64,000 nucleotides of DNA from Terriglobia bacterium (GTDB lineage Bacteria; Pseudomonadota; Alphaproteobacteria; Acetobacterales; Acetobacteraceae). Within the stretch, counting starts at the first letter, position 1. Every line of letters starts with the position of its first letter. Below are positions 1-64,000 of the stretch, one piece after another. The translations under genes and the position numbers were made by a program. The stretch covers positions 1 to 64,000 of the forward strand of contig JAIMBF010000002.1 in NCBI GenBank assembly GCA_023511585.1, given 5' to 3'. Below the pieces are notes generated by a model, which did not search any database, had not been told where the DNA came from, and saw nothing but the letters and a program-made list of their open reading frames with translations.

Positions 1-407
1 TTGACCATCAGGCGATTGCCGTCGGGGGAGAAGTAGACATCGTCGTTGCCGCGATAGATTTTCAAATTCGGCGACGGATACTCCCAGACAATCTGCTTAT
101 TCGGCGCAACCTCGATCAAACGGTTGTTGCGCCGATCCGCAATGATGATCGGATAAGGCAGCGGCTTGCCCCAGGACGGCACAGGAGCCTGCCACGTGCC
201 TGTTGCCGGCGGCGGCGGCGGAAGCTTCACGCCGCTCGAAACCGCCCCGGCGCCACGCATCTCCGGCGTAACAACAATCGGTGTTCCTTCAGAATGAGAG
301 GGAGGAGCTCCCGCGGCAAGCGTGGGTAGCACGAGCGCGAGGCAGCAGGCGAAAATCGCGGCAGCAAGGCGGGTTTGCAGGCTCGCTCCATTCGCCATCG
401 CAGCCAT
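1..407 (-). CDS. Secreted beta-propeller (NHL/PQQ-like) protein, N-terminal part
   Basis: About 135 residues are visible and the gene runs off the left edge. The protein begins with a signal-peptide-like stretch (residues about 10-32, hydrophobic, ending in LAAGA), then a Pro-rich linker. After that come blade-like segments such as IIIADRRNNRLIEV and VYFSPDGNRLMV, typical of NHL/YVTN or PQQ-type beta-propellers. The start lies 8 bases past the stop of the upstream Spy-like gene, so the two are probably co-transcribed. A second ATG at 398 is an alternative start. Substrate or partner cannot be told; a periplasmic location is inferred from the signal peptide. Confidence 0.6.
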   Translation of the reverse strand, partial: MAAMANGASLQTRLAAAIFACCLALVLPTLAAGAPPSHSEGTPIVVTPEMRGAGAVSSGVKLPPPPPATGTWQAPVPSWGKPLPYPIIIADRRNNRLIEVAPNKQIVWEYPSPNLKIYRGNDDVYFSPDGNRLMV

Positions 408-415
408 TCACCCCG

Positions 416-940
416 TCACGGCGAAGAGCGCGGCGGCCCCATCCGGCCCATCATGCCGCGAGCGCGCGCTCGGAGCCCAGGAAGAAGCGCCATCGCTTTG
501 CTGCGTTGCGTTGGCGTCAGTGCGGGCAGCAATTTCTGGGCCGCCGTGTGAACCCTCGTATATGCTTCTTGGCGCGTTTCGAACATCCGGTTCATCATGT
601 CCTGGCGTTCCTGCCAGGTTGCGGTTCCCATCGCCTCGTACATCGTCTGATGCGCCCCGCGCATTTGCTCGGCGCTGGTTTTCACGGCTTCGGCATAGGC
701 GTCCCAGGCAGGCTCTTGGGTGGCGGTGATACCAAGTTCGCTCTTCAGCCCAGCAAGATAGCTCTCGGGATCCGCCATAAGGCCAAGGCCCACGCCCCGT
801 CCGCCTCCGCCCATCATGCCCGGACCCATCCCCATGCCCATACCCGGTCCTGGGCCAGCGGGTTGGGCCCATGCGCTGCCTGTTCCGCCGAGTAGGCCGA
901 AAGCCGCGGCCAGCGCTGCCAATTTCACCACTTTACGCAT
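416..940 (-). CDS. Spy/CpxP-like periplasmic LTXXQ protein
   Basis: A 174-residue protein with an N-terminal signal peptide ending near SAWAQ. A Gly/Met-rich tract (repeated GPGM, GMGM, GPGMMGGGG) follows, then a helical domain with the LTPTQR motif that marks the LTXXQ/Spy/CpxP family. Spy-type proteins are periplasmic ATP-independent chaperones induced by envelope stress, and CpxP-type proteins tune envelope stress signalling. The gene lies 64 bases downstream of a P-type ATPase and just upstream of a secreted propeller gene on the same strand. The Met-rich tract could bind soft metals; that is inference. Confidence 0.8.
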   Translation of the reverse strand: MRKVVKLAALAAAFGLLGGTGSAWAQPAGPGPGMGMGMGPGMMGGGGRGVGLGLMADPESYLAGLKSELGITATQEPAWDAYAEAVKTSAEQMRGAHQTMYEAMGTATWQERQDMMNRMFETRQEAYTRVHTAAQKLLPALTPTQRSKAMALLPGLRARARGMMGRMGPPRSSP

Positions 941-1004
941 CGGATGCCCCTTTACCTTACCCGCATCTATCTCACGAAAACCGCCGGCAGGGCATTGATC
1001 TGGA

Positions 1005-3389
1005 TCATGTTTCCCTGGCCAGCAGACGATCGTTGCCTCGCCCCACCCGGAATGCCGACATGACGGGGGCTTTCAGCTGGTCGAGAATCAAGGCGAATGC
1101 GACGGCAGCAAGGAAGACGGCGAGCAATAAGCGCCACGGCAGCGGGGCCATCAGCGTGCCGGAAAGAGCAAGAACGGACCCCAGCGCGACATCCGTCGCC
1201 GAGGATGCCAATACCCAGCCGCTCGGGCGCGAGCTCCATAGCCGACGCCGCTCGCGCAGTGTAAACAAGAGCGCCTGGTTGCCGAAGACCAAGGCTATGA
1301 ACGCCAAGGTCTGGAGGGGCTCGCCCACCAGCCCCCAACGCCAACGCGCGAAGATCAGAACGGTGATCGAGAAGCCGAGTTTGACCATGCCAAGCACGAT
1401 TGCGGCGGCCGTGATACCCCGCATGTGCCACCGGCTCGGCAGATTGTCTGCCACGGCGCGATCGGTCATCAGCGACATGCTGAGAAAGTCGTTCGTCACC
1501 AGCATGATCACCATGAGCACGGGCGTCATCACCGCTTGGCCGGTGAGAACGAGGCCGACCGCCAGAAACAGAACGATCTCGATTTTCTTGACGAGCATGT
1601 TCAGCGTGTAGATCAGCAATCGCTGAAACGCGATGCGGCCTTCTCGTACCGCCGAAAGGATCCCGGTAAGGCCCGGCTTGGTCAGCACCATCGCCGCAGC
1701 TGCCTTTGCGACGTCGGTTGCCGACGATACGGCGATCCCGATCTGTGCCTGGCGCAACGCGGGGGCATCGTTTGCGCCGTCGCCGCACATGCCGACAACA
1801 TGGCCTTGCCGCTGCAACGCGGTGACCAGCCGATATTTTTCTTCCGGCACGACGCGGGCGAAAATGCCGCACTCGCCGGGCTTCAGCCCTTTGCTGATGT
1901 GTTCGGGCGAACAAGCGCCTCCTTCGATTCCAACCTTGCGTGCGATGGCTATCGCGGTCGCCATCGAATCCCCCGTCACCATGACGGTATGAACCCCCAG
2001 CGCGCGCAGCTCTGCGATCAGCCGCGCGGAATCCTCGCGCGGCGGGTCGGAAAGCGCGACCAAGCCCACGATCTGCAATGATTTCGGCGGCCCGGCGGCG
2101 ACGGCAATGACGCGATGCCCCTCACGCGCAAGCTTATCGGCCATCTCTTCGGCATCCGGCGGCATTGCGGCGAGCGCCGAGAGGGCCTGCAGCGCGCCTT
2201 TCACGATCCGAAATTCCCGGCCGTCGGCATCGCGCCCGAAAGCTTCCGAAATTTTTGTTGTCGGGTCGAACGGCACAAAACGCTCGATGGATATTCCAGA
2301 AGCGGGGTTTCCATCTGCGGCCGCGGCGCGCCGGATTGTGGCATCGATCGGATCCCCGTCCCCTTCGGAGCTGGCGAGCGCGGCAAGCGACAAAACCCGC
2401 GTGCGGTCATAACCCGGCAACGGCACCACCGCAGCCACCGCCAGCACGTTCTGCGTGAGGGTTCCGGTCTTATCCGAGCACAGCACGTCCATGGTTGCCG
2501 CCTCGTGCGCGGCGGAAAGCCGCGTCAGCAACACCCCGCGCCGGGCCAAGACCTGTGCGGTCAGGGCTGCGGAGAGGGTGAACGTCGCGGGCAGCGCGAC
2601 CGGCACCGAAGCGAGCAGGGCCGTCAAGGCAAGACGAACGAGCTCCGAGGGTGGAAAGGCTCGGAAGACGGCATAGGCGATCAGCAGCACGGCGATGGTG
2701 CCGTTCACCGCGGCAAGATTTCGTGTTGCGGCGAAGACCGCCTTTTGCTCGCTGCTTGCGGCATGGGCAATGCGCACCAACTCGGCGGTACGGCCGAAAA
2801 AGGTCTTCGCGCCGGTCGCGGTGACCTCTGCGATGGCTTCGCCGCAGCGGATTAAGGCGCCCGCGTAAACCTGACTGCCGGGCCCTGCTTCGACCGGCAC
2901 CGATTCCCCCGTGAGCAGGGATTGATCGACAAGCACCTCGCCCGTCAGCACGCGTGCATCGGCCGGCACGACTGCGCCCAGGCGCAATCTTACCGCGTCG
3001 CCGGGAACAATTTCGGCCGCGGGCAGCCGGACCCAGGCACCGTCGCGGGCAACCCAAGCGGTCGGCGCAAGCTGCCGTTTCAGCGCTGCAAGCGCGGCGT
3101 TCGCGCGGCTCTCCTGGAAGAAGCCGAGAAGCATGTTGAAGAGAAGCAGGAAGGCAACCACCGCTGCCTCGAGAACCTCTCCCAGCGCGAGTTGCAACGC
3201 GATGGTGGCCTCCAGCATCCATGGCACCGGCGCCCAGAATTTGGCCAAGAGCAACCGCCAGCGCGCCGGGGTTTCCTCGGCCACGGCATTCGGTCCGAAT
3301 TCGCGCAGCCGTCTCTCGGCCTCGGCGCTGGAAATGCCAAGGGATGCCTGCGGCTCATCGGCCTGCTTAAGAGACGCCGCCTCCGTCAT
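1005..3389 (-). CDS. Plasma-membrane type (P3A) proton-efflux P-type ATPase
   Basis: About 794 residues, the usual size for prokaryotic P3A ATPases. Visible are the actuator motif LTGESVPVE, the phosphorylation motif SDKTGTLT with the acylated Asp near residue 306, the hinge motif CGDGANDAPAL near residue 533, and hydrophobic segments at both ends. P3A pumps export H+ at the expense of ATP, which fits cytoplasmic pH control in acid-exposed bacteria. No N-terminal heavy-metal-binding domain or CPx motif is seen, which argues against a copper or zinc pump. ATG at 3389 is preferred over the GTG one codon upstream because AAAGG lies 5 bases before it. It heads a leftward run with the Spy-like and propeller genes. 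Confidence 0.9.
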   Translation of the reverse strand: MTEAASLKQADEPQASLGISSAEAERRLREFGPNAVAEETPARWRLLLAKFWAPVPWMLEATIALQLALGEVLEAAVVAFLLLFNMLLGFFQESRANAALAALKRQLAPTAWVARDGAWVRLPAAEIVPGDAVRLRLGAVVPADARVLTGEVLVDQSLLTGESVPVEAGPGSQVYAGALIRCGEAIAEVTATGAKTFFGRTAELVRIAHAASSEQKAVFAATRNLAAVNGTIAVLLIAYAVFRAFPPSELVRLALTALLASVPVALPATFTLSAALTAQVLARRGVLLTRLSAAHEAATMDVLCSDKTGTLTQNVLAVAAVVPLPGYDRTRVLSLAALASSEGDGDPIDATIRRAAAADGNPASGISIERFVPFDPTTKISEAFGRDADGREFRIVKGALQALSALAAMPPDAEEMADKLAREGHRVIAVAAGPPKSLQIVGLVALSDPPREDSARLIAELRALGVHTVMVTGDSMATAIAIARKVGIEGGACSPEHISKGLKPGECGIFARVVPEEKYRLVTALQRQGHVVGMCGDGANDAPALRQAQIGIAVSSATDVAKAAAAMVLTKPGLTGILSAVREGRIAFQRLLIYTLNMLVKKIEIVLFLAVGLVLTGQAVMTPVLMVIMLVTNDFLSMSLMTDRAVADNLPSRWHMRGITAAAIVLGMVKLGFSITVLIFARWRWGLVGEPLQTLAFIALVFGNQALLFTLRERRRLWSSRPSGWVLASSATDVALGSVLALSGTLMAPLPWRLLLAVFLAAVAFALILDQLKAPVMSAFRVGRGNDRLLARET

Positions 3390-3398
3390 CACCGCCTT

Positions 3399-3431
3399 TC
3401 TGCAAAATGAGCAAGCCGGCGTGCCGGCTTG
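3399..3431 (-). terminator. Hairpin terminator of the dehydratase/aldolase operon
   Basis: Positions 3412-3419 (CAAGCCGG) and 3424-3431 (CCGGCTTG) form a perfect 8-bp stem with a 4-base loop. Read leftward the hairpin is followed by CTCATTTTGC, a short T-run. It sits about 60 bases past the stop of the altronate-dehydratase-like gene and just before the ATPase start, so it would separate two leftward units. Termination is inferred. Confidence 0.5.
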
Positions 3432-3490
3432 GCCGCGCCTCCTTCCCGGAGGGGGATCAAGAGCAAACCCCGCAATACTCTATGGGCACT

Positions 3491-5011
3491 TTAGACGGTT
3501 GCGCCGATTTGCCAGGGAGCGAATTCGGAAGCGCCGAAATCAAACTGCTCGCTTTTTGTTTTCTCACCGGAAGCGACGCGCAATATCATTTCAAAAATGC
3601 GCTCGCCGCATTGCTGAACGGTTTCATCCCCGTCCAGAATGGTGCCGCAGTTGATATCCATATCGTCTTCCATGCGCCGATACATGGGCGTGTTCGTGGC
3701 GAGCTTGATCGAGGGGGCAGGTTTGCAGCCGAACACGCTGCCGCGCCCGGTGGTGAAACACACCAAATTGGCTCCGCCCGCAACCTGGCCGGTGGCGGCA
3801 ACCGGGTCGTAGCCCGGCGTGTCCATGAACACGAAACCCTTCGCCCGCACCGGCTCGGCATACCGCACGACATCCACCAGATTGGTGCTGCCGGCCTTGG
3901 CCATCGCGCCGAGCGATTTCTCCAGGATCGTGGTCAGCCCCCCGGCCTTGTTGCCCGGCGAGGGATTGGCGTTGAGCTCCGCACCCTCGCGCGCGGTGTA
4001 TTCCTCCCACCAGCGCATCAAGGCCACCAGCTTCTCCCCCACTTCGCGCGAGACGGCGCGGCGGGTGAGAAGATGTTCGGCGCCGTAGGTCTCCGTCGTT
4101 TCCGAAAGAATCACCGTGCCGCCGTGCCGCACCACGAGATCGGAGGCGACCCCCAGCGCCGGGTTGGCGGAAATGCCGGAATAGCCGTCGGAACCGCCGC
4201 ACTGCAGCGCGACAATGAGTTCGCTTGCCGGCACCGGTTCACGTCGAACCTGGTTGGCTTCGGCAAGCACTTCGCGCACAAACGCAATCCCCGCTTCCAC
4301 GGTTTTGCGGGTGCCGCCCATCGCCTGAATGTCCATGGCCCGCAAACGGCCGGCGAGGCGCTGCTCTTCCATCAAGCCGCCGATTTGGTTCACCTCACAG
4401 CCCAACCCCAACGCCACCACGTGCGAGAAATTCACGTGTCGGGCATAGCCGCCGAGGACGCGCCGCAAGAGCTTGAGCGGTTCACCCTCCGCCATGCCGC
4501 AGCCGGTTTTGTGCGTCAGCGCCACGACGCCGTCCACATTCGGATAATCGGCCAGCGGATCATCATTGCGGAACGGATTGCGCTGAAACGCGCCGGCAAT
4601 CAGGTTGGCGACATGGGCGCTGCAGTTCACGCTGGTAAGAATGCCGATGTAGTTGCGCGTGGCCACCCGTCCGTCGGCGCGCCGAATACCCAAAAACGTG
4701 CGCGGCGGATCGATATAGTCAGTCGGCCGCACATCCACCCCGAAAGCATAATCGCGGGCGAAGTTGCCCATACCGCAATTGTGCACGTGCACGTGCCGCC
4801 CCGGCGCGATCGCTTCCATGGCGAAGCCGATGATCTGGCCGTAGCGGCGCACCGGTTCGCCCGCGGCGTGCGGGCGTATCGCGACCTTGTGGCCGGCCGG
4901 AATGCGGTCTTGCGCCACCACCCCTTCCGCCACCGGCGTTCCGGGCAGCAGCGTGACGCGGGCGATCACCACGCCATCATCGGGATGCAAACGAATAACC
5001 GGGGCAACCAT
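3491..5011 (-). CDS. uxaA: Altronate dehydratase / galactarate dehydratase family (UxaA-type)
   Basis: A 506-residue protein matching full-length UxaA/GarD architecture: an N-terminal SAF domain (residues about 1-95, containing GRHVHVHN) and the large C-terminal dehydratase domain. Family motifs include QCGGSDGYSGISANP, NPSPGNKAGG and TTGRGSVFG. The family removes water from C6 sugar acids such as altronate or galactarate to give 2-keto-3-deoxy (or 5-keto-4-deoxy) sugar acids. The SAF end and HVHN motif look more like UxaA than GarD, but the true substrate is not decided by sequence. It follows the aldolase gene by 23 bases with a GAGGGAGAG ribosome site, so the two form an operon that dehydrates and then cleaves. 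Confidence 0.85.
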   Translation of the reverse strand: MVAPVIRLHPDDGVVIARVTLLPGTPVAEGVVAQDRIPAGHKVAIRPHAAGEPVRRYGQIIGFAMEAIAPGRHVHVHNCGMGNFARDYAFGVDVRPTDYIDPPRTFLGIRRADGRVATRNYIGILTSVNCSAHVANLIAGAFQRNPFRNDDPLADYPNVDGVVALTHKTGCGMAEGEPLKLLRRVLGGYARHVNFSHVVALGLGCEVNQIGGLMEEQRLAGRLRAMDIQAMGGTRKTVEAGIAFVREVLAEANQVRREPVPASELIVALQCGGSDGYSGISANPALGVASDLVVRHGGTVILSETTETYGAEHLLTRRAVSREVGEKLVALMRWWEEYTAREGAELNANPSPGNKAGGLTTILEKSLGAMAKAGSTNLVDVVRYAEPVRAKGFVFMDTPGYDPVAATGQVAGGANLVCFTTGRGSVFGCKPAPSIKLATNTPMYRRMEDDMDINCGTILDGDETVQQCGERIFEMILRVASGEKTKSEQFDFGASEFAPWQIGATV

Positions 5012-5038
5012 GCACGTCTCTCCCTCGCGATTTGATCC

Positions 5039-5815
5039 TTACATTTTGTCCTTGGCCCCTTCGCGAACCGCCTGCACCGCGGCGCGCGCGGCCTGAAGCA
5101 AAAGCCCACTGTCGTTGAGGATAGTCACAAAGCGAAACCCCATCCCCAAGGCGCGCACGGCGTAGGCAGGGCTCGCACAATGAATGCCGGCTGCGATGCC
5201 GCGTTTGGCGGTTTCCGCGATGAGACGGTCATAGATCGCCAAAATTTGCGGCTCCTCGCGGTCCATGCGCGGCGGCAGCCCGAGCGAGAAACCGAGATCC
5301 GAAGGCCCCACGTAGATGGCATCAATTCCGGGAACGTCCAGGATAGCCTCAAGGTTATCCAGCGCTTGCTGCGTTTCGATCATCGGGATGCAGGCGATCT
5401 CTTCGTTCGCGGTGCTCTGATAACCCACCGATTGGCCGTAAATTCCGGCGCGGATCGGGCCGTTGCTGCGCATTCCCTGTGGCGGATATTTGCATGCCGC
5501 AATGAACGCCTCCGCCTGGGCGCGGGTATTCACCATAGGGCAGATCACGCCATAGGCGCCTGCATCAAGGACTTTGCCGATAATGCCCGGCTCGTTCCAA
5601 GGAACGCGCACCATCGGCACCACCGGGTGCACCTGCATGGCCTGGAAACAGGCCACCATGGAAAGATAATCCTGCACGCCGTGCTGCAGATCCACCGTCA
5701 CGCTATCCCAGCCCGCCTGCGCCATCACTTCGGCGGAAAACCCCGCAGGAATAGCCAGCCACCCATTCACCGTGGCCTTGCCTTCGCGCCAGCGTTGTTT
5801 GAGTTTATTTGTCAT
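5039..5815 (-). CDS. HpcH/HpaI-type class II pyruvate aldolase
   Basis: About 258 residues covering the whole HpcH/HpaI (4-hydroxy-2-oxoheptanedioate / 2-dehydro-3-deoxyglucarate aldolase) domain. Seen are TVDLQHGVQDY near the N terminus, the Arg in PMVRVPW, and the metal-site region YVGPSDLGFSLG with an upstream IETQ. These metal-dependent aldolases split 2-keto acids into pyruvate and an aldehyde such as tartronate semialdehyde. With the UxaA-type dehydratase downstream it makes a plausible sugar-acid breakdown pair. ATG at 5815 is chosen over the GTG at 5818. A promoter-like sequence lies 27 bases upstream. Confidence 0.88.
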   Translation of the reverse strand: MTNKLKQRWREGKATVNGWLAIPAGFSAEVMAQAGWDSVTVDLQHGVQDYLSMVACFQAMQVHPVVPMVRVPWNEPGIIGKVLDAGAYGVICPMVNTRAQAEAFIAACKYPPQGMRSNGPIRAGIYGQSVGYQSTANEEIACIPMIETQQALDNLEAILDVPGIDAIYVGPSDLGFSLGLPPRMDREEPQILAIYDRLIAETAKRGIAAGIHCASPAYAVRALGMGFRFVTILNDSGLLLQAARAAVQAVREGAKDKM

Positions 5816-5841
5816 CACCGATGCCTTTCCTGCCCTTCTCT

Positions 5842-5870
5842 ATGCTAGGGCAGGCAAGCAGAGGCGTCAA
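5842..5870 (-). promoter_or_regulatory. Putative sigma-70 promoter of aldolase-dehydratase operon
   Basis: On the minus strand TTGACG (5865-5870) is followed after exactly 17 bases by TAGCAT (5842-5847), a 5/6 match to the -35 box and 4/6 to the -10 box. It sits in the 93-bp gap between the divergent aldolase and FAD-oxidase genes and points at the aldolase. No operator repeat or neighbouring regulator gene is evident. Confidence 0.5.
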
Positions 5871-5908
5871 AGCCGGCGGCACCGCGTTGCCGGAAAGGGA
5901 GGCCCGCA

Positions 5909-7288
5909 ATGTTGCACCAGATTGACCCGGTTCTTACTGCCGCTCAGGCCTTTCTTGGCGAGCGGATTTCCCGCAACGCCGCGATCCGCGAGCAGCATAG
6001 CCACGGCGAGGACACCAACCCGCCCGCACTGCCCGATGCGGTGGCGTTCGTAGAAACGACCGAGGAGGTGGCGAAAATTTTGGCGCTCTGCAATCGCTAC
6101 CGGGTTCCCGTCGTGCCGTTTGGAGCAGGGACCTCGCTCGAAGGCCATGTAACGCCGATCCGCGGCGGCCTTTCGCTCGATCTCAGCCGGATGAACAGAA
6201 TTTTGGAAGTGAATGCCGAAGATATGGATTGCCGGGTGGAAGCCGGCGTCACCCGCCAAGCCTTGAATGCGCATTTGCGCGACCTCGGCCTGTTCTTTCC
6301 GGTTGATCCGGGCAGCGAGTGTACCTTGGGCGGCATGTGCGCCACGCGGGCCAGCGGCACCAATGCCGTGCGATACGGCACGATCCGCGAAAACGTTCTG
6401 GGTCTTACCGTTGTGCTGGCCGATGGGCGAGTGATCCAAACCGGCCGGCGCGTGCGCAAATCGGCAACCGGCTATGATCTGACCCGTCTCTTTATCGGCT
6501 CCGAAGGCACTCTGGGGGTGATCACCGAAATCCAGCTCCGCTTGCATGGCATACCGGAGGCGATGTCGGCGGCCGTTTGCCAGTTCGCCGACCTCAAGGG
6601 AACAGTGGAAACGGTGGTGGATGTGATGCAGGCGGGCATTCCGGTCGCGCGCATGGAGTTTCTGGACGACGTTCAGATGCGCGCGGCAATTGCTTTCTCG
6701 AAGCTGGAAGGATTTGCCGCGCGCCCGACGCTGTTCTTTGAATTCCACGGCACGCATGCCTCGGTGATCGAACAGGCGAAGCTTGCCGAGGCTCTTGCGC
6801 AAGAGCACGGCGGATCGGATTTTCGTTGGGCTACGGAAACGACAGAGCGTAGTCGCCTCTGGAAAGCCCGGCATGATGCGTATTGGGCAGCGCTTGCGCT
6901 GCGGCCGGGGTATCGGGCGCTGACCACGGATGCGATCGTGCCCATTTCACGCCTTCCGGAAGCTATTTTGGGCGCGCGGGCGGATATCGACGCGTCCGGC
7001 TTCACGGCGCCGATGGTGGGACACGTGGGGGATGGCAATTTCCATACGGTGATCTTGTTTCCGCCGGAGCCGGGTGCGTTGGAACGGGCCTGGGCGCTGG
7101 ATCGCAAGATCGTAGCGCGGGCGTTGGCACTTGGCGGATCTTGCAGCGGCGAGCACGGCGTGGGCCTCGGCAAGCGCGAATTTCTGGAGCAAGAGCACGG
7201 CGCCGGAGCGCTGGCGGTGATGCGCAGCCTCAAGGCAACGCTCGACCCGCACGGAATTTTGAACCCCGGAAAAATTTTCCTGAACTGA
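5909..7288 (+). CDS. FAD-linked D-lactate dehydrogenase / glycolate oxidase subunit (GlcD/Dld type)
   Basis: 459 residues, the normal length for the family. An N-terminal FAD-binding PCMH domain includes VVPFGAGTSLEGH, the conserved segment GGMCATRASGTNAVRYGT and the ATGYDLTRLFIGSEGTLG motif. The C-terminal oxidase domain ends with SCSGEHGVGLGKR and LDPHGILNPGK. Members oxidise D-lactate, glycolate or other 2-hydroxy acids and pass electrons to cytochrome or quinone. The start has GGGAGG 7 bases upstream. It is divergent from the aldolase operon, so it may process a 2-hydroxy acid made nearby; the substrate is inferred only at family level. Confidence 0.88.
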   Translation: MLHQIDPVLTAAQAFLGERISRNAAIREQHSHGEDTNPPALPDAVAFVETTEEVAKILALCNRYRVPVVPFGAGTSLEGHVTPIRGGLSLDLSRMNRILEVNAEDMDCRVEAGVTRQALNAHLRDLGLFFPVDPGSECTLGGMCATRASGTNAVRYGTIRENVLGLTVVLADGRVIQTGRRVRKSATGYDLTRLFIGSEGTLGVITEIQLRLHGIPEAMSAAVCQFADLKGTVETVVDVMQAGIPVARMEFLDDVQMRAAIAFSKLEGFAARPTLFFEFHGTHASVIEQAKLAEALAQEHGGSDFRWATETTERSRLWKARHDAYWAALALRPGYRALTTDAIVPISRLPEAILGARADIDASGFTAPMVGHVGDGNFHTVILFPPEPGALERAWALDRKIVARALALGGSCSGEHGVGLGKREFLEQEHGAGALAVMRSLKATLDPHGILNPGKIFLN

Positions 7289-7417
7289 GCCGTTTTTGGC
7301 GGCGGTCGAGCGCGCTCGCCAGCTTTGCGCCCCTCTTGCCCGCTTACGGCTTCCCTCGCCGGCAGGGGCGGTTTAGCATTTCCTTCGCGTCAGCGGCTGA
7401 CGAGGGAGGAGAAGCCC

Positions 7418-9040
7418 ATGAAAGCAGGCACCGCTATTGCTGAAATCCTCAAGCGCGAGGGGATCGAGATTCTCGCCGGCTACCCCGTGAACCACTTGTT
7501 CGAGTTTGCGGCCGAAGCGGATATCCGGCCGATTGTAGTGCGTCAGGAGCGGATCGGCCTGCATATCGCCGATGCCATTTCGCGGCTCTCCTCGGGACGG
7601 AAGATCGGGGTGTTTTGCATGCAGCACGGTCCCGGCGCGGAGAACGCCTTTGGCGGCGTGGCTCAGGCCTTCGGCGAATCGGCCCCCATTCTGGTGCTGC
7701 CGATGGGCTATCCGCGGCGCTTGGCCTACGTTCCACCGAATTTCAACTCGGTCATCAGTATGCGCACGGTAACCAAGTCGGCGGAGCCGATCTTCTTGCC
7801 GGCCGAAATTCCAAACATTTTCCGCCGCGCGTTTTCGCGGTTGCGCAATGGCCGCGGCGGCCCGGTGTTGGTGGAAATCCCGAACGACATTTGGAACGAA
7901 GAAGTGCCCGAACCGCTTGCCTATGAACCGGTTTCCTTTACGCGCTACGGGCCGGATCCGGCGGATGTGAAAAAGGCGGCCGCGATTCTTGCGAAAGCTC
8001 AACGGCTGGTCATCTACGCGGGGCAAGGCGTGCACTATGCCCGCGCTTGGGATTCGCTCAAAGCGCTCGCGGAACGCTTGGCGGCGCCGGTGGTCACCAG
8101 CCTTGGCGGGAAAAGCGCTTTTCCGGAAACGCACCCGCTTGCACTGGGCTCCGGCGGCGTTTCGTTCCCGAAGACGGTCTTTGAATTCCTGCGCAAGGCG
8201 GATGTTATTTTCGGAATCGGCTGCAGTTTCACCGAAAGCTCCTTCGCCGTGAAAATTCCCTCCGGCAAGCGCATCGTCCATGCCACGCTGGATCCCGATC
8301 ATCTGAACAAGGACGTGCGGGCCGATGTTGCGTTGGTGGGCGATGCCGAGCTCGTTCTGCAGGCGTTGCTGGCGGAATTGCCTTCGGCACGTCGGGACAG
8401 TGCGGATGTGGTCGGTGAAATCGCTAGTGTTCGGGAAGGTTGGCTGAAGGAGTGGATGCCCAAGCTCACGTCCGGCGAAGTGCCGCTGACGCCCTATCGG
8501 GTGATTTGGGATTTGCTGCACACGGTGGATCTTCACAACACCATCATCACCCACGATGCGGGAAGTCCGCGCGACCAGCTTGCCCCGTTTTGGACCGCCG
8601 TCGAACCGCTTTCTTATATCGGCTGGGGGAAAACCACACAGCTTGGCTACGGGCTTGGCCTCGCCATGGGCGCCAAGCTCTCTCACCCGGACAAGCTTTG
8701 CATCAATGTCTGGGGCGACTCGGCGATCGGCTTTACCGGAATGGATATTGAAACCGCCGTGCGCGAGCGGATTCCGATCCTCTCCATTCTCTTTAACAAT
8801 TTCTCGATGGCCATCGAATTGAAAGTGATGCCTATTTCTACCCAAAAATATCGCGCAACCGATATTTCGGGTGACTATGCTGCGCTCGCGCGGGCACTGG
8901 GTGCCTATGGCGAACGCGTGACGACGCCTGAGGAGATTGTCCCGGCGATCAAGCGCGGAATCGCGGAAACAAACGCGGGCAGGCCTGCCTTGCTGGAATT
9001 CATCACCGCAAAAGAAACCGCGATTTCAAAATTCGTCTGA
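7418..9040 (+). CDS. Thiamine-diphosphate-dependent enzyme, acetolactate-synthase-like
   Basis: 540 residues with the three-domain ThDP fold. The N-terminal domain carries the cofactor-activating Glu in VVRQERIGLHIADA, the centre is a Rossmann-like domain, and the C-terminal cofactor site runs from WGDSAIGFTG to LFNN. ATG at 7418 is chosen because GAGGGAGGAG lies just before it; longer starts lack a ribosome site and read through non-coding sequence. It belongs to the large acetolactate synthase / benzoylformate decarboxylase / oxalyl-CoA decarboxylase superfamily. The retained Glu argues against a typical glyoxylate carboligase, which lacks it. The substrate is unknown; placement after the FAD oxidase suggests 2-keto acid chemistry. 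Confidence 0.8.
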   Translation: MKAGTAIAEILKREGIEILAGYPVNHLFEFAAEADIRPIVVRQERIGLHIADAISRLSSGRKIGVFCMQHGPGAENAFGGVAQAFGESAPILVLPMGYPRRLAYVPPNFNSVISMRTVTKSAEPIFLPAEIPNIFRRAFSRLRNGRGGPVLVEIPNDIWNEEVPEPLAYEPVSFTRYGPDPADVKKAAAILAKAQRLVIYAGQGVHYARAWDSLKALAERLAAPVVTSLGGKSAFPETHPLALGSGGVSFPKTVFEFLRKADVIFGIGCSFTESSFAVKIPSGKRIVHATLDPDHLNKDVRADVALVGDAELVLQALLAELPSARRDSADVVGEIASVREGWLKEWMPKLTSGEVPLTPYRVIWDLLHTVDLHNTIITHDAGSPRDQLAPFWTAVEPLSYIGWGKTTQLGYGLGLAMGAKLSHPDKLCINVWGDSAIGFTGMDIETAVRERIPILSILFNNFSMAIELKVMPISTQKYRATDISGDYAALARALGAYGERVTTPEEIVPAIKRGIAETNAGRPALLEFITAKETAISKFV

Positions 9041-9063
9041 TTGCGGCGTGTTTGAAAGCAAGC

Positions 9064-9291
9064 TCAAGCGTGGCCCGCAACGCCGAAGGTTTGTTCGCTG
9101 CTTGCGCGCACCACTGCGGCAAGCAAACGCAGGGCTTCGGCCCCGCCACGGTCTTCCAATGTACCGGCATCAAATTCCGCCGCCAAAAGCTCGGCCTGAG
9201 CAGCGATGGTGTTCGCCGCCCGCGCCAGGGCTTCCCGCGAAAGCATGATTTGTTGGTCCTCGGAAAGCGAATCCCAATCCTTCGACGCCAT
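9064..9291 (-). CDS. Small hypothetical protein, Ala/Glu-rich helical
   Basis: 75 residues (MASKDWDSLSEDQQ... to VAGHA), mainly predicted helix, with no signal peptide or membrane segment and no motif I recognise. Composition and codon choice match flanking genes, and a GGAGAG ribosome-like site lies upstream of the ATG. It converges with the ThDP enzyme gene. It could be a lineage-specific conserved protein; function unknown. Confidence 0.5.
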   Translation of the reverse strand: MASKDWDSLSEDQQIMLSREALARAANTIAAQAELLAAEFDAGTLEDRGGAEALRLLAAVVRASSEQTFGVAGHA

Positions 9292-9684
9292 CTTCTACTC
9301 TCCAAAACAATGGAGGCTACGCAGCCGATATATCGACACCGCCCTTAGTGGGACAGAGTCGCTATCATCATTGTTTCCCCCGCCATTATCGCCGGAAATG
9401 TTTAATGGTTAATTATTAACAGTTACTATAATTAAGAGCAAGTTGATAAAACCCAACCTCACGGTTTCGTGATTCGACGATTCGCTCCGCGTCTTCTTTG
9501 CGTTCTTTCGGGGTTTTGATTTCTTGGGGGGTTATGAGGACTCCCGGCCCCTTCGGAATGGAGGAAAGTCGCGGTGCGATTGTATCGGGAATCGGCTGCG
9601 TATCAATCTTCGGTTGCAAAGCAGAATCCTGGGGTTGTGTCAGGTGTTCTTCTCGCTGCTGAAAGATTTTGCTAGCTGAACGAT
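9292..9684. other. 393-bp non-coding stretch rich in GANTC sites and TTAA heptads
   Basis: No convincing gene is present. The stretch is noticeably more AT-rich around 9400-9440. It holds TTAA at 9402, 9409 and 9416 with TTAC at 9423, a 7-bp spacing. It also holds six GANTC sites (the CcrM target) at 9356, 9471, 9479, 9539, 9589 and 9624. It is the upstream region of rnhB and, one gene further, ccrM. A leftward open frame covers part of it but has no credible start. A promoter or cell-cycle control function is inference. Confidence 0.5.
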
Positions 9685-10302
9685 ATGCCGGATCTCGAGA
9701 TCGAGCGCAGGCTGGGTGGGCATATCGCCGGGGTTGATGAAGTCGGCCGCGGGCCGCTTGCCGGACCAGTGCTTGCCGCCGCGGTTTCGCTGGGGCCGAA
9801 CGTTTCACCCGAGCTCGCCGCGCTGATCGACGATTCGAAAAAGCTCTCCGCATCGGCGCGGCAAAGTGCTTTTGACGCGTTGCGATTCCATAAAGGCGTG
9901 CAAATCGCTCTCGGCGCAGCTTCGGTTGCCGAGATTACGCGGCTGAATATCACCGGTGCGAGCCTGCTTGCCATGCGCCGCGCCGTGCTGCGCCTGCCCC
10001 GCTTGCCGGATACTGTATTGGTCGACGGCCATTTGGCGCCGCCTCTTGCTTGCCGCGTGTGCTGCATTGTCGGCGGCGACGCGCGCTCGCTTTCCATTGC
10101 CGCCGCCTCCATCGTGGCAAAAGTCGTTCGCGACCGGCTGATGACAAAACTGGCCCGACGTTTCCCCGCATACGGATGGGAGCGCAACGCGGGATATCCC
10201 ACCCCCGAGCATCGCGCGGCCCTTGCCCGAATCGGCCCTTCTCCGCATCATCGGCCGGGCTTTGGCTCGGTTCGGGCTTTCGTTGAAGTCTCGCGACTTT
10301 GA
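9685..10302 (+). CDS. rnhB: Ribonuclease HII
   Basis: 205 residues, typical RNase HII size. The catalytic motif [14 protein letters not shown] (Asp18, Glu19), the DDSKKLS segment and the later VDGH and [20 protein letters not shown] segments are all present. The enzyme nicks RNA-DNA hybrids and removes single ribonucleotides from DNA. It sits 111 bases upstream of ccrM, an arrangement known from other alphaproteobacteria. The start ATG opens directly on the conserved fold. Confidence 0.95.
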
Positions 10303-10413
10303 CCGAAACCCGGATGTGGCAAAGACGCACTTCTTTGGGACCGATTCGAGACTGATTGACGCAACCTCTTTCGCCATTCCATAACGACCTGTTAAGGAAG
10401 GTGTCCAGAAGCC

Positions 10414-11526
10414 TTGGAAATTGCGCGCGAACTGCCACTTGACCAGATTTTACTGGGAGATTGCATCCGTATCATGCGGATGCTGCCGAGCGGTTCCATC
10501 CACTGCATCTTTGCCGATCCCCCTTACAATCTCCAGCTCAGGGGCGAGTTGCGGCGCCCGGACGATAGCGTGGTAGACGGCGTTGACGAGGAATGGGACC
10601 GCTTCCCGGACTATGCGGCCTATGACGCCTTCACGCGCGAATGGTTGAGCGAATGCCGTCGCCTGTTACACAAGGACGGCACGATCTGGGTGATCGGGGC
10701 TTATCACAACGTTTTTCGGCTTGGTTGCGCGCTGCAGGATTTGGGCTTTTGGATTCTCAATGACGTGATTTGGCGCAAGGCCAATCCGATGCCCAATTTT
10801 CGCGGCCGGCGCTTTACCAACGCGCACGAGACTTTGATCTGGGCAGCCCGCGGGCGCGATTCGCGGTATCGGTTCAATTATCAGGCCATGAAAGCCTTGA
10901 ACGACGACGTGCAAATGCGAAGTGATTGGTTTATTCCCATATGTACCGGCTCGGAGCGCCTTCTCAACGCCAACGGACTGAAGTTGCACCCCACGCAAAA
11001 GCCGGAGGCGTTGCTCTATCGCGTGCTGCTGGCCGGCACGGCACCGGGAGATATCGTGCTCGACCCTTTCCTTGGAACCGGCACAACCGCCGTGGTTGCC
11101 CGCCGTTTGGGCCGGCATTTCGTCGGCATCGAGAGGCACCCGGCCTATGTAGAGGCGGCACTGGCGCGCTTGAAGCAGGTTCGGCCGATGCCGGAGGCGG
11201 GCCTCGCCATAACGCCTTCCCGGCGCGATGCTCCGCGCATTCCCTTCGGCAGTCTGGTGGAGGCCGGAGTGGTTCCCCCCGGCTCCAAGCTCTTCGACCG
11301 CACGCGGCGCGCGAATGCCACGGTGGCGGCCGATGGTTCTCTGATTGCTGGCAATCTGCGCGGCTCCATTCATCAAGTCGGTGCCCGCATCCAGAACGCC
11401 CCCTCCTGCAACGGCTGGATGTTCTGGCATATCGAGCGAGGCGGCACGCTCGTTCCCCTGGATGTGCTGCGCGAGGAAGTTATCCGTGCACAAGCCTTGA
11501 AGCCGTCCTCAGTCGTGCGCAGCTGA
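10414..11526 (+). CDS. ccrM: Cell-cycle adenine DNA methyltransferase CcrM (GANTC)
   Basis: 370 residues. The catalytic motif DPPYNLQL begins at about residue 35 and the AdoMet-binding motif [14 protein letters not shown] near residue 213, the beta-class order. A C-terminal extension (residues about 265-365) matches the RAMA-type domain found in CcrM. The enzyme methylates adenine in GANTC and couples transcription to replication in alphaproteobacteria. The start is a TTG preceded at 11 bases by AAGGAAGG; no nearby ATG is in frame. A GATTC site lies 67 bases upstream of the start, and TTAAG overlaps the ribosome site. No paired restriction enzyme is present, as expected for an orphan methylase. 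Confidence 0.93.
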
Positions 11527-11613
11527 TAAGCGGAGCACGTCAACGCTCTGGCCCGTTCTCCATAAGCGTGGAATATACCCCCTCTTTTTGCAAATATTCA
11601 GGAGACATTTCGC

Positions 11614-12084
11614 ATGCCGAAGACGAAACCATTGTGGGCGGTCATCACCGATGGTGACCATGCGCGCATTGTGGTTCTGGATCTTCCCTCCGGTTCGTTT
11701 CGCACCCTTTATACCGAGGAATCGATAAACGCCCACAAACAAGCGGCGGACTTGGGCAGGGACGAGCCGGCACGCGTCTTCGACAGGTTTGGCCTTGGGC
11801 GGCATGCCATCGAGCCCAAGACCGATCCTCGCGAAAAATCCGAACAGAAATTTCTGCGTGCGGTGGCAGAGCGGGTAAATGAAATCGCGGCTCAGGAGCA
11901 ACTCGGAAAGCTGGTATTGGTTGCCCCTCCAAAAGCGATGCCGATTTTGCGGGATTCATTGGCTCGGCACGCTGCAGCAAAACTTGCGGGAACCGTAGTG
12001 AAAGATTTGGTCAAGACACCGGACGAAGATCTCCCACGGCACTTGGAGGAATGGCTGCCGCCCGCGATCCGGCAGCGTTTATAG
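11614..12084 (+). CDS. Host attachment protein / baeRF-like family
   Basis: 156 residues. The start WAVITDGDHARIVVLD, a middle rich in charged residues, and the segment KLVLVAPPKAMPILRDSL match the 'host attachment protein' (AtsE-like) family of bacterial eRF1-fold proteins. The family name comes from plant attachment in Agrobacterium, but most members have no proven function, and no GGQ peptide-release motif is present here. It follows ccrM by 87 bases and its end overlaps the convergent mutY end by 6 bases. Confidence 0.75.
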   Translation: MPKTKPLWAVITDGDHARIVVLDLPSGSFRTLYTEESINAHKQAADLGRDEPARVFDRFGLGRHAIEPKTDPREKSEQKFLRAVAERVNEIAAQEQLGKLVLVAPPKAMPILRDSLARHAAAKLAGTVVKDLVKTPDEDLPRHLEEWLPPAIRQRL

Positions 12085-13188
12085 TCTGCGGCGCCGCATT
12101 TTGCCGATCTCCCGCGCTTCATCGGCGTTCGCTGTCATAAGGCCAAAGGTTTCTGCAAGGCTCACGCATTTGCGCATGACCGTGGGCAATGCCTGCGCGT
12201 GCACGTCGCGGATCGGGCAGAGGAAGCCCGTTGTCTCGATCCGCGGCACTGCTGCCGCAAAAACCTCCAGCGTCAAAGCAAAGTGCGTAAAAACGTGGCG
12301 GACCTGTCCGATATGGCGCCACGGTGCCGGCATCGGGGCTGCGGCCATTGCTTCTTTTTCCGAATAGGGTTCTGAAATCCACGGGGTGCCCGGCAATTCG
12401 CTCATGCCGCCCAAAAGTCCCCGCGAGGGGCGGCGGCGCAAGAGCACGTTGCCCGCGGCGTCGGTAAGCCAAAAGTGCACGCCGAACCGCCGCGGCCGCG
12501 GCATTTTCGGAGCCGACCGCGGCAAAGTCTCCGCGATTCCCTGCGCGCGAGCCGCGCAAAATGCATCCCAAGGGCATGCCGCACAGCGCGGTGATTTCGG
12601 AGTGCAGACGGTGGCCCCGAGATCGAACAACGCTTGGGCAAGATCGCCCGGTCGCTTTTGGCCCGCCTCCGTCGCCGCGAGTTCGGCGGCTTTCTGCTCC
12701 AGCTGAGGCCGCGCTTTCGGCAAAGGCGTGGTCATGGCAAAAACGCGGGTGAGCACCCGCGCGACATTCGCATCCACCGGAACCACGGGCTTGCCGAAAG
12801 CAATCGCTGCAATCGCCGCCGCCGTGTAAAGGCCGATGCCCGGCAGGCGACGCAATTCACGGACATCGGAAGGAAATTCCCCCCTGGCCGCCAGCATGCG
12901 GGCGCATGCGTGCAGGTTTCGAGCCCGGGCGTAATAGCCAAGCCCGGCCCATTCCCTCAACACGGCTTGCTCGGAAGCCTCGGCCAGAGCGGCAAGGGTC
13001 GGAAATTGTGCAAAAAATTTTTTATAATGTGGTATTACTGCCGCAACGGTGGTTTGTTGCAACATAATCTCACTGAGCCAAACGCGGTAAGGATCCGCTT
13101 GCTCTCCCGGGTTTGCGCGCCACGGCAACGCGCGTCGATGGGTATCGTACCAAGAGAGAAGGCAGGCAACGGAGGCGGCGATGGACAC
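12079..13188 (-). CDS. mutY: A/G-specific adenine glycosylase MutY
   Basis: About 369 residues from a GTG at 13188. Seen are the substrate-recognition segment LSEIMLQQTTVAAVIPHY, the helix-hairpin-helix LPGIGLYTAAAIAAIAFGK with the catalytic Asp in VPVDANVARV, and the four-cysteine iron-sulfur loop CTPKSPRCAACPWDAFC. A C-terminal NUDIX-like domain follows. The enzyme removes adenine mispaired with 8-oxoguanine. An ATG at 13230 would extend the protein but overlap the divergent DUF721 gene by 50 bases, so the shorter start is preferred; even this overlaps the divergent ATG at 13181 by 8 bases. Confidence 0.93.
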   Translation of the reverse strand: MSIAASVACLLSWYDTHRRALPWRANPGEQADPYRVWLSEIMLQQTTVAAVIPHYKKFFAQFPTLAALAEASEQAVLREWAGLGYYARARNLHACARMLAARGEFPSDVRELRRLPGIGLYTAAAIAAIAFGKPVVPVDANVARVLTRVFAMTTPLPKARPQLEQKAAELAATEAGQKRPGDLAQALFDLGATVCTPKSPRCAACPWDAFCAARAQGIAETLPRSAPKMPRPRRFGVHFWLTDAAGNVLLRRRPSRGLLGGMSELPGTPWISEPYSEKEAMAAAPMPAPWRHIGQVRHVFTHFALTLEVFAAAVPRIETTGFLCPIRDVHAQALPTVMRKCVSLAETFGLMTANADEAREIGKMRRRRL

Positions 13189-13690
13189 AAAAGCGGATAT
13201 GCCGGCGAAGCGAAGCCCTGGCAAGAGCACCGAATCGCAAGCCGAGCGCCATATTTACGGCCCGCGCATGATCGCCTCCGTGCTCGCCGGGGTGACGCGG
13301 CCGGCCTTTCGCAAGCGCGGACCGGCAACCGCCCGCCTGCTTGCCGAGTGGCCGAACATTGTCGGCCCCGAGCTCGCTCAGCTGACAACGCCAAAACGGC
13401 TTGCCGCGGGCACGCTGACCATCGCCTGCGCGGGGCCGGCGGCGCTGGAGCTCCAACACCTCTCGACCGAACTGCTTCAGCGCATTGCACTCTACCTTGG
13501 GCCGGAGACCGTGAAACAGCTGCGATTTGTCCAAAACGCGGGATTGCCGCCAAGGAAGACGCCGTCTTTGCCGAAATTGGCCCCCGCGCGAGACGATGCC
13601 GCGCCCGCCGGCCTCGCAGACTTTCCTCCGGGCCTTCTGCGCGATAGTCTGCTTTCCCTAGCACGTTGCATTCGGACAGCATCGCAGTAA
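13181..13690 (+). CDS. DUF721 / DciA-family protein
   Basis: 169 residues. The core (residues about 35-115), containing RKRGPATARLLAEWPNIVGPELAQLTTPKRL and LELQHLSTELLQRI, is the DUF721 fold. DciA members of this family load the replicative helicase DnaB in most bacteria that lack DnaC. An alternative ATG at 13199 would avoid the overlap with mutY. It is followed by dsbA and smc on the same strand, a block seen in other alphaproteobacteria. Helicase loading is inferred from the family. Confidence 0.82.
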   Translation: MDTKADMPAKRSPGKSTESQAERHIYGPRMIASVLAGVTRPAFRKRGPATARLLAEWPNIVGPELAQLTTPKRLAAGTLTIACAGPAALELQHLSTELLQRIALYLGPETVKQLRFVQNAGLPPRKTPSLPKLAPARDDAAPAGLADFPPGLLRDSLLSLARCIRTASQ

Positions 13691-13764
13691 ATGCCGCAAA
13701 GGAAGCGCCTGGAGCCCCCACTTTCGGCCTGATCTTTCGTAAGGAACTGGATATAAAGGACACC

Positions 13765-14373
13765 ATGTTTATCAAGCGCCGCTCGCTTCTTCTCCTTTTG
13801 GGTAGTTTTCCGGTTTTGGCCAACCATGCGCGCGCCGCCGCGCCGGATGAACGGCTTACGCCTCGGGTTTTGGGGCGGGCGGATGCGAAATATAAAGTCA
13901 CCGAGTTCTTTTCGCTGACTTGCACGCATTGTGCCGCGTTCGCGCGCGAGACCATGCCGCAGATCAAAAAAGAGCTTATTGAGACAGGCCAGCTTCAGTG
14001 GATTTTTGCGGACTTCCCGCTGGATCGGCTGGCGCTTGCGGCAGCAATGGTCGCGCGTGCCTTGCCGATTGACCGATATGAACCCTTCCTCACGGCGCTA
14101 TTTGCAAGCCAGGATCGGTGGGCATTCAATCGCGAGGCCTCGCCGCTGGAAGAGCTGGCAAAGATGGCGATGCTTGCCGGCATGTCGCGGCAGACTTTTG
14201 ATGCAACCGTGAACGACGAGGCTTTTGCCAAAGCGATTTTAGCTGCTCAAGAAGAAGCCGAGCGGAAATACAACATCAGCGCCACTCCCACCTTTCTCTG
14301 CAACGGTAAAACCCGCGCCGGCGAAATGCCTTATGACGCCTTTGTGAAATTCATTACGCAAGCGCAAAGCTGA
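13765..14373 (+). CDS. DsbA-family periplasmic thiol oxidoreductase
   Basis: 202 residues. ATG at 13765 is chosen because it opens a signal peptide (MFIKRRSLLLLLGSF to ARAAA) and has AAAGGA upstream. The active site is TCTHC at Cys53 and Cys56, and the cis-Pro motif is SATPTFLCNG. DsbA-like proteins introduce disulfide bonds into exported proteins. The CTHC centre is close to that of DsbA-type proteins that act on cell-envelope substrates. It lies 18 bases before smc, so it is probably co-transcribed. Confidence 0.9.
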   Translation: MFIKRRSLLLLLGSFPVLANHARAAAPDERLTPRVLGRADAKYKVTEFFSLTCTHCAAFARETMPQIKKELIETGQLQWIFADFPLDRLALAAAMVARALPIDRYEPFLTALFASQDRWAFNREASPLEELAKMAMLAGMSRQTFDATVNDEAFAKAILAAQEEAERKYNISATPTFLCNGKTRAGEMPYDAFVKFITQAQS

Positions 14374-14391
14374 ATGGCAGGATAACAGAGG

Positions 14392-17300
14392 GTGCCGGTC
14401 CGTTTTGTCCGCCTCAAAATCTCCGGCTTCAAAAGCTTTGCGGACCCGACGGTTCTGGAAATTCTTCCAGGGCTGACGGGGATCGTGGGGCCCAACGGAT
14501 GCGGCAAATCCAATGTGGTGGATGCCCTGCGCTGGGTCATGGGCGAAAGTTCGGCGCGTTCGCTCCGCGGCGGCGAAATGGAGGATGTGATCTTCTCCGG
14601 CACCGCGCATCGCCCGTCACGCAACTTGGCCGAAGTCACTCTTTGGCTGGAAGATGCGCAGGGGCTTGCGCCGCCGCCGTTTCACGAAGAGCCCGAGCTT
14701 GAGATCAGCCGCAAGATCGAGCGCGGCGGGACCAGCAGCTTCCGGATCAACCGCCAGGAAGTCCGCGCGCGCGATGTGCAGACCCTTTTTGCCGATTTGG
14801 CCAGCGGCGCGCGGTCTTCGACCATTGTGAGCCAAGGGCGGGTTTCGGCGCTTATTCAAGCGCGCCCGGAAGAGCGGCGCGGAATTCTGGAAGAGGCGGC
14901 CGGAATTTCCGGGCTGCATGCACGCCGGCAAGAAGCCGAACAGAAATTGCGCGCCGCCGAGGCCAATCTCGTTCGCGCCGATGACCTTCGCGGACAAATG
15001 GAAACCCAATTGGTGGGGCTCAAGCGCCAAGCCCGCCAGGCCAATCGCTATCGCAACCTTTCCGTGAGCATTCGCGATACCGAGGCAAAGCTGATGGCCT
15101 TGCAGGCTGCCCGGCTCGCTGCCGCGCGCATTGCGGCGCAGGAAAGAGCAAACGCAGCGAGGATAGAGGTTGCAACCTGCACGGAATCGGTGCGGGCGAC
15201 TTCCGAACAGGAGCAGGCGGCTTCGGCTGCGCTTTTGCCGCTCCGCGAGAAGGCCGCGGAGGCACGCGCAGAGCTTGAGCGCGCGCGCCTTGCCGAAGAA
15301 CAACTCGCGGCGGAAGAACAGCACGCCGCCGCGGCTTTGCAGGCAACCGAGCAACGCCTTGTTCTTCTTCGCCGAGATATCGACCATGCCCGGCAATTGC
15401 TGGCCGATGCCACCCGTGCGGTAGAGCGCTTGGACGCGGAGGCGCAGGCCTTGGCGGCGGAAGAGAAAAGCTTCCCAGCGGCAAAAGCCGCGCTGGAAAC
15501 CGAAGCAGAGCAAGCCGCGGCCGAGGTTCGGGTTGCCGAAGTTGCGGCCAATCAAGCCGCCGAGCTTGCGGCGGAAATGGCTGCCCAGCAGCGGGCCCAG
15601 GCAAAAGAACTGAAGCAGGCGGAAGCGAAAGCCCAACGGCTTCGCGAGGAGCTCGCGAAACTCTTGCAGGAACGCGCACGCCTGCAGCCGCCCTCTGCAG
15701 AGGAACTGGCTGCAGCGCGCTCCGCACAAGCCCAAGCGGAAGAAGCCTGTGCGCGTTTGCGGGCGGAATTCCTGGAAGCCGAGCAAGCGCGGCTTGCGGC
15801 GCAGCAAGCGCTGGCCCGCGCGCGTGCCCGCTATGCCGAAGCGGACGCCGCCCGCAGCAAGCTGGCCGCCGAGGTGCAAGGTTTGGCGGCACTTTTGGAT
15901 GCGCATCACGCCGCAGAGGGCAACCGGCTGGTGGATGCGTTGGTCGTGCCTCCGGGGCTTGAGAAAGCGTTGGGCGCCGCTTTGGGCGAGGAGCTGGAAT
16001 GCTCCACAAATCCTGCCGCCCCGCGCTATTGGCGCGAGCTGCCCCCTTTGGCGGAAGAAACGAACCCCGAACCTCCGGCTGGAACCCGCCCCTTGGCGGA
16101 TCTGGTGCAGGCGCCGCCCGTTTTACGGCGCGCATTCGCAAAGATTGCGGTGCTCTCCGATGATTGCAGCGCCGAAAAAATCGATTTGAAGCCGGGGCAA
16201 ACCCTTGTCTCGCGCGAGGGAGGCGTGTGGCGTTGGGATGGGTTCACCATTCAACCCGGTGCGCCAAACCCGGCTGCGGTTCGGCTTGAGCAACGGAACA
16301 GGCTGAAGAAACTTCAAACGGAGCTCACAAGCGCGGAAGAAGACGCCAGAGCGGCGAGGCTGGAACTGGCCGCCGCGGAAGCGCGCGAGCGCGAAGCCGA
16401 GCAACTGGAGCGCACGCTTCGGAGCAAGCGGCGAGAGGCGGAAGACGCATTGGAACGTGCACGGCTTGCGGTGAGCAATCTTGCCGCGCGCGCATCCGGC
16501 ATTGCTGCGAAGCTTGCCGCTTTCGATGAACAACAGAAACGATTGGAAGCAGAACAAGAAGAGACCGCGACACACATTGCCGCCGCGCGCGCCGCGCTTA
16601 TCGCGGAAGCCGAGCTCAAGGCAACTCAAGACCGGCTGCAAGAGACGCAACGCGCGCTTTCTGCGGCGCGAAGCCGGGAGGCCAAGTCCCGCGCTGCGTG
16701 GGATGCATTGTTACGCGAACAAAAGCTTCGCCAGCAACGGCGTGATGTGATTGCAAGAGAACAGCAAAATTGGAAAGAACGCGCCGAAGATGCCGAAGGG
16801 CGGTTGATTGATCTTTCTGCGCGCCTCAAGGAAGCCGAGGCCGAACGCAGCGAACGCGCGGAGGCCCCTTCGCGGCTTGCCGCGCAGCGCCTTGCGGCAA
16901 AACAGGAGCTTACGCGCTTGGAAGCGGCGCACCGAGAAGTTCTCACCGCGCTACAAGTTGCGGAACGCGCCGCTGCCGAGGCCGGGCAAGCAGAGCGGGC
17001 AGCCGAGGCGGCTCTGGCGCAAGCGCGGGAAGCCATGGTGCGGGCTGAGGCTCAAGCCGAGCAAGCCGAGAGGGAATTCCAGGCGCTTGCGGAACGTATC
17101 GCCGAACGACTTGGGCCAAACGCAGCGCTTCCGGAATTGAAAGAAGAAGCCACGGCGGAAGCCGAGGAGCAACTGCGCAAGCGCTTGGAAAAACTGGTTC
17201 GCGAGCGCGAAGAGATGGGGCCCGTTAATCTCCGCGCCGAGATCGAAGCCAACGAACTGGAAAATCGCATCGCCGAGATTACGCGCGAGCGCGAAGAAAT

Positions 17301-17856
17301 TGCAGCGGCGATCGCCAAATTGCGTCATTCGATCGCGCATTTAAACCGCGAAGGGCGCGAGCGGTTAACATCCGTGTTTACCGACGTGGACCGACATTTC
17401 CAGCGATTGTTCACGCAGCTTTTCGGCGGCGGAAAAGCACATTTGGCATTTGTCGACTCGGCCGACCCCTTGACCGCTGGGTTGGAAATTTATGCTTCCC
17501 CGCCGGGAAAAAAGCTTGCAACGCTTTCCCTGCTTTCCGGCGGCGAGCAGGCTTTGACGGCACTGGCTTTGATTTTTGCGGTGTTTTGCTGCAACCCTAC
17601 GCCGATTTGCGTGATGGACGAAGTGGATGCACCGCTGGATGATGCCAATATCGAACGTCTTTGCAGCCTGCTCGAACATTTGGCTCGCGAAACGCCGACA
17701 AGTTTCTTGGTGGTCACGCATTCCCATCTGACGATGGCACGAATGGATCGGCTCTATGGCGTTACCATGCAGGAACGCGGGGTTTCGCTGCTGCTTTCGG
17801 TTGATCTCGGCGAAGCGCAACGCTATGCAGAACAGCGCCCCATGGCGGCCGAATAA
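14392..17856 (+). CDS. smc: Chromosome segregation protein SMC
   Basis: 1154 residues starting with GTG. The Walker A motif GPNGCGKSN is at residues about 33-41, followed by a Q-loop region. Two very long Ala/Glu/Arg-rich coiled coils flank a hinge (residues about 500-610). The ABC signature LLSGGEQALTALAL is near residue 1047 and the Walker B motif PICVMDEVDAPLDD follows. SMC forms the condensin ring with ScpA and ScpB, which are not in this window. The high GC and strong codon bias create long spurious reverse-strand frames opposite the coiled coils. Confidence 0.97.
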   Translation: MPVRFVRLKISGFKSFADPTVLEILPGLTGIVGPNGCGKSNVVDALRWVMGESSARSLRGGEMEDVIFSGTAHRPSRNLAEVTLWLEDAQGLAPPPFHEEPELEISRKIERGGTSSFRINRQEVRARDVQTLFADLASGARSSTIVSQGRVSALIQARPEERRGILEEAAGISGLHARRQEAEQKLRAAEANLVRADDLRGQMETQLVGLKRQARQANRYRNLSVSIRDTEAKLMALQAARLAAARIAAQERANAARIEVATCTESVRATSEQEQAASAALLPLREKAAEARAELERARLAEEQLAAEEQHAAAALQATEQRLVLLRRDIDHARQLLADATRAVERLDAEAQALAAEEKSFPAAKAALETEAEQAAAEVRVAEVAANQAAELAAEMAAQQRAQAKELKQAEAKAQRLREELAKLLQERARLQPPSAEELAAARSAQAQAEEACARLRAEFLEAEQARLAAQQALARARARYAEADAARSKLAAEVQGLAALLDAHHAAEGNRLVDALVVPPGLEKALGAALGEELECSTNPAAPRYWRELPPLAEETNPEPPAGTRPLADLVQAPPVLRRAFAKIAVLSDDCSAEKIDLKPGQTLVSREGGVWRWDGFTIQPGAPNPAAVRLEQRNRLKKLQTELTSAEEDARAARLELAAAEAREREAEQLERTLRSKRREAEDALERARLAVSNLAARASGIAAKLAAFDEQQKRLEAEQEETATHIAAARAALIAEAELKATQDRLQETQRALSAARSREAKSRAAWDALLREQKLRQQRRDVIAREQQNWKERAEDAEGRLIDLSARLKEAEAERSERAEAPSRLAAQRLAAKQELTRLEAAHREVLTALQVAERAAAEAGQAERAAEAALAQAREAMVRAEAQAEQAEREFQALAERIAERLGPNAALPELKEEATAEAEEQLRKRLEKLVREREEMGPVNLRAEIEANELENRIAEITREREEIAAAIAKLRHSIAHLNREGRERLTSVFTDVDRHFQRLFTQLFGGGKAHLAFVDSADPLTAGLEIYASPPGKKLATLSLLSGGEQALTALALIFAVFCCNPTPICVMDEVDAPLDDANIERLCSLLEHLARETPTSFLVVTHSHLTMARMDRLYGVTMQERGVSLLLSVDLGEAQRYAEQRPMAAE

Positions 17857-17926
17857 AAGAGATCAAGGCGCAAAGCAGAGCAATGCAGATGCCGGCCTGT
17901 TGCTGCCCTTGCGCGCAGCCTCTTTT
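17855..17926. terminator. Possible bidirectional terminator between smc and secF
   Basis: AAAAGAG at 17855-17861 pairs with CTCTTTT at 17920-17926, and inner CAAGG pairs with CCTTG, giving an imperfect stem between convergent genes. The flanking A and T runs would serve both strands. The structure is long and bulged, so the call is weak. Confidence 0.3.
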
Positions 17927-17943
17927 CGCAAGATGGATTGCTT

Positions 17944-18909
17944 CTACCGCGCCACCGGTTGGCGGGCCGGACGGGCAGCGGAGGCATCCTTGCGCAGGCG
18001 ATGCTCGCCAAGGAACAGCAAAATCGGTGCCGCAATGAAAATCGAAGAAGATGTACCGACCACAATCCCGAACAACATCGTTAAGGCAAATCCGGAAAGC
18101 GACTCACCACCGAAAAGCGCAAGCGGAAGGCTTGCCAAAAACACGGTCATCGAAGTGCCAAGCGTTCGGTTCAAGGTTTCATTGATGGAAAGATCGATCA
18201 GCTCCCGAAGCGGCATGGACTTGTATTTGCGTAGGTTCTCGCGCACCCGGTCGTAGACCACCACTTTGTCGTTCGTCGAATAGCCGATAATGGTAAGGAT
18301 CGCCGCCACCATCACGAAATCAAACGGAAGGCGCGTGATCACCAAAAACCCCATCGTTTTGGTGACATCCAGAAGCAGCGTGACCACCGCGCCGACGGCA
18401 AATTCCCACTCGAAGCGGAACCAAATGTAAACCAAAATCATCAGGAAGCTGATCGCGAGCGCCAAAATGCCCTCGTGAAGAAGCTGTGCAGAAACGCTGG
18501 CGCCCACGGCATCGACGCGGAGCACCTTGGTTCCCGGCATGGCTTGATCAAGTGCGTGGCGCACGCGATCGGCGGCATTCTGGGTTGCGGCTTCATTCGG
18601 CTGGCTTTCCAGGCGGATCAGGACATCATCTTCTCCGCCGAAGCGCTGCACGCCCGCTTCCAATTTTTGCGCGGCCAGCGCCGAACGGATCTTGCCGAAA
18701 TCGGCCGGGCCGGGGGTTCGCGCTTCAATAACGATTCCGCCCTTGAAATCGATCCCGAGATTAAGCCCCGGATAAAAGAAGAGCGCCACCGAAATCGTGG
18801 AGAGAACGGCCGAAACCACGAGGCCCATAATCCGCCCGCGCATGAAGGGGATGCGCGTGCCGTCGGGAACCATACGGAAAAGCGGGCGAAAGAACATGAC
18901 AAAACTCAC
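17944..18909 (-). CDS. secF: Protein translocase subunit SecF
   Basis: 321 residues with six predicted membrane segments and one periplasmic domain. Family motifs include FKGGIVIEAR near the first loop and the RPPF-type motif region with DLSINETLNRTLGTSMTVFLASL and LFGGESLSGFALTMLFGIVVGTSSS. SecF works with SecD to use proton-motive force for the late steps of Sec export. Its ATG overlaps the secD stop by 4 bases, so translation is coupled. Confidence 0.97.
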   Translation of the reverse strand: MSFVMFFRPLFRMVPDGTRIPFMRGRIMGLVVSAVLSTISVALFFYPGLNLGIDFKGGIVIEARTPGPADFGKIRSALAAQKLEAGVQRFGGEDDVLIRLESQPNEAATQNAADRVRHALDQAMPGTKVLRVDAVGASVSAQLLHEGILALAISFLMILVYIWFRFEWEFAVGAVVTLLLDVTKTMGFLVITRLPFDFVMVAAILTIIGYSTNDKVVVYDRVRENLRKYKSMPLRELIDLSINETLNRTLGTSMTVFLASLPLALFGGESLSGFALTMLFGIVVGTSSSIFIAAPILLFLGEHRLRKDASAARPARQPVAR

Positions 18910-20483
18910 ACAGGAAGCGCGGCTGGCCGAAGACGAGCGTACCAGCGCACCATCATCAAACGCGCCAACATCGTTGCCGTAAACAGGCTGGTGACGATAC
19001 CGACGGTAATCGTCACCGCGAAGCCTCGCACCGGCCCGGTGCCGAAAATGAAGAGCATGACATGAGCCAGAAGCGCGGTTGCGTTACTGTCCAGAATGGT
19101 ATTGTACGCGCGGCGAAAACCCGCTTCCAGAGCCGCGACGGGGCCGCGCCCGTTTTTCACTTCTTCGCGAATGCGCTCGTTGATCAAGATATTTGCGTCC
19201 ACCGCCATCCCTAGAGTGAGCAGAATCCCCGCCATACCGGGCAAAGTGAGGGTCGCCTGCAGCAGCGAGAGAATGCCGAGCAGCAGGATCAGGTTCACCA
19301 CCAGGGCAAAGTTCGCAAACCACCCGAAGAGCCCGTAGAACGTGCCCATAAAGCCGATCACCAGCAAAAACCCGGTGGCAAGGGCGAACGCCCCGGCGCG
19401 GATCGAGTCCGCGCCCAGCTCCGGCCCCACGGTTCGCTCTTCCACCACGGTCAGCGGGGCCGGCAAAGCACCGGCGCGGAGCAATAACGCAAGGTCGGTC
19501 GCCGAGCGCGCGTCGAAGCGGCCGCTGATCTGCCCTCTGCCGCCCAAGATCGGCTCACGGATCACGGGGGCGCTGATCACCTTGTTGTCGAGCACGATAG
19601 CGAACGGCTTGCCCACATTGTTGCGCGTTACCGCGGCAAATTTCCGGGCGCCGGCACTATTGAACGTGAAATCCACCACCCACTCCCCGGTCTGCGGGTT
19701 TTCCGCGGCGCGGGCATCGGTGAGATCCGCCCCGTCGACTTCAACCCGCTTGCGCACCGGAAGTTTCTGCGCCGGGTTGTCCTGCATGGGCAGAAATTCC
19801 ACGCCGGGCGGGGGCGCCAGCGCGTGAACATCGGCGGTTGAGTCCAAAAGATGGAAGGTCATTTTCGCGGTTTTGCCGAGCAACTGCTTGATCCGCTCGG
19901 GATCGGAAACGCCCGGCAACTGCACCACGATTTTGGATTCCCCCTGGCGCGCGATTTGCGGATCCACAACCCCCGTCTCATCAATGCGGCGGCGCACGAT
20001 ATCGATGGACTGCTGGACAGCCGAGGTTGCCCTCTCCTTGAGCGCCGCCTGCGAAAGCGTAATCGTGATTTCGCCGCCGGGCGTGGTGGCCAGCTCGAAT
20101 TCCGAAACGGTGCCCGGAGCGGTGCCGATTCCCAACGCCTCCCGCAGCGCCTTCAGCGCGGCTTCTTGCTGCGAAGGATCACGCAAGCGGAATACGACCC
20201 GATTCAAACCGGGTTGCGCTGCCAAGCCCTGATAGCCGATATTCTGCGAGCGCAAGGCCTGGCGCACGGTATCCAAGGCGCCTTCAAGCCGTTCGCGGAT
20301 GACGGAGTTCATATCCACTTCGAGCAACAGGTAGCTCCCGCCTTTGAGATCCAGCCCGAGATGAATTTGCCGCCAAGGCAGCCATGGCGCCGGTGCGGGA
20401 AGGATGTTGGGAAGACAAAACAGGGCACCGAGCACGCAAACCACCAAGATCAGGGCGGTTTTCAAAGGGCTGAAATAAAGCAT
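18906..20483 (-). CDS. secD: Protein translocase subunit SecD
   Basis: 525 residues from the ATG at 20483, which opens on the first membrane helix (LKTALILVVCVLGALF). The large periplasmic P1 domain follows, starting with GLDLKGGSYLLLEVD, and five membrane segments include GMAVDANILINERIREE, the classic SecD motif. A longer frame upstream is not hydrophobic and looks spurious. SecD and SecF are translated with a 4-base overlap. YajC, often just upstream in other bacteria, is not here. Confidence 0.97.
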   Translation of the reverse strand: MLYFSPLKTALILVVCVLGALFCLPNILPAPAPWLPWRQIHLGLDLKGGSYLLLEVDMNSVIRERLEGALDTVRQALRSQNIGYQGLAAQPGLNRVVFRLRDPSQQEAALKALREALGIGTAPGTVSEFELATTPGGEITITLSQAALKERATSAVQQSIDIVRRRIDETGVVDPQIARQGESKIVVQLPGVSDPERIKQLLGKTAKMTFHLLDSTADVHALAPPPGVEFLPMQDNPAQKLPVRKRVEVDGADLTDARAAENPQTGEWVVDFTFNSAGARKFAAVTRNNVGKPFAIVLDNKVISAPVIREPILGGRGQISGRFDARSATDLALLLRAGALPAPLTVVEERTVGPELGADSIRAGAFALATGFLLVIGFMGTFYGLFGWFANFALVVNLILLLGILSLLQATLTLPGMAGILLTLGMAVDANILINERIREEVKNGRGPVAALEAGFRRAYNTILDSNATALLAHVMLFIFGTGPVRGFAVTITVGIVTSLFTATMLARLMMVRWYARLRPAALPV

Positions 20484-20631
20484 GGCGGGATCGGCTCTCC
20501 TGCATTTTGCTCGAACGCGGCGGAGAATGGCGAGCGAGGCGCCGAGATGCAAGCCTTCCCTGCTTCCGGCTTGGGCGTTCGGCTGCTAACTCTCGCGGAG
20601 GCGGACGGAGACGAGAACGGGGTCGGACGAG

Positions 20632-21636
20632 ATGGCGCAACAAAGCTTGCGGATTGGGCTCGCGGGGGCAGGGCATTTTGGGCGTTTTCACGCACTGAAG
20701 CTGGCAAAGGCTCCGCGCGCGCGGTTTGTCGGATTGTTTGACCCCGACCAAGCTCGCGCAGAGGCGGTGGCGAAGGAAGCCAAGACTGCGGTTTTTTCGT
20801 GGCCCGCGCTGCTGGACGCATGCGAGGCGCTGGTGATTGCAGCGCCCGCGGAAGCCCATTTCGCCGTGGCGGAGGCGGCACTTTTGGCCGGCAAGCATGT
20901 GCTCGTCGAAAAACCCATTGCGGCCACGCTTGCCGAAGCCGACCGCCTTGCAACCCTTGCGAGAGAGCGGCGGCTTGTGCTGCAAGTGGGGCATCTTGTG
21001 CGCTACTCGGCCGAATACCAGGCGCTCGCCAACCGCATGCGCCGGCCCCTTTACATCGAGGCAACCCGCATCGCGCCTTTCAAGCCGCGGGGCACGGATG
21101 TTTCCGTTATTCTCGATCTGATGATCCATGATTTGGACTTGGTGTTGGCGCTGATCGATTCCCCGATCGCCAGCGTCGATGCGATCGGCGCGCCGATCGC
21201 CGGGCCGCACGAAGATATCGCCAATGCGCGCGTGCGCTTTGCCAATGGCGCCGTTGCCACCATCACCGCCAGCCGCATTTCGCTGAAAACCGAGCGAAAG
21301 ATGAGGCTGTTCGCGCCCACGGGCTACATGTCGGTGAATTTCATCGACCGCAAACTCATCTTCATCAGCCGCGAGCGCGGCCTGCCGATCCCGGGCGGCA
21401 GCGGGTATCGGATCGAGGAAACCAGCTGGCGCGAGTATGATGCGCTGGAAGCGGAGCATGCCGCCTTTATTGCTTCGGTCTTGGAGGGTGCGCCTGTCCT
21501 TGTCGATGCTGCGGCAGGAAAGCGGGCTTTGGCCGCGGCTCTTGCGGTTAGCGAAAGCATGGCGGCTTCACGCGCCTTGGCCGAGGCTTCAGGGCTTTTG
21601 CAAAAGCTCGAGCACAGCGCGAGCAGCGGCTTCTGA
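20632..21636 (+). CDS. Gfo/Idh/MocA-family NAD(P)-dependent oxidoreductase
   Basis: 334 residues. An N-terminal Rossmann fold carries GLAGAGHFGRFHALKL, the EKPIAATLAEADRL motif holds the catalytic-region Lys, and a C-terminal alpha/beta substrate domain follows. The family oxidises or reduces sugar and inositol derivatives. Its last 48 bases overlap the end of convergent lpxB. In some bacteria a family member (GnnA) next to lpx genes oxidises UDP-GlcNAc for a variant lipid A, which would need the partner transaminase GnnB; none is visible here, so that role is only a possibility. Confidence 0.85.
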   Translation: MAQQSLRIGLAGAGHFGRFHALKLAKAPRARFVGLFDPDQARAEAVAKEAKTAVFSWPALLDACEALVIAAPAEAHFAVAEAALLAGKHVLVEKPIAATLAEADRLATLARERRLVLQVGHLVRYSAEYQALANRMRRPLYIEATRIAPFKPRGTDVSVILDLMIHDLDLVLALIDSPIASVDAIGAPIAGPHEDIANARVRFANGAVATITASRISLKTERKMRLFAPTGYMSVNFIDRKLIFISRERGLPIPGGSGYRIEETSWREYDALEAEHAAFIASVLEGAPVLVDAAAGKRALAAALAVSESMAASRALAEASGLLQKLEHSASSGF

Positions 21637-22734
21637 GGGCGTGCCCTCGTCCGGGCGCAAGCTTTGCACAACCGCGCGGAAAGCATCCCGTTGCGCTGCT
21701 TGCGCCGCCGGATTTGTCAGCAATTCCAAAAGCGCGGCGGCGAGGCGGTCGGGGGTGCAATGCTGCTGGAGCAATTCCGGCACGATCTCCCTTCCGGCAA
21801 GCAAATTCACCATCGCGACATGGGGAACCGAAATGAGCCTTCGCGCAATGGCACCGCTTAACGCATTTACGCGATAGGTCACCGCCATCGGCACGCCGGC
21901 AAGCGCGAGTTCGAGGGTCGAGGTGCCGGATTTGGTGAGCGCGGCTGCCGCGGCCGCATAGGCATCGTGTTTTTCTTCAAGCTCGGTAAAGATCAGCGGA
22001 GCGCTCGGCCAGTTTCGCGTGGCTTCGCGCACGGTGGAGGCCAATTGCGGTGGCACCGGCATGACGGAGCGCAGAGACGGGAGCTTTGCCGAAAGCAGGG
22101 CAAGCGTGCGCGCATAGATGGGCAAAAGCCGCCCGACTTCGTTGCGACGGCTGCCTGCCATCAGCACAAGCACAGGAATCTCTTGCGCAAGACCGTATCG
22201 CGCGCGAAAGCGTGCGGCATTTCCGCGGTCCGCCCCCGATTCCAACACAGGGTGCCCCACAAAGCGCGCAGGCAACCCATGCGCCGCGAAGTAATCGGGT
22301 TCAAAGGGCAAAAGGCACAAAAGTCGCTCCCAAAGCCCGGGGAATCGCCGCACGCGGCTTTCCCGCCAGGCCCAAACCTGGGGCGCGACGTAATGGGCGC
22401 GCGGAATGCCGAAAGGGCGAATGGCCTTCAGCAGGCGTAACGCGAAGGCGGGCGTATCGATCGTCACCACCACGTCGGGGCGCCGCTCTTTGATGTCGGC
22501 AATGGTTTGGTGCAGGCGGTGGCGAAGCAAGCGCAGGCGCGGCAGCACCTCCATCAGCCCCATCACGGCCAAATCCTGCATGCCGAAAAGGCTTGCGAGG
22601 CCCTGCGCGGCCATTTGCGGCCCACCCACGCCGGCAAAGCGAAGCTCCGGCCGGGCTTCGCGCAAAGCCGCCATCAGGCGCGCCCCGAGCGCATCCCCGC
22701 TCGGCTCGCCGGCAAGCAAATAAATCAGCGTCAT
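21589..22734 (-). CDS. lpxB: Lipid-A-disaccharide synthase
   Basis: 381 residues, normal for LpxB. Motifs include LAGEPSGDALGARLM at the N terminus, FAGVGGPQMAAQGL, and the C-terminal glycosyltransferase region with KSGTSTLELALAGVPMAVTYR. It joins UDP-2,3-diacylglucosamine and lipid X to make the lipid A disaccharide at the inner membrane. It is the last gene of a four-gene leftward operon and its ATG overlaps the nitrilase stop by 4 bases. The other lpx genes that commonly flank lpxB are absent. Confidence 0.96.
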   Translation of the reverse strand: MTLIYLLAGEPSGDALGARLMAALREARPELRFAGVGGPQMAAQGLASLFGMQDLAVMGLMEVLPRLRLLRHRLHQTIADIKERRPDVVVTIDTPAFALRLLKAIRPFGIPRAHYVAPQVWAWRESRVRRFPGLWERLLCLLPFEPDYFAAHGLPARFVGHPVLESGADRGNAARFRARYGLAQEIPVLVLMAGSRRNEVGRLLPIYARTLALLSAKLPSLRSVMPVPPQLASTVREATRNWPSAPLIFTELEEKHDAYAAAAAALTKSGTSTLELALAGVPMAVTYRVNALSGAIARRLISVPHVAMVNLLAGREIVPELLQQHCTPDRLAAALLELLTNPAAQAAQRDAFRAVVQSLRPDEGTPSEAAARAVLELLQKP

Positions 22735-23606
22735 ACCAAGGTAATCAGCGGCGCAGGCGGCGGTTGGGGCGGCCAGTCGGCATAGTTGCTGACCGCTCCG
22801 CCCTCCCGCGCAAGCCGAAGCCGTTCGGGGTCGAGCGTGACGAAGACGAGCCCCGGCTCATCCATCGCGCCGCGCGATAAGAGTCCATCTTCGGGAAAGC
22901 CCGTGTCAACCGGGCCGAAAGCAGCGGCGTAGCCGCGGTTGCAGTCCAACACGGCGGACCAGGGCGCATCGCCGACGGTGGGCGCAATGGCAACGTAGCA
23001 TTGATTTTCCAAGGCACGAGCACGGGCGGAGAGACGAACACGATTGAACCCGCGCGGCGTCTCGGTGCAGGTCGGCACAAGAACAAGCCATGCGCCTTTT
23101 TCCGTTTGTGTGCGCACGAGTTGGGGGAACTCGACATCGTAACAGACGGCGATACCGATGATGCCCCAAGGGGTTAGGAAAACCGAGGGATTATTGCCTT
23201 CCGCAAGTTGCATCTCTTCGCGTTCGAAACGGGTACGCATGCGTTTGTCTTGAAAGGCAACACGACCATCGGCCGCAATCAGCGGGGCGCGGTTGTAAGT
23301 TTTGTTGTTCTCTCGAATCAGCAAGCTGCCGCCCAAAAGCCACAGTTTGAACTCCTGCGCAACATTCCGCATGATGTCCAACAAGACGCTGGCATGGGCA
23401 ATCGCCGCCTCGCATTCGGCCATCACGTCCGGGGCAGAGACAAGGCTACCGGCAACCTCGGTTGCGGCGTATTCCGGCAAAACCAGCCATTGCGCCCCCA
23501 TTGCCGCGGCCTCGGCCGCCAAGCCGCGCAGCTTTTTTGCAAACCCTTCAACCCCGGCAACGCGTTCGATCGGATATTGCGCAAGCGCAATGCGTAAGGC
23601 GGTCAC
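22731..23606 (-). CDS. Carbon-nitrogen hydrolase (nitrilase superfamily)
   Basis: 291 residues with the Glu-Lys-Cys catalytic triad at Glu45 (VLPEYAA), Lys121 (FQDKRM) and Cys155 (IAVCYDVEFP). The superfamily hydrolyses amides or nitriles, or works in reverse as acyltransferase. The start overlaps the stop of the upstream GNAT gene by 4 bases, and the end overlaps lpxB the same way. GNAT and nitrilase domains are found fused into one protein in other bacteria, so the pair probably acts on one pathway. The substrate is unknown. Confidence 0.9.
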   Translation of the reverse strand: MTALRIALAQYPIERVAGVEGFAKKLRGLAAEAAAMGAQWLVLPEYAATEVAGSLVSAPDVMAECEAAIAHASVLLDIMRNVAQEFKLWLLGGSLLIRENNKTYNRAPLIAADGRVAFQDKRMRTRFEREEMQLAEGNNPSVFLTPWGIIGIAVCYDVEFPQLVRTQTEKGAWLVLVPTCTETPRGFNRVRLSARARALENQCYVAIAPTVGDAPWSAVLDCNRGYAAAFGPVDTGFPEDGLLSRGAMDEPGLVFVTLDPERLRLAREGGAVSNYADWPPQPPPAPLITLV

Positions 23607-24238
23607 GGCAGCGGCTTTCCACGCAAGGACTTCAGCCAGAACGCAAGCGGCTTTTCGGTTTCCTTCTCTTCGCCAATGTCCTTCCAGGAAAGGCGGCAGA
23701 CAAGATCAGGGTAGAACGTGTAGCCGCGCTTGCGCCAAAACGCATCCAGAGGGATATAGCCGGGCGGGCGGAGTTTGTGGTCGCTTGGCCGTTGCACGGC
23801 GCAAAAGCAGCTATATTCAATGCCCGGGAAAGACTTGGCATGTGCCTCACGCGCCTCAAAGAACGCAACGCCGATGCCGCGGCCGCGATATTCCGGCAGC
23901 AGTACGGATTCGCCGAAATAAAAAAATTGGTTGAGATCCCACCCCCTCTTGCGGAAGGGCTCGGAAATTTCGGCGGACTCATCGCGCATCGGCAAACACG
24001 TGGAGGCGCCGACAACGCGTTTTCCATCCCGCGCAACGATAACGGCTGCGCCGTCACTTTGCAGATAACGCTGCAAATACCTCTGTTCGTAGTCGAAATC
24101 CCCGTCATAGAGATAGGGCCATTCCCGGAAAACGCGCAGACGCAGTTGCGCGATTTCGGGAAGCAACGGGCCGATGTCGGATCCGACAACCGTTTCGATT
24201 TTTACGGCTGCGCTCGTTTGCGGTGTTTCGTTCGGCAT
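23603..24238 (-). CDS. GNAT-family N-acetyltransferase
   Basis: 211 residues. The acetyl-CoA-binding loop reads LLPEYRGRGIGVAFFE, with upstream strands containing AAVIVARDGKRVVGAS. The C-terminal part (CFCAVQRPSDHKLRPPGYIPLDAFWRKRG) is characteristic of the subgroup paired with nitrilases. It lies 12 bases after phaC and overlaps the nitrilase gene by 4 bases. Acceptor substrate unknown. Confidence 0.85.
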   Translation of the reverse strand: MPNETPQTSAAVKIETVVGSDIGPLLPEIAQLRLRVFREWPYLYDGDFDYEQRYLQRYLQSDGAAVIVARDGKRVVGASTCLPMRDESAEISEPFRKRGWDLNQFFYFGESVLLPEYRGRGIGVAFFEAREAHAKSFPGIEYSCFCAVQRPSDHKLRPPGYIPLDAFWRKRGYTFYPDLVCRLSWKDIGEEKETEKPLAFWLKSLRGKPLP

Positions 24239-24250
24239 GGTGATTTCTTG

Positions 24251-26059
24251 TTACGTCAATTGCACACGCACATAGCTGCCCGGCGCGTCTTCAATAGGTT
24301 TGAGCTTGCCTTCTCCAGGCACCCGCGCCGTCACTTCGGTGGGATCAAGCTCTTTTACCCAGCGGTGCCAATCCGGCCACCATGAGCCTGCGATTTCCGT
24401 TGCGCCGGCGAGCCATTCCTCGGGTGTTGGGGGCAGTTCCGGATTGATCCAATGACTGTATTTGCCCGAACTCGGCGGGTTGACAACACCGGCAATGTGT
24501 CCCGAGGCCGCCAGCACGAAGCGGACCGGCCCGCGCAGCAGCTGTGCGCCGTAATACGTCGTGCGCCAGGGGGCGATATGGTCTTCGCGGCAGGAAAGGA
24601 AATAGGCCGGAACGGTAATCCGCGTTAAATCTATGGGTTCGCCGAGCAGACTGATCCCCCCCGGCACCACCAGCCGGTTCTCTCGGTACATGTTGCGCAA
24701 ATAGAAGCTATGCATGCGCGCCGGCATGCGGGTGGAATCGGAATTCCAGTAAAGCAGATCAAAAGGAAACGGCTCGTTGCCGAGCAAATAGTTGTTAACC
24801 ACAAACGACCAAATAAGATCGTTGGCGCGCAGCATGTTGAAGGTCGTCGCCATCTCACTGCCTTCCAGATAGCCGCGGCGGCTCATTTTCTGTTCCAGAG
24901 CGGCGAGCTGCTCTTCGTCGATGAAGACGTTAATCTCGCCCGATTCGCGGAAATCCAGCATAGAGACGAAAAATGTTCCGGATTTGATCCGTTCGTCTTT
25001 TCTGGCGGCCAGATATGCCAACGCGCAGCCGAGTAGGGTACCGCCAAGGCAGTAGCCGATCGCATTCACCTCGCGCTCGCCGGTTGCCGCTTCGATCGCG
25101 TCCAGGCTTTCCAGCACGCCTTCGCGAAGATAGTCATCAAAGCCCTTTTCCGCGAGCTTTTCATCGGGATTGACCCAACTGGCCACGAATACGGTATGCC
25201 CCTGCTCCACCGCCCAACGGATGAAGCTGTTCTTCGGCCGAAGATCGAGAATGTAATACTTATTGATCCAAGGCGGAATGATCAGCAGCGGGCGCTTCAG
25301 CACGGTCTTGGTGGCGGGCTCGTATTGAATGAGCTGGCGCAAGTCGTTCTGGTGGATTACCTTCCCGGGCGTGATGGCAATGTTTTCGCCTACTTTGAAC
25401 GCCTCTTGATCGGTCATTTTAATATGCAGCCGGCCGCGCCCGCGTTCGAGATCGGCAAGCAAATTGTTCAGCCCGCGCAAGAGGTTTTCGCCGCCGGTCT
25501 CCACCGTCTTGCGGAGAACCTCCGGATTGGTCAAAAGAAAATTGCTCGGGCTCATTGCGTCAACGAATTGACGCGCATAAAAATCGACCTTGCGAGCCGT
25601 CTCGGGCGATAGCCCGTCCACCTGCTTGACCACGTCTTGCACGAAGCGTGCGGACAGCAAATATGACTGCTTGATAAAATCGAAAATCTCGTTGGCATTC
25701 CAATCTTCATGCTTAAAGCGCTTGTCCCCCGGCGCCGGCTCGATAACGGGTTTGGCCGGCATCCCCAAAATCCGCCGCGTGGTGTTTTGCCAAAGGGTCA
25801 TGTAATCTTGCCAAAAGCCGAGCTGGACCTTCATCAGCCGCATCGGATCTGCCATCAGCCGTGCGGTCATTTCCAAAAAGGCACTGGCGACATTCAACGG
25901 ATCCGGGTGCAATGGCTCATCAGCCTGGCGCTTCAACCATTCCTGCACGATCCTTTGCGAGCGTTGCGCGATGCTCGCCATCGTGCGGCTAATCTCGGCC
26001 GGATCAGCCAGACGAAATGGCTGGCCTTCTGGGGGCGGGGCCTGGTTTTGGTCAGCCAT
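24251..26059 (-). CDS. phaC: Class I polyhydroxyalkanoate synthase PhaC
   Basis: 602 residues. The lipase-like box GYCLGG carries the nucleophilic Cys near residue 345, the Asp is in SCREDHIAPW, and the His is in ASGHIAGVVNPP, giving the full triad. The N-terminal domain (residues about 1-200) has the class I pattern. The enzyme polymerises hydroxyacyl-CoA into storage granules. It is the first gene of a leftward operon with GNAT, nitrilase and lpxB. The beta-ketothiolase, reductase and phasin genes often next to phaC are absent here. Confidence 0.95.
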   Translation of the reverse strand: MADQNQAPPPEGQPFRLADPAEISRTMASIAQRSQRIVQEWLKRQADEPLHPDPLNVASAFLEMTARLMADPMRLMKVQLGFWQDYMTLWQNTTRRILGMPAKPVIEPAPGDKRFKHEDWNANEIFDFIKQSYLLSARFVQDVVKQVDGLSPETARKVDFYARQFVDAMSPSNFLLTNPEVLRKTVETGGENLLRGLNNLLADLERGRGRLHIKMTDQEAFKVGENIAITPGKVIHQNDLRQLIQYEPATKTVLKRPLLIIPPWINKYYILDLRPKNSFIRWAVEQGHTVFVASWVNPDEKLAEKGFDDYLREGVLESLDAIEAATGEREVNAIGYCLGGTLLGCALAYLAARKDERIKSGTFFVSMLDFRESGEINVFIDEEQLAALEQKMSRRGYLEGSEMATTFNMLRANDLIWSFVVNNYLLGNEPFPFDLLYWNSDSTRMPARMHSFYLRNMYRENRLVVPGGISLLGEPIDLTRITVPAYFLSCREDHIAPWRTTYYGAQLLRGPVRFVLAASGHIAGVVNPPSSGKYSHWINPELPPTPEEWLAGATEIAGSWWPDWHRWVKELDPTEVTARVPGEGKLKPIEDAPGSYVRVQLT

Positions 26060-26130
26060 ACTGCTTCCTTTCCCTAAACCTAGGGTTCGCGCTACATGAT
26101 TGCGATGAAATCAGGTAGAATACTAAAAGC

Positions 26131-27183
26131 ATGACGCTATGTGGGGAGAGATTGCCAATTCTTGCAAGTCTGCCTAGGCGTTGGCGAGTGGGCCCGCTGA
26201 TTGCCGCGTTTCTTGCCCCTCTGCCGCTTATGGCTTGCGGGCTGGATCCGGTGGAATGGGTGCGCGGCCTGCAGGGCGGACCGGCGCCGGTGGACCGGCC
26301 GCCGCCGCCGAATATCGACCAACCCTATCCGAATTTGGCCCAAGTGCCGCCGAAGCCGGAAATGCCCGATGCCGCGACGCGGCAGAAGATCGCCCAAGCT
26401 TTGCTTGCCGACCGGGCCAATGCCCAATATGAGGCCTCAACCGTGCCACTGACCGATCCTTCCTTGCCGGCGGCCTCGCCGAGCCTGTTCGGGGGCGCTG
26501 TGGCGCCGCCGCCGCCGTCCGAACAGGCGGCTTCTGCAACCCTGCAAGCCGCAACCGCCCCTCCGGCTCCGTCGGCTCCATCGGCGCAGTCGGCGTCGGA
26601 GCAGGCCGAATCCGCATCCCCTCCGAAGGTGAAGTCCGCGCCGCGCATGAAAGTCGCGGAAACGCCGCTCGCGCAACAAACGGCTCCGCAAAGCAAGCCG
26701 AGCGCGGCGGGCGCTACGCCCACCGCCGGCCCACCGCAGCCAACGCAGGCGGAAGCAGGGCCTCCGGAAATTCCCCAGGCGCCGCCCCCGCCCCCGCAGC
26801 TTCCCGAAATCTCCAACGCGCCAACCGCGCCGACGCCGCCTCCGACGGCGCCGAAGGTTGTGCCGAAGCTCCCGGCGCTTTCAGAGAGCGAAACCAAACC
26901 GGTTGCGGTTGCGTTCCCGATCGGGTCTGCGGTATTGCCGAATTCGGCTGATGCGGATCTACAAAAGTTCGCGGCGCGGAGAGCCGGGCATTCTGTTCTC
27001 GTCATCGGTTACGGAGATGCCGAGACCGATACCCCGGAAGCCCAGCAAGCCGCCGTGAAACTTGCGTTGGAACGTGCCCGCGCTGTGGCTGCAGCGCTGA
27101 CAAAGAACGGGGTGCCAATGGACGCCATTCGGATGGAGGCCGAACCGGCAGGCCATGGCGCCGCCGTGCGGCTTCTCAACTAA
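26131..27183 (+). CDS. Pro/Ala-rich lipoprotein with C-terminal OmpA-like domain
   Basis: 350 residues. A hydrophobic N terminus ends in the lipobox LMAC with the lipidated Cys near residue 36. A long low-complexity Pro/Ala/Ser region (residues about 110-245) follows. The C-terminal 90 residues (VAFPIGSAVLPNSADADLQKFA, VIGYGDAET, ERARAVAAAL) resemble the OmpA/Pal peptidoglycan-binding fold. It is likely anchored to a membrane and reaching the cell wall. The Pro-rich linker may vary between strains. Divergent from phaC; 23 bases upstream of the aminotransferase gene. Confidence 0.7.
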   Translation: MTLCGERLPILASLPRRWRVGPLIAAFLAPLPLMACGLDPVEWVRGLQGGPAPVDRPPPPNIDQPYPNLAQVPPKPEMPDAATRQKIAQALLADRANAQYEASTVPLTDPSLPAASPSLFGGAVAPPPPSEQAASATLQAATAPPAPSAPSAQSASEQAESASPPKVKSAPRMKVAETPLAQQTAPQSKPSAAGATPTAGPPQPTQAEAGPPEIPQAPPPPPQLPEISNAPTAPTPPPTAPKVVPKLPALSESETKPVAVAFPIGSAVLPNSADADLQKFAARRAGHSVLVIGYGDAETDTPEAQQAAVKLALERARAVAAALTKNGVPMDAIRMEAEPAGHGAAVRLLN

Positions 27184-27206
27184 CGCCTCCGTTTTTATAT
27201 CGCGCC

Positions 27207-28436
27207 ATGCCCGAAGAATTTCATCGTATCCGCCGCCTGCCCCCTTACGTCTTTGCCGAAGTCAATCAAGCCAAGGCGCGTGCCCGCGCGGCAGGCGAAG
27301 ATATTATCGACCTTGGCATGGGCAACCCTGACAGCCCCACGCCGCCGCACATTGTGGCCAAACTGATCGAAGCGGTGCAGGATCCGCGCACCCATCGCTA
27401 TTCCATGAGCAAGGGCATTCCCGGGTTACGCCGCGCGCTTGCGGGATATTATCAACGCCGGTTCGGCGTGGGGCTTGATCCGGAAACCGAGGTCGTGGTG
27501 ACGCTTGGCTCCAAGGAAGGGCTTGCCAATCTGGCCGCGGCGATCACCAGCCCCGGTGATACGATTCTGGTTCCGAACCCCTCCTACCCCATCCATCAGT
27601 TCGGCTTCATCATCGCTGGGGCCGCGGTCAGGAGCATTCCCGCAACGCCCGATGAGGAAATGCTGCGCGCGCTGGATCGGGCCGTGCGCCATTCGGTTCC
27701 GAAACCGACGGCGCTGGTGGTGAATTTCCCATCCAACCCCACCGCTTATCTGGCTGACCTTGATTTCTACCGGGAAATCGTGGCTTTTGCGCGACGGCAT
27801 GAAATTTGGGTGCTTTCGGACCTTGCCTACGCGGAAATTTATTTCGGCACGCGCGTGCCTCCGTCCATTTTGCAGGTGCCGGGGGCAAAGGACGTGGCCG
27901 TAGAATTCACCAGCCTTTCGAAGACATATTCCATGCCCGGCTGGCGGGTGGGCTTTGCTGCCGGTAATCCACGGCTGGTTGCGGCGCTCGCACGGATCAA
28001 ATCGTATCTCGATTATGGCGCCTTTACCCCTATTCAAGTCGCCGCCGTGGCGGCACTGAACGGCCCGCAGGACTGCGTGGAGGAATTGCGCAAACTCTAC
28101 CGCGAACGTCGCGACGTGCTGATCCGCGGTCTGGCTGCGGCAGGCTGGCAAGTGCCTTCGCCGGAGGCCTCGATGTTCGCTTGGGCACCGGTCCCGCCCG
28201 CCTACGCACAGATGGGCAGTGTCGCCTTCAGCAAGCTTTTGCTCGCACGGGCGAAAGTGGCAGTGGCGCCGGGTATCGGTTTCGGCGAACACGGCGAGGG
28301 GTATGTGCGGATCGCGTTGGTGGAGAATACGCACCGCTTGCGCCAGGCGATCCGCAACATACGGGGCTTCCTGCAAGCCGGATCGGGCTTGGAAAAAGCG
28401 GACGACGTTCCGCTAGAGCGAGTCGTAAACGCCTGA
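27207..28436 (+). CDS. PLP-dependent class I/II aminotransferase (AlaC / DapL-like)
   Basis: 409 residues. The PLP lysine is in SLSKTYSMPGWRVGF near residue 237, with the GSKEGLANLAAAI and NFPSNPTAY motifs before it. The family includes alanine and LL-diaminopimelate aminotransferases, and automated names differ. Its stop shares one base with the start of hom, so both are in one operon and an amino-acid role is likely. The alphaproteobacterial members next to hom are usually annotated as alanine-type transaminases; the exact substrate is uncertain. Confidence 0.88.
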   Translation: MPEEFHRIRRLPPYVFAEVNQAKARARAAGEDIIDLGMGNPDSPTPPHIVAKLIEAVQDPRTHRYSMSKGIPGLRRALAGYYQRRFGVGLDPETEVVVTLGSKEGLANLAAAITSPGDTILVPNPSYPIHQFGFIIAGAAVRSIPATPDEEMLRALDRAVRHSVPKPTALVVNFPSNPTAYLADLDFYREIVAFARRHEIWVLSDLAYAEIYFGTRVPPSILQVPGAKDVAVEFTSLSKTYSMPGWRVGFAAGNPRLVAALARIKSYLDYGAFTPIQVAAVAALNGPQDCVEELRKLYRERRDVLIRGLAAAGWQVPSPEASMFAWAPVPPAYAQMGSVAFSKLLLARAKVAVAPGIGFGEHGEGYVRIALVENTHRLRQAIRNIRGFLQAGSGLEKADDVPLERVVNA

Positions 28437-29725
28437 TGCGCCCGCTTTCCATTGCCTTGGCCGGGCTTGGCACAGTGGGAACCGGCGTGCTGCAAGTGTT
28501 GCGGGAGAACGCCGACATTATTGCCGCCCGGGCCGGAAGGCCGCTTGCGGTCACCGCCGTATCCGCGCGCGATCGCAGCCGTGATCGGGGTGTCTCGCTG
28601 GCAGGGCTCCGCTGGTACGATGATCCGGTCGCCCTGGCCTCCGATCCGCAGGTCGACGTTGTGGTAGAGCTCATCGGCGGCATCGGGGAGCCGGCGAAAA
28701 CCTTGGTGGAAGCAGCGCTGAGGATGGGCAAACCGGTGGTGACGGCGAACAAGGCATTGCTTGCCGTTCACGGCGCGGCACTTGCCGAACTTGCCGAGCA
28801 GTCCGGCGCGGCGCTTGCGTTTGAGGCAGCAGTTGCCGGCGGTATTCCGGTCATCAAAGCACTGCGCGAAGGGCTTGCAGCCAATCGCATCCACCGTGTG
28901 GCCGGGATTTTGAACGGCACTTGCAACTATATTCTGACGGTTATGGGCGAGCGCGGGCGCGAATTCGCGGAAGTGCTGGCCGAAGCCCAACGCCTGGGTT
29001 ACGCGGAAGCCGACCCGAGCCTCGATATCGACGGCATCGATGCCGCGCACAAGCTTGCCATCTTGGCCGCCATCGCCTTCGGCCGGCCGGTTGCCTTCGA
29101 GGCCGTGCACGTAGAGGGGATTCGGAACATTTCCGCTCTCGATATCGCCTATGCCGGCGAGCTTGGTTATCGCATCAAGCTGCTCGGCATTGCCCGCGAG
29201 CAAGAAGGGGGAATCGAAGCGCGCGTGCATCCGTGCATGATTCCCGCAAGCTCTCCGCTTGCGCGCGTCGACGGTGTTTTTAACGCCATCGTCGCCGAGG
29301 GCAATTTTGTCGGCCCGATCATCCTGGAAGGACGCGGCGCCGGAGCCGGCCCCACCGCTTCGGCGGTGGTTGCGGATCTGATCGATATTGCCCGCGGGCG
29401 GCCGGTGCCGGTGTGGGGTGCGGCGAGTTCCGCGTTAAACCATCGCCCCTCGGTGCCGATGAGCGCGCATGTCGGTGCTTACTATTTGCGGCTGATGGTG
29501 GTGGATCGTGCCGGCGTGATCGCTGATGTCACAGCAGTGCTCAGGGATTTGAACATCTCGTTGGAGTCCATGCTGCAACGCGGGCGGAGCCCCGGCGAGG
29601 CGGTTCCGGTCGTGCTCGTCACGCATGAAACGAACGAAGCGGCGATGCGCACGGCGCTTGCCCGCATCGCCGCCTTGGACGTTGTCTTGGAAGCGCCCAC
29701 GCTGATCCGCATCGAGCCGGCATAA
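28436..29725 (+). CDS. hom: Homoserine dehydrogenase
   Basis: 429 residues from the ATG that overlaps the upstream TGA (TGATG). The NAD(P)-binding motif is GLGTVGTGVLQVL, the central domain has VTANKALLA and GILNGTCNYILT, and the catalytic Lys region is EADPSLDIDGIDAAHKLAILAAIAFG. A C-terminal ACT domain (residues about 345-425) is expected to sense threonine. The enzyme makes homoserine for threonine and methionine. A 20-base gap separates it from glpX. Confidence 0.95.
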   Translation: MRPLSIALAGLGTVGTGVLQVLRENADIIAARAGRPLAVTAVSARDRSRDRGVSLAGLRWYDDPVALASDPQVDVVVELIGGIGEPAKTLVEAALRMGKPVVTANKALLAVHGAALAELAEQSGAALAFEAAVAGGIPVIKALREGLAANRIHRVAGILNGTCNYILTVMGERGREFAEVLAEAQRLGYAEADPSLDIDGIDAAHKLAILAAIAFGRPVAFEAVHVEGIRNISALDIAYAGELGYRIKLLGIAREQEGGIEARVHPCMIPASSPLARVDGVFNAIVAEGNFVGPIILEGRGAGAGPTASAVVADLIDIARGRPVPVWGAASSALNHRPSVPMSAHVGAYYLRLMVVDRAGVIADVTAVLRDLNISLESMLQRGRSPGEAVPVVLVTHETNEAAMRTALARIAALDVVLEAPTLIRIEPA

Positions 29726-29745
29726 CAAATTTAGGGGAGAAAACG

Positions 29746-30729
29746 ATGGGGACCTATGCAGGGATCAATGTCGATCGGAACTTGGCGCTGGAGCTGGTGC
29801 GCGTGACCGAAGCCGCCGCCCTTGCCGCATCCCGTTGGATGGGGCGCGGGCGGAAGCACGAAGCCGACGGAGCCGCCGTGGAAGCCATGCGGCGCGCGTT
29901 CGATTCGGTTGCCATCGACGGCACCGTTGTGATCGGCGAAGGCGAAATGGACGAGGCGCCGATGCTCTACATCGGCGAGAAGGTCGGGCAGGGCGGGCCG
30001 GCGATGGATATCGCCGTGGATCCTCTCGAAGGCACCAATATTGTGGCGAAAGGCGCACCCAATGCGCTCGCGGTGGTGGCGCTGGCAGAGGCCGGCAACT
30101 TCCTGCACGCACCCGATATCTATATGGACAAAATAGCCGTGGGCGCCGGCTTGCCGGAAGGGGTGGTCAGCCTGGATGCCCCGGTTGCGGAAAACCTGAA
30201 GAATCTCGCGCTTGCCAAGAAACGCGACGTTTCCGATTTGGTGGTCTGCATCCTGGAACGCGACCGACATACCGAAATTATCGCCAAATGCCGAGAGGCC
30301 GGGGCGCGCATCATGCTGATCGGCGATGGCGATGTGGCCGGGGTGATTGCAACCGCCCAGCCGGACAGCGGGGTGGATATGTATCTCGGCATCGGCGGCG
30401 CGCCGGAAGGGGTGCTCGCGGCGGCGGCCCTGCGCTGCATCGGCGGACAAATGGAGGGAAGGCTGCTGTTCGAGAACGAAACCCAAGTGGCCCGCGCCCG
30501 ATCCATGGGGATCACGGACCCCAACCACGTTTATACCGCGTGGGAAATGGCCAAAGGCGACGTGGTGTTCGCGGCAACGGGGGTTACTTCGGGGCCGATA
30601 TTGCGTGGGGTGCGTTGGTTCGGCTCGGGGGCGATTACGCATTCGGTGGTGATGCGCAGCAAGTCCGGCACGGTGCGTTACATTGAGGCGCATCACAATT
30701 TCGCGACCAAAACCTGGGCACGTGTCTAG
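29746..30729 (+). CDS. glpX: Class II fructose-1,6-bisphosphatase
   Basis: 327 residues with the metal/phosphate motifs GEGEMDEAP, AVDPLEGTN and GIGGAPEGVLAAAALRC typical of GlpX. It dephosphorylates fructose-1,6-bisphosphate in gluconeogenesis. GGGGAGAA lies 6 bases before the ATG. It is placed between hom and recJ as in many alphaproteobacteria. Confidence 0.95.
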   Translation: MGTYAGINVDRNLALELVRVTEAAALAASRWMGRGRKHEADGAAVEAMRRAFDSVAIDGTVVIGEGEMDEAPMLYIGEKVGQGGPAMDIAVDPLEGTNIVAKGAPNALAVVALAEAGNFLHAPDIYMDKIAVGAGLPEGVVSLDAPVAENLKNLALAKKRDVSDLVVCILERDRHTEIIAKCREAGARIMLIGDGDVAGVIATAQPDSGVDMYLGIGGAPEGVLAAAALRCIGGQMEGRLLFENETQVARARSMGITDPNHVYTAWEMAKGDVVFAATGVTSGPILRGVRWFGSGAITHSVVMRSKSGTVRYIEAHHNFATKTWARV

Positions 30730-30740
30730 CCGCCCATTGC

Positions 30741-32537
30741 ATGCCCGATTCAGCTCTGGTTTTCGGAGTTTCGCAAAGCCTCTCCGGCCGCCGGTGGCGT
30801 TGGCGCACGGCAACAAGCCCGGCGTCTGAACGCACGGGGCTGAGCATCGCCCAGCGTCTGGGCGTGCCGGAAATCCTCGGCCGGCTGCTTGCGTTGCGCG
30901 GTATCGGCGTCGAGGAAGCCGCAAATTTTCTAGAGCCGACGCTGCGTGCCCTGCTGCCGGACCCTTCGGTGCTTCAAGACATGGACCAAGCCGCCGAGCG
31001 CCTCGCCGCCGCGGTGCGCCGGGGAGAGCGTGTGGCGATTTTTGGCGACTATGATGTGGACGGCGCTTGCAGCACCGCGTTGATGGCGCAGTTTCTGCGC
31101 GGACTCGGCTGCGAAGTGATCCCCTACGTGCCGGATCGGCTGAGCGAGGGCTACGGCCCCAACGCGCCGGCCCTGCAAAGCCTGGCCGCGCAAGGAGCAA
31201 GCCTGATCGTTTGTGTCGATTGCGGAACCGGGGCAGGCGAGGTCTTTGCCAGTGTCGCCGGCAAGGCCGACGTCATTGTTCTGGACCATCACCAGGCGGC
31301 CGCGCCGACGCGCCCCGATATCCTGACGGTAAATCCGAACCGGCCTGATGACGGTTCGGGCCTGGGCCATGTCTGTGCAGCCGGGATCACGTTTTTGGCC
31401 GCGGTGGCGACGGTGCGATGCCTGCGCCGCGGAGGGTTTTTCGCCACGCGCGCCGAACCCGATCTGCTCGCTGCGCTGGATTTGGTGGCGCTTGCTACCG
31501 TCTGCGACATGGTGCCGCTTTCCGGGCTCAACCGAGCATTGGTGGCGCAAGGATTGAAAGTGATGGCGCGACGCGGGCGGCCCGGTCTGGCCGCGTTGCT
31601 GAACGTCACGCAAGTGACCGATCCGCCCTCGGCTTTCACGTGCGGCTTCGTGCTTGGCCCGCGGATCAACGCTGCCGGCCGGATTGCGGAGGCGGATTTG
31701 GGGCTTCGCTTGTTGCTTTGCGAAGACCCGGCCGAAGCCCAAGGGCTTGCGGCGTTATTGGATTCGTTGAACCGCCAACGCCAGCACGTGGAAGCTTCGG
31801 TGCTGGCGGCCGCCACGGAAGCGGCGGAACGCCAAATAGCAAACGGGAATGCGGTGCTGTTCGTGGCTGCGCCGGCTTGGCATCCCGGCGTGGTGGGGAT
31901 TGTGGCGGGGCGGTTGAAGGAGCGGTTCAATCGGCCCTCTTGCGTGGCGGGTGTTGTCGAGGGGATGGCCAAAGGTTCGGGCCGTTCGGTGCCTGGTCTG
32001 GATCTCGGAGCCGCCGTGCTCGCCGCCCGAAAAGCAGGCCTGCTTGCGGCCGGAGGCGGGCACGCCATGGCCGCCGGATTTTCGCTGGCGGCCGACCAAG
32101 TGCCCGATTTTCACGCGTTTTTGAACGAGCGGCTGGCCACGGCGAAAACCCTGCCAGCGGCCTCCGACCTCGCAATTGAAAGCCCGCTTGCGGTGGCAAG
32201 CGCCAATGCCGCGCTGGGTGAGACCCTCGCCCGTTTGGCGCCGTTCGGCGTGGGCAATGATGAGCCGGTGTTTGCGATCCCGCATGCGCGGGTTGTTCGG
32301 GCGGACCGGGTGGGGCAGCAGGGCGGCACCATACGCGCTTTTGTGGAAGGTGAAGGCGGCGGGCCGCGTCTGAAGGTGATGTTGTTTCGGGCGCAGGAAA
32401 GCCCGCTCGCGGAGCCCCTGCTGCAAGGGCCAACCGGCCCGCGCTTGCACCTGGCCGGCCAGCTGCGGGCCGAGTCGTGGAACGGCCAAGTCTCCGCAAG
32501 CTTTCTGCTGTTGGATGCGGCTTGGGCAACTTCCTGA
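30741..32537 (+). CDS. recJ: Single-stranded-DNA-specific exonuclease RecJ
   Basis: 598 residues. The DHH phosphoesterase motifs FGDYDVDGACSTALM, CVDCGTG and VLDHHQA are intact, with the DHHA1 motif AAGGGHAMAAGFSL near residue 435 and a C-terminal OB-like region. RecJ degrades single-stranded DNA 5' to 3' in recombination and mismatch repair. It starts 11 bases after glpX, so it is co-transcribed. Confidence 0.96.
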   Translation: MPDSALVFGVSQSLSGRRWRWRTATSPASERTGLSIAQRLGVPEILGRLLALRGIGVEEAANFLEPTLRALLPDPSVLQDMDQAAERLAAAVRRGERVAIFGDYDVDGACSTALMAQFLRGLGCEVIPYVPDRLSEGYGPNAPALQSLAAQGASLIVCVDCGTGAGEVFASVAGKADVIVLDHHQAAAPTRPDILTVNPNRPDDGSGLGHVCAAGITFLAAVATVRCLRRGGFFATRAEPDLLAALDLVALATVCDMVPLSGLNRALVAQGLKVMARRGRPGLAALLNVTQVTDPPSAFTCGFVLGPRINAAGRIAEADLGLRLLLCEDPAEAQGLAALLDSLNRQRQHVEASVLAAATEAAERQIANGNAVLFVAAPAWHPGVVGIVAGRLKERFNRPSCVAGVVEGMAKGSGRSVPGLDLGAAVLAARKAGLLAAGGGHAMAAGFSLAADQVPDFHAFLNERLATAKTLPAASDLAIESPLAVASANAALGETLARLAPFGVGNDEPVFAIPHARVVRADRVGQQGGTIRAFVEGEGGGPRLKVMLFRAQESPLAEPLLQGPTGPRLHLAGQLRAESWNGQVSASFLLLDAAWATS

Positions 32538-32569
32538 AGGAGAGAGATCCGGCAAGCCATGCCGTGCCT

Positions 32570-33529
32570 TCAGGCGCGGCGCCGGGTGCGGGTGAGGCCC
32601 AGTCTCCGGGCGATCTTGCGGGCGGAGGAGAAGAGCAAGGCAGGTGCGGGGAAAGGCTTGGGGAGAATCGCCCCTTTCACCGTCTTCCCGGTGGTGATGT
32701 CGAAAGGCTCGCGCAGCAGAATGGTACCGCGGAAGAGGTCGGAGCCGAGCGGCGTGTAATAGCCGCAGCCCTCGAAGAGGTAATGCGTCACCTGGCTCCA
32801 GCGGGTGCGGGCGCGGTTCTTATGGGCCTCCCCGCCATGTAGCAGATTGGCCGTCCAGATCAGCGCTTGGCCCAAGCGGGCGTGAAAGCGAAGCGGCTTG
32901 AGATCGAGCGCGGCGATCATCCGCTCCCAAGTGTCCTCGAAGAGGGGGTAGCGGTCGTAGACCCCGACGAGGCTTGCGGGATCGATGCCGAGCGCGGCGT
33001 TGTCGAGCACGGGCAGGCGATGGCTTCCCGGATAATAGACGAGCGGGCCGTTGTCTTCGCCGATATCCTCGAGGGCGACCCAGACGCCGCACATCCATCG
33101 CTCAGGATACGAACTGAAATGCACGCTGTCGCTGTGAGCGCGTTGCTGCGAGCCGAAAGGAAAGTTGAGGGTCTGAAACGGAAAGGCACGCCGCCTGTAG
33201 AGCCGGGAGAGGAGATCGAGGATCTCAGAATTGCAAGCGATGGCCCGCACGTCCTCCTCGAACTGCCAGGCATCCTGCAGGCGGAGCGAGTGCTCCCGCC
33301 CCGCTCTGAAGCCCTCCATGTCAAAGCACGGGGCAAGCGCGCGCTTGATGCGCTCGGCGCGGGCGCCGATTTCGGGGTCGGGGAAGTCGATCACAGCGAA
33401 TCCATCGCGTGCGAGCGTCCCGGCAAGTGCCGCGAGCTCTGGATCAGCATCGGCGAAGAGGCTGGCAAAGAAGGGGCTCTCGATATGCGGCACCCCGGGC
33501 AGCGGGTGATCGGGAGGCGGATTGATCAT
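32570..33529 (-). CDS. Phytanoyl-CoA dioxygenase-family (PhyH) Fe(II)/2-oxoglutarate oxygenase
   Basis: 319 residues. The metal triad is visible as the His and Asp in HSDSVHF and the distal His in ANLLHGGEAHKNRARTRWS, where the Arg probably binds 2-oxoglutarate. PhyH-family enzymes hydroxylate diverse small molecules; the substrate is unknown. It is a single gene, convergent with recJ and next to tRNA-Thr, without pathway partners nearby. It may be accessory compared with its core-genome neighbours. Confidence 0.82.
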   Translation of the reverse strand: MINPPPDHPLPGVPHIESPFFASLFADADPELAALAGTLARDGFAVIDFPDPEIGARAERIKRALAPCFDMEGFRAGREHSLRLQDAWQFEEDVRAIACNSEILDLLSRLYRRRAFPFQTLNFPFGSQQRAHSDSVHFSSYPERWMCGVWVALEDIGEDNGPLVYYPGSHRLPVLDNAALGIDPASLVGVYDRYPLFEDTWERMIAALDLKPLRFHARLGQALIWTANLLHGGEAHKNRARTRWSQVTHYLFEGCGYYTPLGSDLFRGTILLREPFDITTGKTVKGAILPKPFPAPALLFSSARKIARRLGLTRTRRRA

Positions 33530-33635
33530 GATCCCTCTTTGAACGAAACGGAGAAGGAAAATTCTAGATCGCGGCCTCGACCTTCGTAAACCGCACCAGG
33601 CCGTGAATTTCGGCCGATCCCGTTGATTTTGTCGA

Positions 33636-33707
33636 TGCCGGGTGAGGGATTTGAACCCCCGGCCTTCGGTTTACAAAACCGCTGCACTACCGCTGTGCTA
33701 ACCCGGC
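33636..33707 (-). tRNA. tRNA-Thr (anticodon TGT)
   Basis: The reverse strand folds as a cloverleaf: acceptor GCCGGGT/ACCCGGC, D-arm GCAC/GTGC, anticodon loop TTTGTAA, T-arm GGGGG TTCAAAT CCCTC, and discriminator A. Anticodon TGT reads threonine ACA and related codons. The anticodon stem has one terminal G-A mismatch. CCA is not encoded (the next bases are TCG on the minus strand). Confidence 0.95.
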
Positions 33708-33830
33708 CCAGAATTCGGGCAAGCCTCTGTCATGCGCACATTTCCACCGCCGCCGAGGCGCCCCAAACACCGCTCCGCCCCCGATTTCCCTGCGCGACCG
33801 AATCAACCCAGCCTGCTTTTCCGGCAAGCT

Positions 33831-33858
33831 TTGCTTCCGTCTCGATGCCCTCTATAAG
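33831..33858 (+). promoter_or_regulatory. Putative sigma-70 promoter for the pcm-tolC region
   Basis: TTGCTT (33831-33836) and TATAAG (33853-33858) are separated by 16 bases and lie 44 bases before the pcm-like ATG. Matches are 4/6 and 5/6. The start site would fall near 33865. Confidence 0.4.
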
Positions 33859-33901
33859 GCGGTTGGCTCCATCAACCTCGGTCTCGCACGGAACTCTACG
33901 G

Positions 33902-34573
33902 ATGGATGTTTTCGCCCCGGATTTTAGCGATGCCCGCCAGCGGATGATAGACGGGCAATTGCGGCCGAACAAGGTCACCGATCAGCGAATCCTGGACGCG
34001 ATGGGCGCGCTCCCGCGGGAAGATTTTTTGCCCCCCGAGCTCGCATCCTTTGCCTACATTGACGAAGATGTTCCGCTCGGCAACGGGCGCGTCTTGATGG
34101 AACCCCTGGTGCTTGCGCGGCTGGTGCAGCTTGCCGCCCCCCAAGCGGGCGAGTGCGCCTTGGTCGTCGGCGCCGGAGTCGGCTACGGAGCGGCGGTCTT
34201 GGCCGCTTGTGGCGCGAACGTGACAGCTCTTGAGGAAGATCCCGATCTGCTCGCGCGGGCGCGCGCCGTGCTTGCCATCCATGCGCCTTCGGTGCGCGTG
34301 GTGAACGGCCCGCTCGTCGAGGGCTGGCCGAGCGGTGCGCCCTGGGATGTGATCTTGATCGAGGGCGCGGTCGCAGAGGTGCCGAACACCATTGCCGGCC
34401 AGCTCCGCCTTGAGCGCGGCCGGCTGGTGACCGTCTTGCGAAAGCCCGCCGAACGCATCGGCCGCGGCATCTTGGCGGAGGCGACGGCGGAAGGCGTTGC
34501 CGCGCGGCCCATGTTCGACTGCGCGACCCCCTATCTGCCGCAATTCCAGCCGAAGCCGCATTTTGTATTTTAG
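33902..34573 (+). CDS. Protein-L-isoaspartate O-methyltransferase-like protein
   Basis: 223 residues. The start ATG at 33902 opens on DVFAPDFSDARQRMIDGQLRPNKVTDQRIL, the hallmark N terminus of the alphaproteobacterial Pcm-like group. The AdoMet-binding motif is ALVVGAGVGYGAAVLA, followed by LEEDPDLL and the motif DVILIEGAVAEVP. True Pcm repairs isoaspartate in proteins. This group is divergent and regularly sits before tolC, so its substrate may differ. The longer upstream frame covers tRNA-Thr and promoter sequence and is rejected. Confidence 0.85.
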   Translation: MDVFAPDFSDARQRMIDGQLRPNKVTDQRILDAMGALPREDFLPPELASFAYIDEDVPLGNGRVLMEPLVLARLVQLAAPQAGECALVVGAGVGYGAAVLAACGANVTALEEDPDLLARARAVLAIHAPSVRVVNGPLVEGWPSGAPWDVILIEGAVAEVPNTIAGQLRLERGRLVTVLRKPAERIGRGILAEATAEGVAARPMFDCATPYLPQFQPKPHFVF

Positions 34574-34714
34574 TTTAAGCTCCACCCTTCTTGATCTATT
34601 CTGAGCGCTGCCCAAGGGTTGGCGCGCGAACGCCCCTGTGGCAAAACAGAGAGAGGATTTCCGCCCTGGCTTGAGTAACGCGCCCAGAAGGAGGATTCCG
34701 GAGGATCGAGAGGC

Positions 34715-36169
34715 ATGCAAAAGTGGAGCGCGCTTTTCATAGGAGGGTTGTTGGCGTGGTCCGCAGGGTCGGCTCTCGCCCAGCAAGCAACGCCGCAAGC
34801 GCCTCAAAAAATAACGGCGCAGGTCACCCAATCAACGAAACCGCGGGCAGGCCAGCAGGTAACCCTCCAACATGCCCTCGCAGCGGCCTATTCCAACAAT
34901 CCGGTCCTGTTGCAGGAGCGCGCACATTTGCGTTCGATCGACGAAAATGTGCCGACCGCCCTGGCAGGCTGGCACCCGACCATCATCGGCAACGGCCAGG
35001 CAGGCTTCGCCGCGGGTACATTTTTCTTCTTCGCCCCGCCCGTGATCGCGGCCCAGCGTGGATTTAATCTCGGCCAGCTGACGATTACGCAGCCGATTTA
35101 CACCGGCGGTAAGGTGCACGCGCAAGTCGCGCAGGCAAAAAACCAGGTCATGGCGGAGCGGGCGCGGTTGATCGCAACCGAACAGCAGGTTTTTCAACAA
35201 GCCGTCAGCGCTTATGTGGGCGTGATCGCGGCGCAACAAATCTTGCAGCTCAATATCAACAACGAGCTGGTCCTGACCAAACAACTCGAAGCCACAACCG
35301 ATCGTTTTCGCGTGGGCGAGCTTACCCGCACCGATGTCGCGCAAGCCGAGGCGGCGCTGGCAGCCGCACGCTCGCAGCGGGAAACGGCGGAAGGCAGTTT
35401 GGAAACTGCGCGCGCCACCTATCGGCAAGTGATCGGCGAGGAACCGGCGAACCTTATTGAGCCGCAACCGCTGAAATTGCCGGTGAAGACCAACGATGCA
35501 GCCAATCGGCTTGCGGCAGCCAACAATCCCAATGTGGTTGCGGCCTTGTTCGATCATGCGACGGCCAAAGATGCTCTGGATGCCGCCTATGCCGCGCTGA
35601 TGCCCACAGTCAACGTGCAAGCCCAAGGCTTTAGCATCAACAACCAATCGTTTCCGAAGTCCTACAGTCGCGGCGGCACGCTGACCGCGAACCTGAATTT
35701 GCCGATCTATCAAGGCGGTTCGGAATATGCGGCGATCCGAGCCGCACGACAAAGCGAGCAAGCGGCGCGCAAAGCTTTGGATAATGCGCGCCGGGTGGCC
35801 GTGCAGCAAGCAACCGCCGCATGGCAAACCTTAATGGCAGCCCGTGCCGCGGTGGAGAGCGACCGCGCTTCCGTTCGCGCCAACGAAATTGCCTTGGAGG
35901 GAATTCAACGCGAGGCTTTAGTGGGCAGCCGCACCATTCTCGATGTGTTGATCACGACGCAGCAATTGCTGACGTCCGAGGTGACTTTGGTGCAGGACCT
36001 CGCGACTTTGGTAAACAATTCCTACAATCTGGCGGCCGCCGTCGGCCGGCTCACGGCACGAGATCTCGCCTTGCCGGTGCCGCTCTACGATGAAACCGCT
36101 TATTATAATGCCGTACGCTCGCGCTGGTTCGGCACAGGCGATTATGCAACCGACCAGCCAGGCCGCTGA
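34715..36169 (+). CDS. tolC: TolC-family outer membrane channel protein
   Basis: 484 residues. A signal peptide (residues about 1-23) is followed by two repeated outer-membrane-efflux domains with the paired QPIYTGGKVHAQVAQAKNQV and NLPIYQGGSEYAAIRAARQ segments. Long helices make the periplasmic tunnel. TolC channels serve drug efflux and type I secretion; no partner pump is in the window. GGAGGATT precedes the start. It lies between the pcm-like gene and popZ. Confidence 0.93.
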   Translation: MQKWSALFIGGLLAWSAGSALAQQATPQAPQKITAQVTQSTKPRAGQQVTLQHALAAAYSNNPVLLQERAHLRSIDENVPTALAGWHPTIIGNGQAGFAAGTFFFFAPPVIAAQRGFNLGQLTITQPIYTGGKVHAQVAQAKNQVMAERARLIATEQQVFQQAVSAYVGVIAAQQILQLNINNELVLTKQLEATTDRFRVGELTRTDVAQAEAALAAARSQRETAEGSLETARATYRQVIGEEPANLIEPQPLKLPVKTNDAANRLAAANNPNVVAALFDHATAKDALDAAYAALMPTVNVQAQGFSINNQSFPKSYSRGGTLTANLNLPIYQGGSEYAAIRAARQSEQAARKALDNARRVAVQQATAAWQTLMAARAAVESDRASVRANEIALEGIQREALVGSRTILDVLITTQQLLTSEVTLVQDLATLVNNSYNLAAAVGRLTARDLALPVPLYDETAYYNAVRSRWFGTGDYATDQPGR

Positions 36170-36199
36170 GCGCTTTATGAAGCAAGGATTGGGCACAGT

Positions 36200-36730
36200 A
36201 TGAGCAGCCCCGAAGCATCGAAACCGGCCGAAGGCCAGGAACTCTCTATGGAGGACATCCTTGCCTCAATTCGGCGGATCTTAAGCGAGGAAGAGCCCGC
36301 TGCCTCACAACCGCAGCGGATAGAACGAGAAGATATTCTTGAGCTTGATGAGTCGATGATGGTCATGCCGCAATCGGAGCCGAACCAGCACAGCGGGGGT
36401 GAGCCCACGCCGGAGAAAGCCAGCGCTGTTCCGGAGAAGAAAGAAAAACAGCCGGAAGCGGCGGCTTCCGTATCTTCAACAGAACCTGATTCAGGCCTGA
36501 TTACGGCGACAACTGCCGAGGAGACGGCGGCCTCGATTGTCGGTCTGATGCGCACGCTCGCCCGCGAGCGTTTTACGCAAACCCACCGCGAAGGCCCTAC
36601 GATCGAAGATTTAGTACGTGCCGAGCTGCGCCCGTTACTGAAGGAATGGCTTAATCAGCATCTGCCGTCTTTGGTTGAACGTTTGGTACAGGCCGAGATC
36701 GAGCGCGTTGTCGGCCGTACGCTGCCCTGA
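36200..36730 (+). CDS. popZ: Polar organising protein PopZ (DUF2497)
   Basis: 176 residues in three parts. There is an N-terminal helix MEDILASIRRILSEEE (partner-binding), an acidic Pro/Glu/Ser-rich disordered middle (residues about 35-100), and a C-terminal oligomerisation region TIEDLVRAELRPLLKEWLNQ to ERVVGRTLP. This layout is diagnostic of PopZ, which builds a polar hub that tethers the chromosome origin via ParB. The gene order popZ-valS matches Caulobacter. It starts 30 bases after tolC. Confidence 0.92.
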   Translation: MSSPEASKPAEGQELSMEDILASIRRILSEEEPAASQPQRIEREDILELDESMMVMPQSEPNQHSGGEPTPEKASAVPEKKEKQPEAAASVSSTEPDSGLITATTAEETAASIVGLMRTLARERFTQTHREGPTIEDLVRAELRPLLKEWLNQHLPSLVERLVQAEIERVVGRTLP

Positions 36731-36817
36731 TTGGTAAGCATATCGGCGTTTTTCCGCACCGGCCGCCTGCGCAAGCTCGCCGGCTAACGGAGAGAAGAAA
36801 TTCGAACAATAGGTTCC

Positions 36818-39532
36818 ATGTTAGAAAAAAACTATTCGCCAGGCGAATTCGAGCAGCGCCTTTATGAAGGATGGGAAGCAGCCGGTGCATTTGCGGCGCG
36901 GCCGAACTCTCCCGCGAAACCCTTTACCATTATGATCCCGCCGCCGAACGTTACCGGCAGCCTGCACATGGGCCATGCGCTGACCTTCACGTTGCAGGAT
37001 GTGCTGATTCGCTGGCGACGCATGCAAGGCTACGACGCGCTCTGGCAACCCGGAACGGATCATGCAGGTATTGCCACGCAAATGGTGGTAGAACGCTTGT
37101 TGGCGGCCGAAGGATTAAACCGGCAAACCCTCGGACGCGAAGCGTTTCTTGCGCGTGTGTGGCGTTGGAAAGAGGAATCGGGCGGCTCGATTACGCGCCA
37201 GTTGCGACGGCTCGGCGCCTCATTGGACTGGGCGCGCGAGCGTTTCACCATGGATCCCGGGCTTTCGCGCGCTGTTCGCGAGGTCTTTGTCCGGCTTTAC
37301 CGCGAAGGTTTGATCTATCGCGACCGGCGCTTGGTGAACTGGGACCCCGAACTTCAATCGGCGATCTCCGATCTTGAAGTAGAGAACCGAGAGGTTAAAG
37401 GTCATCTCTGGTATATTCGCTACCCGATTGCCGATGCGCCCGAGCGCTTTATCGTGGTGGCGACCACGCGACCGGAAACGATGCTCGGCGACGTTGCGAT
37501 CGCCGTCCACCCCGAAGATACGCGCTATGCAGATCTCGTGGGCCGCACGGCGATCTTGCCGCTTGTTGGAAGACGCATACCCATCATCGCCGATCCCCAT
37601 TCCGATCCCGAAAAAGGCACCGGTGCGGTAAAAATAACGCCGGCCCATGATTTCAACGACTTCGCGGTCGGCGTAAGACACCATTTACCGATGCCTTCGG
37701 TGCTTGATCGGCAAGCCTGCATCGACATTTCGGAAATTTCCGGCGAACTCGTTACGATTCCCGGCCTAGCGGAGCCGGAAACGGTGCGTGCCCTTGCGGG
37801 GCAGGATCGTTTTGCCGCACGCCGCGCAATCGTCGATGCCCTTGGCCGGCTTGGCTTGCTTGAGAAAATAGAGCCGCATACCCACCAAGTCCCTCACGGA
37901 GACCGCTCCGGCGCACCTATCGAGCCGCGTCTGACCACGCAATGGTTTTGCAATGCCGCGGAACTGGCAAAGGCCGCGATTGCCGCAGTGGAAACCGGGA
38001 AAACGCGTTTCGTTCCGAAACAATGGGAAAACACCTTTTTCGCCTGGATGCGCGATATTCAGCCTTGGTGCATCAGCCGGCAGCTTTGGTGGGGCCATCG
38101 GATTCCGGCCTGGTACGGGCCCGATGGGCAAATCTTCGTCGCGATGGAGGAAGCGGAAGCCGTCGCATTGGCACGCGCGGCGTATGGGAAAGAGGTTCCC
38201 CTGAAACAGGACGAAGATGTGCTGGATACCTGGTTTTCTTCCGCGCTTTGGCCGTTTTCCACGCTGGGTTGGCCCGAACAAACGCCGGATCTGCAAAGAT
38301 ATTATCCCACTGACGTCTTGGTAACGGGGTTCGATATCATCTTCTTTTGGGTTGCGCGGATGATGATGATGGGACTCCATTTCATGGGCGACGTGCCGTT
38401 TCGCACCGTGTGCATTCACGGCCTCGTGCGCGACGAGCGCGGCCAGAAGATGTCGAAGTCGCGCGGCAATGTTATCGATCCGCTGGAACTGATCGAACAA
38501 TACGGGGCCGATGCGCTGCGTTTTGCCATCGCCGCCGCGACAGGGCCCGGGCGTGACATCAAACTTGGGGCTGCACGTGTGGAAGGCGCCCGCAATTTCG
38601 TTACCAAACTCTGGAATGCCGCCCGCTTCTGCGAAATGCACGGGGTGAGCGGCAAAACGGCGTTTCAGCCGGAAACGGCGAGGTTACCGCTTTGCCGCTG
38701 GGTCCTGGATGCCGCGAACCGTGCTATTGAGGATGCCACCGCGGCGCTCGAGGCCTATCGGTTCGACGAATACGCGCAAGTCTGCTACAAATTCACCTGG
38801 AATACGTTTTGCGACTGGTTTCTGGAATTCGCAAAACCCGCGCTTGAAGATGCGGCCGCGGCAGAAGAAGTGCGCGGCACGGCTTCTTATGTTCTGGGCA
38901 CTCTTTTGCGCCTTTTGCATCCCGTCATCCCGTTCGTGAGCGAACATCTCTGGGATCATTTCGGTTTCGACGAACCGCTTTCGTTAATCCGCGCACCTTG
39001 GCCCTCCGCCTGTCGTGTTTATCAGCCGGACGCGGCGCGGCGCGATCTCGATCTTATTGTCCGGATCATCTCGGAAGTGCGTTCGGCGAGAAACGCTCTT
39101 CATGTTCCCGCCAAAGCGCGTTTTCCATTGCTTATCCGCAATATCATCGCTTCCGGGAAGCGCGATCTCTTTGCCGAGTCTATTCTCCCCTTTGTCGAGC
39201 AAATCTGCCGCCTTGCCGGCGTTTCGGAAGTGCGGATTGCCGAAGGCGCCCCCCCGGAACAGGCAGCCCAGATCGCGCTTGCGGAACTGGAGATTGTTCT
39301 GCCCCTAGCCGGCGTGATCGACACGAAGGCCGAGGCCGCTCGGCTCGCACGTGAGGCGGAAGCCCTTCAACGCGATATCGGCAAGCTTGATGCCAAGCTG
39401 ACGAACGCGGATTTTCTGGCGCGCGCGCCGGCAGAGGTTGTTGAAGAAACCAAACGACGTCGTGACGAACTCGACATGGAACACGCTCGGGTCAAATTCG
39501 CAATCCGGTCACTGCATGCAACGGCCGATTAG
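36818..39532 (+). CDS. valS: Valyl-tRNA synthetase
   Basis: 904 residues. The HIGH-type motif PPNVTGSLHMGHAL is near residue 48, the editing domain runs from about residue 190 to 330 with TTRPETMLGD, and KMSKSRGN is near residue 543. A C-terminal coiled coil (residues about 835-904) binds the tRNA. No T-box leader is visible in the 87 bases upstream. Confidence 0.98.
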   Translation: MLEKNYSPGEFEQRLYEGWEAAGAFAARPNSPAKPFTIMIPPPNVTGSLHMGHALTFTLQDVLIRWRRMQGYDALWQPGTDHAGIATQMVVERLLAAEGLNRQTLGREAFLARVWRWKEESGGSITRQLRRLGASLDWARERFTMDPGLSRAVREVFVRLYREGLIYRDRRLVNWDPELQSAISDLEVENREVKGHLWYIRYPIADAPERFIVVATTRPETMLGDVAIAVHPEDTRYADLVGRTAILPLVGRRIPIIADPHSDPEKGTGAVKITPAHDFNDFAVGVRHHLPMPSVLDRQACIDISEISGELVTIPGLAEPETVRALAGQDRFAARRAIVDALGRLGLLEKIEPHTHQVPHGDRSGAPIEPRLTTQWFCNAAELAKAAIAAVETGKTRFVPKQWENTFFAWMRDIQPWCISRQLWWGHRIPAWYGPDGQIFVAMEEAEAVALARAAYGKEVPLKQDEDVLDTWFSSALWPFSTLGWPEQTPDLQRYYPTDVLVTGFDIIFFWVARMMMMGLHFMGDVPFRTVCIHGLVRDERGQKMSKSRGNVIDPLELIEQYGADALRFAIAAATGPGRDIKLGAARVEGARNFVTKLWNAARFCEMHGVSGKTAFQPETARLPLCRWVLDAANRAIEDATAALEAYRFDEYAQVCYKFTWNTFCDWFLEFAKPALEDAAAAEEVRGTASYVLGTLLRLLHPVIPFVSEHLWDHFGFDEPLSLIRAPWPSACRVYQPDAARRDLDLIVRIISEVRSARNALHVPAKARFPLLIRNIIASGKRDLFAESILPFVEQICRLAGVSEVRIAEGAPPEQAAQIALAELEIVLPLAGVIDTKAEAARLAREAEALQRDIGKLDAKLTNADFLARAPAEVVEETKRRRDELDMEHARVKFAIRSLHATAD

Positions 39533-39569
39533 GCACGCGCGCAAGGACGCAAATAAGGGAGCTTTCGCG

Positions 39570-41291
39570 ATGCAAAAAAAATGGGACAAATCTCGCCTGC
39601 CATCCCGACATGTGACGGAAGGTCCGGATCGAGCGCCGCATCGTAGCTATTATTACGCGATGGGACTGACGGAAGATGAAATTCACCAGCCTTTCGTCGG
39701 CGTGGCCACGTGCTGGAATGAGGCCGCCCCGTGCAACATTGCGCTCTCGCGCCAGGCGCAATCGGTGAAAAAGGGTGTTGCGGAATCAGGCGGTACGCCG
39801 CGGGAATTCACCACCATCACCGTCACCGACGGCATCGCCATGGGCCACCAGGGCATGAAATCGTCGCTGGTTTCGCGCGAGATCATTGCCGATTCGGTGG
39901 AGCTCACCGTGCGCGGGCATTGCTATGATGCTTTGGTCGGCTTGGCCGGCTGTGACAAGTCTTTGCCGGGCATGATGATGGCCATGCTGCGGCTGAATAT
40001 CCCGAGCGTGTTTATGTACGGCGGCTCCATTCTTCCCGGCCGTTTCCGTGGGCGCGATGTCACGGTTGTGGATGTCTTCGAGGCCGTCGGCCAACATGCT
40101 GCAGGAAAGATCGGCGATGCCGATTTGCATGAGCTGGAATGTGTCGCCTGCCCCTCGGCGGGTGCCTGCGGCGGGCAATACACCGCCAACACGATGGCGA
40201 TGGTCTCGGAAGCGATCGGGCTCGCTTTGCCCGGCTCTGCCGGCGCGCCGGCCCCTTACGAGGAGCGGGATCGTTTTGCTGTCGAATCGGGACGGGCGGT
40301 GATGGAGCTGCTGCGCCAACGCATTCGCCCGCGTGATATCGTCACCCGCAAAGCGCTTGAAAACGCGGCCGTTGTGGTCGGGGCCACCGGCGGATCCACC
40401 AATGCCGGCCTGCATTTGCCGGCGATTGCGCATGAGGCGGGGATACGCTTCACCCTCGATGATGTGGCGGAGATTATGCGCCGCACGCCCTACATCGCGG
40501 ACTTGAAGCCCGGAGGCAAATACGTGGCGCTGGATGTGTTTCGAATCGGCGGTGTCCCGGTGATTCTTAAGGCGCTTTTGGATGGCGGGCTTTTGCATGG
40601 CGATTGTCTCACCGTAACCGGCCGCACTCTGGCCGAAAATCTCGCCAATGTGGTGGTGCCCACCGACCAGGACGTGCTGCATCCGCTCAGCCGGCCGATC
40701 TCGCCCACGGGCGGCGTGGTGGGGCTTAAGGGCAATCTTGCCCCGGAAGGTGCGATTGTAAAAGTCGCCGGCCTCAAGAAGTTGCGTTTCGAGGGCACGG
40801 CACTTTGTTTCGATAGCGAAGAAGACGCGTTTGCCGCCGTGCAGGCACGGGCCTACAAGCCAGGCGATGTGATCGTGATTCGCTATGAAGGCCCCAAAGG
40901 CGGTCCCGGCATGCGGGAAATGCTTTCCACCACCAGTGCGATCTATGGCCAGGGCATGGGCGAGCAGGTGGCGCTGATCACCGATGGGCGTTTTTCCGGC
41001 GGCACGCGCGGGATTTGCGTGGGCCATATCGGCCCGGAAGCCGCTGTCGGCGGGCCGATCGCGCTGTTGCAGAACGGCGATCGCATTGTGATCGACGCGG
41101 AAGCCGGCCGGATCGACGTGCTGCTTTCCGATGCCGAACTCGCGGCGCGCCGCGCGGCCTGGCAGCCCCGTAAAACCGATTATAACAGCGGGGCGCTTTG
41201 GCGATACGCGCAAACCGTTGGGCCGGCCTATCTCGGTGCGGTTGTGCATCCCGGCGCGGCTGCGGAGACGCATTGTTACGCCGATATCTGA
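39570..41291 (+). CDS. ilvD: Dihydroxy-acid dehydratase
   Basis: 573 residues from ATG 39570, preceded by AAGGGAG; longer frames run back into valS. Iron-sulfur ligand motifs TCWNEAAPCN, GLAGCDKSLPG and ACPSAGACGGQYTANTMA are all present, and the C-terminal domain has TDGRFSGGTRGICVGHIGPEA. It dehydrates dihydroxy acids in isoleucine, valine and coenzyme A precursor synthesis. It is followed by a GC-rich inverted-repeat region and convergent engB. Confidence 0.96.
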   Translation: MQKKWDKSRLPSRHVTEGPDRAPHRSYYYAMGLTEDEIHQPFVGVATCWNEAAPCNIALSRQAQSVKKGVAESGGTPREFTTITVTDGIAMGHQGMKSSLVSREIIADSVELTVRGHCYDALVGLAGCDKSLPGMMMAMLRLNIPSVFMYGGSILPGRFRGRDVTVVDVFEAVGQHAAGKIGDADLHELECVACPSAGACGGQYTANTMAMVSEAIGLALPGSAGAPAPYEERDRFAVESGRAVMELLRQRIRPRDIVTRKALENAAVVVGATGGSTNAGLHLPAIAHEAGIRFTLDDVAEIMRRTPYIADLKPGGKYVALDVFRIGGVPVILKALLDGGLLHGDCLTVTGRTLAENLANVVVPTDQDVLHPLSRPISPTGGVVGLKGNLAPEGAIVKVAGLKKLRFEGTALCFDSEEDAFAAVQARAYKPGDVIVIRYEGPKGGPGMREMLSTTSAIYGQGMGEQVALITDGRFSGGTRGICVGHIGPEAAVGGPIALLQNGDRIVIDAEAGRIDVLLSDAELAARRAAWQPRKTDYNSGALWRYAQTVGPAYLGAVVHPGAAAETHCYADI

Positions 41292-41306
41292 GGATACCGC
41301 GGCGGC

Positions 41307-41449
41307 GGGCGCGCCGGGGCAGCCCCGGGGCGGCCTTGAGCGATGAGAGGGCGGCGGAGATGCCTGAACGCCGTCTCCGCCTCACCGCGCCGAGCGCGAA
41401 AGGAGTGAAACCCACCCACAGGGCGATGGAAACAGCGGCCGGCGCGCCC
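41307..41449. repeat. Nested GC-rich inverted repeats between convergent ilvD and engB
   Basis: GGGCGCGCCGG (41307-41317) and CCGGCGCGCCC (41439-41449) are a perfect 11-bp inverted repeat enclosing about 120 bases. Inside lie CCGGGGC/GCCCCGG around 41320 and GGCGGAGA/TCTCCGCC around 41353-41381. No U-run follows any stem. It may act as a transcription barrier between the convergent genes. Confidence 0.4.
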
Positions 41450-41458
41450 CTCCCAGGG

Positions 41459-42142
41459 TCATTGCTCCAGCAGCTCGGCAAGCGTTGCCCGTAATGCCTC
41501 GATTCCCGCCTTTGCAACGGCGGAGGTGGCAATGACCTCCGGATGTGCCGCCGTATGCGCGCGCGCGAGCGCGGCTGCTTCGGCTTGTTTGGCAGCAAGC
41601 TGAGCGGGTTTGGTGCCGTCAATCTTGGTCAGCACCAATTGAAAATTCACCGCCGCTTTATCGAGCAAGTCCATAACCGCACGATCGGATGTCTGCACCG
41701 GCACGCGCGCGTCTAACAGCAACAGCACCCGACGCAGATTCGGCCGCCCGCGCAAATAATCGAACAACAGCCCTTGCCATGCCGTTTTTAAGGACTTCGG
41801 CGCTTTGGCATAACCGTAGCCGGGCATGTCCACCAGAAAAAGCTTGCCGCCGAGGTCAAAGAAGTTCAGCTGCTGCGTACGGCCCGGCCTTGCTGCCGTG
41901 CGCGCAAGCCCGTGTCGGTTCACCAGTGCATTCAGCAATGAAGACTTGCCGACATTGGATCTTCCGGCAAAGGCAACTTCCCAAACCCCGGGCTCGGGCA
42001 AATCGGTCAGCGTTTGCACCGCGCGCACAAACCGGCAGGGGCCGAGAAACAGCTTCTCCGCTTCAATCGCCTTTGCAGATCTTGCGCTCAGGTGCGTGCC
42101 ATGCGTGGTTGGCTCAGCCGCGTGTTGCGCATAATCAGCCAT
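41459..42142 (-). CDS. engB: Ribosome biogenesis GTPase EngB/YihA
   Basis: 227 residues from ATG 42142. GTPase motifs G1 GRSNVGKSSL, G3 DMPGYGYAK, G4 TKID and G5 ATSAVAK are clear, and the length matches EngB. The start lies inside the end of yidC, giving a 55-base overlap; longer frames run further into yidC and look spurious. EngB is needed for 50S subunit assembly. It closes the rpmH-rnpA-yidD-yidC-engB operon. Confidence 0.93.
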   Translation of the reverse strand: MADYAQHAAEPTTHGTHLSARSAKAIEAEKLFLGPCRFVRAVQTLTDLPEPGVWEVAFAGRSNVGKSSLLNALVNRHGLARTAARPGRTQQLNFFDLGGKLFLVDMPGYGYAKAPKSLKTAWQGLLFDYLRGRPNLRRVLLLLDARVPVQTSDRAVMDLLDKAAVNFQLVLTKIDGTKPAQLAAKQAEAAALARAHTAAHPEVIATSAVAKAGIEALRATLAELLEQ

Positions 42143-43845
42143 TGTTGCACAATCGAAAGAAGGTTGTTCCACGTCCAGTAAATCACCAAGCCCGCCGGGA
42201 AGCGTGCCAGCATAAACGTGAAAATAACCGGCATGAACTGAAACAGCCGCGCCTGCACCGGATCCGGCGGCGGCGGGTTCAGGCGCTGTTGCAGATACAT
42301 GCTGAAGCCCATGATAATCGGCCAAATGCCGAGCTGCAGAAATGAAGAAATCTGTGTCGGATCAAACGGCAACAACCCGAACAGATTGAAAATATTGGTC
42401 GGATCGGGCGCTGAAAGGTCGCGGATCCAGCCGAAAAAAGGCGCCTGACGCATTTCTATGGTCACGAAAATGACCTTATAGAGCGAGAAAAACACCGGCA
42501 CTTGAATGAGCATCGGCAGGCAGCCGGAAGCCGGGTTCACACCCTCCGCGCGATACAGATTCATCATTTCCTGCTGCTGGCGCGCAGGATCGTCCTTGAA
42601 GCGTTCCCGAATGGCCTGCATTTTCGGCCCAAGGAGCCGCATCTTGCTCATGGAGCGATAGGACTTGTTCGCCAGCGGGAAAAACAGCGCTTTGACAAAA
42701 ACGGTGAAAATCAGGATGGCGACGCCGAAATTGCCGGTGAGCTTATAGAGCCAATCGAGCGCGTAAAAAATCGGCTTGGTGAGGAAATAGAACCAGCCGA
42801 AATCCACGGCCTTGTCGAAATGGGGAATCCCGTATGCCTGCTCGTAATGATCAAGCAGGCTGACCACCTTTGCCCCCGCAAAAACACGCTCGGTCAGCCT
42901 TACGCTTGCACCGCTGCTAATCGTTTGCGGCGCAGCGCTGACGAAATCGACCTGATAACCGTCCCCGTTCGGCAATTTCACATTGCGAAAACTTGCGGTC
43001 ATGATCTGGGTTTGGTCCGGGATCAACGCCACCAGCCAGTATTTGTCGGTAATGCCGGCCCAGCCTCCGGCCCCGGTGGAAGTGAAGGCGAGGCCTTCGT
43101 GCTTTGCGCCCTCGCTGCGCGCATTGGCGTAAGTGACTTCCTTCAGACGATCGTCCAGAACCCCAAGAAGGCCTTCGTGTAAAATGTAATAGCCCGCGGT
43201 CTGCGGTGTGTAATCGCGGCGAATGCGCATCCAGGGGAACAAACTCACGGAAGCGCCGGAATTATTTTTCACCCGCTGCTCGACGGTGAGCATATAATGG
43301 TCGTCGATTGCCAGCGCGATTTGAAACTCCAGCCCTTGGCCGTTATCCCATGAAAGTGTCACCGGGCTGCTCGGGCTTAATTGCGGCGCCGAGGCGGCCC
43401 ATACCGTTTCCCCGCTGGGAAGCTTCACATTTGCCCCCGGAGGCGCACTCCATCCGAACTGCACCCAATAGGGTTTGGGCTGGCTTTCGGGGGTGAGCAG
43501 GCGAACAAGGGGTGAGCCGGGCTCGACGCTTTCGCGATAATTGTTGAGCAAGAGATCATCAAGCCGCGCGCCGCGCAAATCGATACTGCCGCTGACGGCT
43601 GGGGCATGAATCGCAAGCCGCGGGGAAGGTTTTTCGGCCTCTTCTGCAGCCTTCTCCGCGCCAATGCCGGGGGCAGGGCCAATATGCGCGCCAGCGGGGG
43701 CCGCCGGATGTTCTTGAGGCGCGGAAATGCCGGCCGGCGTATTCACCGGCGCCGGCTGGGGCAGAAACCGTGCGGAGAGCAATTGAAAAACGAGCAGGAT
43801 CGCAATCGAGATCGCGATCGCAAGAAACATTCGTTTCTGTTCCAT
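42088..43845 (-). CDS. yidC: Membrane protein insertase YidC
   Basis: 585 residues. An N-terminal membrane helix (MFLAIAISIAILLVFQLL) is followed by a large periplasmic beta domain to about residue 340 and five C-terminal membrane segments, with GCLPMLIQVPVFFSLYKVI and the end segment LVIYWTWNNLLSIVQQWL. This is the gram-negative layout. ATG at 43845 overlaps the yidD stop as TGATG. YidC inserts proteins into the inner membrane alone or with SecYEG. Confidence 0.97.
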   Translation of the reverse strand: MEQKRMFLAIAISIAILLVFQLLSARFLPQPAPVNTPAGISAPQEHPAAPAGAHIGPAPGIGAEKAAEEAEKPSPRLAIHAPAVSGSIDLRGARLDDLLLNNYRESVEPGSPLVRLLTPESQPKPYWVQFGWSAPPGANVKLPSGETVWAASAPQLSPSSPVTLSWDNGQGLEFQIALAIDDHYMLTVEQRVKNNSGASVSLFPWMRIRRDYTPQTAGYYILHEGLLGVLDDRLKEVTYANARSEGAKHEGLAFTSTGAGGWAGITDKYWLVALIPDQTQIMTASFRNVKLPNGDGYQVDFVSAAPQTISSGASVRLTERVFAGAKVVSLLDHYEQAYGIPHFDKAVDFGWFYFLTKPIFYALDWLYKLTGNFGVAILIFTVFVKALFFPLANKSYRSMSKMRLLGPKMQAIRERFKDDPARQQQEMMNLYRAEGVNPASGCLPMLIQVPVFFSLYKVIFVTIEMRQAPFFGWIRDLSAPDPTNIFNLFGLLPFDPTQISSFLQLGIWPIIMGFSMYLQQRLNPPPPDPVQARLFQFMPVIFTFMLARFPAGLVIYWTWNNLLSIVQQWLIMRNTRLSQPRMART

Positions 43846-44096
43846 CACGGCGCGGTCCGGCTACGAGAGGGAAAATCTGCTGGCACCGGATCGAACCCTC
43901 CGGCATTCCAAGGATTGCACCGAAGCACGCGCCAGGCCGCGAGCAGAGCGCCGCGCCATGCGCCGTGTCGCTCAAGGGCGGCAATCGCATACTCGCTGCA
44001 GCTTGGGTGAAAGCGGCAGTGCGCGCCGATCAGGGGCCGCAAAGTCCACTGATAAAGGCGCACGAATCCAACCAGGGCGCGGGCTGCGAAACTCAT
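43845..44096 (-). CDS. yidD: Membrane protein insertion efficiency factor YidD
   Basis: 83 residues with the signature RLYQWTLRPLIGAHCRFHPSC, the SEYAIAALERHG segment and RCNPWNAGGFDPVP, all diagnostic for YidD. It assists YidC-dependent insertion. Its start overlaps the rnpA stop by 4 bases and its stop shares one base with yidC. Confidence 0.95.
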   Translation of the reverse strand: MSFAARALVGFVRLYQWTLRPLIGAHCRFHPSCSEYAIAALERHGAWRGALLAAWRVLRCNPWNAGGFDPVPADFPSRSRTAP

Positions 44097-44443
44097 GTCA
44101 GGCCCAATCGATTGAGTGCATTGCGCACATCTTCCAGCAATAGGGCAAAAGGGCGGGATCGGGTTTCCGCTTTGCCGATAAAAACGAGATCTATCCCGGC
44201 AAGCGGCCTTTCTCGCAAGACGAGACGGGCTGCTTCTTTCAGCCGCCGCCGCGTGCGGTTGCGGACCACCGCTTTGCCGACCTTTTTGGTAACCGTAAAT
44301 CCCACTCGCGTTGGGCCCTTATCGCGCCGGGTGAGCGCTTGCAGCACGAAACCGGGCATGTTCGCCCTCCGCCCCTTTGACTTCAGTTGCAGAAAGTCTA
44401 CCCGACGTTTGAGGCGTTGCGGAGACGGACTGGCACATGCCAC
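44093..44443 (-). CDS. rnpA: Ribonuclease P protein component
   Basis: 116 residues from a GTG at 44443, placed 7 bases after the rpmH stop. Motifs LKRRVDFLQL, VGFTVTKKVGKAVVRNRTRRRLKEA and DLVFIGK are the conserved RnpA core. A longer frame to 44539 lies fully opposite the rpmH reading frame phase and is not supported. The protein helps the P RNA cleave tRNA leaders. Confidence 0.93.
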   Translation of the reverse strand: MACASPSPQRLKRRVDFLQLKSKGRRANMPGFVLQALTRRDKGPTRVGFTVTKKVGKAVVRNRTRRRLKEAARLVLRERPLAGIDLVFIGKAETRSRPFALLLEDVRNALNRLGLT

Positions 44444-44450
44444 GGAAACC

Positions 44451-44585
44451 TCAAGCAGAGAGGCGCTTGCGTCCCTTGGCGCGACGCGACGCAAGCACAC
44501 GCCGCCCGCCGACGGTAGCCATGCGCGCGCGAAAACCATGGCGGCGTTTGCGGACCAATTTCGAGGGTTGATAGGTACGCTTCAC
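44451..44585 (-). CDS. rpmH: 50S ribosomal protein L34
   Basis: 44 residues, starting with GTG and reading [17 protein letters not shown], with the Arg/Lys-rich end [10 protein letters not shown]; this matches L34 closely along its whole length. A GGAGA ribosome site lies 5 bases upstream. It is first in the rpmH-rnpA-yidD-yidC-engB operon. In many bacteria dnaA flanks this block, but not here. Confidence 0.97.
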
Positions 44586-44638
44586 GGCATTCTCCAAAAG
44601 CAAAGACCGAGCAAAAATTGAGCAGACACACCACTACG

Positions 44639-44659
44639 GGCGAAGGGCAACCCTTCGCC
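44639..44659 (-). promoter_or_regulatory. Perfect hairpin at the start of the rpmH leader
   Basis: GGCGAAGGG and CCCTTCGCC form a perfect 9-bp stem with a 3-base loop. It begins about 8 bases after the predicted rpmH transcription start and lacks a T-run. A 5' end-protecting or autoregulatory role is inference; it could also weakly terminate tRNA-Ala read-through. Confidence 0.5.
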
Positions 44660-44673
44660 GTGCCGCGCTGCGG

Positions 44674-44702
44674 CTTATAAGGGCCGGGGTTGGACCCGTC
44701 AA
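44674..44702 (-). promoter_or_regulatory. Strong putative sigma-70 promoter of rpmH
   Basis: TTGACG (44697-44702) and TATAAG (44674-44679) are separated by exactly 17 bases, 5/6 matches each. The -35 box starts 5 bases after the tRNA-Ala CCA end. The start site would be near 44667, giving an 80-base leader for the rpmH operon. Confidence 0.65.
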
Positions 44703-44707
44703 TTGCA

Positions 44708-44783
44708 TGGTGGAGCCAAGGGGAGTCGAACCCCTGACCTCCTGAATGCCATTCAGGCGCTCTCCCAACTGAGCTATGGCCCC
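44708..44783 (-). tRNA. tRNA-Ala (anticodon GGC)
   Basis: The reverse strand gives a full cloverleaf: acceptor GGGGCCA/TGGCTCC, D-arm GCTC/GAGC, anticodon stem CCTGA/TCAGG with loop ATGGCAT, and T-arm AGGGG TTCGACT CCCCT. Anticodon GGC reads alanine GCC/GCU. The CCA end is encoded at 44708-44710. Confidence 0.97.
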
Positions 44784-44792
44784 CTCGCGCCG

Positions 44793-44821
44793 CGTATAGC
44801 CGCGTGCTTCATGACAATCAA
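44793..44821 (-). promoter_or_regulatory. Putative sigma-70 promoter of tRNA-Ala
   Basis: TTGATT (44816-44821) and TATACG (44793-44798) are spaced by 17 bases. The predicted start is a few bases before the tRNA 5' end at 44783, as usual for single tRNA genes. Confidence 0.55.
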
Positions 44822-44871
44822 GCTATTCGCTTCGTCAACTCCGCGGGAACAGCCACGCGGGAAGACGGAGT

Positions 44872-45156
44872 TTACCCCAGCAAAGCGGCCAGCAGCGCAT
44901 TCCACTCTTCGCCAAGCGCGGTGTTCGGCACTGGTTTTCCGGCTTTCCGATACCAATAGCGGGCGTTGGAAAGGTCCCCTTCTTTCCGATGAAGGTAAGC
45001 ATGCACCCAGGCGGCCTCAGCTTCGTCAGCGTTCTGCACCGAAGCATGGGCCTGTTTCCAATCGCCCTTGGCATCCCACCACAAGCCTTGCAAAGGCGCG
45101 GAAACTTTGGGTGGAAACGCTTCAGAGAGGCTAGCCAAGAACTGCTCGCGGGTCAT
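44872..45156 (-). CDS. Conserved small protein of unknown function, TPR/Sel1-like
   Basis: 94 residues containing GLWWDAKGDWKQAHASVQ, WVHAYLHRKEGDLSNARYWYRKAG and EEWNALLAAL. The pattern of paired helices with GDW and YWYRKAG resembles a single TPR or Sel1 unit. It has no signal peptide. It lies 20 bases after eipB on the same strand, so co-expression with that envelope gene is likely. I do not recognise a named family. Confidence 0.7.
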   Translation of the reverse strand: MTREQFLASLSEAFPPKVSAPLQGLWWDAKGDWKQAHASVQNADEAEAAWVHAYLHRKEGDLSNARYWYRKAGKPVPNTALGEEWNALLAALLG

Positions 45157-45176
45157 GCCGTCTCACTGTGACCTCT

Positions 45177-45995
45177 TCAACACCGATGCGGGGGCTGAAG
45201 CTTGAAATCGGTCATGCGGGCGAGCATCACAAAATCGCCGAAATCCATGCGAATGTCGTCCGCTACGCCGTTCTGCCAATACCGCATGCCGACCTCGTAG
45301 TCCGGCTCGAATGCGCTCGGCGTGCGATTGAAGAAAGAAATATGCACTCTTCCGCTCGGGAGCTTACTCAACGAGGGAAACCGATAAGCGGAAGGCTTTT
45401 GCCAGTCGGTGACGATGACAAACGTATCCTGTGCGCCGGATTCGGCTGTTCCGTCAAACAGCGGCAGACTGAGAAACTTTTTGCCCGCTTCCGCGCCTGC
45501 AATAATCGTCGCCGTATGCCACATCGGGAACAGCGTCCCCGGTGGGAGCTTCACCAGCTGGTTTTTGGGTTGGTTGTAGTGCACCTCACCCTTTCCGCCG
45601 ACCCGCTCAAGCACCGCTTCCCCGGAAGTCACCTCCGGGTTTGCCTGGTCTGTGGTTTGATGCATCCGAAACCGAAGCCGGGTGCCGTTTTTGGACTCCC
45701 AGGTCACGTAATCGGTTTCCATCTGGACGTCCTCGCCGTCCCGATTGGTCACGATCATCGAGAGCTTTTGCTCCACCGCCCAACCTTCGCAGGCGTCCAT
45801 GACTTCAAAGCTCATGGTTCCTGTGCCGCCGATGATGTCCCCGCCGCGGGAGGATTCAAATGTCAGCCGATAATTGGCCCGATGTGCGGCCAAGCCGTTT
45901 GCCACTTCGGCAACCGCCGTCTGGGCATTGCCAGCAAAAGCGGGGGAGAAGCAGAAGAGAAAGCTGCCGACGAAAAGAACAAGGCTGAGCCGCAT
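45177..45995 (-). CDS. eipB: EipB/DUF1849 periplasmic envelope protein
   Basis: 272 residues from the ATG at 45995, chosen because GGGAGA lies 6 bases before it; ATG at 46001 is possible. A signal peptide (to about residue 21, SPAFA) precedes the DUF1849 domain with HRANYRLTFESSRGG, GTGTMSFEVMDACEGWAVEQ and FVIVTDW. EipB is a beta-spiral periplasmic protein needed for envelope integrity in Brucella, and the family is limited to alphaproteobacteria. The conserved Cys in DACEGW is present. Confidence 0.88.
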   Translation of the reverse strand: MRLSLVLFVGSFLFCFSPAFAGNAQTAVAEVANGLAAHRANYRLTFESSRGGDIIGGTGTMSFEVMDACEGWAVEQKLSMIVTNRDGEDVQMETDYVTWESKNGTRLRFRMHQTTDQANPEVTSGEAVLERVGGKGEVHYNQPKNQLVKLPPGTLFPMWHTATIIAGAEAGKKFLSLPLFDGTAESGAQDTFVIVTDWQKPSAYRFPSLSKLPSGRVHISFFNRTPSAFEPDYEVGMRYWQNGVADDIRMDFGDFVMLARMTDFKLQPPHRC

Positions 45996-46077
45996 GCACA
46001 TTCTCCCGAAAATCTGGCGTAGCCTGAATACTAGGAGAGGATTGTTCCACTTGCCCATAAGGAAATAGCCGTGAGCC

Positions 46078-47868
46078 CTATGGCGTTGCCTTTGGCGTCG
46101 GCTTGAGATCCAGCCGAAGCGACAATTCCTTAAGCCGCGCCTCCGATATCGGAGCAGGCGCCCCCATCAACAAGTCCTCGCCCTGCTGGTTGAGAGGGAA
46201 GGCGATAACTTCGCGAATATTCGGCTCATCGGCGAGCAGCATGACGATACGGTCGATCCCTGGAGCCGCACCGCCATGCGGAGGCGCCCCATAACGGAAA
46301 GCCCGCAGCATGCCGCCGAAGCGGGCTTCCACTTCCTCCGCCGAATAGCCTGCAATTTCAAAGGCCCGCAGCATGATGTCCGGCCGATGGTTGCGAATCG
46401 CCCCGGACGAGAGCTCCACGCCGTTGCAGACAATGTCATACTGGAAGGCTTTGATCTCGAGCGGATCCAGCGTGTTGAGCGCTTCCAGCCCTCCTTGGGG
46501 CATGCTGAAGGGGTTGTGCGAAAATTCGATCTGCCCGGTCTCTTCGTTTCGCTCGTACATGGGAAAATCGGTAATCCAGACAAAGCGAAACGCATCTTGC
46601 TCCATCAGGTTGAGCTCTTCTGCCAGCCGCATGCGCACCATGCCCGCAAATTTGCCGGCGGAAGCCTTGGGACCGGCGACGAAAAAAATCGCATCTTGGG
46701 GTGTTAAGCCGAAGGTTTGCCGGATGGACTCAACCCGCTCGCTTTCCAAGTTCCGGGCAATCGGCCCTTTGATGCTGTCGGGGCCGTAAATAATATAACC
46801 GAGCCCGCCCATGCCTTCTTCTCGGGCCCAGTCATTGAGCTTGTCAAAGAACGAACGCGGCTGCGTTGCCGCTCCGGGCGCAGGGATCGCCCGCACCACA
46901 CTGCCATTCGCCACCATGCGCGCAAAAAGCCCGAAGGCAGAATCGCGAAACTGCTCCGTCGCATCGCCGATGCGAAGCGGGTTGCGCAAATCGGGCTTAT
47001 CGGTGCCGAATTCCAGCATCGCCTGCGCGTAAGGGATGCGGGGAAACGGCGGAGCAGTGACCTTGCGCCCATTGCTGAATTCTTCGAAGACCCCGGCAAG
47101 CACGGGCTCGATTGCGGCGAACACATCTTCTTGGGTGACAAAGCTCATCTCGAAATCGAGCTGATAGAATTCGCCGGGCGAACGGTCCGCGCGTGAGGCT
47201 TCGTCGCGAAAACACGGAGCAATCTGAAAATAGCGATCGAACCCGGCGACCATCAGCAATTGCTTGAATTGCTGCGGTGCCTGCGGCAAGGCATAGAATT
47301 TGCCCGGATGCAGTCGTGCCGGCACCAGAAAGTCCCGCGCCCCTTCCGGCGAGGAAGCAGTCAGAATAGGGGTTTGAAACTCCGTAAAACCTTGCGCTTC
47401 CATGCGCCGGCGAATGGAAGAAATGATCTGGCTGCGGAGCATGATGTTGTGGTGCATCCGCCTCCGCCGCAGATCCAAAAAGCGGTATTGCAGCCTGAGT
47501 TCCTCGGGGAATTGGGCATCTCCCGCCACTTGGATCGGCAGCGGGTCCGCCGGAGAAAGCACGACAAGCGTTTCCACGCGGAGCTCGATTTGCCCGGTGG
47601 CGAGCTTCGGGTTCTCCGTCCCCGGCTCGCGCGCGACCACAAGCCCGGTGACCGTGATTACGCTTTCCACGCGCAACTCTTCGGCTTGCTCGAAAACCGT
47701 GCTGCCGCGGGTGAACACGCATTGGGTGATGCCGTAATGATCTCTGAGATCGATAAACAGCAGGCCGCCATGGTCGCGCTTGCTGTGCACCCAGCCGGAA
47801 AGCCGAACGGTGTTGCCGATATCGGAAGAGCGCAAAGCCCCACATGTGTGGGTGCGATAGGGATGCAT
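46078..47868 (-). CDS. aspS: Aspartyl-tRNA synthetase (bacterial type)
   Basis: 596 residues. An N-terminal OB-fold anticodon domain starts [13 protein letters not shown]. Class II motif 2 is [26 protein letters not shown], the bacterial GAD insertion sits in the middle, and motif 3 ends in [16 protein letters not shown]. Whether it charges only tRNA-Asp or also tRNA-Asn cannot be told here. It is divergent from rnd. A small hairpin (GCGCGGC/GCCGCGC near 47892-47911) lies in its leader. Confidence 0.96.
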
Positions 47869-48000
47869 GAAGAAAGTCCTATTTGCGGACGCGAAACCTA
47901 AGCGCGGCAGACAAGCCGCGCCTTGGCTTTCCTGTCAAGCATGCTCATCTCGTAAGCATGCGTTGCCGTTTCCCTCCGCATGTGTAAAAAAAAGACGCGC

Positions 48001-49191
48001 ATGCTACATTCTACGCTTCCCGAACGTTCTTCTCTTCCCAAGGTGATCACCTCCACCGCCGAGCTCGCCGCGGCCTGCGCGCGCCTGCGGCAGGAGACGT
48101 ATGTCACCGTCGATACCGAATTTGTGCGCGAACGGACCTATTGGCCCGAGCTTTGCGTGGTCCAGCTTGCCGGCGCTCAAGAGGTGGTGATCGTGGACGC
48201 GCTGGCTGCAGGGCTCGATCTCACGCCGCTGAAGGAGCTGTTGGGAGATCCGCGTGTGGTGAAGGTGTTCCATGCAGCGCGCCAAGATGTGGAGATTTTC
48301 CTGCTCCGATTCGGTGAAATTCCCACCCCGCTGTTCGATACGCAAGTCGCCGCGATGGTGGCGGGGTTTGGTGATCAGGCGGGCTACGAGTCGCTGGTTT
48401 CGGCGTTTACCGACAGGCAGATCGACAAGGCCCATCGCTTCAGCGATTGGTCGGCCAGACCCCTTTCGCCGGCGCAGATCGCCTATGCAGCGGCCGACGT
48501 GACCCATTTGCGCAATGTCTATGAACAACTTCATGCGCGGCTTGCCGAAGAAGGTCGGCTTGCATGGGTCGCCGAAGAGATGGCAGCGCTTGCGGATCCG
48601 GCAACGTACCGAACTGCCCCCGAGCAGGCCTGGGAGCGGCTCCGGCCGCGGAGCAATAATCGGCGCATGCTGGGCGTGCTGCGGGCGGCGGCGGCCTGGC
48701 GCGAGCGCGAAGCGCAACGCCTGAACGTGCCGCGCCAGCGTATCTTAAAAGACGAAACCCTGCTGGAAATTGCCGCAAGCATGCCGACCACGCCCGAGGC
48801 CTTGGCACGGGCACGCAACCTCGCGCGCGGCTTTGCCGAGAGCCGCCAAGGCGCGGCCTTGCTTGCCGTGATCAAAGAGGCGCTGCTCTTGCCGAAAGAC
48901 GCCTTACCCGAACCGTTGCGCAAACAGGAGGGGGCAAAGCCCTCGCCGGCTTTGGTTGCCTTGCTGAAGGTTTTGCTTTTGGCCAAGAGCGAAGAACACC
49001 ACGTGGCGCCGCGGCTGGTGGCCTCTACCGAAGACATCGAGAGGCTTGCCGCAGAGGAAGACCCGGACATTGCCGCACTGCACGGCTGGCGGCGGGATGT
49101 CTTCGGCGCCGATGCTTTGGCGCTGAAGGCCGGCCGGATCGCGCTTTCCGCCGGCGGCAAGCGCGTGAAATTGGTGCCGCTTTCCGATTGA
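48001..49191 (+). CDS. rnd: Ribonuclease D
   Basis: About 396 residues from ATG 48001; an in-frame ATG at 47980 is an alternative and neither has a clear ribosome site. The DEDD exonuclease motifs VDTEFVRERTYWPELCVVQL, HAARQDVEIFLLRFG and the Tyr/Asp motif YAAADVTHLRNVYEQL are present. A helical HRDC domain follows (residues about 205-290). It trims 3' ends of tRNAs and other RNAs. Convergent with cysNC, 7 bases apart. Confidence 0.93.
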   Translation: MLHSTLPERSSLPKVITSTAELAAACARLRQETYVTVDTEFVRERTYWPELCVVQLAGAQEVVIVDALAAGLDLTPLKELLGDPRVVKVFHAARQDVEIFLLRFGEIPTPLFDTQVAAMVAGFGDQAGYESLVSAFTDRQIDKAHRFSDWSARPLSPAQIAYAAADVTHLRNVYEQLHARLAEEGRLAWVAEEMAALADPATYRTAPEQAWERLRPRSNNRRMLGVLRAAAAWREREAQRLNVPRQRILKDETLLEIAASMPTTPEALARARNLARGFAESRQGAALLAVIKEALLLPKDALPEPLRKQEGAKPSPALVALLKVLLLAKSEEHHVAPRLVASTEDIERLAAEEDPDIAALHGWRRDVFGADALALKAGRIALSAGGKRVKLVPLSD

Positions 49192-49198
49192 AGCGCTT

Positions 49199-51094
49199 TC
49201 AGCCCAAATAGCCGCGGCTGCGGAGAAAAGAAACGACCTGCTCCGCAAGCTCTTCCGCAGGGGTTCGGAGCGTTTGCAAAGTCAGCTCGGGCGCTTCGGG
49301 CGGCTCGTAAGGAGCATCCACGCCGGTGAAGTTCTTCAGCAATCCGGCACGCGCCTTGCGGTAAAGCCCCTTCGGATCCCGCCGCTCGCATTCTTCCGGC
49401 GGCGTGTCAACAAAGACCTCGATAAATTCATCCGCTCCCACCAACGCACGCGCTGCATCCCGGTCCGCGCGGTAGGGCGAGATGAACGAAACAAGCACGA
49501 TCAGCCCGGCATCGACGAACAGCTTCGCGGCCTCGGCCACCCGGCGGATGTTTTCGACGCGGTCGGCTTCGGTGAAGCCGAGATCCCGTGAAAGCCCATG
49601 ACGAATATTGTCGCCATCTAAAGTGTAAGTATGGCGCCCTTCGGCATGAAGTTTCTGTTCCACCAAATTGGCAATGGTGGATTTGCCGGATCCGGAAAGA
49701 CCGGTAAACCAAATCACGGCCGGCCGTTGCCCCTTTAAAGCGGAGCGCGCGGTTTTGTCCACAATCAGGTTCTGCCAGTGCAAATTGGCGGATCGGCGCA
49801 AGGCAAATTCAATCATGCCGGCACCGACGGTGGCGTTGGTCAGCCGGTCGATGATAATGCAACTGCCAAGAAAGCGATTGACGGCATAGGGCTCAAAGGG
49901 AATGCGGCGAGAGAGCGCGATGTGCACCTGAGCTACTTCGTTCTGGTGTAAAGCGCGCGTGGCAACGTGCGCCAAGGTATTCACATCGATTTGGTAACGG
50001 ATCTCGGTAATCGTGCCCGGCACGGTAGCGGCGCCGAATTTGAACAAATAAGCCCGGCCCGCGTACATCGGTTGTTCGTGCAACCAAACGACGTGAGCGG
50101 AAAACTGATCGGCCAGCTCGGGCGGGGCCTCGGCATCGGCCAGCACATCACCGCGCGCGACATCGATCTCCGAGGAAAGCTCGATCATCACCGCTTCGCC
50201 GGCAACTGCTTCCTCGCGCTCGCGGTCCATTTCCACAAGCCGGCGCACCTCGCTTACGGCCCCCGAATGCACGTTCACCACTTTCATGCCCGGCCGCACG
50301 GCGCCGCTAGCAATGGTGCCGGCGTAGCCGCGAAAATTGCCGCCGACCCGAGCGACCCATTGCACCGGCAACCGGAACGGCGAAGAAACGGAAGCGGGCG
50401 CGCTCGGTACGGATTCGAGACATTCGAGCAGTGTCGGGCCGGTGTAAAACGGGGTGCGCGCGCTGCGATGGAAAACGTTATCGCCAAACCGTGCCGAAAG
50501 CGGAATAGCCGTTACGTGGGGAAGCTCGATTTGCTCCGCATGGCTACGAAATTCGGAAGCAATGGCGTGGAAGCAATCGGCATCAAAATCCACGAGATCC
50601 ATTTTGTTAACGGCAAGCACGACATGACGAATTCCCATCAATGCCGCAATAAAGGCATGTCGGCGCGTTTGCGTCAGCACCCCATAGCGCGCATCGCAGA
50701 GCACGACCGCGGCGTTCGCCATCGAGGCTCCCGTTACCATATTGCGCGTATATTGTTCATGCCCGGGACAGTCCGCGATGATGAACTTCCGCCGGGGCGT
50801 GGTGAGAAACCGATAGGCGACGTCGATGGTGATCCGCTGCTCGCGTTCCGCTTCCAGCCCGTCGAGCAACAAGGAATAATCCAGCTCCCCCTCCGGAGCG
50901 CCGAGCCGGGCACTGTCGCGTGCGAGACGCTGGCGCTGGTCCTCCGTTAGGCTGTCGGTATCAAAGAGCAGCCGGCCGATCAGTGTGGATTTGCCGTCAT
51001 CCACGCTGCCGCAGGTAATCAGGCGCAAGAGGTCTCCGGGAACGGTCGTAGAACTGCCTGCCGGATCGATAAGGGGGAGGGAAACATCTGCCAC
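49199..51094 (-). CDS. cysNC: Bifunctional sulfate adenylyltransferase subunit 1 / adenylylsulfate kinase CysNC
   Basis: 631 residues. The N-terminal GTPase (CysN) has [27 protein letters not shown] and NKMDLVD. The C-terminal APS kinase (CysC, from about residue 455) has the P-loop [12 protein letters not shown] and the catalytic Ser in SFISPYR. CysN needs the catalytic subunit CysD to activate sulfate; no cysD lies on either side. It is divergent from doxX and convergent with rnd. Confidence 0.96.
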
Positions 51095-51256
51095 CGGGTT
51101 GGCTCCTAAACTGCTGATTGTTTCAAGAGAGTTTGTTACACGCCCCCTTGCCCAAGCGTGCTCTTACCGGTACGCTGCTTGAGTATTTGTTCTACTCGGC
51201 CGTACGCGTTTATCTCCAGGCCGGTGTACGGCTGGGCAAAAACTCAGGAGGAAGTC

Positions 51257-51667
51257 ATGCCCGGACGGGTTGCTTTTATTGGTCGGCTTCTGATCGCGGT
51301 CATTTTCCTTTACGCCGGGTTCGGTAAGCTTGTCGCGCCTTCCAACACCATCGCCTATATCGCGCATGTCGGTCTCCCCTTTCCACCCGCAGCCTATGTG
51401 GTATCCGTGATCGTCGAGCTCGGCGGCGGCATCTTGCTTGTGCTCGGCTGGCAAACACGCTTTGCGGCCTGGGTTCTCGCGTTATTTTGCCTCGTGACCG
51501 GCTTCGCAGTCCACCTTCCAGCCGGGGATCACAACAATTTGATCCACTTTTATAAAAACCTGGCAATGGCCGGAGGCTTGCTCCAGATCGCAGCGTTCGG
51601 CGCCGGAACAGTCAGCCTGGACGCTCGGCGCGCCGGCGGCGGTGCTCCGCAAGCTCTGCAGGCCTAA
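51257..51667 (+). CDS. DoxX-family membrane protein
   Basis: 136 residues with four predicted membrane helices and the DoxX start GRLLIAVIFLYAGFGKLVAPSNTIAYIAHVGLP. ATG at 51257 has AGGAGG just before it. DoxX-like proteins are small integral membrane proteins; some act in thiosulfate oxidation or redox and stress roles, but most are unassigned. It is divergent from cysNC; a link to sulfur chemistry is only suggestive. Confidence 0.85.
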   Translation: MPGRVAFIGRLLIAVIFLYAGFGKLVAPSNTIAYIAHVGLPFPPAAYVVSVIVELGGGILLVLGWQTRFAAWVLALFCLVTGFAVHLPAGDHNNLIHFYKNLAMAGGLLQIAAFGAGTVSLDARRAGGGAPQALQA

Positions 51668-51690
51668 GGCATTCGCCCTTTCGCGCGGGC

Positions 51691-51861
51691 TCAAAGCAAA
51701 AAGACCGCGAGCAGGATCAGGAGGATGACAAGAAACGCGGTGGTCCCAACGGCAAAGCGCGTGAAGTTGCTGAAGAAACGTTGCCGATCCCTCAGGAAAT
51801 CGTCCTCCGTCAGAGGGGCACCGGATTGCAAAACATTCGAAGAGAGAACGTGGTCGGCCAT
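51691..51861 (-). CDS. Tiny single-pass membrane protein, possible aa3-type cytochrome oxidase subunit IV-like
   Basis: 56 residues reading MADHVLSSNVLQSGAPLTED, then a DRQRFFSNFTRFAVG segment and a C-terminal membrane helix (TAFLVILLILLAVFLL). Size, the soluble head with an aromatic F..F pattern, and the tail helix match the alphaproteobacterial aa3-type subunit IV family. No other oxidase genes are nearby, so the identity is tentative. It lies 40 bases upstream of the purN end on the same strand and converges with doxX. Confidence 0.55.
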   Translation of the reverse strand: MADHVLSSNVLQSGAPLTEDDFLRDRQRFFSNFTRFAVGTTAFLVILLILLAVFLL

Positions 51862-51901
51862 GGCACCTCGGTTCAGCGATCTGGTTGGTAGGCGTCGCTT
51901 T

Positions 51902-52543
51902 CTAAGGCGCTTCTGCCCCGATGGGCAAGGGGTTCACCAGCCGTGATGCGGGAGAGGCGGGTTTGCCCGCCTCGCCGCCGGCCAGCAAGCGCAGCGCCAA
52001 AGGATAAATCACGTGTTCCTGGGCAAGCACCCGCGCCGCAAGCGTGGCTTCGTCGTCATCGGGGAGGACGGGCACGGCGGCTTGCACCAAGATCGGGCCG
52101 GAATCCATCTCCTCGGTTACCAAATGCACGGTGCAGCCATGTACCTTTGCCCCCGCAGCCAGCGCGCGCGCATGCGTGTGTAACCCCGGAAAAGCCGGCA
52201 GCAGGCTGGGATGAATATTCAGCATCCGTCCCGCCCAGCGTCCAACCAGAAACGGCGTCAGGAGCCGCATGTAGCCGGCAAGACACACAAGCTCGATTTC
52301 CGCGGCCGTCAGGGCATGATCAATCGCCGCTTCATGGGCTGCGCGGTCACCACGAAAAGGCCGATGCGCGATCACTTGCGCGGCAATGCCGGCCTCCTGG
52401 GCCAGTTTCAGCCCCGGGGCTTCCGGCTCGTTGGAAATCACGAGTGCAATTTCGGCAGGAAAACGCGGATCCCTGGCGGCATCAATCAACGCTTTCAGAT
52501 TGCTGCCGCGGCCGCTGATCAGTACCGCTGTTCGCCGCTTCAT
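51902..52543 (-). CDS. purN: Phosphoribosylglycinamide formyltransferase
   Basis: 213 residues from the ATG at 52543 that overlaps the purM stop by 4 bases; the longer frame reads back through purM. Motifs are [14 protein letters not shown], the catalytic [16 protein letters not shown] and EEMDSGPIL with its conserved Asp. It adds a formyl group to GAR in purine synthesis. Confidence 0.95.
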
Positions 52544-53589
52544 CCAAACCAACCTGTCGGAAACGTGATCTCGACCCGGGCCGGCCCTTCCCCGCTCGCC
52601 AAGGTGCCGATCGGAAAGACGGTTTCCCCCAAGCCGGTCAACATGACCTGCGCCTGCGCGGCGTCGCTGACCACCAGAGCCATGCCGATCCCGCAATTGA
52701 ACACGCGAAACATTTCCGCTGGGGGAATGCCGCCGGCTTGCGCAAGCCAGACGAATACCTCGGAAAGCTGCCAACGGCTGGCATCCAGCTTTGCCACCAC
52801 ACCCTCGGGCAGAACGCGCGGCAGGTTGCCGATAAGGCCGCCGCCGGTGATATGGGCCGCGGCTTTCAACAGCCCTGCCTGATGCAGACGGAGTAAGGAG
52901 CGCACATAAATGCGGGTTGGCGTCAACAGCGCTTCACCGAGGCTTTGCTGCGGCGCGAAGGGCGCCGGATCTTCCAACCGCAGCCCCTTTTCAGCCATCA
53001 GGCGACGGACGAGAGAAAAGCCGTTCGAATGCACGCCGCTGCTGGCCAACCCAAGAATTGTATCCCCGACAGCCACAGATTGCGGAAGCAATCGGCTGCG
53101 TTCGGCCGCGCCCACCGCAAAACCGGCGAGATCGTAATCACCTTCCGCATACATCCCCGGCATTTCCGCCGTCTCTCCGCCTACAAGCGCGCACTCTGCC
53201 TCTCGGCATCCGGCGGCAATTCCGGCAATCACCGCCTTCGCCTGCGCGGGAGAAAGCCGGCCGGTAGCAAAATAATCCAGAAAGAAGAGGGGCGTCGCGC
53301 CCTGGACGATCAGGTCGTTCACGCACATCGCCACGAGATCGACGCCCACACTCTCGTGCCGGCCGGCAGCGATTGCGAGTTTGAGCTTCGTGCCCACGCC
53401 GTCGGTGGTCGCGACCAGCACCGGATCCCGAAAGCCGGCAGCCTGCAAATCAAAGAGCGCGCCAAATCCGCCAAGCCCCCCCAGCACCCCCGGGCGCACT
53501 GTGGATTGTGCCAAAGGCTTGATAGCCTCAACCAAGCCTTCCGCGGCTTCAAGATCGACTCCGGAAAGGCGATACGTCAGAGAGGTCAT
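52540..53589 (-). CDS. purM: Phosphoribosylformylglycinamidine cyclo-ligase
   Basis: 349 residues from the ATG at 53589 ([15 protein letters not shown]). ATP-grasp-like PurM motifs [38 protein letters not shown] and [13 protein letters not shown] are intact, with [17 protein letters not shown] later. It closes the imidazole ring to form AIR. Translationally coupled to purN and divergent from the phosphatidyltransferase gene. Confidence 0.96.
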
Positions 53590-53613
53590 TGCGCTTCCTA
53601 GGCAGCTTGGGCC

Positions 53614-54342
53614 ATGTTTTCGTGTAAGCGAACGCGCCGCCCGGGCTGTTGGTTCGCAGGGCAGCACGACAAGGAGGTTACGCTGGCGAAGACAAACACA
53701 GCAGCGCGCACAGCGCAACAGATGGCCCCGGCAAGCCATCCGATGCCGGATCGGCCGATCCATGGACATGGCGCGGTGGCAACCTCGGCAGAGGCAGGGC
53801 TTGGCTTTGTCAGCGTGCCGAACGTCATTTCATTCTTGCGGCTCTGTGCGGTTCCCGTCGCCGTGTGGCTGGTCTTGCGCCACGATATGAGCGCGGCATT
53901 TTGGCTATTCGTTGCCGCCGGGCTTTCCGATGCGGTCGATGGATGGCTTGCCCGCAGGCAGGGCGGCACCGCGGTCGGCGCCGTGCTGGACCCGATGGCG
54001 GATAAAGCACTCTTGGTGAGTATGTATGTTGCGCTTGCGGTGGTGCGCATTCTGCCCGATTGGTTGGCAATTTTGGTCGTGTTTCGCGATGTGTTGATCG
54101 TGGGCGGCGTATTGCTGTTAAGCCTTCTCGGAAATGCCGTGGCGGTCCGCCCGCTCTTGATTTCCAAATTGAACACAGCGTTGCAACTGGCCTTGGTGGC
54201 GGTTGCCCTCTTCGCGGCCGCAGCCGGAGCGACGGAAAGCCCGCTTTTGCGCACGCTGCATGGGGTTTTGATCTGGGCGGTGGCGGCCAGCACATTCGCC
54301 TCGGGCAGCGCTTATGTCGTCTCTGCCGTGAAACCGCGATGA
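53614..54342 (+). CDS. CDP-alcohol phosphatidyltransferase family protein
   Basis: Up to 242 residues with about five membrane helices and the family motif [26 protein letters not shown], containing the metal-binding Asp set. The family makes phospholipids such as phosphatidylglycerol phosphate or cardiolipin. The start is uncertain: ATG 53614 has no ribosome site. A perfect AAGGAGG at 53671-53677 stands 5 bases before an in-frame CTG at 53683, and ATGs at 53722 and 53743 also precede the conserved domain. Its stop overlaps the next gene by 4 bases. Confidence 0.85.
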
Positions 54343-55553
54343 CCTTTGAGCCCACCCCGCGCGCTCAGGCTCCTCCGCAAGGGCAACCCGAAGAGAAGCT
54401 CGCCCCGATCGCGGGCAGGCCCGCAGGCCGAGGGACGGCGCTGGCGATTCTTGCCGGTTTCGGGTTTGCGATTTGGTTGATCTTGCAATTATTTGGGCCG
54501 ATCCTCTTGCCCTTCGTTGCTGCATTCGGGATTGCCTATGTCTTGCACCCGGCTGCGGCACGGCTGGCCCGTGCGGGCTTGCCGCGGGGAATTGTGGCGG
54601 CACTGCTGATGGTCGCCTTGATTGCGGCCACGCTGCTGTTTGCCTTGCTCCTCTATCCGCTCATCCTCGCTCAGATCAGCATTCTGGCCAGCCGCGCGCC
54701 GGTTTATGTCGGCATGCTACGCGATTTTGCCAACGGCTTGATGGCCGAGTTGCAAGAACGTCTCGGCCCGCAATTCGTGGATTCGCATCTTCGGGATCTG
54801 GTGAGCAGCCAAGCGGGGGCGATGCTCTCTTTCCTGGTCGGCGCAATTACCCGCGTTATCGGCAGCGGCTTTGCACTCTTTAACGTACTCAGCTTGGTAA
54901 TCGTAACACCCATCGTTGCCTTTTATCTGCTCAGGGACTGGCCGCGCCTGATCGCGGCAATCGATTCCTGGCTGCCGCGCCGTTATGCGGAGGTGATCCG
55001 AGCGCAAGCGCGCGAAGTGGACCGGATTTTGTCTGCCTGGGTTCGTGGACAAGCGCTTTGCAGTTTGTTGCTGGCGCTTTACTACGCCACCGCGCTCTCC
55101 TTGGTGGGGCTCGATTTGGGCTTGATCGTCGGCCTTGCGGCCGGGGTTCTTTCTTTCATCCCTTACGTCGGCAGCATCACGGGCTTTGTTGCCTCGATTG
55201 CTCTCGCTCTCGCACAATTCCCGACGTGGGGTGGCGTTCTTCGGGTCATCGCCGTATTCGTTGTTGGGCAAATCCTTGAAGGCTATGTGATCTATCCGCG
55301 TTTCTTGGGCGATCGGGTGGAACTGCATGCCGTGTGGGTGATTTTCGCCCTGTTCGCCGGCGGGGCGGCCTTTGGCTTCCTTGGCGTCTTGCTTGCGGTA
55401 CCCGCCGCGGCCACAATCGGCGTGTTGATCCGCTTTTGGCTGCGCCGATATATGGCAAGCCCGTTTTATCTGGAACTTCCCCCGGAAACGGACGCTGAGG
55501 GCGGAAAAACCTCTCCTTCGCCGGCAAAAGTGGCCTCGCATGAGTCCGTTTGA
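54339..55553 (+). CDS. AI-2E/PerM-family membrane transport protein
   Basis: 404 residues, about eight membrane helices. The PerM signature is GLAAGVLSFIPYVGSITGFVAS, followed by QILEGYVIYPRFLGDRVELHAVWVIFALFAGGAAFGFLGVLLAVPAAA. Members export AI-2 or move ions or peptides; the substrate here is unknown. Starts within the phosphatidyltransferase stop (ATGA), and its end overlaps the hdaA start by 14 bases. The PerM-hdaA order recurs in alphaproteobacteria. Confidence 0.9.
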   Translation: MTFEPTPRAQAPPQGQPEEKLAPIAGRPAGRGTALAILAGFGFAIWLILQLFGPILLPFVAAFGIAYVLHPAAARLARAGLPRGIVAALLMVALIAATLLFALLLYPLILAQISILASRAPVYVGMLRDFANGLMAELQERLGPQFVDSHLRDLVSSQAGAMLSFLVGAITRVIGSGFALFNVLSLVIVTPIVAFYLLRDWPRLIAAIDSWLPRRYAEVIRAQAREVDRILSAWVRGQALCSLLLALYYATALSLVGLDLGLIVGLAAGVLSFIPYVGSITGFVASIALALAQFPTWGGVLRVIAVFVVGQILEGYVIYPRFLGDRVELHAVWVIFALFAGGAAFGFLGVLLAVPAAATIGVLIRFWLRRYMASPFYLELPPETDAEGGKTSPSPAKVASHESV

Positions 55554-56235
55554 TCCGCAATTGGCGCTGCCGCTACGCCTTACCCCGGAATACGCGGCGG
55601 CGGATTTTATTCCTGCTGCGTCGAACGCCGCGGCGCGGAGCTGGCTTGCCCGCGTCTCTGCCTGGCCCGAGGGGCGGTTGGTGCTCTGGGGCGCAAGCGG
55701 GGTGGGTAAGACGCACCTCTTGCATATTTGGACCAAGGCCGAGCACGGCGTTATGCTTTCTGCCCGCAATTTGGTGCCGATCAGTCCCCCGCTTCCCGGC
55801 CGCATCGCCATCGATGCGCTCGACGACCTGCAAGATGAAAGAGCCCTCTTGCATCTTCTCAATCTTGCGGCGGAAAGCCGCTCGGCCGTGTTGCTTGCCG
55901 CGCGAACGCCGCCGGCTTCCTGGCCGCTCTCTCTTCCCGATCTCAAAAGCCGGCTTTGTGCAACGCTCGCCGTTGTCGTAAAGCCGCCGGAAGACCATCT
56001 CCTTGCTGTTTTGTTGCAACGCCTGCTCGCGGAACGCCAGCTTCTGGTTTCCTCTGCGATGCAATCCTGGTTGCTGCGACGGTTGCCCCGCACAGCCGCC
56101 GCGCTGCGCGAGGCGGTCAAGCGCCTGGATGAGGCGGCACTGGCAAGCGGAAGCCCCGTCAGTCGAACCTTGGCGCAGCATGCTCTGGCGGATCTGTTGA
56201 ACGGAGGCGCGGCCGAAGAAATGGACAACTGTTGA
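55540..56235 (+). CDS. hdaA: DnaA-related regulator HdaA (regulatory inactivation of DnaA)
   Basis: 231 residues. A sliding-clamp-binding motif QLALPL sits at residues 7-12, followed by a DnaA-type AAA+ domain with Walker [13 protein letters not shown] and a sensor region near [18 protein letters not shown]. The C-terminal lid is rich in Ala/Arg. HdaA, bound to the clamp, stimulates ATP hydrolysis by DnaA after initiation. It has no DNA-binding domain IV, which separates it from DnaA. It is followed by ppk and ppx. Confidence 0.9.
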
Positions 56236-56291
56236 AAACATCACCGGCATTCCAACCGAGCACTGCGAACTGTGAGATTTCGATTGAGACC

Positions 56292-58523
56292 ATGACTGCT
56301 TCGAACGTCGAACTCCTCCACCGAGACGCCGCCAAGCCGACACCGTCTTCCGGCCTTAAGATTGCGCCGGATAGCCCGGCCCGGTTCATCAACCGCGAAC
56401 TTTCCTGGCTCGATTTCAACGGGCGGGTCATGGAGGAAGCGGCAAACCCCCGCCATCCCTTGCTGGAGCGTGTGCGCTTTCTCTCGATCAGCGGCTCAAA
56501 CCTCGACGAATTCTATTCTGTCCGCGTCGCCGGGCTCATGGGCCAGGCCAAGGCAGGGGTGACGGCTCCTTCGCCCGACGGTCGTACTCCGGCACAGCAG
56601 CTTCAGGCGATACGTGCCCAAGTGCAAACGCTTGTGGCGGAACAGCATCGGCTTTGGCACGAGCTTCGCCGGGAATTGCACGAAGCAGGGCTCGTCGTGC
56701 TCGATCGCAATGCGCTGGCGCACAATGCGCTCTCGGCCGAAGACCGCCGCTGGCTTGAATCCTGGTTCATGGAGCGGGTCTTTCCGGTGCTCACACCGCT
56801 TGCGATTGATCCCGCGCATCCCTTCCCGTTCATCCCCAATATGGGGCTGGTGATGGTACTCCGTTTGGTGCGTGAGGAAGACGGCGCACAGCTGAAGGCG
56901 CTGATCCCTCTCCCCCAAGGGATTGAGCGGTTTATTCGCTTGCCCCAGGAAAGCGAAGCCAACGGCAAAGCGCGCTTTCTGATGCTTGAAGACCTGGTGA
57001 GCCTGTTTTTGGACCGGCTTTTCCCCGGTTTGCGCGTCACCGGCCAAGGGCTTTGCCGAGTCATCCGCGACACGGATGTGGAAATCGAAGAGGAAGCCGA
57101 AGATCTCGTCCGTTCCTACGAGACGGCGTTGAAGCGCCGCAGACGCGGGGTCGCGATCCATCTCGATGTCAACGCGGCGATGCCGGAGGATTTGCTGGAA
57201 TTGGTGCGCGATGAGCTGGAAGCCCCGGCCGAAGGCGTATTCATGCATCCCGGCATTCTGGGAATTGCGGATTTAAAACAGCTGATCGTCGATGATCGGC
57301 CGGATTTGCTCTTCCCGCCGTATACTCCGCGGTTTCCCGAGCGGATCCGAGATTTCGGCGGGGATTGCTTTGCCGCTATCCGCGCCAAGGACCTTATTGT
57401 GCATCACCCCTTTGAGAGTTTCGATGTGGTGGTGCAATTTTTGCGTCAGGCGGCTGCCGATCCTGCCGTGGTCGCGGTCAAACAAACATTATATCGCACA
57501 TCTTCCGGAAGCCCCATCGTCAAAGCTCTTGTGGAGGCGGCAGAGGCAGGCAAATCCGTCACCGCGGTGGTGGAGCTGCGGGCCCGCTTTGACGAGGAAG
57601 CCAATATCCGGCTCGCCCGGACCTTAGAGGCCGCCGGCGTGCAAGTCGTTTACGGTTTCCGCGACCTGAAAACCCATGCCAAGCTTTCTCTGGTCGTGCG
57701 GCGCGAAGGCGGGCTGATGCGCGCTTATGCCCATTTCGGCACCGGTAACTATCATCCGATCACGGCGCGGATCTACACAGATCTTTCTTTTTTCACCTGT
57801 GAGCCGGAACTCACGCGCGATGCCGCAAGGCTGTTCAATTACATGACCGGTTATGCCAAGCCGGCGCAAATGGAAGCCGTGGCGTTCAGCCCGCTGACCC
57901 TGCGCTCGACGTTGATCGAACTCATTGATCAGGAAATCGGCTTTGCGCGTGCCGGACGCCCCGCCACGATCTGGCTGAAACTCAACGCCTTGGTGGATCG
58001 GGTGCTGATCGACAAACTCTACGAAGCCTCGCAAGCCGGGGTGAAAATTTTCGGCGTGATCCGCGGAATTTGCTGCCTTCGCCCCGGCGTGGAGGGACTT
58101 TCCGAGAACATCCGAATCAAGTCGATTGTCGGTCGGTTCCTCGAACACAGCCGGATTTGCGTCTTCGGCAACGGCCATGCGCTGCCGAGCCGTCATGCTC
58201 GCGTGTTCATCAGCAGCGCGGATTGGATGGAACGCAATATGGATTGGCGGGTGGAAACGCTCGTGCCGATCCATAACCCGACGGTTCACGCGCAGGTGCT
58301 TGACCAGATCATGGTGACCAACCTGAAAGATACGATGCAATCCTGGGAGCTGATGCCCGATGGCAGTTGGAAGCGGCTTGGTCCCGGGCGAAAGCCCTTT
58401 TCCGCCCACGAATATTTCATGACCAACCCCTCGCTCTCGGGGCGCGGTTCGGCCTTGCACGGGCCGCCCGTCGTTTCTCCGCTGAGCCTCAGCCGCCCTC
58501 CTGACCGCCTTATGCAGGACTGA
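56292..58523 (+). CDS. ppk: Polyphosphate kinase 1
   Basis: 743 residues from the ATG at 56292; a TTG at 56232 would overlap the hdaA stop. Domains run in the Ppk1 order: N domain [19 protein letters not shown], head domain, and two phospholipase D-like C domains with the autophosphorylated His region [13 protein letters not shown] and [21 protein letters not shown]. It makes polyphosphate from ATP reversibly. ppx follows 4 bases on, so synthesis and breakdown are co-expressed. Confidence 0.96.
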
Positions 58524-58527
58524 AGCC

Positions 58528-60018
58528 GTGCCCTTTTCGGCTGCAAGCAAGCCTCCCCGCTTTGCTGTGGTGGATGTCGGCTCCAACTCCGTGCGGTTGG
58601 TTGTCTTTGAAGGTGCAACCCGGAATCCGCTGCCGATTTTCAACGAAAAAGCGGTGCTACGGCTCGGGCACGGGCTGGAGTCCACAGGGCGGCTGGCCGA
58701 ATCCGCCATGGCGGAAACGCTGAAGATATTGCGCCGTTACCACGCCATCGCGCGGGCGATGGGGGTGGTGGTGATGGAAGTTCTGGCAACCTCGGCTGTG
58801 CGGGAGGCAAGCAACAGCGCGGACTTCGTAGCGGAAATGAAAAATACGCTTCCGGGAATAGCGGTGCGCGTTCTTTCCGGAACCGAAGAGGCCGCTCTTT
58901 CCGCGGCGGGGGTACTCTGCGGCATCCCTACGGCCGATGGCGTGCTTGCGGATATCGGCGGCGGTTCTCTCGAACTGGTGCGGCTTTATGCCGGACGCGC
59001 CGGAGCCACGGCAACCCTTCCGCTCGGGGTTATTCGCTTGAGCGAACGCGCAAACGGAGACCCCGGACGCGCAAGGGGATTGGCGGAAGCCGATCTCGCC
59101 AAAGTGGCCTGGCTGGGCGAAGGGACGGGCAAAGACCTGTATTTGGTCGGCGGCGCATGGCGGGCCTTGGCACGTATTCACATAACGCAAACCGGCTACC
59201 CGCTTGCGATTGTGCATCACTACGCCATCCGCCGGGAAGAAGCGCGGGATTTGGCCGGCGTTATCGCCGGGGCCGGCCGGCGCGCGTTGGAGCGCCTGCC
59301 CGGAGTTTCTCGCCGGCGGATCGATGATCTCCCTTTTGCCGCGGTCGTGTTGCGGCGGCTGCTGCGCGCGGCACAGCCCAGGCGGGTGGTGTTTAGCGCC
59401 AACGGCTTGCGCGAAGGCTGGTATTGGCTACGTCTCTCGCCGGAAATTCAGGCCGAAGACCCCCTGCTTGCCGCAGCCCAGGAATTTGCCGAGGCGCTCG
59501 GCCGCGATTCGAACCTGCCGGAAACCCTGTCGGATTGGACCGATCCGCTTTTTCCGGAGGAAGATGCTCTGAGCCGCAAGCTCCGCAAAGCCGCCTGCTG
59601 GATGTCTGATATCGGTGCACGCGAGCATCCCGAATACCGCGCCGAACATGCGTTTTTTCGGGTATTGCGCCAGCCGGGGGTGGGACTCGACCACCCGACG
59701 CGCGCTTTCCTCGCGCTGGCCGTTGCGTTGCGCTATGAAGCCCAGCCGGATGCACCGTTTTTAAGCCCGGCCCGGCGCTTATTGGATGTGGCCAGCACCA
59801 ACCGCGCAGAAGTCTTGGGGTTTGCGTTGCGATTGGCATACACGCTGTCCGCCGGCACGCCCGATTTGCTCGCCGGCACGCGCCTTGCCGTCAACGGCCG
59901 GCAATTGCTGCTTCGGCTCGATGAAAGCGGCGGGGTGTTTGCCGGTGAGGCCGTGCTGCGCAGGCTCGATCGGCTTGCCCAGGCATTGGGGCTTGAGCCG
60001 GCCGTCAAGGCATTTTGA
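58528..60018 (+). CDS. ppx: Exopolyphosphatase / GppA-type phosphatase
   Basis: 496 residues from a GTG. The ASKHA nucleotide-fold motifs VVDVGSNSVRLVVFEG and VLADIGGGSLELVRL are present, with the catalytic Glu region VLSGTEEAALSAAGV. A C-terminal HD-like helical domain (residues about 300-496) follows. It releases phosphate from polyphosphate and may hydrolyse pppGpp. Convergent with cysK, 9 bases apart. Confidence 0.93.
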   Translation: MPFSAASKPPRFAVVDVGSNSVRLVVFEGATRNPLPIFNEKAVLRLGHGLESTGRLAESAMAETLKILRRYHAIARAMGVVVMEVLATSAVREASNSADFVAEMKNTLPGIAVRVLSGTEEAALSAAGVLCGIPTADGVLADIGGGSLELVRLYAGRAGATATLPLGVIRLSERANGDPGRARGLAEADLAKVAWLGEGTGKDLYLVGGAWRALARIHITQTGYPLAIVHHYAIRREEARDLAGVIAGAGRRALERLPGVSRRRIDDLPFAAVVLRRLLRAAQPRRVVFSANGLREGWYWLRLSPEIQAEDPLLAAAQEFAEALGRDSNLPETLSDWTDPLFPEEDALSRKLRKAACWMSDIGAREHPEYRAEHAFFRVLRQPGVGLDHPTRAFLALAVALRYEAQPDAPFLSPARRLLDVASTNRAEVLGFALRLAYTLSAGTPDLLAGTRLAVNGRQLLLRLDESGGVFAGEAVLRRLDRLAQALGLEPAVKAF

Positions 60019-60027
60019 TCGCGGAAT

Positions 60028-61029
60028 TCAGAGATCGGCGAACAGCGCCGTAGAAAGATAGCGTTCCGCAAAGGATGGGGCGATCGTCACGATAAGCTTG
60101 CCCGCATTTGCCGGATCTCGTGCCATCGCTGCGGCGGCGTGTATTGCGGCACCCGAGGAAATCCCGACGGGCACGCCATCCAGCCGTGCGCAACGCCTTG
60201 CCATGGTCAACGCCTCTTTTTCGGATACGCGGATCACCCCGTCGAGCAACTCCAACGCCAGCACCGAGGGTTTAAAGCCGGGGCCGATACCCTGAATGCC
60301 GTGGGGGCTGGGCTCTCCCCCGGAAAGGACGGGACTTTCCGCAGGCTCAACCGCAAACACCTTGAGCGAAGGGCGCCGCGGCTTGAGTGCACGGGCAATC
60401 CCCGTCAACGTGCCGCCGGTGCCGGAGCCTGCCACGACGAGATCCACCCGTCCTTCCGTATCGGCCCAGATTTCCTCGGCCGTGGTGGCAGCATGAATGG
60501 CCGGATTCGCCGGATTGTCGAATTGCCGTGCCATCCAGGCGCCGGGGGTGGTTGCCAGCAATTCCTCGGCACGCGCAATCGCCCCGCGCATGCCGAGCGC
60601 CGAGGGCGTAAGCTCCAGCTCGGCACCCAAGAGGCGCATCATCTTGCGCCGCTCTATGGAAGCCCCCTCCGGCATGGTCACAATCAGCCGGTAGCCGCGC
60701 GATGCAGCCACAAACGCGAGACCAATTCCGGTATTGCCGGAGGTCGGCTCAATAATAACGCTGCGGCCCGGGGCGATCTCTCCCTTTGCCTCGGCATCGG
60801 CCACCATGGCCAAAGCAATGCGGTCCTTGACGGAGGCAAGGGGGTTAAAGAACTCGAGCTTGACGGCAAGGTCGGCCACGAAGCCTTCTTCGGCTGCGAG
60901 TCGCGGCAGGCGCACCAAGGGGGTGGCGCCGAATGTCTCTAGAATGTTGTTATAGATGCGCCCGCGCGCCGACGGTTGCGGCTTCGGCAAAGAAGAGAAA
61001 TCCTGAGCGTGGGAGGGTTCTTGCAACAT
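60028..61029 (-). CDS. cysK: Cysteine synthase A
   Basis: 333 residues from the ATG at 61029. The PLP lysine is in [12 protein letters not shown], with [36 protein letters not shown] and [11 protein letters not shown] following. It makes cysteine from O-acetylserine and sulfide. Its start codon overlaps a palindrome shared with the divergent Rrf2 gene. An extra in-frame ATG at 61047 would cover the DnaA-box-like site and is less likely. Confidence 0.95.
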
Positions 61030-61046
61030 AACGCGTGTTATCCACA
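61028..61046. promoter_or_regulatory. Palindrome ATAAC-N4-GTTAT overlapping a perfect DnaA box
   Basis: ATAAC (61028-61032) and GTTAT (61037-61041) form an inverted repeat that covers the cysK start codon. TTATCCACA (61038-61046), the consensus DnaA box, overlaps its right arm. It lies in the 57-bp gap between divergent cysK and the Rrf2 regulator, so regulator binding is a reasonable inference. Confidence 0.45.
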
Positions 61047-61086
61047 AATATTACGGAGTTGCCTAGTTATTATCGAGGAGGTTTGC

Positions 61087-61536
61087 ATGCTACTGCCCCA
61101 AGATCGTGCCTTGACCGCTCTCACGACCATGCTCGATGTGGCATTCCACAGTAGCCGAAACACCACGGTAAGCGCTGCCGATATCGCGAATCGTCTGGGC
61201 CTCGCACGCCGCGGCATGGAACCGCTGCTGCAGGCCCTTTCGCGGGCGGGCCTGCTGGAGAGCGTCCGCGGGCCGCGCGGCGGATACCGGCTGGCGAAAC
61301 CCGCGCGTGATATTCCGCTGCATGAAATTCTCTCGGTCGCGCTCGCGGGAGACGAAACCGCCAAGAAAAGCTTGGGAGGCGCATTGTTCGAACACGTGAT
61401 GCTGCCGCTCTGGCAGGAGCTGAACCAGATGTTGCAGCAAGAGCTGAAACGGCTGACTCTGGATGATTTGCTAAAGCGCGCGGCTGCGGCCGGGTTGCAG
61501 CGCCCGGCAATTGAACCATTAGACTTCGTGATTTGA
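61087..61536 (+). CDS. Rrf2-family transcriptional regulator without Fe-S cysteines
   Basis: 149 residues from ATG 61087 with GAGGAGG upstream. The winged-helix domain (residues about 5-75) has VSAADIANRLGLARRGMEPLLQALSRAGLLESVRGPRGGYRLA, the Rrf2/IscR recognition pattern. The usual three Fe-S-binding Cys are absent and the protein has no Cys at all. Cysteine-free Rrf2 members include CymR, which senses cysteine status by binding CysK; the divergent cysK makes a CymR-like role attractive but unproven. Confidence 0.85.
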   Translation: MLLPQDRALTALTTMLDVAFHSSRNTTVSAADIANRLGLARRGMEPLLQALSRAGLLESVRGPRGGYRLAKPARDIPLHEILSVALAGDETAKKSLGGALFEHVMLPLWQELNQMLQQELKRLTLDDLLKRAAAAGLQRPAIEPLDFVI

Positions 61537-61637
61537 AAAACATGCGAGGCAGCATTGTAATATTCTCCGATGTATATTAAAGCAGAGTAGATTTTATATG
61601 GAGAACGCGTTCACCGCCAATTAGGGAGATTACGGAG

Positions 61638-62282
61638 ATGGGTATTCAGCTGGGGCAGATCGCCCCGGACTTCGAGCAGGATAGCACGCACGGCCGCATC
61701 CGCTTTCACGAGTGGTTGGGAAATTCCTGGGGAGTGCTGTTTAGCCACCCCAAGGATTATACCCCGGTATGCACCACCGAGCTGGGTGAGACGGCGCGTT
61801 TGAAGCCGGAATGGGACAAGCGCAACGTTAAAGTGATCGGCCTTTCCGTCGATCCGGTGGACAGCCATGCCGGATGGCTGCGGGATATCGAGGAAACGCA
61901 GGGGGTAGCACTGAACTTCCCGGTACTTGCGGATGCCGACCGCAAGGTTTCCACCCTTTATGACATGATCCACCCGGAAGCCGACCCGGCGGTGACGGTG
62001 CGCAGCGTGTTTATCATCGACCCCAACAAGAAGGTCCGTGCGATTATCATCTATCCTCCGAGCACCGGCCGTAATTTCCGTGAAATCCTGCGGGTGATTG
62101 ACAGTCTGCAGCTTACTGATCGGTTGAAGCTCGCCACCCCGGTGAACTGGCAACCGGGGGATGCCGCCATTATCGTGCCGAGTGTCTCCGACGAGGAGGC
62201 GCGGCGCCTGTTCCCCCAGGGCTGGAAGACCTTAAAGCCCTATTTGCGTTTGGTGGAAATTCCCAAGCAGGCGGCCGAATAA
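61638..62282 (+). CDS. 1-Cys peroxiredoxin (Prx6 type)
   Basis: 214 residues. The peroxidatic Cys45 is in DYTPVCTTELGE, the only Cys in the protein, and the long C-terminal domain (DRLKLATPVNWQPGD to FPQGWKTLKPYLR) marks the Prx6 group. It reduces peroxides using an outside thiol. GGGAGATTACGGAG precedes the ATG. The sharply AT-rich upstream stretch at 61555-61605 is likely its promoter region. Confidence 0.95.
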   Translation: MGIQLGQIAPDFEQDSTHGRIRFHEWLGNSWGVLFSHPKDYTPVCTTELGETARLKPEWDKRNVKVIGLSVDPVDSHAGWLRDIEETQGVALNFPVLADADRKVSTLYDMIHPEADPAVTVRSVFIIDPNKKVRAIIIYPPSTGRNFREILRVIDSLQLTDRLKLATPVNWQPGDAAIIVPSVSDEEARRLFPQGWKTLKPYLRLVEIPKQAAE

Positions 62283-62322
62283 AGGCGAGAGCCGGATCGG
62301 CACTGCCGAGGGAAATGCGGCA

Positions 62323-62366
62323 TGGCAGATGCGTGTCATAAAAGTTTCACGCATCTGCCATTTTCC
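62323..62366 (+). terminator. Perfect 14-bp inverted repeat with T-run; possible terminator of the peroxiredoxin gene
   Basis: ATGGCAGATGCGTG (62323-62336) and CACGCATCTGCCAT (62349-62362) are exact reverse complements separated by 12 bases, followed by TTT. It lies 40 bases after the peroxiredoxin stop. The same sequence contains a Pho-box-like element, so the repeat may instead be an operator. Confidence 0.5.
62334..62351 (+). promoter_or_regulatory. Pho-box-like site upstream of pstS
   Basis: GTGTCAT-AAAA-GTTTCAC fits the PhoB consensus of two CTGTCA(T/C) heptamers separated by an AT tetramer. It lies 161 bases before the pstS start and spans the centre of the inverted repeat at 62323-62362. 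PhoB control of the pst operon under phosphate limitation is established in proteobacteria; its operation here is inferred. Confidence 0.6.
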
Positions 62367-62512
62367 CTTTGCCGCTGCTCCTTAGGTTCCCTCTCGTAAA
62401 GTCGCTCAATAGGCATACGCGCCTTACTCTCGCGAACCGGGTTCAGGCGTGCTAGCCAGCGGAGCGTCGTCGCAAAAGGCAAGAAAAGGAAGAAGGGGCC
62501 TAAGGAGGTTTT

Positions 62513-63538
62513 ATGAAGCTCGGGAAAGTGGCGCTGGTTGCCGCTGCGTTTTTTGTCGCCGCCGGAGCAAGCCATGTCGTGGCACAGCAAGTGACCGGAG
62601 CGGGTTCGACTTTTGTCTACCCGATTTTGGCCGCTTGGTCTGACGCCTACTCCAAGCAAACCGGGATCAAGATCAATTACCAATCGATCGGTTCAGGCGG
62701 AGGAATTGCCCAGATCAAGGCGGGCACGGTGGACTTTGGCGCCTCCGACATGCCGCTTGACCCGCATCAGCTCGAAGCGGCAAACCTTGCGCAGTTCCCG
62801 TTGGTGATCGGCGGGGTCGTGCCGGTTGTTCACTTGCCCGATATCGGCCCGGGCGAGCTCCGGCTCAGCGGTCCGTTGCTTGCGGATATTTTTCTCGGCA
62901 AGGTCAAAAAATGGGATGCTCCTGAGATCGCCGCTTTGAATCCCGGCCGAAAGCTGCCGCATCTCGACATCACCGTTGTCCACCGGTCTGATGGTTCCGG
63001 CACCACCTTCAACTTTGTCGACTATTTGGCAAAGGTAAGCCCGGAATGGCGAGCCAAGGTAGGGGTAGGAACTTCCGTTGCCTGGCCGGCCGGGATCGGC
63101 GGAAAGGGCAATGAGGGCGTGGCAGCTTATATCCAACGCGTGAAAGGGGCGTTGGGCTATGTCGAATATGCCTATGTCTTGCAGAACAAATTAACTTATG
63201 CCCTGGTTCAGAACTCGGCGGGGGAGTTCCCGTCGCCGAACGGGGCTTCGTTCCAGGCAGCCGCGGCGAGCGCGGATTGGGATCATGCCTCCGATTTCTA
63301 TTTGGTGATGACGAACGCCCCCGGCCCGAATGCCTATCCGATTACGGCGACCACATTCGTTCTCATGCCTCGTTACCCGAAAAATGTCACGCAATCAGCT
63401 ACGGTGCTTGCGTTCTTTCGGTGGGCCTTGGAGCATGGTCAACCCTTGGCCGAAAAGCTGAATTATGTGCCGCTTCCGCCTGCGCTCGTCAGCCGTGTCG
63501 AGGCGTATTGGCAAGCGAATATTCACGTGAGGTTTTAA
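62513..63538 (+). CDS. pstS: Phosphate ABC transporter substrate-binding protein PstS
   Basis: 341 residues. A signal peptide (residues about 1-24, ending SHVVAQ) is followed by TGAGSTFVYPILAAWSDAY, INYQSIGSGGGIAQIKAGTVDFGASD and VVHRSDGSGTTFNFVDYLAKV, the phosphate-binding loops of PstS. AAGGAGG lies 6 bases before the ATG. It delivers periplasmic phosphate to PstCAB; pstC starts 22 bases after its stop. Confidence 0.97.
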   Translation: MKLGKVALVAAAFFVAAGASHVVAQQVTGAGSTFVYPILAAWSDAYSKQTGIKINYQSIGSGGGIAQIKAGTVDFGASDMPLDPHQLEAANLAQFPLVIGGVVPVVHLPDIGPGELRLSGPLLADIFLGKVKKWDAPEIAALNPGRKLPHLDITVVHRSDGSGTTFNFVDYLAKVSPEWRAKVGVGTSVAWPAGIGGKGNEGVAAYIQRVKGALGYVEYAYVLQNKLTYALVQNSAGEFPSPNGASFQAAAASADWDHASDFYLVMTNAPGPNAYPITATTFVLMPRYPKNVTQSATVLAFFRWALEHGQPLAEKLNYVPLPPALVSRVEAYWQANIHVRF

Positions 63539-63560
63539 GGACCTTCACCGAGGAAGCGCC

Positions 63561-64000
63561 GTGCGCATGGATCAGGCAATACCGAAACGCCGCTCGGGCG
63601 CGCTGGGGGATGCGCTTTTTCGGGTCGCTGCCTTCAGCGCGGCCTTGTTGGTACTGGTCCTGCTCGGCGCGATAGCGATTTCCACTCTGATCGGTGGATA
63701 TCCGACTTTTGCGCATTTCGGTTTCGGTTTTCTGAGCAAGGCCGTATGGGATCCGGTTCGGAGGGAGTTCGGCGCCCTGGTGCCGATTTACGGCACGCTG
63801 GTCACGGCGCTCATCGCGTTGGTGCTTGCCGTGCCGGTCGCTTTCGGTATTGCGGTGTTTTTGACCGAGGTGGCGCCACGGCGCCTTGCGGTGCCCACCT
63901 CTGCCGCCATTGAACTTCTCGCCGGGATCCCGAGCATTATCTATGGCATGTGGGGGTTGTTTGTCTTCGCCCCGTTTATGGCCAACACTTTGGATCCCTG
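63561..64000 (+). CDS. pstC: Phosphate ABC transporter permease PstC, N-terminal part
   Basis: About 146 residues are visible before the right edge. The GTG at 63561 has GAGGAAG upstream; ATG 63567 is an alternative. The first membrane helix (LLVLVLLGAIAISTLIGG), the periplasmic segment with FLSKAVWDPVRREFGALVPIYGT, and the motif ELLAGIPSIIYGMWGLFV match PstC. It forms the permease with PstA, expected just beyond the edge. Confidence 0.93.
   Translation, partial: MRMDQAIPKRRSGALGDALFRVAAFSAALLVLVLLGAIAISTLIGGYPTFAHFGFGFLSKAVWDPVRREFGALVPIYGTLVTALIALVLAVPVAFGIAVFLTEVAPRRLAVPTSAAIELLAGIPSIIYGMWGLFVFAPFMANTLDP

Follow-up and report, generated by a model that had tools for sequence, protein, structure and literature searches.

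A cluster of CcrM target sites ahead of rnhB-ccrM in an Acetobacteraceae genome as a candidate methylation-responsive control region

Six GANTC sites, the target of the adenine methyltransferase CcrM, crowd together ahead of the putative rnhB-ccrM operon in an Acetobacteraceae genome. Since similar crowding is found in many relatives, this suggests that the methylase may help control its own production. We think it somewhat probable that the gap ahead of rnhB controls transcription in response to methylation, giving CcrM feedback on the operon that encodes it; GcrA probably reads the sites.

Results

A GANTC array in the gap ahead of rnhB-ccrM

The genome (3.14 Mb, 201 contigs) is the only member of its genus in our comparison. 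The locus lies in the 64-kb stretch of DNA that was analysed as a whole ("the window"), and its main features, in window coordinates, are:

9064..9291, minus strand: divergent 75-aa ORF (ORF reading)
9292..9684 (393 bp), no strand: candidate intergenic control region between the divergent 75-aa ORF and rnhB-ccrM (sequence and ORF reading)
9356..9628, no strand: array of six GANTC, at 9356, 9471, 9479, 9539, 9589 and 9624
9470..9484, no strand: tandem TGATTCGACGATTCG (TGATTCG-A-CGATTCG), both copies matching the extended GcrA motif YGAKTCG/K
9685..10302, plus strand: rnhB, ribonuclease HII (PF01351; NF000595 above cut-off)
10414..11526, plus strand: ccrM, GANTC adenine methyltransferase (Pfam N6_N4_Mtase and RAMA; PDB 6pbd CcrM, E 8e-148)

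The ccrM product scores 604.8 bits, below the cut-off of 830 of the Caulobacter-type NCBIfam model NF050803. The genome also encodes GcrA (PF07750, 112.1 bits vs a cut-off of 26.9), CtrA (363.2 bits vs a cut-off of 350), and a MucR/Ros protein. A repeat element or mobile piece was rejected, no second copy of the gap (9292-9684) being found in the genome. A structured RNA leader was rejected as well: with hits accepted up to E 1, Rfam matched nothing in 9000-10500. The region has possible leader ORFs of small size (30-54 aa). A perfect 12-nt inverted repeat (TACGCAGCCGAT / ATCGGCTGCGTA, at 9318-9329 and 9591-9602) brackets most of the control region and adjoins an imperfect 18-nt pair (9325-9342 / 9571-9588); the second arm holds the GAATC at 9589.

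The original prediction had located all six GANTC correctly. Across the window GANTC is avoided (119 per 64 kb vs a shuffle mean of 247); in Alphaproteobacteria it is described as under-represented in genomes and over-represented in intergenic DNA (PMC3973325). Within 248 kb sampled from the same genome (the window and the initial parts of 20 further contigs), the sole cluster with at least five, or at least six, GANTC per 273 bp is the one ahead of rnhB-ccrM, and seven clusters hold at least four. Site density in the gap does not equal the intergenic average: it reaches 15.3 per kb (6 in 393 bp) vs 2.06 per kb in sampled intergenic DNA, the latter rate coming from a crude gene caller that misplaced genes at the rnhB-ccrM locus itself. 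Under a Poisson model, at least six GANTC in a stretch of 393 bp have a probability of 1.1e-4 if the window rate applies and of 2.0e-4 if the intergenic rate does. When the gap itself (47.8% GC) is dinucleotide-shuffled, the mean is 2.04 GANTC, with P = 0.011 for the observed count, which is thus partly explained by AT-rich make-up; the "roughly one" site originally expected falls between the genome-rate and gap-shuffle expectations. Two of the six sites are of the extended YGAKTCG/K type, as that motif is stated in PMC7987155, and GANTC-N3-GANTC occurs at 10 places genome-wide.

Enrichment recurs by position across Acetobacteraceae

The family comparison covers 149 loci (23 + 26 + 100), drawn from 234 genomes in which rnhB was matched, high-scoring matches being over-represented; the remaining 85 of the 234 were left out, some for closeness to a contig end, and L013, L022 and L026-L030 (other families), as well as L031-L066, were dropped before counting. 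Across these loci, 224 GANTC fall in the 300 bp preceding rnhB vs the 61.4 predicted from their remaining DNA, a 3.65-fold excess, whereas seven sister palindromes range from 0.78- to 1.22-fold in the same 300 bp. At least four GANTC precede rnhB in 26/149 loci, and in 20/71 where the gap is at least 100 bp; other upstream regions of the family loci with gaps of at least 100 bp average 0.68 GANTC, with at least four in 4/250. The YGAKTCG form accounts for 98/224 GANTC ahead of rnhB vs 309/1287 elsewhere, a comparison among related sequences, so that its Fisher P overstates the difference. In 31/149 loci ccrM was not found behind rnhB, gene order being broken or cut by contig ends.

Array layouts vary by lineage, neighbouring sites being most commonly spaced 8 or 10-12 bp: Asaia (L040, L041) carries GATTC-N4-GATTC-aaaagc-GATTC, and further lineages carry a GACTC-N3-GAnTC array. 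Conservation of the sites in close relatives, proposed as a check on the original prediction, is absent in the strict sense: the nearest relatives compared (genus g99; L075, L081, L092), whose CcrM is 82% identical to the window's, carry 0 GANTC both in the 300 bp upstream of rnhB and between rnhB and ccrM. A tree of 117 CcrM proteins (FastTree, CcrM alone) requires at least 9 changes of the label "at least three sites", 7 of them forced by starred branches, and has no starred branch that places the window. Because the nearest relatives lack the sites and the window lacks the rigid core seen in the class (see below), the window's array looks like a separate gain, its placement on the tree being weak. 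The enrichment recurs by position and not base by base: it is the placing of an array at the presumed promoter of ccrM that recurs, not these particular sites.

A chance cluster in an AT-richer gap, its sites having no role, would be compatible with the gap-shuffle P value, with the site-free relatives, and with the gap having been picked out of a 64-kb window. However, no other such cluster exists in the 248 kb sampled, and the same position is enriched beyond sister palindromes in the family, as is the region ahead of ccrM in the class; we consider such an origin unlikely.

A second placing of sites between rnhB and ccrM

Across the 97 family loci with an rnhB-ccrM gap of 20-400 bp, that gap holds 60 GANTC vs 10.9 expected, the sister palindromes ranging from 0.61- to 1.88-fold. 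At least three GANTC precede rnhB in 36 of the 118 loci with ccrM behind rnhB; none of these 36 array loci has two or more GANTC in the rnhB-ccrM gap, vs 18/82 of the others (P 0.0014). Loci with sites in this second gap display the layout TTGACN-N3..5-GANTC ahead of ccrM, which occurs 18 times in 65 kb of regulatory stretches vs 5 times in 917 kb elsewhere (2 of these 5 also beside ccrM), and many of these loci have CATTGT, CATGGT or CATGTT at a -10 position. TTGAC itself precedes ccrM in 7/36 array loci vs 71/82 others, a contrast due to short gaps and gone where the gap is at least 60 bp (7/8 array loci vs 69/75 others). A clean promoter swap, in which TTGAC is lost where an array precedes rnhB, was tempered accordingly, and the either/or pattern of site placing in part reflects short gaps. 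At one locus (L212), four GAATC spaced 68-69 bp apart lie at -301 to -96 from ccrM, two of them in similar surroundings (ggcgtGAATCcgatggcc), which suggests a tandemly repeated unit multiplying CcrM sites.

A promoter-like core ahead of ccrM in the class

The class set consists of 69 alphaproteobacterial loci (L243-L311), drawn from the 97 genomes that gave a match; L243, from the window's own family, was left out of the site count (68) and kept among the 69 for layout. With one locus for each of the 68 other families, the 200 bp ahead of ccrM contain 203 GANTC vs 27.3 expected (7.4-fold), the sister palindromes ranging from 0.81- to 2.17-fold. In 57/69 loci rnhB runs in the same direction as ccrM and ends no more than 450 bp upstream of it. 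TTGACN-N0..8-GANTC is found in 42/69 loci vs 2 occurrences in 182 kb elsewhere, and the form TTGACN-N1..5-GANTC-N3..8-GANTC in 25/69 and nowhere else in those loci. At longer distances, TTGACN-Nn-GANTC peaks at n=13 (27/69 loci, against 1 for n=12 and 3 for n=14; 1 elsewhere). TTGACN-N12..14-GANTC with CANNNT starting from the last C was detected in 31 of the 69 loci scanned for layout, this hexamer having A second in 30/31 and T sixth in 29/31. TTGACN-N13-GANTC reads as a putative sigma-70 promoter with a 17-bp spacer and a -10 fused to a CcrM site. Some loci depart from this pattern: 27/69 have no spacer site, and 9/68 have no GANTC at all in the 200 bp.

The class core TTGACN-N12..14-GANTC with CANNNT at the last C has no match in the window's rnhB-ccrM gap, and ahead of the window's rnhB no hexamer with at least 4/6 matches lies at the class-core distance. 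The second gap contains one related feature, identified from the sequence and by comparison with the family and class layouts:

10343..10361, plus strand: GATTC (10343-10347) followed by TTGACG (10356-10361), in the rnhB-ccrM gap

This may be a remnant of a ccrM-proximal promoter, with GANTC upstream of the -35 rather than in the spacer, and the TTGACG could by itself drive ccrM.

Candidate promoters and TTAA repeats

Further features of the gap ahead of rnhB bear on where transcription may start:

9385..9412, minus strand: promoter-like TTAACC-N16-GATAAT toward the divergent ORF (9/12 matches, consensus match only), using the TTAACC bases
9402..9419, no strand: TTAA-N3-TTAA-N3-TTAA, at one place in the 3.14-Mb genome and with a frequency of ~1e-4 in gap shuffles
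9405-9412, minus strand: TTAACCAT, inside the TTAA triplet
9408..9420, no strand: palindrome GTTAATNATTAAC (GTTAAT-T-ATTAAC), at one place in its own genome
9427..9432, plus strand: perfect TATAAT, candidate -10 for rnhB-ccrM, with a predicted start at ~9439
9606-9579, minus strand: second promoter-like site (promoter scan)
9628-9644, plus strand: weak terminator-like hairpin (promoter/terminator scan)

The tandem at 9470-9484, TTAACCAT and the TATAAT did not figure in the original prediction. A sigma-70 scan of 9250-9720 returned no plus-strand promoter, because no -35 hexamer fits the TATAAT at 9427; three TTAA occupy the -35 place instead, at about -37, -30 and -23 from the predicted start, and the tandem would lie downstream of this consensus-based start. 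The 7-bp recurrence of TTAA at 9402, 9409 and 9416 was correctly described, a fourth TTAA starting at 9432, and so was its departure from TTAA-N7-TTAA, as no two TTAA in the gap are 11 bp apart.

These repeats raise the alternative of a CtrA-activated promoter. As in Caulobacter, where CtrA activates ccrM (PMC3667746, PMC2877005), CtrA would bind the repeated TTAA across the -35 region that belongs to the TATAAT at 9427; the GANTC would be secondary or fortuitous. The ctrA product above its family cut-off, the TTAACCAT lying with three TTAA in the -35 region, and the uniqueness of the TTAA triplet in the genome are all consistent with this alternative, as is the class comparison, which shows 4 TTAA-N7-TTAA in the 13.8 kb preceding ccrM vs 3 in 182.5 kb elsewhere. 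However, the gap has no TTAA-N7-TTAA, TTAACCAT is not enriched genome-wide (23 vs 34 for a reversed control; 13 of the 18 other copies inspected fall within called genes), and among the 149 family loci only the window has it ahead of rnhB; the better minus-strand promoter match moreover takes the same bases for the divergent ORF. The originally suggested CtrA-type control thus retains an encoded CtrA and one TTAACCAT in its favour and is otherwise weak, and we judge it improbable that CtrA is the main regulator here. As a family-wide operon signature it was rejected, TTAACCAT and TTAA-N7-TTAA each occurring once in 44.7 kb ahead of rnhB. The palindrome GTTAATNATTAAC was likewise rejected as a shared operator, being present in 1/100 genomes, with none in the 99 other Acetobacteraceae genomes searched. 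Ahead of ccrM at one class locus (L269), TTAACCAT lies 3 bp from a GACTC within a six-site array, i.e., a CtrA-like half-site beside CcrM sites.

The two minus-strand promoter-like sites (9412-9385 and 9606-9579) could also mean that the array belongs to the divergent 75-aa ORF instead of rnhB-ccrM. Yet this ORF has no Pfam or NCBIfam match and, among 92 loci compared, matches only its own copy, whereas the arrays of relatives accompany rnhB-ccrM, making such a role very improbable. The origin-like element originally mentioned as a lesser option found no support: the gap contains no DnaA-box-like site (at most 1 mismatch), the window contains 5 vs 4.2 expected, and cumulative GC skew across the window has just a shallow minimum, at 6034. 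With neither a DnaA-box cluster nor a strong skew turn, a chromosomal origin was rejected.

Discussion

The simplest way to read these patterns is that CcrM sites upstream of ccrM mediate feedback on that gene. CcrM would methylate its sites in the gap, passage of the replication fork would leave them hemimethylated until CcrM acts again, and hemimethylation would alter transcription, most likely via GcrA acting with sigma-70 RNA polymerase at the tandem YGAKTCG, so that CcrM supply would be under feedback control. In this scheme we infer the methylation of the sites, GcrA binding, the sign of the effect, the transcription start, and the joint transcription of rnhB and ccrM. Support comes from the array and its rarity in the sampled genome, from the family and class enrichment, and from the presence of ccrM, gcrA and ctrA genes. 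Counting against it are the site-free nearest relatives, the absence of the class core from both window gaps, the lack of a plus-strand sigma-70 promoter, the hairpin at 9628-9644, the gap-shuffle P value, the TTGACG that might serve as a separate ccrM promoter, the contribution of short gaps to the either/or pattern, and the seeming loss of GcrA control of ccrM in Caulobacterales (PMC7987155, 2021 analysis). The methylation-sensitive control first proposed for this gap stands on GANTC enrichment relative to sister palindromes, upstream of rnhB within the family and of ccrM across the class, and not on conservation of its own sites, which the nearest relatives (g99) do not keep.

Known systems offer partial parallels. 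In Caulobacter, CcrM methylation recruits GcrA to promoters, that of mipZ having two juxtaposed GAnTC (PMC3667746), and a GANTC located between -10 and -35 accompanies activation 40-60 min into the cell cycle (PMC4287350). Like the GcrA/CcrM-controlled promoters of mipZ, podJ, ftsN and ctrA P1, the window has extended-type GANTC in a promoter region and a genome encoding both GcrA and CcrM; unlike them, it has six sites, most apparently downstream of the candidate -10, and the gene proposed to be controlled is ccrM itself. The methylation-sensitive gcrA promoter of Agrobacterium tumefaciens provides a precedent for feedback, as the 250 bp in front of this cell-cycle regulator gene carry 6 GANTC and its repression depends on CcrM (PMC11514494); the gene differs, however, and CcrM's repression of it has been demonstrated. 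With the CtrA-activated ccrM promoters of Caulobacter, Brucella and rhizobia, the window shares TTAA near a candidate -35 and a CtrA gene, but its spacing is N3, not N7, and the TTAA feature is not common to family loci.

Already known is that ccrM is an inferred core member of the GcrA regulon, from YGAKTCK scored between -200 and +100 in 13 species (PMC7987155, 2021). Our results resemble that prediction in gene, kind of site and class-wide reach, and differ from it in the TTGACN-N13-GANTC layout, the placing ahead of rnhB and the repeated gains, which are absent from the available text of that paper. In PMC2877005, sites ahead of cell-cycle genes are counted with no conclusion drawn, and degenerate CtrA relays are described in its Rhodospirillales cluster. 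Feedback of this kind has long been suspected; the literature searched, which mostly excludes subscription papers, did not describe its base-by-base layout, the placing upstream of rnhB or repeated gains. Older work on the Caulobacter ccrM promoter may touch on the base-level layout.

Short of thinking it probable, we tentatively propose that in most Alphaproteobacteria the ccrM promoter is built from targets of CcrM itself, with one GANTC inside the spacer and a second fused to the -10 while the spacing stays fixed at 17 bp. Methylation would then gate polymerase as a replication-timed self-sensing switch. In Acetobacteraceae, under this proposal, the control was moved or rebuilt several times into arrays upstream of rnhB, of which the window's is one. 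If true, the methylation state of the ccrM promoter would tune CcrM supply. The fixed TTGACN-N13-GANTC fused to the -10 in many families would offer a direct, mutable target, and the window's array ahead of rnhB would be a naturally occurring example of this control reassembled from different parts.
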